IMG/VR virus record: IMGVR_UViG_3300050122_000033
Location: 1 to 31,293 of that record
Length of the DNA stretch: 31,293 bases
Source of the DNA: a virus
Direction: 5' to 3' (one strand)
The position numbers were made by a program, and so were the translations under genes. The notes under the pieces are model-generated. The model did not search any database and was not told the DNA's origin. It was given only the letters and a program-made list of their open reading frames with translations. How positions within the stretch are numbered: position 1 is the stretch's first letter; each line of letters starts with the position of its first letter. Shown here piece by piece: positions 1 through 31,293 of the stretch.

Positions 1-215
1 ACCCCATCTACATAGAGCTGGTTGGATCCGGAGATTGCTTTTCGGATCGCCTTCTCTACGGCGTCGAGAGATACGAGACCCTTCTCTTCGGGCAGAAGAG
101 CGTTCAGGTCTCCTTGGACTTTTTCTAGGAGCTTTCGTAGGCTGGTTGCGGGCATCCATCCCGATTCGTTGAAGATTTCGAATACAACATCTTCTTGCTT
201 TTTTGTCAGTTTCAT
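1..215 (-). CDS. hypothetical protein, truncated by window edge
   Basis: The gene starts at ATG 215-213 behind a strong AGGAGG and runs leftward off the window; about 71 residues are visible, beginning MKLTKKQEDVVFEIFNES. The visible part is charged and helical. I do not recognise a family; a small DNA-binding protein is possible but no clear helix-turn-helix can be assigned. It is the gene nearest the integrase. Its promoter (TGGACA-17-TAGACT) lies inside the end of the integrase gene, and a dispersed 15-bp operator sits between that promoter and the ribosome binding site, so it is probably under repressor control. Confidence 0.75.
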   Translation of the reverse strand, partial: MKLTKKQEDVVFEIFNESGWMPATSLRKLLEKVQGDLNALLPEEKGLVSLDAVEKAIRKAISGSNQLYVDG

Positions 216-225
216 ACGTCCTCCT

Positions 226-240
226 GTCCATTATCTGGAC
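226..240 (-). promoter_or_regulatory. dispersed operator site 1
   Basis: GTCCATTATCTGGAC. Exactly 7 nt downstream of the -10 box of the leftward promoter at 248-276 and overlapping the integrase stop codon. Confidence 0.8.
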
Positions 241-1364
241 TGCATACAGTCTACCACGTTGTCTGGCGTTTGTCCAGAGGATTCAAGAATTTTTCGGACG
301 CGATCTTGCTGCTGGCTGGTTGCCGCTGCATAGTACCTGTCCACAGTCTGACACGAGTCCCCGATCAGCTTGGACACGTCAAACAGCGAAGCGCCGTGAG
401 CTAAAAGAGAGCACACGAGCGTCGTGCGAAGTTTGTGTGGAAAGCAATCCTCAACTCCGGCGCATTTCCCCAGCCTCGCCAGCATCTTGTACAGCCGCGC
501 CCGAGTCAGACCACCAAGGATAGGGGTGTTGGAGTTCCTATCTACCGGGGCTGCGCTGGCTAACCTAAGCAGCAGCTCTCCGTGCAACGGAATCTGTACC
601 CAGGTCCGTCTCTTTTTTGTCATCCAAGTCAGCGTCTTCGTTGTCCAGTTAATGGACGACCACGTTACCGCCGCTGCGTCCGATCCGCGCAACCCCGTCC
701 AGCGGAGCAGAGCAAATGGCAACCGGTCGGCGTCTGTTAGGCAGGATTCCAACCGCGCCACTTCTTCCGGGGTAAACGGAACCGCGTCCGGCTTCTTCTC
801 TTCGGTCTTGTGCTTGATCTTCAGGGGCGACTGTTTGATGAGTCCTTCTCCCTGGGCAAAGTTGAAGATTGACTGGAGCACCGTGTAATCGGTCTGGATT
901 CCCTTTCCGTTTCCACCCCGCTTGAGTATCTTTTCTTTTCGCTCGACCAAATAATCTTCAACTCTTGCGGAGGAAATATCCCCCAGAGTTTTGACCTCGT
1001 GGTCCGCGAGGTATTGGAAGAACGTGGTGGCGTACCCTGAGTACAGGTCCCGGCTGCGCTCAGCCAGCTCTCCCAGTTTAACTCGGCGGTCGAGTTTATC
1101 TGAGAACGCTGTTTCAAATTCAGACAATTCTGGACTGGGCTTGATTCCCCGATTCGCCGTGAGGATTTCCCAACTGGCTTTTGGAAGCACAGTTTTGAGC
1201 GTCCTCCAGTGAGGAGAATCAGGACCTTCAGCTAGCGCGGCCCCGATTTGCCGGGAGAGAACTCGGGCGGCTTCGGGGAGTCTGGTGCCCAGCGAAAACC
1301 GCAGACGTTTTCCGCCTACGGTATCGCTGAACTGATATGTCTTGTTGCGCTTAACGATGGTCAT
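231..1364 (-). CDS. int: tyrosine recombinase / phage integrase
   Basis: 377 residues, a normal length for a phage integrase that joins phage and host DNA at att sites. The C-terminal catalytic domain shows Arg226 in TGLRGSD, lysines 250-251 in the beta-hairpin, His310-x-x-Arg313 (HKLR) and Tyr344 in DRYYA as the likely nucleophile. The usual second His/Trp position is Asp336 (LIGDS), a substitution I believe occurs in some integrase subfamilies. The N-terminal 190 residues fit the arm- and core-binding domains. The ATG overlaps the previous stop as TAATG, so translation is coupled. A 15-bp operator lies inside the gene (643-657) and another overlaps its stop codon. It implies a temperate life style; no att core could be identified. 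Confidence 0.95.
   Translation of the reverse strand: MTIVKRNKTYQFSDTVGGKRLRFSLGTRLPEAARVLSRQIGAALAEGPDSPHWRTLKTVLPKASWEILTANRGIKPSPELSEFETAFSDKLDRRVKLGELAERSRDLYSGYATTFFQYLADHEVKTLGDISSARVEDYLVERKEKILKRGGNGKGIQTDYTVLQSIFNFAQGEGLIKQSPLKIKHKTEEKKPDAVPFTPEEVARLESCLTDADRLPFALLRWTGLRGSDAAAVTWSSINWTTKTLTWMTKKRRTWVQIPLHGELLLRLASAAPVDRNSNTPILGGLTRARLYKMLARLGKCAGVEDCFPHKLRTTLVCSLLAHGASLFDVSKLIGDSCQTVDRYYAAATSQQQDRVRKILESSGQTPDNVVDCMQSR
248..276 (-). promoter_or_regulatory. leftward promoter with operator
   Basis: TGGACA (276-271), 17-bp spacer, TAGACT (253-248) inside the integrase end; operator 1 begins 7 nt downstream. Confidence 0.6.
643..657 (+). promoter_or_regulatory. dispersed operator site 2, intragenic
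   Basis: GTCCAGTTAATGGAC inside the integrase gene. Confidence 0.55.
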
Positions 1365-1555
1365 TAGTCCTCGTCTTCCAGGTCCTCAAATTCGAAATGA
1401 GCCGCCATTTGAAGAACAAGTTTACGGAGCATCCTCTTTCCCCGGCGTTCTTGATTGCTGCTCAGGTCCGCATCGTCCTCGTCGTCCCAGTGATCCCAGC
1501 AGTCCTCTAAATCGGAAGCGGTGTTTTCGAATCGGCAATAGCTCATGTTTGGCAT
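1364..1555 (-). CDS. small acidic phage protein (MSYCRFENT family)
   Basis: 63 residues beginning MPNMSYCRFENTASDLEDCW. The MSYCRFENT start is typical of a small protein family of unknown function that recurs in phages and plasmids. The middle is very acidic (DDEDDAD) and the end is EDLEDED. The start has AGGAGG at ideal distance, preceded by a dispersed operator at 1573-1587. Its stop overlaps the integrase start (TAATG), so the two are translationally coupled, and the protein could influence recombination. That role is only suggested by position. Confidence 0.85.
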   Translation of the reverse strand: MPNMSYCRFENTASDLEDCWDHWDDEDDADLSSNQERRGKRMLRKLVLQMAAHFEFEDLEDED

Positions 1556-1572
1556 TTGTTCCTCCTTGGTTA

Positions 1573-1587
1573 GTCCATTATCTGGAC
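1573..1587 (-). promoter_or_regulatory. dispersed operator site 3
   Basis: GTCCATTATCTGGAC between two leftward genes, ending just before AGGAGG. Confidence 0.8.
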
Positions 1588-1591
1588 GGGT

Positions 1592-1888
1592 TCAAAACGT
1601 TTTGACCCAGCAAACCTTCTTGCCATTCCACTTGGTGTCGAGTGGTGTATCTGCCCAAGCGTAGACCTCCACCCAGATTTCGTCGAAGTCCTCCGCGTCC
1701 GCTGTCGAGTCGTTGGCCAAACCTCGTAACTCGTCTACGAGTTCTAGTCGTTTGTCTTCCAGCCAGTAGAACTCGTCCGTGAGCGGTGTCAGAGCTTGCA
1801 GCCGGTCGGCGGCAGTCTGGGCGATCAGTTGAATGTCCTCAGACTCCCACACATCTTTTATGTTGAGTGTTCTTTGCCATTGTGCCAT
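1592..1888 (-). CDS. hypothetical protein, 98 aa
   Basis: Begins MAQWQRTLNIKDVWESED and is acidic and helical with several Trp residues. No family recognised. Its ATG overlaps the stop of the upstream gene as TAATG, and its own stop lies four bases before the operator at 1573-1587. It is the last gene of a tightly overlapped run that starts near 3002, so it is probably co-translated with its neighbours. Soluble and cytoplasmic by composition; function unknown. Confidence 0.75.
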   Translation of the reverse strand: MAQWQRTLNIKDVWESEDIQLIAQTAADRLQALTPLTDEFYWLEDKRLELVDELRGLANDSTADAEDFDEIWVEVYAWADTPLDTKWNGKKVCWVKTF

Positions 1889-2118
1889 TATTTCTTCCTC
1901 GCTTTCTTCTCTGCACGTTTTGCTGCTACAGCTTTCAGAACGGCGAGATTGTAGATAGACGCCGGGGATACGTCAAACGAACATTTCATACCCTTCAACC
2001 TGACCGTAACCCCGTATGGAGTCAACAACATAGTTACCGGCCTCAGCCGTCCGCGCTCGCGTACCGCGTCCGAGAACTCAACCGATAGCCTTGTTTTGCG
2101 TTTGTCGAGTGCGGTCAT
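1888..2118 (-). CDS. small basic hypothetical protein, 76 aa
   Basis: Begins MTALDKRKTRLSVEFSDAV and ends with a Lys/Arg/Ala-rich tail (AAKRAEKKARKK). The frame stays open upstream to 2334, but ATG 2118 is the likely start because it forms an ATGA overlap with the previous stop, like its neighbours. The upstream extension is Arg/Pro-rich noise antisense to nothing and overlaps a convincing membrane protein gene. The pattern of beta-strand residues (VTMLLTPYGVTVRLKG) followed by a basic tail could suit nucleic-acid binding, but this is weak. Confidence 0.7.
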   Translation of the reverse strand: MTALDKRKTRLSVEFSDAVRERGRLRPVTMLLTPYGVTVRLKGMKCSFDVSPASIYNLAVLKAVAAKRAEKKARKK

Positions 2119-2315
2119 TTGCACCCTCGGATAAGCAGGATCGCCACGAGAACCAAACCCAGCCAAAAAAGGATACTCAAGATCAGACCATTCCGGATTC
2201 CGATTGCCGGGGCCGTCGGGTCTTCGTATTCTTCTGCCGGGGCATATAGGGGGCTTTCGTCTGGGTCTAGAAAGCGGTCGTAGACTTCGTTGGTGATACG
2301 TTCGGTGTCGGTCAT
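2115..2315 (-). CDS. small membrane protein, 66 aa
   Basis: The N-terminal 40 residues are acidic and soluble (MTDTERITNEVYDRFLDPDE). A single hydrophobic helix follows at about residues 43-61 (LILSILFWLGLVLVAILLI) and the protein ends in RGCK. This predicts a single-pass inner-membrane protein with the acidic part inside. Both ends overlap their neighbours by ATGA, showing an operon with translational coupling. No family recognised; superinfection exclusion is one of many possible jobs for such a protein. Confidence 0.8.
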   Translation of the reverse strand: MTDTERITNEVYDRFLDPDESPLYAPAEEYEDPTAPAIGIRNGLILSILFWLGLVLVAILLIRGCK

Positions 2316-2575
2316 AGACCCTCCCAGTAGTCAACGGGGTCGATTACTTCTCCGTTGCTGTCCTCGATGCGAGAGTTGAACCACGCGGCGCTCATTGAAC
2401 CACCGTTTCCCCACGTTCCGCCCGTCACCTTGGTCAACTTATCCATGCAGCGGACGGCTCCTTGCGGGGTGCGGTGAAGATGGCCGCAGTCTCGCAGAAG
2501 AAGATTGATTCCGGTTTTTGCGTCCCAGGAGTTAGGGTCGCGTACTACTACGGAATAAGTTACTTTGTCGGTCAT
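2312..2575 (-). CDS. hypothetical protein, 87 aa
   Basis: Begins MTDKVTYSVVVRDPNSWDAK and contains CGHLHRTPQGAVRCMDKL, a Cys/His arrangement typical of a small phage family in which a pair of cysteines flanks a His-x-x-x-x-x-A helix. Metal binding is possible but unproven. Starts and stops by ATGA overlap with both neighbours. Function unknown. Confidence 0.75.
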   Translation of the reverse strand: MTDKVTYSVVVRDPNSWDAKTGINLLLRDCGHLHRTPQGAVRCMDKLTKVTGGTWGNGGSMSAAWFNSRIEDSNGEVIDPVDYWEGL

Positions 2576-2760
2576 AGGTCTTCTCCCTCTGTTTTGATGA
2601 GATACTCGCGCAAGCTGGTAATCAGTCTATTGGTAGCACCGTTTGCTTCTTTTAAGCGAGAATCCTCTGTACACAACATAGATAGCTGAGAGGAAACGAG
2701 AGTTACTAAGCTGCGCAGGAGAAAAAGTTGTGGTCTGATTTGGGAAACTGATGTGGTCAT
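2572..2760 (-). CDS. hypothetical protein, 62 aa
   Basis: Starts at ATG 2760, which overlaps the upstream stop as TAATG; its TGA overlaps the next ATG. The frame is open further upstream to 3132 but that part lies over another convincing gene. The protein begins MTTSVSQIRPQLFLLRSLV and is helical and amphipathic with no strong membrane segment. Nothing recognised. Confidence 0.6.
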   Translation of the reverse strand: MTTSVSQIRPQLFLLRSLVTLVSSQLSMLCTEDSRLKEANGATNRLITSLREYLIKTEGEDL

Positions 2761-3002
2761 TACTCCTCCTGATGGTTGGGCATACCCAGGTTCCCGGTTT
2801 GTAAATACCGCTCCAAGGCTGAGCCGGAACAGCGGACTCCACAGAATATCACAGCACCTTCCCGCTGGGCGATCTTCGAGTCGTATGGCATGAAGGCCAG
2901 CGCCGTGAGGGAACCGGACGAGCGGCGGGAGGCCACAGTTGGGACCGCTAGAGAATAGGCACGTCCAGACAGAGGCCGTTGGCAAATTTTGCACTTCGTC
3001 AT
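2760..3002 (-). CDS. small zinc-finger-like protein, 80 aa
   Basis: Begins MTKCKICQRPLSGR with a CxxC at residues 4-7 and has a second cysteine pair in FCGVRCSGSAL near residue 55, so it can form a four-Cys zinc site. AAGGAG lies seven bases before the ATG. It heads a run of overlapping genes down to 1592. A copy of the strand-biased 10-mer GCGCCGTGAG falls inside the gene at 2900-2909. Function unknown; a small treble-clef or ribbon fold is plausible. Confidence 0.75.
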   Translation of the reverse strand: MTKCKICQRPLSGRAYSLAVPTVASRRSSGSLTALAFMPYDSKIAQREGAVIFCGVRCSGSALERYLQTGNLGMPNHQEE

Positions 3003-3097
3003 TGTTCTCCTTCACTCCAATCGGTAGTAGCTCATCCGCACCATGCTTTCGCTGAGGGTCTGGAGTATGCGGACTTGGGGCAGGTTCGCCCCGTTGG

Positions 3098-3298
3098 TTA
3101 GTGAGTATGCCGTTCCGGGAAAGGAACCTCAATCATCTTCCCCCGGCTTTCGTTGTGCCATTCTCCGATAGCCTTGCGGTTGGCTTTGTTCCGGAGGTTG
3201 GCGGCGTCCTTGACGGCTTGCCGCTTCCGCTTCTCTTCCGGTGTTGCCTTGGCTCGAAAGTCCGAAGTCAAGCTGTTTTCCTGTACTGCTGATTTCAT
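3098..3298 (-). CDS. small basic hypothetical protein, 66 aa
   Basis: Begins MKSAVQENSLTSDFRAKATP and is rich in Lys, Arg and Ala (EEKRKRQAVKDAANLRNKAN). The start follows AAAAGGAG. The 160-base leader in front is highly structured (a 20-bp inverted repeat enclosing three hairpins) and begins with an operator at 3448-3462. No family recognised; an intrinsically disordered or nucleic-acid-associated protein is plausible. Confidence 0.7.
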   Translation of the reverse strand: MKSAVQENSLTSDFRAKATPEEKRKRQAVKDAANLRNKANRKAIGEWHNESRGKMIEVPFPERHTH

Positions 3299-3321
3299 GT
3301 TTCTCCTTTTAGAGCATTCCT

Positions 3322-3436
3322 GTGCTCTCTTAGCCGCTCTGAGGGTGATGCGTTATGCTGGCCCTCAATTTGATGTTCGCATCGCGCTCGGCTGCTGTGT
3401 TTCGCAGTTGTGGAGCTAGAGCGGCTAAGGCAGCAC
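3322..3436 (-). ncRNA. four-arm structured leader RNA, copy 1
   Basis: The arms 3322-3340 and 3418-3436 form a 19-bp inverted repeat with two mismatches. Inside are three hairpins: gaggg/ccctc (3341-3366), gatg-ttcg-catc (3372-3383) and ctgc/gcag (3392-3407). Drawn out, this is a four-way junction closed by a long stem. It lies between an operator and the ribosome binding site of a leftward gene. Copy 2 at 5647-5750 has the same plan. It could be an RNase III processing site, a regulatory leader or a small RNA. Confidence 0.5.
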
Positions 3437-3447
3437 ACGAGCTGCCT

Positions 3448-3462
3448 GTCCATTACCCGGAC
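3448..3462 (-). promoter_or_regulatory. dispersed operator site 4
   Basis: GTCCATTACCCGGAC; its outer base is the last base of a TAG stop. Confidence 0.7.
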
Positions 3463-3956
3463 TAGCTGTTACGAATATAGTACGTTTCGCCGTCAAAGTC
3501 AACCGTAGAATAATCGACCTTGATATTTTCGGCTGTTTGCTCCCAGTCGAGTACGATGTAGTGCGGAAACCCTCTGGGCAAGTCTCCGATGTCTTCCACG
3601 AGTTGCTGGGCGTACTCGGTGAAGTAGTTTTCGTGAATCAGCGTTTCGCCATAAGCCCAGTCAGAGGATTCGTTTGCGCCTTCGTCCGCCAGATTCTTCA
3701 GCGCCGTGAGTTCCTCGCCGTTCTCTTCGTCCCAGTCAATCAAAGCGGATTCAGCGTCTCCGATCTTCTGGAACAGTGCAGACTCTTCTGCCGCGTCGGT
3801 CTGGAGAACGCTTGTGTCGTCCTGCGCGTCCTTCAGGTCGTCCTGGGACCCGTCGATAGCGCCCACGAGTTCCTGCCGCTCGTCTTCCAGCTCTTCGATT
3901 CTCTCGATTACGTCTCGGGAGTCGATTACATCGTCTGTGTTGCTCACGTTTGCCAT
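3462..3956 (-). CDS. acidic phage protein with DYS.VDFDG.TYY.R C-terminus
   Basis: 164 residues from ATG 3956, chosen because AGGAGG precedes it. Residues 15-80 are Glu/Asp-rich and probably coiled-coil (RIEELEDERQELVGAIDG). The last 55 residues (FTEYAQQLVEDIGDLP, then LDWEQTAENIKVDYSTVDFD) match a C-terminal region common in phage hypothetical proteins and sometimes annotated as antirestriction ArdA-like. The overall acidity would suit DNA mimicry, but an ArdA assignment is inference only. The stop codon's last base is the first base of the operator at 3448-3462. The leader is a long 250-base structured gap. Confidence 0.75.
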   Translation of the reverse strand: MANVSNTDDVIDSRDVIERIEELEDERQELVGAIDGSQDDLKDAQDDTSVLQTDAAEESALFQKIGDAESALIDWDEENGEELTALKNLADEGANESSDWAYGETLIHENYFTEYAQQLVEDIGDLPRGFPHYIVLDWEQTAENIKVDYSTVDFDGETYYIRNS

Positions 3957-4208
3957 ACATCCTCCTGAGCAATTCGTCAAGTTCAATAGTCGCGCCGTCC
4001 CTATCGGGGTAAAGGCTTGCTCTTGCGACCTTGCCGGGATACGTTCCCGGCGAACGGTTTGGCAGTTCCGTCTCCCAGTCTCCATCTTTGCGGCAAGCCT
4101 CTTAAGCGACTTGCCCGATGTTCAAGCGACTCCACGGCCTTCTCTGTGGCCTTGCGGCGGGTTACTGGCCCCCAACGGCCAGCATTAAGACTTGCGGGCG
4201 GTTTTTGA
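3957..4208 (-). other. 250-base structured non-coding leader
   Basis: No gene seen. The leftward transcript would hold an 8-bp inverted repeat aggcttgc/gcaagcct (about 4013-4101), a strong hairpin at 4033-4051, CTGGCC/GGCCAG near 4153-4183 and two direct copies of AGTCGCTT. It runs from the stop of the 54-residue gene to the AGGAGG of the gene below. The reason for so long a leader in a compact genome is unknown. Confidence 0.5.
4033..4051 (-). other. leader hairpin with CCGG stem
   Basis: Seven-base-pair stem GCCGGGA/TCCCGGC around a loop ACGTA. Comparable CCGG-based hairpins stand in the leaders at 7466-7482, 7901-7920, 8468-8487, 9308-9325 and 10142-10159. Confidence 0.55.
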
Positions 4209-4373
4209 TTACGCTTTCAGAATGGCGGTAGAGTCGGCCAGCCAAACGCGCGCAGCGGCGATCTGCTTTGTCAGTTGCGCTCTCCGTTCCCCGGTGATGG
4301 ACTGAGTCAACTCCAGTTCGGCGCGTTCGATCTCGGCCTTGAAGAAGTCTGGTGAATCGTGGAATACGTTCAT
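4209..4373 (-). CDS. hypothetical helical protein, 54 aa
   Basis: From ATG 4373: MNVFHDSPDFFKAEIERAEL, then a long amphipathic helix likely to form a coiled coil. A longer version from TTG 4448 is possible, but that region carries a good promoter (TTGACT-17-TATCCT) and an operator, so the internal ATG is preferred. The ribosome binding site is weak (GAGAA). Function unknown. Confidence 0.6.
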   Translation of the reverse strand: MNVFHDSPDFFKAEIERAELELTQSITGERRAQLTKQIAAARVWLADSTAILKA

Positions 4374-4388
4374 TGCGTTCTCGATTCT

Positions 4389-4403
4389 GTCCACTATCTG
4401 GAC
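4389..4403 (-). promoter_or_regulatory. dispersed operator site 5
   Basis: GTCCACTATCTGGAC downstream of TTGACT-17-TATCCT. Confidence 0.75.
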
Positions 4404-4419
4404 TTGTTGAACTACAATC

Positions 4420-4448
4420 AGGATATACCAGTTTGGCTCGGAAGTCAA
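4420..4448 (-). promoter_or_regulatory. sigma70-type promoter, leftward
   Basis: TTGACT (4448-4443), 17-bp spacer, TATCCT (4425-4420). It begins directly behind the stop of the 72-residue zinc protein gene and drives the 54-residue gene. The operator at 4389-4403 lies about 16 bases downstream of the -10 box. Confidence 0.55.
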
Positions 4449-4449
4449 A

Positions 4450-4668
4450 CTATTTTTGAAAGTGTTTTCGACCGCATACGCATCGATCAGAGACGCAGAG
4501 CGTGTGCTTCGACTTCTGACAGGCCGCGCAGATAAACGCGGGTTTCGGTTTTGCCGTGAGGACTTTGGGCTTGCCCTTAATCACGTCAGACAACGACCTG
4601 GGTGACAGAGAACGGGCAGAGGTCCGGCTTATGTGAGAGGGCACGTGGCTGTAGGCTTGAATCAGCAT
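4450..4668 (-). CDS. small basic zinc-ribbon-like protein, 72 aa
   Basis: Begins MLIQAYSHVPSHISRTSARS; the C-terminal third has FICAACQKSKHTLCVSD and RCVCGRKHFQK, a CxxC plus further Cys residues that can bind zinc. The N-terminal half is basic and Ser-rich. ATG overlaps the upstream stop as TAATG. Possibly nucleic-acid binding; no family recognised. Confidence 0.7.
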   Translation of the reverse strand: MLIQAYSHVPSHISRTSARSLSPRSLSDVIKGKPKVLTAKPKPAFICAACQKSKHTLCVSDRCVCGRKHFQK

Positions 4669-4889
4669 TACAGTTTCCCACCGCTCGGGCCATTTTCACC
4701 CTTGATATACCCAATCCAGCGGACCCGGTTGAAGTTGGGGTTCTGTTGTTCGCAGAAGTCGGCCAGGGCGTAGACCAAGCGACCCCAATCTTCGGCTCTC
4801 TGAGCCAGGATTGTTCCCTGACCGTTGAGAGGTTGAAGGCCGCGCACCGAGTTCGCGAGAGCTATGAAATCCTTCTTTGACATTGCCAT
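4668..4889 (-). CDS. hypothetical phage protein, 73 aa
   Basis: Begins MAMSKKDFIALANSVRGLQP and includes DWGRLVYALADFCEQQNPNF and RVRWIGYIKGENG. This Lys-Lys-Asp-Phe start with a later LADFC..QNPNF segment is a recurrent small-protein pattern in phages, of unknown function. AAGGAG precedes ATG 4889. It is coupled to the downstream zinc-ribbon gene. Confidence 0.8.
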   Translation of the reverse strand: MAMSKKDFIALANSVRGLQPLNGQGTILAQRAEDWGRLVYALADFCEQQNPNFNRVRWIGYIKGENGPSGGKL

Positions 4890-4953
4890 GTGTTCTCCTT
4901 TTTGGCTACTGCTAGCGGCCGGTTTGCCGCTTTCGTCCGGGCCAAGGGACTCG

Positions 4954-5625
4954 TCAGGCAGCTTCTACGAACTTTCCTCCCTTCAAGGTGTAGAAGGTGT
5001 CAGCCTTGATTTTCAAGCCATCTACCTTAGCCGTTTTAGCCGTGATAAGTTTGTATTCTCCGTTAGCGTATCCCCACTCTGCCAAAGTGAGATAGCACCC
5101 GAGAGCGCCAGAAGCCTTACCTTCAACTCCGGTATTGATCGCAAATCCGTTTTTGCCGGTGTTCGTGGCCGCGCTGTAGTTGCCGGTGTTCGTGGCCGCG
5201 CTTTGGTAGCCGGTGTTCGTGGCCGCGCTGCGGTCGCCGGTGTTCGTGGCCGCGCTGTAGTTGCCGGTGTTCGTGGCCGCGCTGCGGTCGCCGGTGTTCG
5301 TGGCTGACGTTTCGAAGTCCGCTTTATCGAGGATGAATTTAACTCCTGCACCGATAAAACCGGGCAACGTGAGTTCTGCCTCGATGTGCAGGGTTTTGGC
5401 AACCCGTTTGCTGTCACTTTCGGTTTGCTTCGAAACTCCCTCGGCCTCGACTTGCGCGAACCGATTCGTTGGTCCGTAGTACGACCAAACATCAAACGGG
5501 TTTTCGCAGAAGTGGAAACCTGAAAAGCAGAGGTTCACGGTACCTTTGCGGGTGTAGGTTTTGCCGAGTTCATACTGAAAATCTCGGCACTTCAAGGTGT
5601 TGTCAAAACCTTTGAATCCGATCAT
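4954..5625 (-). CDS. DUF7666-like protein with nine-residue repeats
   Basis: 223 residues. Residues 1-100 (MIGFKGFDNTLKCRDFQYEL, then LCFSGFHFCENPFDVWSYY) fit the phage family I know as DUF7666, with a GFHFCENP signature. Residues about 107-158 are tandem nine-residue units of the type SAATNTGDR/NY/YQ, encoded by 27-nt repeats. The C-terminal 60 residues form a small beta domain. The function of the family is unknown; the Ala/Thr/Asn/Gly repeats probably build a regular beta stack. GGAGG precedes ATG 5625, and a structured leader and an operator lie upstream. Confidence 0.85.
   Translation of the reverse strand: MIGFKGFDNTLKCRDFQYELGKTYTRKGTVNLCFSGFHFCENPFDVWSYYGPTNRFAQVEAEGVSKQTESDSKRVAKTLHIEAELTLPGFIGAGVKFILDKADFETSATNTGDRSAATNTGNYSAATNTGDRSAATNTGYQSAATNTGNYSAATNTGKNGFAINTGVEGKASGALGCYLTLAEWGYANGEYKLITAKTAKVDGLKIKADTFYTLKGGKFVEAA
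5152..5307. repeat. 27-nt coding tandem repeat
   Basis: About six copies of a 27-nt unit containing ggtgttcgtggccgcgct with variable last bases, all in frame in the DUF7666-like gene. Copies differ mainly in codons 8-9 of the unit, so expansion and contraction is likely. Confidence 0.9.
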
Positions 5626-5646
5626 GTTTCCTCCATGTTCTGCTCC

Positions 5647-5750
5647 TGGGCAGAGTAGGCGGCATCCTGGCCAGGTAGGGCGCTACTTCGGTTGGGCACC
5701 CGCTTAAAGGTGTGACCGCTAGTCCTTTCCCATGCCGCCTACTGTGCTCA
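5647..5750 (-). ncRNA. four-arm structured leader RNA, copy 2
   Basis: Arms 5654-5665 and 5732-5743 are a perfect 12-bp inverted repeat (agtaggcggcat), extended outward to about 19 bp with one mismatch and one wobble-type pair. Inside are aaagg/ccttt (5706-5728), gggcgc/gcaccc (5678-5701) and cctgg/ccagg (5666-5675). The plan matches copy 1 at 3322-3436. It is placed between the operator at 5762-5776 and the GGAGG of the gene below. Confidence 0.5.
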
Positions 5751-5761
5751 CGCACAGCTTA

Positions 5762-5776
5762 ATCCAGATAATGGAC
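5762..5776 (+). promoter_or_regulatory. dispersed operator site 6
   Basis: ATCCAGATAATGGAC, sharing a base with the TAG of the 113-residue gene. Confidence 0.75.
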
Positions 5777-6117
5777 TAATTCCTCCAGTCGCGGACGCTC
5801 GCCTTGTACAGCCGATCAAATTCTTCGGCATCCTCGTCGCTGGCTGCATCGTGCAGATGGAGGCTAATCTCTTCGACGTTCCGCTCTAGGTCGTCCGCGC
5901 TCCCAAGGAAGGCTCCGCCGCCGTCACTTGCTGTTGAGTGCGCCGTGACATATCCATCCGAAGTGATAGACAAGCCGGTGAGCCGTCCGCCGCGTGAGTC
6001 GCGTACTCCGTAGTCGTGGCCGATGATAGCGCCGACAATCGCGGTCATTTTCGGGCTGTATCCCAAGTAGCGCGGGTTGATACGTTCTGCGAATGTTGCT
6101 GTTGCTGTTGTTGTCAT
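5776..6117 (-). CDS. hypothetical phage protein, 113 aa
   Basis: Begins MTTTATATFAERINPRYLGY; contains a beta-rich core (GGRLTGLSITSDGYVTAHST) and an acidic helical end (HDAASDEDAEEFDRLYKASV). I recognise the general pattern from phage hypothetical proteins but no function. GGGAGG precedes the ATG, and a strong sigma70-type promoter lies just upstream (6141-6169). The stop TAG shares its last base with the operator at 5762-5776. Confidence 0.8.
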   Translation of the reverse strand: MTTTATATFAERINPRYLGYSPKMTAIVGAIIGHDYGVRDSRGGRLTGLSITSDGYVTAHSTASDGGGAFLGSADDLERNVEEISLHLHDAASDEDAEEFDRLYKASVRDWRN

Positions 6118-6140
6118 TGTTTCCTCCCTTGATTGTTTTC

Positions 6141-6169
6141 AGTGTACTCCAGAACCGGACTGTTGTCAA
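6141..6169 (-). promoter_or_regulatory. strong sigma70-type promoter, leftward
   Basis: TTGACA (6169-6164), 17-bp spacer, TACACT (6146-6141). A DnaA-box-like TTTTCCACA (6186-6178) stands 8 bp upstream of the -35 box. Drives the 113-residue gene. Confidence 0.75.
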
Positions 6170-6177
6170 GTGCAAAT

Positions 6178-6186
6178 TGTGGAAAA
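6178..6186 (-). promoter_or_regulatory. DnaA-box-like motif TTTTCCACA
   Basis: Fits the relaxed DnaA box TTWTNCACA and lies just upstream of an early -35 box. Further copies lie at 7306-7314 and 10862-10870. Confidence 0.45.
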
Positions 6187-6187
6187 C

Positions 6188-6616
6188 TTACAATCCCAGG
6201 TCACGAATGATGGTACGGGCGAAGGGCAGGGCCGCTGAAATGTTAGGTTCGAGGTACCCCACCAATTCCCCGCGCGCCGTTCTCTCCGTAATGTGCCGGT
6301 TGCAGACTTTGGTTTTCTGGTGGTTCAATTTTGGCGCGCTCTTCGACGCCCCTTTTATATCCACGTACCGGCGCAACTTTGGGTAGTATACGACGCAGTG
6401 ACTAGGCGAGTCTGGGTCGTCCCAAAGGTTGCCGATTCCCTTGATCGTTCCTCCTGCCAGCCTGTGCAGAGCTATCGCCAGCGCGTGACACTGCCCTCGC
6501 ATAAAAGCACGCCGTGCGTTTTCGTCAATCACACCAAAACCTTGATCGTCAATTGTTAACGTGCAGGTAGTTTCCCGCCCCCACCCGCCCCATATTTTCA
6601 CTCGCTTGTTGGTCAC
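6188..6616 (-). CDS. hypothetical phage protein, 142 aa
   Basis: The start is GTG 6616, chosen because AGGAGG is six bases upstream; the frame is open to 6676 but that extension overlaps the operator and the neighbouring stop. Contains MRGQCHALAIALHRLAGG, CVVYYPKLRRYVDIKGA and a C-terminal helix. A Cys-His-x-Leu-Ala segment followed by His-x-Val and Asp recalls a family of small phage proteins with a papain-like order of Cys, His and Asp, but catalysis is speculation. Cytoplasmic. Confidence 0.75.
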   Translation of the reverse strand: MTNKRVKIWGGWGRETTCTLTIDDQGFGVIDENARRAFMRGQCHALAIALHRLAGGTIKGIGNLWDDPDSPSHCVVYYPKLRRYVDIKGASKSAPKLNHQKTKVCNRHITERTARGELVGYLEPNISAALPFARTIIRDLGL

Positions 6617-6645
6617 GGTTCCTCCTGTTTTGCCGTGTGGATTCT

Positions 6646-6660
6646 GTCCGGATAATGGAT
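6646..6660 (+). promoter_or_regulatory. dispersed operator site 7
   Basis: GTCCGGATAATGGAT, sharing a base with the TAA of the 56-residue gene. Confidence 0.7.
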
Positions 6661-6830
6661 TACGAATTTTGCGCAACGATCTGAGCCAATACTACGCCGT
6701 TCCGGGCAGCCTTGTACTCATCATAAACCTTTTCAGCAGCGGCTTTCTTGACAAAATACCGCACGACAGGTTCATATTCATCGTTTTCCACTACGACCCA
6801 TTGGGCCGGTTCGGCGTCGTCGATTCTCAT
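6660..6830 (-). CDS. hypothetical protein, 56 aa
   Basis: ATG 6830 lies behind CGGAGGAG at good spacing. Begins MRIDDAEPAQWVVVENDEYE and continues as a basic helical segment (YFVKKAAAEKVYDEYKAARN). The first half is a beta hairpin and the second a helix; small phage proteins of this make-up are common. Its TAA abuts the operator at 6646-6660. Function unknown. Confidence 0.7.
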   Translation of the reverse strand: MRIDDAEPAQWVVVENDEYEPVVRYFVKKAAAEKVYDEYKAARNGVVLAQIVAQNS

Positions 6831-6905
6831 AACTCCTCCGCTCTCCCTTGTTCTCTCATTCCAGACTTGAGACTGGACATAGGCAGGTTACGGCCCTAGG
6901 CCGGT

Positions 6906-7229
6906 TTAGTCTTCATCCTCCGATTCTTCGTCGCCGGGGCATTCCTCGCAGCACTTCGAGTGCTCGTCCCGGTGCGCTTCGTTTTCGGCGTCCACGGCTT
7001 CATCGCCGGAGTAGTTTGTGCCGCACGCGGGGCAATCCCATTCATATGGCGGGTCGATCTCATGCCCGCATTCGTCGCAGTACAGTCCCTCGTTTCCGGC
7101 ATATTCCCCGGCAGAGTACGCACAGAGCGCGTCCGAAGCCGGTAGTCCCTCTTTCTCTCCACACTTCCGGCAGAGAATCCCGCCGTCCGTGGTGTACGCT
7201 ACGACTGTTAGCTGTTCGATTGAAAGCAT
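6906..7229 (-). CDS. multi-CxxC zinc protein, 107 aa
   Basis: The start at ATG 7229 (GAGGAACC upstream) gives MLSIEQLTVVAYTTDGGILC. Three or four CxxC knuckles follow: LCRKCGEK, LYCDECGHEI, WDCPACGTN and CCEEC, with spacing of rubredoxin- or zinc-ribbon-like folds. The C-terminal tail is very acidic (GDEESEDED). Likely binds two zinc ions; possibly a transcription or antirestriction modulator, but nothing direct supports that. Promoter-like TTGACA lies at 7287-7282. Confidence 0.8.
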   Translation of the reverse strand: MLSIEQLTVVAYTTDGGILCRKCGEKEGLPASDALCAYSAGEYAGNEGLYCDECGHEIDPPYEWDCPACGTNYSGDEAVDAENEAHRDEHSKCCEECPGDEESEDED

Positions 7230-7258
7230 TTTGGTTCCTCTTTTCTGGTACTGTGTTA

Positions 7259-7287
7259 ATACTGCGCCGTGAGGATTCAACTGTCAA
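7259..7287 (-). promoter_or_regulatory. possible promoter with weak -10
   Basis: TTGACA (7287-7282) is perfect, but the 17-bp-spaced -10 is only CAGTAT; TATTAA stands at a 20-bp spacing. TTTTCCACA (7314-7306) lies 18 bp upstream, as in two other early promoters, and the 10-mer GCGCCGTGAG overlaps the spacer. Confidence 0.4.
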
Positions 7288-7305
7288 GAGACAATTGAAG
7301 AAAGT

Positions 7306-7314
7306 TGTGGAAAA
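7306..7314 (-). promoter_or_regulatory. DnaA-box-like motif TTTTCCACA
   Basis: Directly follows the stop of the 30-residue peptide gene and lies 18 bp upstream of TTGACA. Confidence 0.4.
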
Positions 7315-7407
7315 CTAGACAATGTTCGCTCGCCAGTTGCCTCGTGGCGATAGGTTGAAATAATGCTCTTGCCCCGGAAAGTATGGATTGACAACTTTGC
7401 TGTGCAT
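7315..7407 (-). CDS. 30-residue small peptide
   Basis: ATG 7407 follows GGAAAGGATC and covarying RNA motif copy A. It encodes 30 residues (MHSKVVNPYFPGQEHYFNLS, then PRGNWRANIV). The pattern resembles the ends of larger phage proteins. The clear leader and ribosome binding site argue that it is translated. Function unknown; it could also be a regulatory uORF. Confidence 0.55.
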   Translation of the reverse strand: MHSKVVNPYFPGQEHYFNLSPRGNWRANIV

Positions 7408-7421
7408 TTTTGATCCTTTCC

Positions 7422-7482
7422 GCTCTCTTGCCATAGCCTTAGCTACTGAGAGCCTTTCCTGTGTTCCGGTCATACGGGCCGG
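7422..7482 (-). ncRNA. covarying leader RNA motif, copy A
   Basis: On the minus strand: a CCGG hairpin, ACAGGAA, stem P2 GCTCTC/GAGAGC, an AG linker, stem P3 TAGC-taag-GCTA, then TGGCAA before P2 closes. Copies B (7857-7920) and C (8423-8487) keep the unpaired bases but change the stem pairs together. About ten bases separate it from the ribosome binding site. Confidence 0.65.
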
Positions 7483-7488
7483 TACGTT

Positions 7489-7503
7489 GTCTGAATAATG
7501 GAC
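7489..7503 (+). promoter_or_regulatory. dispersed operator site 8
   Basis: GTCTGAATAATGGAC, sharing a base with the TAG of the 112-residue gene and just ahead of RNA motif A. Confidence 0.7.
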
Positions 7504-7841
7504 TATGCTTTGAAGTGATTGATAATCAAAGGCTTGCCGTCCGCTTCAAAACTCGGCCCCGGCATCCACGGCAACTGCCCAAAGTAAAGGACGTTGCGTT
7601 CCCCGTGTGTGGATGGCTCAAGCTGCACGGTCGCAACAGGATACAGGCAGCATTCGCCGTTTGATGCGTTCTGACGTTTGACCCAGATGTGAAAGTCTTT
7701 CGTGCCGGTAGTATCGAAGCCCCGCAAATTGCCCGCCTTGTAGAACGATTTTACTCCCGCCGCGTCCAGCTCCCGCTGAATTTTGTGTAATTCGCGGTAG
7801 ACAATCTGGTATTCTCGTTCCTCGCTCAATCCCGCTCCCAT
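7503..7841 (-). CDS. hypothetical protein, 112 aa
   Basis: Begins MGAGLSEEREYQIVYRELHK with an N-terminal helix of about 35 residues, then a beta-rich part (KDFHIWVKRQNASNGECCLY and VQLEPSTHGERNVLYFGQLP). AAAGGGG precedes the ATG. It is preceded by RNA motif copy B, and its TAG shares a base with the operator at 7489-7503. No family recognised. Confidence 0.75.
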   Translation of the reverse strand: MGAGLSEEREYQIVYRELHKIQRELDAAGVKSFYKAGNLRGFDTTGTKDFHIWVKRQNASNGECCLYPVATVQLEPSTHGERNVLYFGQLPWMPGPSFEADGKPLIINHFKA

Positions 7842-7856
7842 GTTTTGCCCCTTTCT

Positions 7857-7920
7857 TGACTCTTGCCAGCACTATCCGTGCCTGAGTCACGTTCCTGTTT
7901 GGCCGGTAACGTATCCGGCC
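7857..7920 (-). ncRNA. covarying leader RNA motif, copy B
   Basis: Minus strand: GGCCGG/CCGGCC hairpin, ACAGGAA, P2 TGACTC/GAGTCA, AG, P3 GCAC-ggata-GTGC, TGGCAA. P2 and P3 differ from copies A and C at nearly every pair yet remain fully paired. Confidence 0.65.
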
Positions 7921-7931
7921 CCGGTAAAGTG

Positions 7932-8183
7932 CTAGCTGGACGAGGTTACAGTTTGAGAGTAGAAGTGAATTCGCCCGGTGAGGATACGAATTCGCGACCT
8001 TGCGCGGATTACCCTTGCGTTAGTCTCTGCGTATTCGACCGCCGTCTCAGCCCACTCCCGGCCCGATTCTGCCGTTTGGAGTCTGCCCTCGGCGTCCGAT
8101 TGTTCCAAGAGGGCCACTCTCAAGAGGCGCTGCTCTTTTTCCAGTTCATGCCACGCTGCAATTGCTTTCTCAGTTTCCGGCAT
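7932..8183 (-). CDS. coiled-coil hypothetical protein, 83 aa
   Basis: Begins MPETEKAIAAWHELEKEQRL and is almost wholly a Glu/Ala/Leu/Arg helix to residue 65, then LTGRIHFYSQTVTSSS. Heptad-like hydrophobics suggest an oligomeric coiled coil. AAGGGAATT precedes the ATG. The leader has a copy of the 10-mer GCGCCGTAAG at 8199-8208. Function unknown. Confidence 0.7.
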   Translation of the reverse strand: MPETEKAIAAWHELEKEQRLLRVALLEQSDAEGRLQTAESGREWAETAVEYAETNARVIRARSRIRILTGRIHFYSQTVTSSS

Positions 8184-8220
8184 AATTCCCTTTCGACTGC
8201 GCCGTAAGGCTGTTTGGTTT

Positions 8221-8235
8221 GTCCATTATTCAGAC
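8221..8235 (-). promoter_or_regulatory. dispersed operator site 9
   Basis: GTCCATTATTCAGAC, sharing a base with the TAG of the 57-residue gene. Confidence 0.7.
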
Positions 8236-8408
8236 TAGTATCCGAGAAAAGCCCGGACCACTTTCAAACTCGGACGCATCCGAATCCAGTCCTCATGCAC
8301 GTACCCTGCCACGTCCTGATAGCAGGCGAGCGCGAAAATGTATCCACCGCGCATATAGGCTTTAACACCGTGTTCCGCCAACATTTGAACCAGTTGAATG
8401 TGTACCAT
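8235..8408 (-). CDS. hypothetical protein, 57 aa
   Basis: Start ATG 8408 (MVHIQLVQMLAEHGVKAYMR), chosen because AGAGGAAAC precedes it and RNA motif copy C ends just upstream; the frame is open to 8435 but that start lacks a ribosome binding site. A helix followed by beta strands (GGYIFALACYQDVAGYVHED). The TAG shares a base with the operator at 8221-8235. Unknown function. Confidence 0.7.
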   Translation of the reverse strand: MVHIQLVQMLAEHGVKAYMRGGYIFALACYQDVAGYVHEDWIRMRPSLKVVRAFLGY

Positions 8409-8422
8409 GTTTCCTCTTTTCT

Positions 8423-8487
8423 GCGCTCTTGCCACGTCCTTAGACGCTGTGCGCCGTTACTGTATGCCCGGTAACCGTCCGGACCGG
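8423..8487 (-). ncRNA. covarying leader RNA motif, copy C
   Basis: Minus strand: CCGG/CCGG hairpin, ACAGTAA, P2 GCGCAC/GAGCGC (one A-A mismatch), AG, P3 CGTC-taag-GACG, TGGCAA. Same order and spacing as A and B. Confidence 0.6.
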
Positions 8488-8502
8488 TTGCGCCGTGAGA
8501 CT

Positions 8503-8703
8503 TTAGCTAAAAAGGCAAAGTACGGCCAACACTATCACGGCGAGAGCTATCCATCCGAATGGATGCCGCGCCCGTTTGCTGATATTCCGTGCGCCCGGCT
8601 TGAGTACCAGAGCATTAGGATACTCTTCCCTGTTCTGGTATTCTGACCATGCAGAGTTTACTATGTCCGCCTGGCCGCGCCATGCTGCCTGTTTAAGTGT
8701 CAT
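8503..8703 (-). CDS. small tail-anchored membrane protein, 66 aa
   Basis: Begins MTLKQAAWRGQADIVNSAWS; a C-terminal hydrophobic helix (PFGWIALAVIVLAVLCLFS) at about residues 48-66 ends the protein, preceded by basic KRAR. This predicts a single-pass inner-membrane protein with its N-terminus in the cytoplasm. The ribosome binding site GTAGGATG overlaps the stop of the upstream gene. Confidence 0.75.
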   Translation of the reverse strand: MTLKQAAWRGQADIVNSAWSEYQNREEYPNALVLKPGARNISKRARHPFGWIALAVIVLAVLCLFS

Positions 8704-8704
8704 T

Positions 8705-9079
8705 TCATCCTACTTTCTGTACCTGTACAGGTACAAACACTTTGACTACATTTTGAGCATAGTACCCAACAAACCCGCTGTCAAGTACTAATTTTTCGAA
8801 TTCGTACCGTGCGTTATTCTCTGTTTGTCTGGCCGTCGATTGCGCCGTAAGGATTAAACCCAACACGTCAGAATCGAGATTGTAGAGTGTTTCCGAGTCC
8901 AATTCAGCAACGTACCGGGTCCGATTCGCTTGCACAGCGGGCTCCCGGTATCCCGGTAAACCAAAATATGTACCCTTGACTTGTGCGCGGTCACGTTCCG
9001 CGCCACGGATACCAGTACCGGCAAACTCGGGTAGAGTGGCCGTTAAATCGGCTTGCTTGCTCCAGTGATTGACTATCAT
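8705..9079 (-). CDS. hypothetical protein, 124 aa
   Basis: ATG 9079 forms an ATGA overlap with the frameshifted gene upstream and has GAGAGG about nine bases before it. Begins MIVNHWSKQADLTATLPEFA; mixed alpha/beta, ending VVKVFVPVQVQKVG. Contains GCGCCGTAAG at 8842-8851, coding Leu-Thr-Ala. No family recognised. Confidence 0.7.
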   Translation of the reverse strand: MIVNHWSKQADLTATLPEFAGTGIRGAERDRAQVKGTYFGLPGYREPAVQANRTRYVAELDSETLYNLDSDVLGLILTAQSTARQTENNARYEFEKLVLDSGFVGYYAQNVVKVFVPVQVQKVG

Positions 9080-9277
9080 TCCGCGTTTCCTCTCGCATGT
9101 ACCCATAGCGCCGCTTGCAAATCTCTTGGACTAATGCCTAGCCTTGACGCTGCAATCTGAAAAGCCTGTTCTAAGCTGTCATAGTCATGGCCCGGGCGAG
9201 AATACGTTAACGGTCTGGCCCGCTGCTAGTGCATCCTTCAAAGCTTTCTTGCTTGCAAAGTTGGGCGATACGTACAT
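9076..9277 (-). CDS. split small gene, probable +1 frameshift
   Basis: The first frame (ATG 9277 to TGA 9185) encodes 30 residues, MYVSPNFASKKALKDALAAG then QTVNVFSPGP, a start common to small phage proteins. The +1 frame has no start codon after its upstream TAG. It continues as DYDSLEQAFQIAASRLGISP, then RDLQAALWVHARGNAE, which resembles the end of a phage family I know as DUF7178. It ends in an ATGA coupling to the next gene, so it is clearly used. The frames meet at CCC GGG CCA TGA C. Programmed +1 shifting at CCA-TGAC, or a fresh one-base deletion, would give a protein of about 66 residues. Confidence 0.55.
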
Positions 9278-9307
9278 GATAGTTCCTCTCTTCCCTGTCT
9301 CTTCAGT

Positions 9308-9325
9308 ACCGGGCGGGAATCCGGT
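9308..9325 (-). other. leader hairpin with CCGG stem
   Basis: ACCGG/CCGGT stem between the operator at 9332-9346 and the ribosome binding site of the split gene. Confidence 0.45.
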
Positions 9326-9331
9326 AGACCA

Positions 9332-9346
9332 GTCCAGTATTCGGAC
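9332..9346 (-). promoter_or_regulatory. dispersed operator site 10
   Basis: GTCCAGTATTCGGAC between the SH3-like gene and the split gene. Confidence 0.65.
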
Positions 9347-9355
9347 TGGTTTCGA

Positions 9356-9553
9356 CTACGCGCTACGGTGAGGGTGGCGAGAATAAACGTTGACGGGACT
9401 AACGTCTGGCGCGTCTACGGTGATCGTCGCCCGGATGCTATCCACTTCCACCTGAACCCCGTCCCCAAACACATCCACAATGGTTGCGTCACTTGCCACA
9501 CGTCCCCATTCTTCCGAGTCAGTGTTGACGTGTACTCTGTCCCCAATTTTCAT
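9356..9553 (-). CDS. small beta-barrel-like protein, 65 aa
   Basis: Begins MKIGDRVHVNTDSEEWGRVA and continues as alternating beta strands (ATIVDVFGDGVQVEVDSIRA), the pattern of SH3- or KOW-like small barrels (KIGDRV...). The start follows GAGAGGGG. Such phage proteins may bind nucleic acid or modulate host proteins; specific function unknown. Confidence 0.7.
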   Translation of the reverse strand: MKIGDRVHVNTDSEEWGRVASDATIVDVFGDGVQVEVDSIRATITVDAPDVSPVNVYSRHPHRSA

Positions 9554-9565
9554 GGCTAACCCCTC

Positions 9566-9670
9566 TCATCCAATCAGGTTGATTACTGCCAGTGTAAATG
9601 CCACCAGCCGGGAGTATTGCAGGTTCCGGGCCGCATTGTATCCGTCCACGATCCACCCGAAAACACTCAC
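9566..9670 (-). CDS. 34-residue membrane peptide
   Basis: GTG 9670 overlaps the upstream TGA (GTGA). It encodes MSVFGWIVDGYNAARNLQYS, then RLVAFTLAVINLIG. The last 14 residues are hydrophobic. Its TGA lies within the GATGAGAGGGG that serves the next gene, consistent with coupled translation. Small membrane peptides are common phage host-takeover products; role unknown. Confidence 0.5.
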   Translation of the reverse strand: MSVFGWIVDGYNAARNLQYSRLVAFTLAVINLIG

Positions 9671-9852
9671 GCTGCCTCGATGTGGAACATCCAGCCATCG
9701 ACGGTAACAAACTCTTGATTGTCTGTATCCCATGCCCGGAACGTATCGTCAAAGTCTGTTCCCGGCTTGACTAGTAGATACAGATCGCCATTGTCAGACA
9801 TTGCAACTGCCTCAAGCGTGTATCCGTCCAATACTGCTACGTTATCGCTCAT
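9667..9852 (-). CDS. hypothetical acidic protein, 61 aa
   Basis: Begins MSDNVAVLDGYTLEAVAMSD; beta-rich and acidic (GTDFDDTFRAWDTDNQEFVT). ATGA overlap with the upstream gene. Small acidic proteins in early phage blocks often act on host enzymes, but nothing specific is visible. Confidence 0.7.
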   Translation of the reverse strand: MSDNVAVLDGYTLEAVAMSDNGDLYLLVKPGTDFDDTFRAWDTDNQEFVTVDGWMFHIEAA

Positions 9853-10109
9853 TGTGTTGTCCCTTCCCTTGCTGTGCCGTGAGGCTTGATCAGATATTCA
9901 GTTGTTTTCCTCTCTCCGGTACGTGCAATGATCTGAGTTTTAGGACATAGAGGGCAGTGCCCGAGATTCAACTCCCAGGGCCCATGGATAAAGCAATCAG
10001 CCATCTCCGTCGTGGCTGAATGATCTACTGCGCCGACCCCATCCCACGGCTTAATATTCTGCATACGTTTGGCCATCCTAACGTACCCTGCTGATACCTT
10101 ATGCGCCAT
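9849..10109 (-). CDS. Cys-containing hypothetical protein, 86 aa
   Basis: Begins MAHKVSAGYVRMAKRMQNIK, then DCFIHGPWELNLGHCPLCPK with CxxC and His, a probable zinc site. GGGAGAATG precedes the ATG. A CCGG hairpin (10142-10159) stands in its leader. Function unknown. Confidence 0.7.
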   Translation of the reverse strand: MAHKVSAGYVRMAKRMQNIKPWDGVGAVDHSATTEMADCFIHGPWELNLGHCPLCPKTQIIARTGERKTTEYLIKPHGTAREGTTQ

Positions 10110-10141
10110 TTTTCATTCTCCCTGCCGCTGGTAGCGGCTCA

Positions 10142-10159
10142 CCCGGATAACGCTCCGGG
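10142..10159 (-). other. leader hairpin with CCGG stem
   Basis: CCCGG/CCGGG stem around an eight-base loop containing CGTT on the minus strand, followed by a second hairpin GCCGCT/AGCGGC just before the ribosome binding site. Confidence 0.5.
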
Positions 10160-10167
10160 CTAGCGGT

Positions 10168-10446
10168 TTAGTGGGATATTGCACCTTCAGTTCCTCCATT
10201 CGCTCTCAGCAGGGTCGCTTTCGCGTGTCTCAGTGCTGCATGGACGGCCACGAACTCGTCGAAGTTCTCTCCCGCGTATATGTTTTCAGGGTAGAACTCG
10301 TCAAGGATCTTGCAGAAAATGTTCATGTCCGTGTCCAGGCTTCTCCTGCCGATGATCGCCTGCATTGCAAGTGCTGCGAAATAATCCCTCAGTTTGATTG
10401 ATGGAGGCCGGGGTATTTCCTTGTCCACTTTGCGTTTCATCTCCAT
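10168..10446 (-). CDS. phage protein with LRDYFAA motif, 92 aa
   Basis: Contains IKLRDYFAALAMQAIIGRRS near residues 17-36. The LRDYFAA.A.Q segment is a signature of a frequent small phage family of unknown function. The start ATG 10446 has GGAG ten bases upstream. Rest helical (GENFDEFVAVHAALRHAKAT). Confidence 0.8.
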   Translation of the reverse strand: MEMKRKVDKEIPRPPSIKLRDYFAALAMQAIIGRRSLDTDMNIFCKILDEFYPENIYAGENFDEFVAVHAALRHAKATLLRANGGTEGAISH

Positions 10447-10463
10447 TATGTTTTCTCCTTTGA

Positions 10464-10486
10464 CGCATAAGGTATGCGCTTATGCG
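10464..10486 (-). other. perfect 8-bp leader hairpin
   Basis: CGCATAAG/CTTATGCG stem with a seven-base loop, ending just before AAAGGAG of the LRDYFAA gene. It may protect or tune the ribosome binding site. Confidence 0.5.
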
Positions 10487-10521
10487 GTTTTGTTGTAAAC
10501 CGTTGAAACGATACGTTCAGG

Positions 10522-10773
10522 CTACAGATTGAGCAACTTGCCGCCATTGCAAAGCGTAATACAGTATTCGCCCGAATCGTTCACGCCGATTGCAAGGATA
10601 ATCCGGTATGCGTTGAGGATATGCTTGACCGCTGCAATTCTCCGCTCAATACCTTTGATATGCACAGTATCGCGGATTTTACGCGCTGTGTGATAATCGC
10701 GGAGTGAGTTCTCATCCATGCAGTGAGACCCGGCGATAAACAATCGAATCGTTGCAACCTTAGACTGTGCCAT
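10522..10773 (-). CDS. hypothetical protein, 83 aa
   Basis: From ATG 10773 (AGGG six bases upstream): MAQSKVATIRLFIAGSHCMD. Contains a helical middle and IILAIGVNDSGEYCITLCNG. The frame is open to 10842 but the extension overlaps the promoter. It is the first gene of the leftward block and so probably the earliest expressed. Confidence 0.65.
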   Translation of the reverse strand: MAQSKVATIRLFIAGSHCMDENSLRDYHTARKIRDTVHIKGIERRIAAVKHILNAYRIILAIGVNDSGEYCITLCNGGKLLNL

Positions 10774-10813
10774 TGTGTCCCTGCTCTCCATCCCCTCACT
10801 TGAGGATGAAACA

Positions 10814-10842
10814 ACTATGACCGATTCCGAAAACCACGTCAA
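10814..10842 (-). promoter_or_regulatory. leftward early promoter
   Basis: TTGACG (10842-10837), 17-bp spacer, CATAGT (10819-10814). TTTTCCACA (10870-10862) lies 19 bp upstream. It heads the whole leftward gene block. Confidence 0.65.
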
Positions 10843-10861
10843 GCGTTATTTTCGTCTAGGC

Positions 10862-10870
10862 TGTGGAAAA
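10862..10870 (-). promoter_or_regulatory. DnaA-box-like motif TTTTCCACA
   Basis: 19 bp upstream of the main leftward promoter. Confidence 0.4.
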
Positions 10871-10915
10871 GTGGCTCATCCCCAATAAAGACGCGTTAAA
10901 CAATTTTCTCAATCC

Positions 10916-10930
10916 GTCCGAATAATGGAC
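10916..10930 (+). promoter_or_regulatory. dispersed operator site 11
   Basis: GTCCGAATAATGGAC in the divergent control region. Confidence 0.75.
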
Positions 10931-11150
10931 TACTGAGCCAAACGGCCACACTCTAGCATTAGACCTAATAGCGGGACACAATCCGCATCGTATCAGGGCA
11001 GGACACTCGGCCACACTCTAATGTGTTCCTACGCTTCATAGACTGGACTGCAACGGTCCAATCCTGCCCTGTAAACTCGCTCAGCTGGCAAGATACCTAT
11101 AGGTAATCCCTCACCAGCTCTGTCCTAACGCTCTCAGAACGTCTAATCCA

Positions 11151-11345
11151 ATGCCAATTACCCAAACACAACGCGCTGAGATAATCCTCACTAGAATCAT
11201 AGAGAGCGATACGTCTACCGTTGATCAGATACTAGAGGCAACTAGGCAGTTGCTGGCATCTAAACGGGTTAAGGCACGTCCAAGAGCAAAGCGTAAAGCC
11301 AAACTGCCGGATTCTAGGCCGCTGTCTGTACTCGGGAGTAAGTAG
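11151..11345 (+). CDS. small basic hypothetical protein, 64 aa
   Basis: Begins MPITQTQRAEIILTRIIESD; helical N-terminal part, then a very basic stretch (ASKRVKARPRAKRKAKLPDS). The ribosome binding site is poor and the 5' region is heavily structured, so expression may be controlled. The basic tail suggests nucleic-acid binding. It is the first rightward gene. Its stop falls in the first copy of a 14-bp tandem repeat. Confidence 0.5.
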   Translation: MPITQTQRAEIILTRIIESDTSTVDQILEATRQLLASKRVKARPRAKRKAKLPDSRPLSVLGSK

Positions 11346-11366
11346 GGCGGGGTAAGTAGGGCGGGG
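11339..11366 (+). repeat. 14-bp tandem direct repeat, two copies
   Basis: taagtagggcgggg occurs twice head to tail (11339-11352, 11353-11366). G-rich on the plus strand; the first copy includes the stop of the preceding gene. Confidence 0.85.
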
Positions 11367-11513
11367 TTACATGGACATACCTTTTACTGTGCGGCACACA
11401 GTATCCGAGCGGGCGAACGGCCGATAAACCCTGTTTGACATCTACAGATTGCAATCGACCATTTGTTATCAATCACTTACAGACAGAGTGTGACAATATG
11501 GCGACAATAGTTA

Positions 11514-11541
11514 TTGATAGCCGCTCAGAGGGTGGTATGAT
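11514..11541 (+). promoter_or_regulatory. rightward promoter
   Basis: TTGATA (11514-11519), 16-bp spacer, TATGAT (11536-11541). A candidate driver of the lysis genes 350 bases downstream. Confidence 0.55.
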
Positions 11542-11799
11542 ACAGAGCGAGAGTTGAGTGTAAGCTACTGAAAACACTTAGGATAGACAGGGGTCCCTAG
11601 AAAGAGTTTGACTAGCCCCCGGCCCTACCCCCTTGGCCATGCCGTGGGGAGGCTACGTGACCTAGCAACACTCCTCTCCTTTTTAAGGGGTCCCAAAAGG
11701 GTACCAAGGAGAGGAAAATACGGTTTTATCAAAAATCGTTTACTAATCAGTAAACCTCACTTTGTTTAGAATCAACAACTTAGTTAACCCTCTCCACCG

Positions 11800-11808
11800 T
11801 GTGGATAA
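11800..11808 (-). promoter_or_regulatory. consensus DnaA box
   Basis: TGTGGATAA on the plus strand is TTATCCACA on the minus strand, the exact high-affinity DnaA box of many bacteria, within an AT-rich gap. Confidence 0.5.
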
Positions 11809-11886
11809 AACGAAATATATAGCAAAATGTTGTTTATTTAATTACTCCCGTATTTAAGTAGTAAACAGTTTTGAACAGGAGGAACC

Positions 11887-12186
11887 ATGAAGACGATTCT
11901 AGGAACCGCCGGTGTGGTTCTCATCCTCTGCTTAGGCGGGTTTGGGTATTGGGGCCGGCGGCAGGACATAGCGGATTTGAAAGTACAGATCGTACTCCTC
12001 GAAAACCAAGAACGCCAAACCCAATCCAACCTCGACCGGGAAACTAAAAACGAAACTAAAAACCTTTCCGTAGAGAGACGCACCAACCAGAAACTAGAGA
12101 AGGCTGTCTACTATATCATCCAGGCTTTGACAGCAACAAGTCCGGTACCGGATGCCGCGCCGTCCTCTCTTCGGAGTAGTCGATGA
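11887..12186 (+). CDS. Rz-like inner-membrane spanin candidate, 99 aa
   Basis: Starts behind AGGAGG. Residues 3-22 are a membrane helix (ILGTAGVVLILCLGGFGYWG), followed by RRQ and a long polar helix rich in Gln, Glu, Lys and Asn (LKVQIVLLENQERQTQSNLD) likely to form a coiled coil in the periplasm. This topology and its place directly before lysozyme (ATGA overlap) fit an i-spanin that helps disrupt the outer membrane during lysis. Sequence identity to Rz is not evident, so this is a topology-based call. Confidence 0.65.
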   Translation: MKTILGTAGVVLILCLGGFGYWGRRQDIADLKVQIVLLENQERQTQSNLDRETKNETKNLSVERRTNQKLEKAVYYIIQALTATSPVPDAAPSSLRSSR

Positions 12187-12638
12187 ATACCTCTGCAACC
12201 GCTGCCAAGCAGATCGCCGAGTTTGAGGGTATTCGTCTAACCCCGTACAACGATCTCTCGGGGAATGCTACTGTTGGGGTTGGTCATCTGATTCATAGGG
12301 GACCCTTGAATGGTACCGAAGAACCGGAGACGGAAGAACAGGCTATCCGGGATTTTGAGTCTGACCTGATATCCAAAGCCGAGGTCTTCGTTTCCCGTAT
12401 CCGAGTACCCTTGAACCAGAACCAGTTCGACGCTTTAGTATCCTTCTGTTATAATCTGGGTTGCGGAACTCTCCTGAATCTAGTGTCCGAAACTGGACTC
12501 AATCAAGGAAAGTACGAAGCTGTTCCCCCCGAGATTCTGAAGTACAACAAATCCCATGTCAACGGAGTATTGGTTCCTGTTTCGGGGTTGACCCGCCGTC
12601 GGCAGTGGGAAGCCGAGTTATTTTCGAAGGCCGTCTAA
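12183..12638 (+). CDS. T4-type endolysin (GH24 lysozyme)
   Basis: 151 residues. It hydrolyses the glycan strands of peptidoglycan. The T4-lysozyme triad is visible: Glu15 in AEFEGIRLTPY, Asp24 in NDLSG and Thr30 in NATVGVGH, with the same spacing as Glu11/Asp20/Thr26 of T4. Later conserved parts are FDALVSFCYNLGCG and GLTRRRQWEAELF. No signal peptide, so export needs a holin. Coupled to the Rz-like gene by ATGA and to the next gene by TAATG. Confidence 0.95.
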   Translation: MNTSATAAKQIAEFEGIRLTPYNDLSGNATVGVGHLIHRGPLNGTEEPETEEQAIRDFESDLISKAEVFVSRIRVPLNQNQFDALVSFCYNLGCGTLLNLVSETGLNQGKYEAVPPEILKYNKSHVNGVLVPVSGLTRRRQWEAELFSKAV

Positions 12639-12955
12639 TGGTTATTCCCCACACGATCAAGGTCGGGCCACACGTCTACTCAGTTGTCCGAAAGACAGGG
12701 GAAGAGATGCCCGAGGCTTTGGGCGATACGGACTTCGACGCGAATGAAATCCGGATTCGGAAGAATATGAGGAAGACCAAATCGCAGGAGATCGTTCTTC
12801 ACGAACTTCTTCATGCCTGTACATATCCTTCATTCACCGGAGCGTACGAAGGGGAAGAGAAGTTGATGACCGAGGAGTTCGTCAACGCCGTCGCTCCTGT
12901 TCTGCTCCAAGTCCTAAAGGACAATCCTAAATTGGTGGAGTACCTAACCAAATGA
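12638..12955 (+). CDS. small HELLH metallopeptidase-like protein, 105 aa
   Basis: ATG 12638 overlaps the lysozyme stop as TAATG. Contains KSQEIVLHELLHACTY with a zinc-binding HExxH at residues 55-59 and Glu80 or nearby as a possible third ligand. The upstream part (TIKVGPHVYSVVRKTG) is a beta hairpin. Such proteins occur beside phage endolysins; whether they cut peptide cross-links, process proteins or merely bind zinc is unknown. Coupled to the next HExxH gene by ATGA. Confidence 0.8.
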   Translation: MVIPHTIKVGPHVYSVVRKTGEEMPEALGDTDFDANEIRIRKNMRKTKSQEIVLHELLHACTYPSFTGAYEGEEKLMTEEFVNAVAPVLLQVLKDNPKLVEYLTK

Positions 12956-13302
12956 CAAATAAGTGGCTAAAGGAAAACTACCTTCTCTTTAACAAAAGAT
13001 ATTTTGGTAATATCCTTCCTGTGGGTGCTGCGGTAATTTGGAGTAGAAAAACCACAAAGAGGAGGATGGCTCAACTTCTTGTCTGGGACCATACTCTGGA
13101 AGAAACAGAGATTGCTCTTAACCCCGCGATGAAAAAATTAGGAGCGGAATGTCGGGCTCTTCAGTCCCTGCTCCATGAAATGTGTCATCTACATCTAAGA
13201 GTTTTGGGCAAGAGAAAATCAGTATATACTGGGCACGGTAGATTGTGGCAGCGGGATATGAAAAGACTGGCAAACTCGGGGGCTTTTGCAACCATATGGT
13301 AG
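12952..13302 (+). CDS. SprT-like zinc metallopeptidase, 116 aa
   Basis: Begins MTNKWLKENYLLFNKRYFGN, the start typical of SprT-like proteins (N.-YF...LP), and has LLHEMCHLHLRVLGKRKSVY with HExxH at 75-79 and a third His95 in TGHGRLWQRDMK. SprT/Spartan proteins degrade DNA-bound or other proteins. Two unrelated HExxH proteins in tandem with lysozyme is unusual. Lower GC and a different codon style (many AAA, GGA) than the lysozyme gene. Confidence 0.85.
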   Translation: MTNKWLKENYLLFNKRYFGNILPVGAAVIWSRKTTKRRMAQLLVWDHTLEETEIALNPAMKKLGAECRALQSLLHEMCHLHLRVLGKRKSVYTGHGRLWQRDMKRLANSGAFATIW

Positions 13303-13304
13303 TA

Positions 13305-13319
13305 GTCCAATAATGGAAA
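13305..13319 (+). promoter_or_regulatory. degenerate operator-like site
   Basis: GTCCAATAATGGAAA; one arm intact, last two bases differ. At the end of the SprT-like gene. Confidence 0.35.
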
Positions 13320-13372
13320 CATTGAATGCTGACGTAGAGCAACAACGACCACTACGCGGCGGAAGGAAAACA

Positions 13373-13945
13373 ATGCAAATAGGAAAAGGTAAGCAAGGCG
13401 TAATTGTCTCCGAATACGGAGATAATGGTAGCGGGTTTCTCGGATACATCGAACCTGCCCGCGATAAAAACCAGTGGATCATGTGGTTCGATGCAAAAGG
13501 AGATGCGGTTCTCTACACCGAACGCGAGACTGGTCTTGAACCCGAGTACCACCAAGAAGGATGCTCGTATCGCAAAGGTCCGGATTTTCCATGTACTTGC
13601 GGGGGGCCTGTTGTGAAGCGGGGTGGCGCGGTGATTGGCGATCCTATACGGATCAAGGCCAAAGGTAGAACCCGGAGAACTACTGGAGCGCCCCAAGCAT
13701 CCATTACTGGAAACATGGAAATTGGTAGGGCCAAGATCAATGGCGAAGATTTTATCACCCTAAAAGTTGATAAGGAGGGTGGAACTCTTAAACACGTCTG
13801 GCCGGATGGAGAAGTCAGTGATATTGTGTTTGGAGAAGAAGGGGATGGACACGACTATGAGGGTCGAAATCCCGAAGACTGCGTAAATCTAGTGGGACGG
13901 ACACAGACCATTATTTTGGTCAACCGAGTAGATTCGTCCAAATAG
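13373..13945 (+). CDS. hypothetical protein, 190 aa
   Basis: Start ATG 13373 chosen for GGAAGG upstream; the frame extends to 13286 inside the preceding gene. Begins MQIGKGKQGVIVSEYGDNGS; has a Cys cluster (EGCSYRKGPDFPCTCGGPVV), then a basic linker and a beta-rich C-terminal half. Looks like a two-domain virion or DNA-associated protein. A degenerate operator lies at 13305-13319. No family recognised. Confidence 0.7.
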   Translation: MQIGKGKQGVIVSEYGDNGSGFLGYIEPARDKNQWIMWFDAKGDAVLYTERETGLEPEYHQEGCSYRKGPDFPCTCGGPVVKRGGAVIGDPIRIKAKGRTRRTTGAPQASITGNMEIGRAKINGEDFITLKVDKEGGTLKHVWPDGEVSDIVFGEEGDGHDYEGRNPEDCVNLVGRTQTIILVNRVDSSK

Positions 13946-13968
13946 TGGGCCTATCGATCAGATATTTG

Positions 13969-13996
13969 TTGCAATTTGCTGACACTGTGGTATAAT
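13969..13996 (+). promoter_or_regulatory. rightward promoter overlapping a false ATG
   Basis: TTGCAA (13969-13974), 16-bp spacer ending in TGTGG, TATAAT (13991-13996). The -10 box overlaps the first in-frame ATG of the HNH gene, which therefore cannot be its start in this transcript. Confidence 0.7.
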
Positions 13997-14024
13997 GGTT
14001 TCAGTCCCAAACAAGGAGAAACCG

Positions 14025-14567
14025 TTGTCTCTTGTCAATAAGGCAGTACTTGTTTTGAATGCGTCGTATGAGCCGGTGAGCATCACCCGGGCAAAGAACG
14101 CTTTGAAGCTACTGGTCAAAGGTTCGGCAGTTGCGGAAGAGGATTATGGGGTCGAGGTTTATCCGGGAATCCCCCTACCGTGCGTGATCAGACTTCGGAA
14201 CTATAAAAAAATTCCGGTCCGGATAAGCATACTTACTCGGGCAAACATCTACGCCAGGGACCACTACCTCTGCCAGTACTGCGGAGCAAAAGAAGGCTCC
14301 ACTCGGGTTATCAATGGGAAACCGACTAAAGTGGTGCTCACGCTGGACCACGTTCTGCCCGAGAGTCGTGGCGGGCCGTTCGCGTGGGATAACCTCTGCG
14401 CCTGCTGCCGCTCTTGCAATACAAAGAAGGGCGACCGGACTCCAGAAGAAGCGGGGATGCCTTTGTTGCACATTCCCGGTCGTTTAACGATTCACACGTC
14501 GCGTATGTTGTTGCGACTTGTGGGCCTTGATGAGGACGCTCGGTGGAAAAAATATTTGTACTTCTAG
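14025..14567 (+). CDS. HNH endonuclease (RRNIFXRD/CQYCG type)
   Basis: Start TTG 14025 with AAGGAG six bases before; an ATG at 13995 overlaps the -10 box of the promoter. 180 residues. The N-terminal VLVLNASYEPVSITRAKNAL and the core ILTRANIYARDHYLCQYCGA, then LTLDHVLPESRGGPFAWDNL, are textbook for this HNH family: CxxC at 83-86, Asp108-His109, Asn123 and a second C..C at 128-131, followed by KKGDRTPEEAGM. It nicks or cuts DNA; in phages it may assist packaging or act as a selfish element. Confidence 0.92.
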   Translation: MSLVNKAVLVLNASYEPVSITRAKNALKLLVKGSAVAEEDYGVEVYPGIPLPCVIRLRNYKKIPVRISILTRANIYARDHYLCQYCGAKEGSTRVINGKPTKVVLTLDHVLPESRGGPFAWDNLCACCRSCNTKKGDRTPEEAGMPLLHIPGRLTIHTSRMLLRLVGLDEDARWKKYLYF

Positions 14568-14568
14568 G

Positions 14569-14596
14569 TTGACAACCGCCAAAACTGTGATATAAT
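14569..14596 (+). promoter_or_regulatory. strong sigma70-type promoter with operator
   Basis: TTGACA (14569-14574), 16-bp spacer, TATAAT (14591-14596). The operator 14604-14618 begins 7 nt after the -10, covering the expected transcription start. Confidence 0.85.
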
Positions 14597-14603
14597 GTAT
14601 TTA

Positions 14604-14618
14604 GTCCAGAAAATGGAC
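14604..14618 (+). promoter_or_regulatory. dispersed operator site 12
   Basis: GTCCAGAAAATGGAC, 7 nt after a perfect TATAAT and directly before AGGAGG. Confidence 0.85.
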
Positions 14619-14630
14619 TAGGAGGTCGTG

Positions 14631-14849
14631 GTGTTTATATCCCCGACGATAGAAGTAGGCCCTTGGGAGGGTGGAGTAAGTGTTAGGAGTTCGGAAAATT
14701 CTTTCCCCATGTGGAACGTGGTTATAGCCACCGATGGAAGCACTAGAACTTTTCTTGATACGCAAGAAGGACGCGTTGGTGAGATTATCTCGGAAACGCC
14801 ACCCGTTCAATTACAATCCTGGGTGAAAGTTTATGAAATCTGTACCTGA
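14631..14849 (+). CDS. small hypothetical protein, 72 aa
   Basis: Two GTG codons stand in tandem; the second (14631) has AGGAGG at five bases and is preferred. Begins MFISPTIEVGPWEGGVSVRS; beta-rich (FPMWNVVIATDGSTRTFLDT). Directly behind a strong operator-controlled promoter and in front of the tRNA array, so its transcript may continue into the tRNAs. Confidence 0.7.
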   Translation: MFISPTIEVGPWEGGVSVRSSENSFPMWNVVIATDGSTRTFLDTQEGRVGEIISETPPVQLQSWVKVYEICT

Positions 14850-14856
14850 AAGATAT

Positions 14857-14934
14857 GCGAGTATAGCCCACGTTGGAAGAGGCGTCTGGCTTAAACCCAG
14901 TTCAGGGCCGGTTCGACACCGGTTACTCGCACCA
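14857..14934 (+). tRNA. tRNA with anticodon TAA (Leu?)
   Basis: Acceptor GCGAGTA/TACTCGC, encoded CCA, T loop TTCGACA. The anticodon loop CTTAAAC gives TAA (14892-14894). The variable loop is only five bases (tcagg), whereas bacterial tRNA-Leu has a long variable arm, so the amino acid is uncertain. Confidence 0.8.
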
Positions 14935-14935
14935 C

Positions 14936-15010
14936 GGTCAGGAACCTAATCGGCTAAGGGACTGTTTGCAAAACAGTTGTTGGGGCGTTCGACTCGCCTC
15001 CTGACCTCCA
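14936..15010 (+). tRNA. tRNA-Cys (GCA)
   Basis: Acceptor GGTCAGG/CCTGACC, T73, encoded CCA; anticodon stem ACTGT/ACAGT with loop TTGCAAA, anticodon 14968-14970. Confidence 0.92.
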
Positions 15011-15023
15011 AGTTTAGTTTTAT

Positions 15024-15100
15024 GGGCGACTAGGAAAACTGGCAAATCCATCTGACTTAGAATCAGACTTTTCGGGGTTCGACTCCCCGGTCGCCTACCA
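15024..15100 (+). tRNA. tRNA with anticodon TAG (Leu?)
   Basis: Acceptor GGGCGAC/GTCGCCT with one G-T pair; stem TCTGA/TCAGA, loop CTTAGAA, anticodon 15058-15060; T arm CGGGG/CCCCG. Short variable loop (ctttt), unlike standard tRNA-Leu. Confidence 0.8.
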
Positions 15101-15106
15101 AGTTTT

Positions 15107-15189
15107 GCCGATGTGGCGTAATTGGAAGCCGCGCTGGATTCAAATCCCAGTCCTTCGGGGTGCCGGTTCGATTCCGGCCATCGGCACCA
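15107..15189 (+). tRNA. tRNA-Leu (CAA)
   Basis: Acceptor GCCGATG/CATCGGC, loop TTCAAAT, anticodon 15141-15143, variable arm with a small hairpin (tccttcgggg) as expected for Leu, T arm GCCGG/CCGGC, CCA encoded. Confidence 0.88.
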
Positions 15190-15193
15190 AGTT

Positions 15194-15253
15194 CTACGGA
15201 GCACGGGCAGGGGTTAACACCTGAACCCGGGTTGTCCTACTAGTGGACCGTAC
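15194..15253 (+). other. tRNA-like hairpin remnant, unresolved
   Basis: Begins TACGG and ends CCGTACCA, with an inner hairpin CGGGCAGG/CCTGaaCCCG and a GTCC/GGAC arm. It lacks a normal T loop and D arm. It may be a decayed tRNA or a structured spacer. Confidence 0.25.
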
Positions 15254-15266
15254 CATACCTTTTTAC

Positions 15267-15353
15267 GGAAGCGTGCCTCAATGGTACAGGACGGCTCTGC
15301 TAAGGCCGCAAGACCGAAAGGTTGTGAACGTTCAAGTCGTTCCGCTTCCGCCA
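15267..15353 (+). tRNA. tRNA-Ser (GCT)
   Basis: Acceptor GGAAGCG/CGCTTCC, G73, CCA; anticodon loop CTGCTAA (anticodon 15299-15301); long variable arm; T arm GAACG/CGTTC. Confidence 0.92.
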
Positions 15354-15491
15354 ATTGTCCCTCAACGGGCGTCCACCCGAAAGTCTCAGTTGAATCGGGA
15401 TGGTCATTAGAACTGAGGTCGGCGCTGCTTTGAGAACCCGGCAGCAGACATAGCCGTGGTCCCTTATTAGGACAAGGGGTCTCACAGTTTT
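15354..15491 (+). other. structured spacer in the tRNA array
   Basis: No tRNA with CCA end found. Contains perfect ctcagtt/aactgag pairing around a 19-base loop, gctgc/gcagc pairing, and a ggtccctt/aaggggtct hairpin. Perhaps a processing spacer, a decayed tRNA pair or a small RNA. Confidence 0.35.
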
Positions 15492-15578
15492 GGATCGTCC
15501 TGCCGACGTTTCGGCGACTCGTCCTGAAAACGAGTGCTCCTGAAAAGGATGAGAGTTGAACCCTCTGGCGATCCTCCA
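15492..15578 (+). tRNA. tRNA-Ser (TGA), C33
   Basis: Acceptor GGATCGT/GCGATCC, T73, CCA; stem CTCGT/ACGAG, loop CCTGAAA, anticodon 15535-15537; long variable arm. Position 33 is C where T is nearly universal. Confidence 0.85.
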
Positions 15579-15582
15579 TTTT

Positions 15583-15666
15583 GCGCGTAGCGGACGATGG
15601 CGTCCATCTGGCCGTAACCCAGCCGCTCTAAGAGCATCGGGAGTTCAATTCTCTCTGCGCGCACCA
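15583..15666 (+). tRNA. tRNA-Tyr (GTA), C33
   Basis: Acceptor GCGCGTA/TGCGCGC, A73, CCA; loop CCGTAAC, anticodon 15614-15616; long variable arm as normal for bacterial Tyr. Position 33 is C. Confidence 0.85.
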
Positions 15667-15844
15667 TTTTATAGAACCAGAAAGGCGAGATGCCGCACGA
15701 TGTGTACTTGTTTGGGTTTAGCCCCGACTGGTGGCTTCTCAGGGCCCCCAATATCATTTTGCAATGGGGATAGTGGCGGTAGTTTGCTTGGCGTTTTGTT
15801 TTGACTCCTGGCTAATGCTTCGCCGGATTTACAAAAAGTTTTAG
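15667..15844 (+). other. spacer between tRNA genes
   Basis: Apart from the possible 27-codon ORF at 15690-15773 nothing is recognised; no tRNA with an encoded CCA and T loop was found here. Confidence 0.4.
15690..15773 (+). CDS. possible 27-residue peptide
   Basis: ATG 15690 follows AAAGGCGAG and encodes MPHDVYLFGFSPDWWLLRAP, then NIILQWG. Aromatic-rich. Its only support is the ribosome binding site and its place in an otherwise unexplained gap. Confidence 0.3.
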   Translation: MPHDVYLFGFSPDWWLLRAPNIILQWG

Positions 15845-15921
15845 ACGGGGGTCCGTTGGTATGGCCTGAGCGCTCATAACGCTTCAGGAATAGCGCGGTT
15901 CGAATCCGCCTCCCCGAACCA
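15845..15921 (+). tRNA. tRNA-Met/Ile2 (CAT)
   Basis: Anticodon loop CTCATAA (anticodon 15875-15877), T arm GCGG/CCGC with loop TTCGAAT, CCA encoded. Pairs 2-7 of the acceptor match (CGGGGG/TCCCCG); position 1-72 is an A-A mismatch, a feature reminiscent of initiators. Elongator Met, initiator or lysidine-Ile cannot be separated. Confidence 0.82.
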
Positions 15922-15925
15922 ATTC

Positions 15926-16000
15926 GGTCACGTAGTCTAATGATAAGACGCCTCCCTGTCGAGGAGTACGATGCGAGTTTGAGTCTCGTCGTGACCGCCA
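15926..16000 (+). tRNA. tRNA-Asp (GTC)
   Basis: Acceptor GGTCACG/CGTGACC, G73, CCA; loop CTGTCGA, anticodon 15958-15960; T loop TTTGAGT is slightly unusual. Confidence 0.9.
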
Positions 16001-16001
16001 C

Positions 16002-16075
16002 CGCCTCGTCGTCTAGGGACAGGACACTACCCTTTCAAGGTATGAACGCGGGTTTGATTCCCGTCGAGGCGACCA
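16002..16075 (+). tRNA. tRNA-Glu (TTC)
   Basis: Acceptor CGCCTCG/CGAGGCG, A73, CCA; stem CTACC/GGTAT, loop CTTTCAA, anticodon 16034-16036; T arm normal. Confidence 0.9.
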
Positions 16076-16089
16076 AGTTGTTCAATTGA

Positions 16090-16155
16090 TGGCAGATACG
16101 CTAAGTAGGCAAGCGGTTGCACTGTATAGGGGTTCGAGGCCCCTTCTGCCAGCCA
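16090..16155 (+). pseudogene. tRNA-like gene lacking the anticodon arm
   Basis: Perfect acceptor TGGCAGA/TCTGCCA, G73, encoded CCA, good D arm (CGCT/AGCG) and T arm GGGG/CCCC with TTCGAGG. Between them are only 13 bases, so no anticodon stem can form (66 nt in total). The part from CTGTAT to CCA closely matches the tRNA-Gln(TTG) at 16989-17078, suggesting a deleted paralogue, or a tRNA mimic. Confidence 0.6.
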
Positions 16156-16163
16156 GTTTAAGT

Positions 16164-16240
16164 TGGGCCTTCGCCTAGTAGGTATGGCACTTCGCTCTGA
16201 ACGAAGACAAGGGTTGGTTCGAGACCAACAGGCCCAGCCA
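16164..16240 (+). tRNA. tRNA-Gln (CTG)
   Basis: Acceptor TGGGCCT/AGGCCCA, G73, CCA; stem CTTCG/CGAAG, loop CTCTGAA, anticodon 16197-16199; T arm GTTGG/CCAAC. Confidence 0.92.
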
Positions 16241-16258
16241 AGTTTTGGGGGTATATTC

Positions 16259-17011
16259 GTGGTCAAAGCACGATCTAAGAGAAGTCCAATATGGAGGATG
16301 TCGCAACCTGAATTTGAAAAACTGGTTGCTGGAAGTACAAGTGGAAAAGAGATTCTCGATTTCTTTGGTCTAAGAAGGGCTGGAGATAATTGGAGCACCG
16401 TGAAAAGGAGGTGTGAGGAGCAAGGAATAAGCCTAGCGCATTTTAACGGAAAAGAACGTCAAGACGAAGCCAGAAAGAAAATAAGAATTCCGACGGAGGA
16501 GATATTTGTTGAAAAATCTTCATACCCAAGACAACTGGCTAGAACTAGAATTCTGAAAGAAAGTCTTCTCGAATACAAATGTGCTGTTTGTGGTATGCTC
16601 CCTGAGTGGCACGAGAAAGCTTTGGTATTGATTCTCGACCACGAAAATGGAATCTACAATGACCATCGTTTGAGCAATTTAAGATTTGTTTGCCCCAACT
16701 GCAACAGTCAACTTTCTACTTTTGCTGGGCGAAACGTGAGACACAGAGCCGAGCGTAGAAATTGTTTAGATTGCGGTAAAAAAGTATCAGGAAAAAGCGA
16801 ACGTTGCCGCGAATGCTCCGGCAAAAACGTGGAAAGAGGCCGCAAGCTTCGGAAGATAGAATGGCCCTCTTTACAAGAATTAGAGAAAGAAACGACAGAA
16901 ACAAATTTCTGTGCTGTTGGTCGTCGTCTAGGTGTCAGTGATAATGCAGTTCGAAAAATGATGAAAAGAATGAAGGAAAGAATTTTAACGGGAGATCGCC
17001 TAAGTAGGTAA
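16259..17011 (+). CDS. HNH homing-type endonuclease in tRNA array
   Basis: GTG 16259 is the likely start (the first good one after the tRNA), giving 250 residues; the start is not certain. HNH core: YKCAVCGMLPEWHE (CxxC 108-111), ILDHENGIYNDHRLSNLRFV with Asp127-His128 and Asn140, then CPNCNSQ (145-148). A second zinc knuckle follows (NCLDCGKK and RCRECSGK) and a C-terminal HTH-like segment (VGRRLGVSDNAVRKMMKRM). Base composition is clearly more AT-rich than its neighbours, pointing to recent arrival. It sits between two tRNA-Gln genes, and its last 23 bases overlap the tRNA-Gln(TTG) gene. Confidence 0.88.
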   Translation: MVKARSKRSPIWRMSQPEFEKLVAGSTSGKEILDFFGLRRAGDNWSTVKRRCEEQGISLAHFNGKERQDEARKKIRIPTEEIFVEKSSYPRQLARTRILKESLLEYKCAVCGMLPEWHEKALVLILDHENGIYNDHRLSNLRFVCPNCNSQLSTFAGRNVRHRAERRNCLDCGKKVSGKSERCRECSGKNVERGRKLRKIEWPSLQELEKETTETNFCAVGRRLGVSDNAVRKMMKRMKERILTGDRLSR

Positions 17012-17078
17012 GGCACCGGACTTTGACTCCGGCAAGAAGAAATTCTGTATGGGGGTTCGAGGCCCTCTCTCCCAGCCA
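16989..17078 (+). tRNA. tRNA with anticodon TTG (Gln?), long variable arm
   Basis: Acceptor CGGGAGA/TCTCCCA with a C1-A72 mismatch, G73, CCA; stem CCGGA/TCCGG, loop CTTTGAC, anticodon 17023-17025. The variable region is 18 bases with an AGAA/TTCT stem, which is abnormal for Gln. Its 5' part overlaps the end of the HNH gene. Confidence 0.8.
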
Positions 17079-17083
17079 ACTTC

Positions 17084-17098
17084 GTCCAGATAATGGAC
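17084..17098 (+). promoter_or_regulatory. dispersed operator site 13
   Basis: GTCCAGATAATGGAC directly behind the tRNA-Gln(TTG) gene; no promoter seen. Confidence 0.8.
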
Positions 17099-17145
17099 TA
17101 TGTATAGGTCCATATCGTGGGTTAAGGTGCCATACAGGGGGTTTT

Positions 17146-17220
17146 GCCTGATTAGCTTAGTTGTTAGAGCGTTGGATTCGTATCCCAAATACCGGAGTTA
17201 GATTCTCCGATCAGGCCCCA
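17146..17220 (+). tRNA. tRNA-Thr (CGT)
   Basis: Acceptor GCCTGAT/ATCAGGC, C73, CCA; loop TTCGTAT, anticodon 17179-17181; T arm CGGAG/CTCCG. Confidence 0.88.
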
Positions 17221-17300
17221 AGGCTCGGTCCTCTTGATACCCGGCGAGAGGGGGCTAGGTCAACCCCGAGATTGTTCTAGCCTCTGGCCGTTCGGGACAA
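17221..17300 (+). other. structured spacer between tRNA-Thr genes
   Basis: Forms a hairpin from ggctag and ctagcc with flanking agagg/cctct pairing. It resembles neither a tRNA nor a T-tailed terminator. Confidence 0.3.
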
Positions 17301-17376
17301 GGTGGTTAATCATTGCTGCTGATGAGCGTCCTCGGTAAGGACGAATAACGGAGTTGAAATCTCCGAACCACCTCCA
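17301..17376 (+). tRNA. tRNA-Thr (GGT), C33
   Basis: Acceptor GGTGGTT/AACCACC, T73, CCA; stem CGTCC/GGACG, loop TCGGTAA, anticodon 17334-17336. Position 33 is C, and the D loop (TGCTGCTG) lacks the usual GG. Confidence 0.85.
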
Positions 17377-17396
17377 AAGTTTTTCTGAAATAAATG

Positions 17397-17425
17397 TTGA
17401 CAAACTGAGATTCGTGTGGTATACT
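17397..17425 (+). promoter_or_regulatory. strong sigma70-type promoter
   Basis: TTGACA (17397-17402), 17-bp spacer ending GTGTGG, TATACT (17420-17425). No operator copy follows it, unlike the promoter at 14569. Confidence 0.85.
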
Positions 17426-17442
17426 GTTTTTGAGGTCGAGAA

Positions 17443-17778
17443 ATGACAATCGAAGAGAGTAGAAAACATTACACCGAGTATCTCGATCAGAAATATTCCA
17501 AATACGGAAAACCGTCTGATTTTTATTCTCTGGTCGAGCTTCCGTGTCGAGTATGTGGAAATCCAGCAGTAGCAGTAGCAGTGGCTAACGCTGACGGATC
17601 ACTCCCCGAAGGGCATTCAGTAACTTTGTGTGATAAACACATGGATATCTTTGTCGAGTTTATTGAAGACCAAGAAAGATGGGAAAAGAAAACAGCTTCT
17701 ATTTTTCCTGATTCTTCTGGTTTGAAATGGGTAAGTCTTGAAGACGAGGAGCAATCTTTCTTGGCTAGTTTTGCCTAG
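17443..17778 (+). CDS. hypothetical protein, 111 aa
   Basis: Begins MTIEESRKHYTEYLDQKYSK; has CRVCGNPAVAVAV and LCDKHMDIFVEFIEDQER, so a CxxC plus Cys-x-x-His zinc site is likely (the LP-C..C-...-LC-x-x-H pattern). GAGG precedes the ATG. The TAG stop lies inside the acceptor stem of tRNA-Thr(TGT), an overlap of six bases. AT-richer than flanking genes. Function unknown. Confidence 0.8.
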   Translation: MTIEESRKHYTEYLDQKYSKYGKPSDFYSLVELPCRVCGNPAVAVAVANADGSLPEGHSVTLCDKHMDIFVEFIEDQERWEKKTASIFPDSSGLKWVSLEDEEQSFLASFA

Positions 17779-17854
17779 TTGGCTCAGCGGCGACAGCAGC
17801 AGTTCTGTAAACTGCCATTAAAACGCGGGAGTTCGAGTCTCCCACTAGGCTCCA
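17773..17854 (+). tRNA. tRNA-Thr (TGT), C33
   Basis: Acceptor GCCTAGT/ACTAGGC, T73, CCA; stem GCAGT/ACTGC, loop TCTGTAA, anticodon 17806-17808; variable loop about 11 bases; T arm GGGAG/CTCCC. Position 33 is C. It overlaps the stop of the preceding gene. Confidence 0.86.
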
Positions 17855-18053
17855 AGCGGTCAAATGTGATCCCGAGTTTGATGAGGATGATGCCTTATGG
17901 CTATCGGGGCTTAAGTTTCGTCCAGATAATGGACAACTATCTCGGCCATGAGTTTCTTCATGAGGCCAAGGTAAGGGCAGTACGATACTGCGCCGGGGCC
18001 ACTAGGTCCTAAAGCACTACCATCCCCAACCTACATCCAAAGGAATCAACACA
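17855..18053 (+). other. non-coding spacer with operator and hairpin
   Basis: Contains the operator at 17920-17934 and the imperfect hairpin ggccatga/tcatgaggcc. No gene or clear promoter seen before the structural gene that follows. Confidence 0.5.
17920..17934 (+). promoter_or_regulatory. dispersed operator site 14
   Basis: GTCCAGATAATGGAC behind the last tRNA, ahead of the structural genes; no promoter seen. Confidence 0.8.
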
Positions 18054-18701
18054 ATGGCTCGTCAAGACACATCAGTCGGCTTCCAGAACTATCCTCTTAC
18101 TGTAACTTCGTATGTTGCCGGTACCGAACAGGCGCTCATCGCCCCTACTGCTTCCGGAGTTTATCCCGGACTGCCTTCTCCCGTTTTCCCCCTATCCACG
18201 TCTACTTACCCCAGCGTGCTGTATGTTACTCCCTCTCCTGATATTGCTGGGTCTGTGTATGACGGCCACCCGTTTGAGATCAAGTTGGCCCTCAAGTTCA
18301 CCACGGCTGCTTCGGTTAACACCAGCATTCTAGTGAACTTGTATCAGGCAACCAATGCGGTTCTTGCGGGCGGACCTACTTCGTCTGCATACAGCGTGGT
18401 TACAGCCCTGACCGGAACCGGCGTTACCAAGATGATTACCGGAACCTCGACGGCTGCTAACAGCACCTCTGGAACCATTATCTTGTCCGCACAGTATGTT
18501 TGGGACTCTGTTTCCAAACAGTTGGCTATTGCGAACGCAGCTACCACCTATCAGAAGGGTGTCAGCATTTCCACGGCAAATACGGCTGCAACCGTGGCCA
18601 GCTTGAACCAGAACGATCTGAACTTTTATCCGTCGTTCACGTTTGCTACTACCGTTCCCACGTCCTTTGTGGTTACAGAGTTGAGCATCGACCGCATCTA
18701 A
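18054..18701 (+). CDS. putative virion structural protein, 215 aa
   Basis: Begins MARQDTSVGFQNYPLTVTSY and is rich in Ser, Thr, Ala and Val with few charges, e.g. TGTSTAANSTSGTIILSAQY. It ends FVVTELSIDRI, a pattern of all-beta virion proteins such as decoration or head-fibre proteins. AAAGGA precedes the ATG. No signal peptide. It is followed by a stable UUCG hairpin. The exact role is not evident. Confidence 0.65.
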   Translation: MARQDTSVGFQNYPLTVTSYVAGTEQALIAPTASGVYPGLPSPVFPLSTSTYPSVLYVTPSPDIAGSVYDGHPFEIKLALKFTTAASVNTSILVNLYQATNAVLAGGPTSSAYSVVTALTGTGVTKMITGTSTAANSTSGTIILSAQYVWDSVSKQLAIANAATTYQKGVSISTANTAATVASLNQNDLNFYPSFTFATTVPTSFVVTELSIDRI

Positions 18702-18714
18702 CCAATCAAACCCA

Positions 18715-18734
18715 CGGGGGTCTTCGGACCCCCG
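18715..18734 (+). terminator. UUCG-capped hairpin after structural gene
   Basis: Eight perfect pairs cgggggtc/gacccccg around a TTCG tetraloop. No T tract follows, so it may be a 3'-end stabiliser or processing site rather than an intrinsic terminator. Confidence 0.5.
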
Positions 18735-18746
18735 CACGGAGACCAA

Positions 18747-18968
18747 ATGGACACTCTCATCGAAGCAGTATGTGGCGTTCTATTTGTTCTAGCGGTTCTG
18801 TTCGCGGTTGATCGGAGTCTTTGGATCAAGGAAATCGAGACCGACTTGAACAACTTTTTGGGCGATTCTCTGGCTGCTCGTGATGTGGCCGAGGATTCTG
18901 TCCGAGTACACTACCAAGCGCAAGTAAGTGCTATCAAAGCACTTATTAGAAAACATTTTAAGTTGTAG
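18747..18968 (+). CDS. small membrane protein, 73 aa
   Basis: Begins MDTLIEAVCGVLFVLAVLFA with a membrane helix at about residues 5-22, then a polar helical tail ending IKALIRKHFKL. GGAG precedes the ATG. Could be a virion membrane-interacting or lysis accessory protein; unknown. Confidence 0.7.
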   Translation: MDTLIEAVCGVLFVLAVLFAVDRSLWIKEIETDLNNFLGDSLAARDVAEDSVRVHYQAQVSAIKALIRKHFKL

Positions 18969-18976
18969 AGGATCGC

Positions 18977-19351
18977 ATGGCAACTTTTGTCGTCAAAGAT
19001 CGTGTAGCACAAAATGTTGGATCAATATCCGCATTGAACACCCCTGTAGTTTTTGGGCTTCCAGATATGTCCCAAACATACCGGGGTCAAGTTACCATCG
19101 TAGGAAACGGGGGAGCGGCAACTGGTCCTACTTGGGTTCTAGAAGGAAGCATTGATAATGGCGCGACTTGGTTTGTAGTCCCCGCGCAGACAACGTTACC
19201 TCTCGCTTTGACTGGACAGATGACCGGAGATACTGCCCCTCTATTTGCTAATCAATATAATGTATCTGGTTTGGGTGGGGCCTTGTTCCATTTTGGCCTA
19301 TCCGCAGGTACCGGACTAGCCGCGACCACCGTCTGGGTCCTGGTCGGCTGA
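18977..19351 (+). CDS. putative structural protein, 124 aa
   Basis: Begins MATFVVKDRVAQNVGSISAL; beta-rich with Gly and Thr (NGGAATGPTWVLEGSIDNGA). It resembles small virion proteins with a jelly-roll- or Ig-like fold, in which a WxLEGSIDxGxTW segment is common. GAGG precedes the ATG. Probably a decoration or tail-associated protein. Confidence 0.65.
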   Translation: MATFVVKDRVAQNVGSISALNTPVVFGLPDMSQTYRGQVTIVGNGGAATGPTWVLEGSIDNGATWFVVPAQTTLPLALTGQMTGDTAPLFANQYNVSGLGGALFHFGLSAGTGLAATTVWVLVG

Positions 19352-19437
19352 GGGTACATTCTCTGCGGGAACTGAGACGGTGTACGGCACCATCACGGCT
19401 CGTAGAATTCGCTAACGAAAACCTACAAAGGAAAATC

Positions 19438-19617
19438 ATGGCAAAAGATATGAAGGATGTAAAGAAGTCCGCTAAAACTGCGGAAAAGTCCGCAAAGAAG
19501 TCCGCTAAGGCCGAAGAGAAATCCGAGAAGAAAATCGGCTCCGTCAAAATCAAAGTCAAGGTAAAAAGTTCAACTCCAGAAGGCGCAAAGAACGCTCTGA
19601 AGAAAGCAATCAAGTAA
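19438..19617 (+). CDS. Lys/Ala/Ser-rich basic protein, 59 aa
   Basis: AAAGGAAAA precedes ATG 19438. Begins MAKDMKDVKKSAKTAEKSAK and continues as KKSAK repeats, a histone-H1-tail-like composition, then GSVKIKVKVKSSTPEGAKNA. Strongly basic, so DNA binding or packaging into the head is plausible. Confidence 0.65.
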   Translation: MAKDMKDVKKSAKTAEKSAKKSAKAEEKSEKKIGSVKIKVKVKSSTPEGAKNALKKAIK

Positions 19618-19625
19618 CATAACCC

Positions 19626-19640
19626 GTCCATTATCTGGAC
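19626..19640 (-). promoter_or_regulatory. dispersed operator site 15
   Basis: GTCCATTATCTGGAC between two small rightward genes. Confidence 0.8.
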
Positions 19641-19652
19641 AAAGGAATAATT

Positions 19653-19967
19653 ATGGCAGAGTCGCGCGCTAAGTCCGGAATGGGCGGAAAGTCCGGAAAG
19701 AAATCTAGCAAGAAATCAGGTCGCATTCATGAGACCCACATCCGTCATTACCCTCACGGAGGGCACGAAGTAACACACCACTACAAAAACGAGGACGGGT
19801 CAGTCACTCCTGGTGATCCCGACATGATGGCCGACAAAGCCTCGCTCATGGCAAATCTACAAAACACAATTCCCGACAACGGGTCGGCACAAGCTGCTCC
19901 CGCTGTGTCACCTCAAGCAGCACCCGCCGGTCCGGCTCCTGCTACTGCGGCCCCACAGGGGATGTAA
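19653..19967 (+). CDS. His/Lys-rich and Ala/Pro-rich protein, 104 aa
   Basis: Begins MAESRAKSGMGGKSGKKSSK; the middle, IRHYPHGGHEVTHHYKNEDG, is His-rich, and the end is a low-complexity Ala/Pro tail. The H.RHYPDGGHEVTHHY core recurs in phage small proteins near packaging genes. An operator (19626-19640) lies directly in front. Function unknown. Confidence 0.7.
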   Translation: MAESRAKSGMGGKSGKKSSKKSGRIHETHIRHYPHGGHEVTHHYKNEDGSVTPGDPDMMADKASLMANLQNTIPDNGSAQAAPAVSPQAAPAGPAPATAAPQGM

Positions 19968-19968
19968 C

Positions 19969-20271
19969 ATGAATATTCTTATTGGCAATGATTGGCGTTC
20001 TACCGCCGCTGGGTATGCTGGGTCGGCTCAAGCAGTCTCTTCCGCGCTGACAGGATTTCTGGCCGTAGTGGCGATGCAGGCCCCGGCGCACAATTGGCTG
20101 TGGACGATTCTCGGAGCGGGCGTGGTCTGCGCTACGACTATCGTTCGCATCGTGCTGGGAACAAATCAGAACTACGTCCAGGCAGACCCCAACATCCCCG
20201 CTTTAGTCAATCCTGCTGTAGTCAATGTATCGACTAGCGGGCCAGTCCCCACCGCCGCGAAGGCGCAGTAA
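19969..20271 (+). CDS. two-helix membrane protein, holin-like, 100 aa
   Basis: Begins MNILIGNDWRSTAAGYAGSA; two hydrophobic segments at about residues 23-40 and 43-63 (HNWLWTILGAGVVCATTIVR), then a polar Pro-rich tail. Size and topology suit a class II holin. It is 7 kb from the endolysin, which weakens the call. Stop overlaps the next start (TAATG). Confidence 0.55.
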   Translation: MNILIGNDWRSTAAGYAGSAQAVSSALTGFLAVVAMQAPAHNWLWTILGAGVVCATTIVRIVLGTNQNYVQADPNIPALVNPAVVNVSTSGPVPTAAKAQ

Positions 20272-20777
20272 TGTGGCCCTTCAAGACTAAGGCACCGTCC
20301 GCAAGCGCTGTGACGATGACCGCAATTTCTACCGGGACGCCTGTGGCGGATCCCGTTGCAAGTAATGTAACACAACCAAAACAGGAGATTAACATGGGTT
20401 TTAAAAGCGTTCTAAGTACGTTTGGTGGAGACATCAAGAAGGTTTTCGAGTGGGTAGGCAGCGCTAAGGGTCAGGCAGTTGTCGCTAGCGGCGAGGCCGT
20501 AGTCGAGGTTGTCGATCCCGGTCTGACTGGCATCATCAATTTGGCAAACACGTATATTACAGAGGCTCTGAAGACCGAGGCTCTCGCTGCGGGTGCTGCT
20601 GTGCAGAACGGAACCGGAACTCAGAAGTTGGCGGCTGTTACCGCTGCGGTTACACCTTCGGTGTTGGCCTACGCCAAGTCCGCAGGTCTGGCTGTTCCTA
20701 CCGCAACTGAAATTCAAAGCGCAGCAAATGGTATTGTGTCGTTCTTGAACGCACTGAATGGCACCGCCGCTGCCTAA
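20271..20777 (+). CDS. hypothetical protein with two possible starts, 168 aa
   Basis: The long form starts at ATG 20271 coupled to the upstream stop; a second ATG at 20395 (MGFKSVLSTFGGDIKKVFEW) has a far better ribosome binding site (AGGAG). The body is Ala-rich and helical (KTEALAAGAAVQNGTGTQKL). Either one start is right or two proteins are made. The sequence after the second start reads as a complete small phage protein. Function unknown; perhaps virion-associated. Confidence 0.65.
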   Translation: MWPFKTKAPSASAVTMTAISTGTPVADPVASNVTQPKQEINMGFKSVLSTFGGDIKKVFEWVGSAKGQAVVASGEAVVEVVDPGLTGIINLANTYITEALKTEALAAGAAVQNGTGTQKLAAVTAAVTPSVLAYAKSAGLAVPTATEIQSAANGIVSFLNALNGTAAA

Positions 20778-20784
20778 TAACAAC

Positions 20785-20806
20785 GGGCGCTTCTTCGGGA
20801 GCGCCC
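20785..20806 (+). terminator. UUCG-capped hairpin, terminator-like
   Basis: Nine pairs gggcgcttc/ggagcgccc (one G-T) around TTCG, followed by atttct. Just after the stop of the preceding gene. Confidence 0.5.
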
Positions 20807-20823
20807 ATTTCTGTGGGATAAAT

Positions 20824-21480
20824 ATGACCCCCAAACTTGCCTCTCTCTACTTCGTCCTGGTAGTCCTTCTTAGTCTCTCTGTTTGGGGAAGCGTGGGACT
20901 AACTCAACACCTAATTGTGGCGATAGATAAGTGGGGGAATTCAGCGCCCGATTTCAAACCAACGCTTGACGCGATAAGTGGACCCCGAGGAACTCTGCAC
21001 GAAATAAACAAAGTTGCGGTGAAGATCGGGGACGCTGTTGTAACCACTCAGCTTCAGGAACGGTCTGCAATTCCACACGTAAACGCCGCTATGGATCAGT
21101 TTGGATTTGCAGCGTCCCGCCTCAGCCGCACCGCAGATTCCCTGTCCGGAACAGCTAATGCTCTTACCGGAACCGCGCAGGCCGCTACCGGAACTCTTAA
21201 CGAGGGCCAACGAACGATAGCAGCGGCACAACCCCTGCTATCTAATTACTCCCAAGCTGGATACGATCTAGACGAGCTTCTCAAGCGTAAAGCTATCGGT
21301 CAGATTTTGGATCATGCAGCCGGTATCTTGGACCGTGGAGATAATATTGCCGGGGACGCTCAGCGAGTGAGCGACGACTTAACTAGACGTTACTTCCTGC
21401 CGGAACCTTGGTACAAAAAAGTGGGTCCGTTCGCGGAGCTAGGCGCTAAAGTAGGGAACAAAGCACTCGGACTTTGGTAG
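20824..21480 (+). CDS. membrane-anchored helical protein, 218 aa
   Basis: ATG 20824 follows the UUCG hairpin; an upstream in-frame start (20758) lies in the preceding gene and is rejected. Begins MTPKLASLYFVLVVLLSLSV with one membrane helix. A long helical part follows with Thr/Ala/Gly repeats (LSGTANALTGTAQAATGTLN) in a pattern of coiled-coil HAMP-like or tape-like proteins. It may be an ejection- or membrane-associated structural protein. Confidence 0.7.
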   Translation: MTPKLASLYFVLVVLLSLSVWGSVGLTQHLIVAIDKWGNSAPDFKPTLDAISGPRGTLHEINKVAVKIGDAVVTTQLQERSAIPHVNAAMDQFGFAASRLSRTADSLSGTANALTGTAQAATGTLNEGQRTIAAAQPLLSNYSQAGYDLDELLKRKAIGQILDHAAGILDRGDNIAGDAQRVSDDLTRRYFLPEPWYKKVGPFAELGAKVGNKALGLW

Positions 21481-21484
21481 ATAC

Positions 21485-21691
21485 ATGACTTTCGAAGTTC
21501 TGGAAAGACTCAGATTGTTTGTGGGTGGACACCGGCAAAAATCGCTGGTGGCCGCTCGAAACGCCCAGCTTAACGGGTATAAATCAGTAGCACTTGAGCA
21601 TCAGAACGAAGCGGCATTCGCTGCGGCAATTCTTCAAGATTTAAGGAACGAAAAAGGAACTGGTTATGCCAACCCGAAAACCAACTACTAA
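21485..21691 (+). CDS. hypothetical helical protein, 68 aa
   Basis: Begins MTFEVLERLRLFVGGHRQKS, all-helical and slightly basic. Its 3' end overlaps the next gene by 26 bases in another frame. No family recognised. Confidence 0.6.
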   Translation: MTFEVLERLRLFVGGHRQKSLVAARNAQLNGYKSVALEHQNEAAFAAAILQDLRNEKGTGYANPKTNY

Positions 21692-21848
21692 AGTTGGAAA
21701 GCAAAAAGCCGTTACGGGCGTGATGAAAGAATTTAAAGCAGGAAAACTGCACTCAGGGTCCAAGAAAGGACCCAAGATCACGAATCCAAAACAGGCAATC
21801 GCTGTGGCGCTGTCCGAGTCCGGGCAAAGTCGCAAAGGAAAGAAGTAA
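21666..21848 (+). CDS. DUF6496-type basic protein, 60 aa
   Basis: Begins MPTRKPTTKVGKQKAVTGVM, with KEFKAGKLHSGSKKGPKITN and KQAIAVALSESGQS. The (K)FK.GKLHSGSKKGP...KQAIAIALSE pattern is characteristic of the small family I know as DUF6496, found in many phages and bacteria. Function unknown; the strong basicity suggests DNA contact. It directly precedes terL. Confidence 0.85.
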   Translation: MPTRKPTTKVGKQKAVTGVMKEFKAGKLHSGSKKGPKITNPKQAIAVALSESGQSRKGKK

Positions 21849-21862
21849 TCCAAATAATGGAC
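21848..21862 (+). promoter_or_regulatory. dispersed operator site 16
   Basis: ATCCAAATAATGGAC; includes the terL start codon. Confidence 0.7.
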
Positions 21863-23953
21863 AATTTAGACCGGTTTGACGAACTCATCATAAAGAATGG
21901 GACAGATCCGAACCTGCTCGACAGCCGCCCAGAGGAATTTTATTCAGGAGCTTCCCTGATATCAAACGAAGACCTGTATAACTTTCTGCAAGAAATACGA
22001 CCTGATCTTGAGAACGAGATGAAGTTGGGAGTAGATCACGTACCCAACTCGCGGGTGGGGAAAGAAGTTCGTCGGCGGTGTATTTTTGATATCAAGTGGT
22101 TGGCTAAATACTTCTTATGGGACATCATTTCTCTCAGCACAACGGGAGAAATTAAACCCGTCGCAGATAATATTTTTCTCGACCCGACCTATGACGTTGT
22201 TTTCGATATGTATGTCCAAAAGGACCCCAAGACTCCCATCCACAAACTCAGCAAAGTTAAAACAAGAGTATTGCTGTGGCCTCGCGGATGTGCCAAGAGC
22301 TGGTCGGATCATATTGACACGGTTCAATGGGTATTGGCGTACCCCCACATACGACTTCTGTACCTAACAGCCGAGGCCAGCTTGTCTTCTGGCTTCGTAT
22401 CAGAGGTAAAAGCATTCTTTGTTCTAAGAGAAGATGAACCTACTCTGATGAATCTATTCTGGCCAGAATACTGCTGCCCAGAAAAGGATATGCGCAAAGG
22501 AAATGTCTTTACCTGCCCAGTGTGGTCCCGCAAAAAGGTAAAACGCAAAGAGGCGACAGTAACGGCGTCGTCCGTGGGAAAAACAAAATCCGGACAACAC
22601 TACGAGGTCATCAAAGCGGATGACGCAGTCTCTGATAAAAACACAGAAACTGAAACGCAGTGTCAAAGTGTTTCCGAAAAGTTAGACCTAGTAGAAAACC
22701 TGCTAGTCCCTGGCGGGGATGGGTATTTTCTGCAATTCGTTGGTACTAGATACCACGAAATGGATCACTACGGAAAATTAGTAGACAAGTTCCAAAACAA
22801 CGGAGAAATTGAAGTAGTCCAAGAAGGTCCAAACTGGAAGAAGCTGCACAACAAGACCTTCAATGTTGACATTGTTATTGGTAGAGCCTGTCAGATTAAG
22901 CCGGAAATAATTGATAAGCTGTCTAGAGAGGGTCGCCCTGTAACGTACCAAGAAGCAGGGGAAGAGGGTTGCTCCCTGCTTGTTCCCAACCTCATTACGT
23001 ACTCGTTCTTCGTCGGAAAGTTTACCAAGAACGAGAGAGTCACAGAGGGGCAGCTTAACCAGAACCCCCAGACTACGAGTGACGTAGAGTTTGACCGAAT
23101 GATGATGCTCCGGGCTACTGTTCCGTATCAGATGCTTCCCCGAGAAGGACCTTGCTGCCAGTTTTGGGATTTTGCTTTCAGCCAGAAAAAAGGTAGAGAC
23201 TACTCGACTGGCGCGTCCATTATCTGGACAGAAGAAGATGAACTTACTTCCAAGGGAGAGAAGACCGGCAACAAGAAAACGGTCGGATACGTTCGCAAGA
23301 TTGTTCGGGACCGCTTCAATCACTCCACCCTCGCCCAAGCCGTAGTTGATCTAGCCGTAGAAGAGCATCCATTTGTTATTGGAATTGAAGATGCCGCCGG
23401 GTCTCGTTTCTTGGAGCCTACGATTATTTCGACAGCGCTCAGAACAAGAGACGCGCGCGTAATTGAGTTGTGCTCTCATATTGACTGGGTAACTCCCGAC
23501 AATCAAATAGATGCCAAGCGCGTCCGAATGCGGTCGATGTACCCTTGGATTTCCGAGGGACGTCTAAAATTCTTGAATGCCTGCATGGCTCCCAAAGAAC
23601 CTAATCTGGAAGTCTTTTATAGTGAATGGGCCAAATGTTTGGTCTCGCATCACCACGATGATATACCCGATGTCATCTCTCAGATGCCCAATCGGTATGC
23701 CCCCCGCGCCACCCAAGCCATAGTCGAAAACAACGTAGAGATGTTCTCCCGCATAGATCAAATAGGATGGAACGAACTCTTCAACGAAGACTATATGGCG
23801 CAGAACGGATCATGGATGGACGATAACGGAAACATCATAAATAGCGAACAGCCAATTATGCCAACAGCCGATCTATTCCAACCAGAACCAGAAGCATCAA
23901 CTCAGACGCCGTATGGGCTGCCAAACGTCCTTGGGGCCGGATTTTGGGGGTAG
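21857..23953 (+). CDS. terL: terminase large subunit
   Basis: 698 residues. ATPase/nuclease motor that packages DNA into the prohead. Walker A-like WPRGCAKS at 141-148 (the altered P-loop usual in TerL), adenine/translocation region LLYLTAEAS at 168-175, Walker B VIKADD at 251-256, coupling motif FVGTRYH at about 295. The RNase H-like nuclease begins WDFAF near 437, with IEDAAGS and HHHDDIPD further on. The ATG overlaps the operator at 21848-21862, and a full operator match (23215-23229) lies in codons about 453-458. No small terminase subunit is obvious. Confidence 0.93.
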   Translation: MDNLDRFDELIIKNGTDPNLLDSRPEEFYSGASLISNEDLYNFLQEIRPDLENEMKLGVDHVPNSRVGKEVRRRCIFDIKWLAKYFLWDIISLSTTGEIKPVADNIFLDPTYDVVFDMYVQKDPKTPIHKLSKVKTRVLLWPRGCAKSWSDHIDTVQWVLAYPHIRLLYLTAEASLSSGFVSEVKAFFVLREDEPTLMNLFWPEYCCPEKDMRKGNVFTCPVWSRKKVKRKEATVTASSVGKTKSGQHYEVIKADDAVSDKNTETETQCQSVSEKLDLVENLLVPGGDGYFLQFVGTRYHEMDHYGKLVDKFQNNGEIEVVQEGPNWKKLHNKTFNVDIVIGRACQIKPEIIDKLSREGRPVTYQEAGEEGCSLLVPNLITYSFFVGKFTKNERVTEGQLNQNPQTTSDVEFDRMMMLRATVPYQMLPREGPCCQFWDFAFSQKKGRDYSTGASIIWTEEDELTSKGEKTGNKKTVGYVRKIVRDRFNHSTLAQAVVDLAVEEHPFVIGIEDAAGSRFLEPTIISTALRTRDARVIELCSHIDWVTPDNQIDAKRVRMRSMYPWISEGRLKFLNACMAPKEPNLEVFYSEWAKCLVSHHHDDIPDVISQMPNRYAPRATQAIVENNVEMFSRIDQIGWNELFNEDYMAQNGSWMDDNGNIINSEQPIMPTADLFQPEPEASTQTPYGLPNVLGAGFWG
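23215..23229 (-). promoter_or_regulatory. dispersed operator site 17, intragenic
   Basis: GTCCATTATCTGGAC, a full match inside terL coding Ser-Ile-Ile-Trp-Thr. Confidence 0.6.
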
Positions 23954-23954
23954 C

Positions 23955-24323
23955 GTGAAACTATTTGTCCAGATAACGGACGATGACGGCGAGGTCCTTG
24001 ATGAGTACTCTTGCGACCCTTGCCAGCCGAATCGATGGAACGCACCGACGGGTCAGAAATTTATTGGAAAGATGCCACAGCAGTCGTCTGACGTTGTAAA
24101 TAACGGTACGTACGAATTATTCGGTATTACTTTCCAGCCACACCTCCGAGTAGATCGCCCAAACGGGTGGTCCGCTCCCCCTCCGGACAGTTCTCCCGCT
24201 GGCCTCCCCAGTTACAAACCTTCTCCTAAACCATCCTTCCCGTGGAGCAAGTCTGCTCTGAATTCTGCACCAAAACAAAATCCCGCACCGGGTTTCCCGC
24301 CTGCGGCAATATCAAGAGGATAA
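23955..24323 (+). CDS. hypothetical protein with Pro-rich tail, 122 aa
   Basis: GTG 23955, GGGGG upstream, one base after the terL stop. Begins MKLFVQITDDDGEVLDEYSC and ends in a Pro/Ser-rich disordered tail (PSYKPSPKPSFPWSKSALNS). An operator variant (23967-23981) falls in codons 5-9. No family recognised. Confidence 0.65.
   Translation: MKLFVQITDDDGEVLDEYSCDPCQPNRWNAPTGQKFIGKMPQQSSDVVNNGTYELFGITFQPHLRVDRPNGWSAPPPDSSPAGLPSYKPSPKPSFPWSKSALNSAPKQNPAPGFPPAAISRG
23967..23981 (+). promoter_or_regulatory. dispersed operator site 18
   Basis: GTCCAGATAACGGAC in the first codons of the gene after terL. Confidence 0.7.
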
Positions 24324-24324
24324 T

Positions 24325-24621
24325 ATGACCGTAGGTAATCTCGTTGTGCTCGGCGGAAATCTCGAATCTCCGCGCAACTCAAAACCATCTGACTACTCCG
24401 CTGTCGGCCCTTCTGGCCCCGAAGGCGAAGCTAAGGGAGCAGGACAACTCGTTTCCCTTACCACAGAACAAGAAGGTCCGCAGCACGCTCAAGACGATGG
24501 AGAACATACTCCCGCAAAGTGGGGCAAGGCCGACTGGAAAGTAGGAACAGCCAGCGAAGGAAGCACTTCGATCTCCGTTCCTTACTCTGTAGATTTTGAA
24601 ACTGGCGAACATACGTGCTAA
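24325..24621 (+). CDS. hypothetical protein, 98 aa
   Basis: Begins MTVGNLVVLGGNLESPRNSK; polar, rich in Gly, Ser and Glu and probably largely disordered, ending SISVPYSVDFETGEHTC. Tight spacing with the gene before suggests co-translation. Unknown function. Confidence 0.6.
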   Translation: MTVGNLVVLGGNLESPRNSKPSDYSAVGPSGPEGEAKGAGQLVSLTTEQEGPQHAQDDGEHTPAKWGKADWKVGTASEGSTSISVPYSVDFETGEHTC

Positions 24622-24626
24622 CAGCG

Positions 24627-24641
24627 CTCCATTATCTGGAC
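24627..24641 (-). promoter_or_regulatory. dispersed operator site 19
   Basis: CTCCATTATCTGGAC just before the ribosome binding site of the large fibre-like gene; the last copy seen in the window. Confidence 0.75.
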
Positions 24642-24649
24642 GAGGCCCG

Positions 24650-27193
24650 ATGAATAAACTTTTCTTGCTGCTTCTCATTCCGATTCTTGCTTTTGGCCAA
24701 GCCACCACGGGGTACCACCGGGTCAACCAACTATTGGCCCGGGGAACTTCTGGCGTTACTGCGCAAATTGTGCCGAACGGCTCTATCTACGTGACCAACA
24801 CGGTTACGGGAGCGACCGCAACTATTTATTCGGACCCCGGTTTATCTAGTCAGATCACTTCGGGATTGGTTACCTCGGATAAAAACGGCAACTACGACTA
24901 CTATATCCCACTTAATTACTGCGTCAATGAAACTGTTTCTGCTCCCGGTCAAGGAAGTTATACTACCGAGAATATCTGCATAAATGGAGGAGGAGGAGGT
25001 TCGGGGACTGTTGGCTCTGGTACTGCGGGACAAGTCCCGTATTATGCCGCAAATGGAACTACAGTCCAACCAACTAGTTCTCTTCCAAATGGAATCACCG
25101 CTACAACCCAAACCACCGGGGACAACACCGCCAAAGTAGCTACGGATGCTTTTGTTCTTGCCAACGTTCCAGTCGTAAATTTTGCTTCTCCTCCCGTATT
25201 GGGCAGCACAACTCCGAACGTAGTCAATGGCACAAACGGAAACTTTTCAGGAACCGTCGCGGCTGGCACTACGACACCTACAACAATCGGTTCGACCGGC
25301 GTCATCTTTCCTGACGGCACTAGTCAGGCGACGGCGGCACCTTTTTCAAAGTTTACTGCCAACACCTATCTTGGGTGGGCGTTCAGTGACAATGCTGCCT
25401 CTACAACGGTCACTGCTACATCCGTCCCGTCCATAGACGGTACAACCCTAAACGGAGTGCTTGTCAGTGGCAATACTTCGACAGTTGCAACAACAATCAC
25501 CGGGCCGCTCGGCACAGTTCCCGCTTTCCACTTTACAACTTCCGGACAGTATGTTGACATCACGGTGCCTTTGATGGAGACTGGGTCGCTCCAGAATCTC
25601 TGGACAAAGTATGCAGGCAATCCTGTGATTAATGGGCCGGGTTCTGAAAACATTTATGGCCAAGTAACAAGAAATCCGGCTGGTGGTTGGTACTACTATC
25701 TATCGAATGGACAAAGTGGGGCTTCAAATATTAACCGCTTTGAAAGCTCCAATCTGGTGAATTGGAGCAATCCTACCATAGCTTTAGCAAGTTTAGGAAT
25801 GGGAACTACTGTCACGGCAGCGGCAGGTTCATCTACAACCACAATTAACGTGGTATCTGGAGGAGCTTCCTGTACAAGTGGGATGCTGGTATACGACCAG
25901 ACAAATCACGGATACATTCAAGCGGGTAATTATGTCGTATCCTCGACCGGAACAACCATCGTTGTTACTACAACACCCACCACTGAACCGTCTAGCGGAG
26001 ACGTTATTGCGTGTGGTCCGTGGGATGCGACGCTCCAAACAAGCAGCGTCTTCCAGCGCGTTTCGGATGGTGTTTGGATTATGTTGTACCGAGGGTCTAA
26101 TAGCGCGGTAAATGCCACAAATCAACTGGGCGAGGCGACTGCGACTGACGGCATCACGTTTACCCGTATTAACAGCGGCGCCGCTCCTGGTTTATTTAAT
26201 CCAGCATCTACCAACTTCGATCCTACTGCGGTGATCTACAGTCCTTCATCGGCAACATATTACTTATACACAAATGGGAAACTACAGCACGGAAACCAAT
26301 ACGTCTACACCACGCAAGACCAGACATTTAGCGGAGCCATGACTGCCGCTGCTAACAGCCCTATCTTTACCGATACGGATAGTTATTGTGCATCGGTTTG
26401 GATGGAAGGAAACCTATATTATATGATGGTTCCTTTTGATGCCGCTCCCGGCTCGGCGCTGTATGATCACGGGCTAAAACTCTGGCGCTCTACCACTCCA
26501 TATTTTACAGCAGCTTCGCGGACGTTTCTCGGTTATGCCGCTGTTAATGACCAAACCTACGATATGGCATACCTGGATACGCCTACTGTGCCGATGATGG
26601 ACGTAACTAAGTCGTCACATGCGCTGGAGACAGGTTCTGTCATTACCGCCATATATACTGCGTTGAGTGGGGCGGCCAGCCAGCCCGCACTCATAAGCAC
26701 AAATACTACTGCGCTGGCCGCGTTGCATCAAGTGATGGATTTGCGCACCATACTTGGCAATGAGATGGCTTTCAGCTTTTGGGTGCAGTTTGACCAGCTA
26801 AATGCTAACGATCCGGTGTGGAGTGTAGGCACCTCGCCGACAGATGGCAATCCCGCCCGCCTACTGGAGATCAAAGTTAGTGGCGCGAACAAGGTGTTGG
26901 CTTACTGGTTGGGGAATAGCTACAAACTCTCCACAACGGCATTGAACACTGGAACTCCCTATTATATCGTGGTAACAACTGACGCGGTGAACACCTATAT
27001 TTACGTCAATGGCGTGCTGTCAGGAACATTTACAGGCGTAAATAATGGGGCTTACCAGTTCAACCACCTGTACGTTGGTGCTGGAATCTCTGGAGGATCA
27101 AACTACCTGCACGGTTATGTGTGGGACTTGCGAGTTTATCCTGAAATGTTCGATGCGTCACGCGTGGCCAGCATTTACGCTGGCGGAAACTAG
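24650..27193 (+). CDS. fibre/depolymerase-like protein with signal peptide, 847 aa
   Basis: ATG 24650 with GAGG upstream. Residues 1-16 are a signal peptide (MNKLFLLLLIPILAFG). The next part (QATTGYHRVNQLLARGTSGV) is a beta domain seen in acidobacterial secreted proteins. Residues about 310-690 read like a five-bladed propeller of the GH43/GH32 type (WTKYAGNPVINGPGS, GGWYYYLSNGQSG). Residues about 694-847 are a LamG/concanavalin-like lectin (EMAFSFWVQFDQLNANDPVW). This suits glycan binding or cleavage. The repeated Gly/Thr-rich middle resembles a fibre. A signal peptide on a phage structural protein is unusual. An operator is just upstream. Confidence 0.8.
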   Translation: MNKLFLLLLIPILAFGQATTGYHRVNQLLARGTSGVTAQIVPNGSIYVTNTVTGATATIYSDPGLSSQITSGLVTSDKNGNYDYYIPLNYCVNETVSAPGQGSYTTENICINGGGGGSGTVGSGTAGQVPYYAANGTTVQPTSSLPNGITATTQTTGDNTAKVATDAFVLANVPVVNFASPPVLGSTTPNVVNGTNGNFSGTVAAGTTTPTTIGSTGVIFPDGTSQATAAPFSKFTANTYLGWAFSDNAASTTVTATSVPSIDGTTLNGVLVSGNTSTVATTITGPLGTVPAFHFTTSGQYVDITVPLMETGSLQNLWTKYAGNPVINGPGSENIYGQVTRNPAGGWYYYLSNGQSGASNINRFESSNLVNWSNPTIALASLGMGTTVTAAAGSSTTTINVVSGGASCTSGMLVYDQTNHGYIQAGNYVVSSTGTTIVVTTTPTTEPSSGDVIACGPWDATLQTSSVFQRVSDGVWIMLYRGSNSAVNATNQLGEATATDGITFTRINSGAAPGLFNPASTNFDPTAVIYSPSSATYYLYTNGKLQHGNQYVYTTQDQTFSGAMTAAANSPIFTDTDSYCASVWMEGNLYYMMVPFDAAPGSALYDHGLKLWRSTTPYFTAASRTFLGYAAVNDQTYDMAYLDTPTVPMMDVTKSSHALETGSVITAIYTALSGAASQPALISTNTTALAALHQVMDLRTILGNEMAFSFWVQFDQLNANDPVWSVGTSPTDGNPARLLEIKVSGANKVLAYWLGNSYKLSTTALNTGTPYYIVVTTDAVNTYIYVNGVLSGTFTGVNNGAYQFNHLYVGAGISGGSNYLHGYVWDLRVYPEMFDASRVASIYAGGN

Positions 27194-27202
27194 GAGGACG
27201 CA

Positions 27203-28510
27203 ATGAAGACAATTACCTTTTTGTTTGCTCTGATTTTCACTATGACAGCGGCGGCTCAGAACTCATGGACCGTAGCTCCGAACGGTACTCTTACCGGCGT
27301 ACCTACAGTGTACGGAACAATAACACCTGGAGATTGCGCCGGATGGTTCTCCGTCAATCCGCCCTTGTTGTATGACGTAGGGCAAGCCTGCAACCAGGGC
27401 ACGCCCGCCAATTTAACCATTAACAATAGCAATGCGGGAGCAGCCCCCGGCGCTGTTTTCAATGGGTCTACGCCCCTAACCATTAGTGCGAACACTATTG
27501 GTGCCCAGTTGGCATCACCTCCGCCGTCTGTCACTCCAGAGTGCGCCTGCGCGATGGCGGCAGATCAAAGCATCGGGGCAAACGCGATCACGGCGGGGAC
27601 TTCGACCACGATCACGGGCACGTCCCTACCTGCCGCATACGTTGCTCCGGGCCAGCTTTTCGGCATCACAGCATCAGCTACATGCACCAGCGGGAGCTTT
27701 AACGCCGGTCCATTCAAGGTACTGTCTGCCATTCCTAATCTCATCACCGTCGATCCATCCACACCTTTGGGTTGCACATGGTCGAGCGGCGGGAGCCTGT
27801 ATCTGTGGTGCAGCAACCAGACGACAGATGCGCTCAGTACTACTCTGTACTCGACCTCCAACAACTACTCCGTTCCTGCCAACACCATTGCTGCAAAGTC
27901 AACCTACGAGCTGAAGATGCAGATTGGCGTGTATTCCAGCAGTGCTCCCCCAAGCGCATATTATAAACTTTTTTATGGCACGACTAACATTTACACGCCA
28001 CAGGGCTTAGCAACGTGGAGTGGAAGTTCAGCAGGATATGTAGGAGAAATCAATTACAACATTGTCGCTCTCTCTCCATCCGTCCTTAGCGTATCGGAGT
28101 TTATGTCGGGGAACTTTTCCAGCGCATCCCTGGTAGCCGCAGAAAATACATATTCACCGATAACTGTCAGTTCAACGACAACGAAAAACTTACAGCCTGA
28201 GATAGGATTTATAGCCACAGGCGTGGCAACAGCAACGTATGTGAGCAGCCTCCCGCTTAGCGGGACAGGAAACGTATCACTGGGGACTTTCAATGCTGCC
28301 TGCACAGCTACGGCAACAATGGCAGTCACAAGCGGAGTGGCCGGAGCGATCACAATCACCTCGCGAGGGCAAAGCTGCACAGCCGCACCCACTACGGCCA
28401 CATGCACGAGTGGCACTGCCACCTGTTCCGGTACCGTCACGCTGACCAGCACTTTAGGCGGAGCACCGGGGAATGCGGTGATCGTCTACTCGCTGAAGCC
28501 AACGCCGTAG
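27203..28510 (+). CDS. secreted or fibre-like beta protein, 435 aa
   Basis: AGGAGG precedes ATG 27203. Signal peptide MKTITFLFALIFTMTAAAQN. The mature part is Ser/Thr/Ala-rich, all-beta, with Cys-containing loops. The end (CTATATMAVTSGVAGAITIT, then ATCSGTVTLTSTLGGAPGNA) shows the repeating Gly-Ala-Thr strands of fibre tips. Paired with the preceding gene as a second exported fibre-like protein. Host adhesion or moron (lysogenic conversion) are alternatives. Confidence 0.7.
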   Translation: MKTITFLFALIFTMTAAAQNSWTVAPNGTLTGVPTVYGTITPGDCAGWFSVNPPLLYDVGQACNQGTPANLTINNSNAGAAPGAVFNGSTPLTISANTIGAQLASPPPSVTPECACAMAADQSIGANAITAGTSTTITGTSLPAAYVAPGQLFGITASATCTSGSFNAGPFKVLSAIPNLITVDPSTPLGCTWSSGGSLYLWCSNQTTDALSTTLYSTSNNYSVPANTIAAKSTYELKMQIGVYSSSAPPSAYYKLFYGTTNIYTPQGLATWSGSSAGYVGEINYNIVALSPSVLSVSEFMSGNFSSASLVAAENTYSPITVSSTTTKNLQPEIGFIATGVATATYVSSLPLSGTGNVSLGTFNAACTATATMAVTSGVAGAITITSRGQSCTAAPTTATCTSGTATCSGTVTLTSTLGGAPGNAVIVYSLKPTP

Positions 28511-28634
28511 CTGAATACATCTGAACGGTGCCTAATCGTCAGGTGGGAGTCAGGCAACGATAATGATGGCACTGCGGTGCTTGGAATAAAAACATGGTGC
28601 CTCCTGCACCGGCGCGACTCAGGCGACGGGTGCG
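28511..28634 (+). other. gap with no gene, remnant of a repeat domain
   Basis: Not coding from any good start. In the frame of the next gene, after a stop at 28587, codons 5' of the assigned start already read GATQATGAV, which looks like the front of the same chitobiase-like repeat, so this gap may hold a frameshifted or deleted coding part. Confidence 0.4.
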
Positions 28635-29075
28635 GTGACCGTGGCATCAACGCAAACGCTCTATGCGATCGCAACCGAGTCCGGATACACCAACTCGACA
28701 GTTGGCTCCGCCGCGTACACCATCACCACCACGCCTCCAACCGCCGCAACTCCCACGTTCAGTCCCGTGGCAGGTACGTACACCGTAGCTCAGTCAGTAG
28801 CCCTCGCCAGCAGCACCAGCGGCGCGGCGATTTACTACACTACAAATGGCACCAATCCCACGACCTCTTCGACTCTCTATGCTGCGCCGTTCTCGATTGT
28901 GACGACCACGACCGTCAAGGCGCTGGCAGTGAAATCCGGATACACCAACAGTGCGGTTAGCTCGGCGCTGTACACGATCACCACACCTTCCAGTTCCTGC
29001 ACCATCACAGTAGGCACTACAGGAAAAATCACGATAAGTGGGACTGGGTCGGTTACTATCACGGGGTGCAGTTAG
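28635..29075 (+). CDS. chitobiase-like repeat protein, probably 5' truncated
   Basis: Open from GTG 28635. It contains the last part of one CHB_HEX_C_1-type domain (TLYAIATESGYTNSTVGSAA) and one complete domain: TPTFSPVAGTYTVAQSVALA, then AAIYYTTNGTNPTTSSTLYA, and VKALAVKSGYTNSAV. The family is an immunoglobulin-like domain of carbohydrate-active and surface proteins. There is no ribosome binding site and the first domain is cut, so the ORF is likely the remainder of a larger fibre gene, or is expressed by frameshift. Confidence 0.6.
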   Translation: MTVASTQTLYAIATESGYTNSTVGSAAYTITTTPPTAATPTFSPVAGTYTVAQSVALASSTSGAAIYYTTNGTNPTTSSTLYAAPFSIVTTTTVKALAVKSGYTNSAVSSALYTITTPSSSCTITVGTTGKITISGTGSVTITGCS

Positions 29076-29113
29076 GGATTTGTACGCCCGGCGAGGCTCC
29101 AGGGAGGCGAGAA

Positions 29114-29341
29114 ATGATTGTACCAGCGGCGATGATGATCGAAGCGGCGATTGACCAATTGCAATCGCCTACAGCTTTCAGCGCGGAGGCGTGGGTTTTG
29201 CCGGATCAGCGGAAAGAGCTGCATTCCGCCGTACCTAATGCCTCCGAGGACTTCAAGTCCGGCTATGAGTTGGGAGTTCAGACAGCCCGTGTGTTGCTTT
29301 CCGGACTGCCAGCGGCGGTACTCAATAAGGTTTCAATCTAA
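29114..29341 (+). CDS. hypothetical protein, 75 aa
   Basis: ATG 29114 with GGAGGCGAGA upstream gives MIVPAAMMIEAAIDQLQSPT. Helical, with GYELGVQTARVLLSGLPAAV. No family recognised. Small genes of this kind often precede the portal gene. Confidence 0.65.
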   Translation: MIVPAAMMIEAAIDQLQSPTAFSAEAWVLPDQRKELHSAVPNASEDFKSGYELGVQTARVLLSGLPAAVLNKVSI

Positions 29342-29349
29342 GGGGTCGC

Positions 29350-29469
29350 ATGGCAATCATCGGCGCATTGCACGGTATCAATATCGTTCCGAGAAATCGG
29401 AAAACGACTAGGTCTGATCACCACACTGTTTCTAACAAAATAAAGGCCCTTGGCCTAACGAGAGAATAA
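29350..29469 (+). CDS. small basic peptide, 39 aa
   Basis: AAGGGG precedes ATG 29350; MAIIGALHGINIVPRNRKTT, then RSDHHTVSNKIKALGLTRE. Its TAA is directly followed by the portal ATG, so translation is probably coupled. Too short to classify. Confidence 0.55.
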   Translation: MAIIGALHGINIVPRNRKTTRSDHHTVSNKIKALGLTRE

Positions 29470-31293
29470 ATGAGCCAGCTTCCAGAACCAGTCCGCGACC
29501 CGCACCAGGACATAACAAAAGACGAAGCGTTAGAGTTTCTGCATACCGGGACTTTCGGAGACCCCGCGTCTCTTGCTCTCGTAGTCCAAGATACGGAGAG
29601 GGCAGAATCCGATGAGCAGAGAAAAAGCTGGATAATGGCCTGGGTTTCTTCCCGAGACCTCTATACTTCGATTTATGCCCCGAACTTCTGGCCGGGTACC
29701 TCAATTGAAGCTTCTTCGGTAAATTTCTTCACGGTGGCTACGGCGGTCAACGGCATCAACCCCCAGCTTTTGGCCGGATTGTTCTACGAAAATCCCCCTT
29801 TTATGGTTCAAGAACGGAGCGGAACCTCAGCGCAGTGTGCGCGCGCCGTGTCGGCCCTTCTCGGCTATCAACTGGAAGACATCAACTTCCGAGAAGAACT
29901 CCGTCTTGGTTTGATGAACTGTCTACTGTTCGGAACAGCCATTTTCGCCGAAGGGTGGGAAAAATACACCAAGACTCGAAAGATCGTCAAGCGGAAGAAT
30001 CCAGTTGTCAAAATTCCAAGCACTATTCCCGGCGCTCCTGAGACCTCAATATCTGATGACGAACTCGAAGTAGAAGAGATCGAAGAAGTAATCGACAGAC
30101 CTACTTTTGAGCACATAGTCAATCTTCGGGAAATTCTGGTGGACCCAGGTCTCGAAGTCCCAGACATCCGCAAAGCTAAATATATTGTCCGCCGCCGGTA
30201 TATGACCTGGGACGATATTGACAAGCTGCGCGACCGTGAAGGCTACGATATTCCATCTCGCGAGAAGATGCTTGAGTTGTTTCTCCCCCCGAAGGAACCC
30301 GTCGAATCCAATCCCCAGCAAGAAGGCGGACGCAATCCTTTGTGGGACGCGCGCGCGGAATCTCCGTGGGAAGCTACCACGGTCGATCCTTTCCAGCAAC
30401 CTCTGGAAGTCCTCGAACGGTGGGACAACAAAACCCTAATCGTAGTGATCCAGAAAAAGGTGGTCATCTACAACGGACAGAACGCCTACGGTAAAATCCC
30501 GTTCCTGAGTATCGGTTGGTGGGACCAGCCCGGAGCTTTCTGGTCTATCGGTCTTGGTCGGCTGATCGGCACAGAACAGCGTGTCCAAGCCGGTATTACA
30601 AACCTGATGATGAACATCGCGAACCTGAAGTTGAACGCTCCTATGGTTCGTGTAAAAGGAAAGTCGGTCCCGACACAAAGCATCCGCATCGGCCCCAACA
30701 AAATGATCGAAGTGGACGCCCAAGGCGATCTACAACCTCTGAAGTTCGGAGATCCAGTACAAGAAGCCAACCAGCTCTTTGCCATGTCTCAGCAGAGGGT
30801 GGATTCTGTGTCGGGCGCTAACCCAATTACCTCTCAGGGAAATGCTGGGTCGGCTGGGCACTCTAACCTCGCCCGATCCTCCGCCGGAGCTTCACTACTC
30901 GGACAGGGCGCGTCAAATATCATCTCCGATTGTATCGATAAACTGGCTAATCAGGTGCTGGTGCCTTATTTGTATGACGTTTCTGAAATGAACCAGATGA
31001 TGTTGCCCTATTCGCAGTTGGAATTTATTCTCTCAGAAGAGTTGCAGCACGAGTATGTACAAGATGGTGGGGATATAATAAATGTTCTCAATGCGAAAGT
31101 CAAATTTGCCGTCCTTGCCGGAAGTAAAATGCAGACGAGGCGCGTTGCACAGCAAGCTCTCCCCATGATAAGTCAACAGATTCTATCTCCCGAAGCAACT
31201 ACCCATTTGCAGAATCAAGGAATGACAGTTGATTTCATCGAACTGGTGAGAACGTGGATGGAGATGGCCGAGCTGAAAAATATGAAAGACTTG
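29470..31293 (+). CDS. portal protein, truncated by window edge
   Basis: At least 608 residues visible from ATG 29470. Begins MSQLPEPVRDPHQDITKDEA. An N-terminal helical wing is followed by SSRDLYTSIYAPNFWPGTSI and INPQLLAGLFYENPPFMVQE. The central part (IPFLSIGWWDQPGAFWSIGL and GTEQRVQAGITNLMMNIANL) reads as the clip/stem of a dodecameric portal, with a Gln/Ser-rich GANPITSQGNAGSAG loop. It forms the DNA channel of the head. Its distance from terL, with two fibre genes between, is unusual. Confidence 0.85.
   Translation, partial: MSQLPEPVRDPHQDITKDEALEFLHTGTFGDPASLALVVQDTERAESDEQRKSWIMAWVSSRDLYTSIYAPNFWPGTSIEASSVNFFTVATAVNGINPQLLAGLFYENPPFMVQERSGTSAQCARAVSALLGYQLEDINFREELRLGLMNCLLFGTAIFAEGWEKYTKTRKIVKRKNPVVKIPSTIPGAPETSISDDELEVEEIEEVIDRPTFEHIVNLREILVDPGLEVPDIRKAKYIVRRRYMTWDDIDKLRDREGYDIPSREKMLELFLPPKEPVESNPQQEGGRNPLWDARAESPWEATTVDPFQQPLEVLERWDNKTLIVVIQKKVVIYNGQNAYGKIPFLSIGWWDQPGAFWSIGLGRLIGTEQRVQAGITNLMMNIANLKLNAPMVRVKGKSVPTQSIRIGPNKMIEVDAQGDLQPLKFGDPVQEANQLFAMSQQRVDSVSGANPITSQGNAGSAGHSNLARSSAGASLLGQGASNIISDCIDKLANQVLVPYLYDVSEMNQMMLPYSQLEFILSEELQHEYVQDGGDIINVLNAKVKFAVLAGSKMQTRRVAQQALPMISQQILSPEATTHLQNQGMTVDFIELVRTWMEMAELKNMKDL

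Follow-up and report, generated by a model that had tools for sequence, protein, structure and literature searches.

The stretch of DNA analysed here (the window, 31,293 nucleotides, positions 1 to 31,293 of IMG/VR virus record IMGVR_UViG_3300050122_000033, from a phage that we call soil-type) carries three copies of a small structured RNA. Judged from how its stems covary, this RNA is almost certainly real and conserved, and it recurs in many other phages. Its surroundings make a new class of small self-cleaving ribozyme, one that cuts phage polycistronic mRNA, the favoured reading, at even odds.

Three RNA copies in the window

A sequence-only reading of the window had described a three-copy structured leader in front of small genes. 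The leader is present where that reading had placed it, on the minus strand, and the case for its fold turned out to be stronger than had been claimed. The copies and the reading frames that follow them are:

7422..7482, minus strand: copy W1; P1 CCGG/CCGG, linker ACACAGGAAAG, P2 GCTCTC/GAGAGC, AG, P3 TAGC/GCTA, TGGCAA; 67.9 bits with the core covariance model
7315..7407, minus strand: 30-codon open reading frame downstream of W1, remnant of a 94-codon gene of the relative L156
7857..7920, minus strand: copy W2; P1 GGCCGG/CCGGCC, linker AAACAGGAACG, P2 TGACTC/GAGTCA, AG, P3 GCAC/GTGC, TGGCAA; 60.4 bits with the core covariance model
7503..7841, minus strand: 112-codon gene downstream of W2, no known family
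8423..8484, minus strand: copy W3; P1 GTCCGG/CCGGGC, linker ATACAGTAACG, P2 GCGCAC/GAGCGC, AG, P3 CGTC/GACG, TGGCAA; 69.8 bits with the core covariance model
8235..8408, minus strand: 57-codon gene downstream of W3, no known family

Exactly three sites in the window have TGGCAAGAG with a ribosome binding site and ATG behind it, a combination for which 100 shuffles give an expectation of zero. The core covariance model scores W1 to W3 at 60-70 bits and never exceeds 10 bits in the rest of the window. Folding energy is unremarkable, the sole exception being W2 with a fold z-score of -3.7.

Several details of the sequence-only reading could be refined. Its P2 and P3 sequences stand as given, except that P2 of W3 (GCGCAC/GAGCGC) is not fully paired and contains one A.A mismatch. 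The CCGG hairpin is real; P1 is longer than noted in W2 and W3, at 6 bp each, and weakest in W1, at 4 bp. The genes behind the copies are small, as described, but they are not strictly adjacent, since a gene without the motif at 7932-8183 separates W3 from W2, and the "gene" behind W1 is the 30-codon remnant listed above.

Consensus fold and covariation

The RNA is about 62 bases long and is laid out as a P1 hairpin, AAACAGGAA, P2, AG, P3, UGGCRAG and P2'. P1 is a hairpin of 4-7 bp, its loop often made of CGG and then A/T bases, and it ends 0-1 nt before the linker, which consists of AAACAGGAA and about two further bases. P2 has about 6 bp with an invariant closing C-G pair, and is followed by AG, P3 and then UGGCAAG or UGGCGAG running into P2'. 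Around 20 fixed bases surround the variable stems.

Compensatory change had been proposed from the three window copies, and shuffle tests confirmed that all three stems covary strongly. Among 23 distinct sequences, 96.4% of the core pairs are standard compared with 64% in shuffles (none of 500 shuffles reached the observed value), and changes on both sides were seen at nine of the ten core pairs. Using a hand alignment, pairing was 99.2% for P1, 93.5% for P2 and 100% for P3, a result matched by none of 5000 shuffles in which whole arms were exchanged between phages. Small self-cleaving ribozymes, as a kind, have such compact conserved folds, with stems that covary and unpaired bases that stay fixed.

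Some resemblances of the fixed sequence were set aside. A CsrA-type site (ACAGGA) was ruled out by the copies that read ACAGTAA, and an upstream open reading frame (NTG GCA AGA) was discarded on finding that its frame and start codon vary between copies. The string GCAAACAGGA recurs in helix 24 of 16S rRNA, which we take to be a coincidence.

Distribution among phages

The expectation that a covariance model would find the fold again in phage contigs was borne out by many further copies. Model and pattern searches together placed the RNA on about 20 other viral contigs from about ten phage lineages, with about 27 distinct copies and at most five per phage. The first pattern scan of viral contigs returned mostly chance matches, with fitting stems in L048 (a close relative of the window phage with three copies), L012/L031, L032 and L035. 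The core covariance model, R1, was built without L012 and L032, and scored these at 51 and 47 bits. Later scans and model searches added L155, L126/L147/L217, L247, L156, L127, L244, L135, L266, L268, L257 and L385/L392/L421; the phage of the L268 contig, G012, has five strong copies. With a second model, R2, the carriers scored 34-66 bits and other matches at most 24 bits, apart from a single bacterial match of 30.8 bits in G020, which was rejected for overlapping the start of a serine acetyltransferase-like gene. The scan patterns fixed unpaired letters only, plus the innermost P2 pairs in the first two scans, so that the remaining stem positions are independent evidence for the fold.

The searches of bacterial chromosomes stayed near chance. 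In about 85,000 species genomes, a strict pattern scan matched at 33 sites, none of them above 23.7 bits with the model. A relaxed pattern gave ten matches in 396 Acidobacteriota genomes (five in the control), none above 16.2 bits, and a model search of 297 Acidobacteriota genomes gave no convincing copy, a weak negative given that only 20 sites were scored per genome. Among isolated phages, DUF6948 relatives did not have the RNA, and blastn with two copies as queries returned chance matches only.

The carriers are diverse, and the nearest relatives of the terminases searched differ between them. For both the window lineage and the group with the ATPase gene (see below), the nearest isolate infects Tunturiibacter, a member of the Acidobacteriota; the RNA is absent from this phage and its sister isolates (four Tunturi phages of Acidobacteriota were examined). 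Group I introns were found in two carrier phages, G001 (L346:14127-14306) and G014 (L370:6269-7403).

Placement between genes

The upstream gene ends close to the RNA, with its stop codon 6-25 nt ahead of P1 in 22 of the 27 copies (for L385, only the downstream side was covered). On the other side, P2' is separated by 12-32 nt from an ATG that has a ribosome binding site, in all copies but the ambiguous L266. The RNA thus occupies the space between two operon genes, and hardly any of it is left for a promoter. The downstream genes are unrelated to each other and comprise short genes without a known family, DUF6948, a phosphoribosyltransferase-like protein and a phage ATPase of about 511 aa. 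Two close relatives have a nearly identical element (W2 and L048b) in front of different genes, and one gene family that follows the RNA in L156 is preceded by a promoter-like leader in the window.

Ribozymes of known classes in similar gaps

The new RNA may be self-cutting, since the same phages carry known self-cutting RNAs in such gaps. Two candidates lie in the window:

4908..4962, minus strand: predicted hammerhead ribozyme; stems I, II and III of 5, 4 and 5 bp, with CTGACGAG, GAAA and CTA; in the gap between the stop at 4954 and the start at 4889
6837..6894, minus strand: twister-like RNA, type P1; RF03160, 25 bits, E 6.9e-5, below the cut-off of 67.2 bits; in the gap between the stop at 6906 and the start at 6830

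Twister-P5 passed the Rfam cut-off with 48 bits in L156/G009 and with 40 bits in the L048 phage, G001; in both it lies immediately behind one gene's stop codon and ahead of the next gene's ribosome binding site. A weak Twister-P5 match in G006 occupies the same kind of gap. The predicted hammerhead at 4908-4962 was the sole match of a strict scan in 15 carrier phages, for which 400 random windows gave none, and its minimum-energy fold is the hammerhead junction; Rfam Hammerhead_1 gives it only 11.6 bits, below the cut-off. It is complete, of type I, and overlaps the stop codon of the upstream gene. A hammerhead-like core that differs in one base (CCGATGAG ... CGAAAC) occupies 31817-31857 on the minus strand of the L127 contig (G010), with a ribosome binding site and ATG immediately after it.

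One gene boundary appears to have exchanged one RNA for another. In L156 the ortholog of the W1 gene is preceded by Twister-P5, and in the window and L048 the new RNA is found there. The support for this swap is one short gene, truncated in the window, with 68% identity over 22 residues. Of the about ten carrier lineages, a single one showed ribozymes at the Rfam level, and this is also the one lineage in which the new RNA was found associated with known ribozymes. Pistol, hatchet and twister sister were discovered through genomic association of this type (PMC4604425; PMC6154101), and hammerheads are known from phage intergenic regions and polycistronic RNAs (PMC3088659).

Function of the new RNA

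Self-cleavage is the reading that we favour, on the strength of the known ribozymes in the same gaps and of the swap at the W1 gene. P2 and P3 would be stacked on either side of an internal loop in which A or AG faces UGGCRA, with P1 and the A-rich linker packed against this stack, and the RNA would cut itself in or near the fixed unpaired bases. Cleavage would split the polycistronic message into single-gene pieces and uncouple the expression of neighbouring genes. In its full form, this reading has a ribozyme unrelated to the described classes, present in several unrelated tailed-phage lineages whose hosts are probably Acidobacteriota, and interchangeable with twister and hammerhead as well as occurring alongside them; we would give it an even chance. 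More generally, the surroundings favour an intercistronic processing element, which may be a ribozyme, over a metabolite riboswitch.

A position just upstream of the ribosome binding site suits a translational switch equally well. Cis-acting control of translation, by a small riboswitch or by a leader bound by a host protein, is the main rival and a real possibility, if short of even; the bound fold would be stabilised beside the ribosome binding site and would hinder or promote initiation at the downstream gene. The distance of P2' from the start codon agrees with this, aptamers typically have such fixed bases around stems that vary, and up to five copies in one phage resemble a regulon. Yet the downstream genes belong to no common pathway, and the shared pathway or transporter by which a metabolite riboswitch is recognized was not found among them. 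The spacing to the ribosome binding site is variable, with no conserved anti-SD pairing seen in the predicted folds, and no protein common to all carriers, sought as a trans-acting partner, emerged across the lineages. Control of translation must also accommodate a ribozyme at the equivalent place before the ortholog of the W1 gene.

Phage T7 has RNase III sites between its early genes, and an intercistronic location in operons of small genes would fit a similar processing or stability element that is cut or bound by a host nuclease. We consider this unlikely: RNase III requires stems longer than the 3-7 bp found here, and a nuclease site has no need of some 20 fixed unpaired bases. It is more improbable still, to the point of being nearly dismissed, that the element does not act as RNA and is instead a DNA site (a recombination boundary or operator), a coding stretch or a chance likeness. 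The stem sequences vary and the pairing is kept, a constraint that recognition of DNA would not impose; the reading frame of the element relative to the gene behind it is not constant among copies; and the model scores of true copies are well separated from those of chance pattern matches. These points weigh against the facts that dispersed repeats are present in phage genomes and that W1 lies, by inspection, within an open frame which continues in L048 too.

Whatever its function, this is a well-supported RNA family missing from Rfam, with a consensus ready and about 27 distinct examples. If the favoured self-cleaving reading holds, the small self-cleaving ribozymes, of which few classes are known, would gain another, and there would be a case of different ribozyme classes replacing each other at one gene boundary, by which the purpose of phage ribozymes would become testable. 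If the RNA does not cleave, it would be an orphan phage translational switch that serves as a multi-gene regulon.

Other features of the window

Other elements were noticed in the window. The palindrome GTCCA-N5-TGGAC is found in both orientations near 225, 1573, 3447, 4388, 5762, 6646, 7489, 8220, 9331 and 10916, and often begins at a TAG stop. In L155 and L156 it is also found just ahead of the new RNA, and in G001 ahead of the twister; it is a candidate for an operator-like site or a second intercistronic hairpin. Minus-strand leaders near 7263, 8187, 8489, 8841 and 9873 share a string of the type (T/C)C(T/A)(T/C)ACGGCGCA, which is also found behind the L156 twister. The 58-nt stop-to-start gap at 10110-10167 (minus strand) has hairpins of its own, CCCGGAGCGTTATCCGGG and CCGCTACCAGCGG, matches neither the new RNA nor Rfam, and may be another unrecognised element. 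Tandem 27-bp repeats at 5128-5331, within the gene at 4954-5625, encode a nine-residue repeat around AATNTG, and 11 tRNA genes are clustered on the plus strand at 14857-17854.

Comparison with known RNA families

The sequence-only reading had proposed no function for the leader and had not recognised it as a known riboswitch or ribozyme, and among the 4227 families of Rfam 15, no match over the copies rose beyond chance level, either at curated cut-offs or at E up to 10. Judged against Rfam, the family is therefore near certain to be new and without a known relative. Twister (RF02684 Twister-P5 and RF03160 twister-P1) is like it in its size of about 60 nt, in occupying the same gaps and in occurring in the same phage lineage, whereas in sequence and structure the two do not match, and the twister matches fall away from the motif copies. 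The hammerhead (RF00163) likewise occupies a stop-to-start gap in the window. In contrast, the new RNA has no CUGANGA/GAAA core and is built of two hairpin units rather than a three-way junction; a hammerhead scan (CUGANGA - stem II - GAAA - UH, with three stems) matched none of the motif copies.

The pistol ribozyme (RF02679) consists of a P1 hairpin, an A-rich linker and two stems around an internal loop, a layout that the new RNA resembles. It is unlike pistol in having no Rfam match and, by eye, no consistent pairing of the P1 loop of the sort that a pseudoknot requires. A pseudoknot between P1 loop and linker was considered and rejected, being visible by eye in W2, W3 and L048c and missing in the others. 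Pistol is phage-associated (PMC4604425). The manA and wcaG motifs of cyanophages differ from the new RNA in sequence and in the genes that they accompany, and it matches neither in Rfam, but they are likewise structured cis RNAs of phages (Weinberg 2010, PMC2864571). Small intergenic RNAs of phages are, as such, an already known kind, to which the family described here adds a new member.
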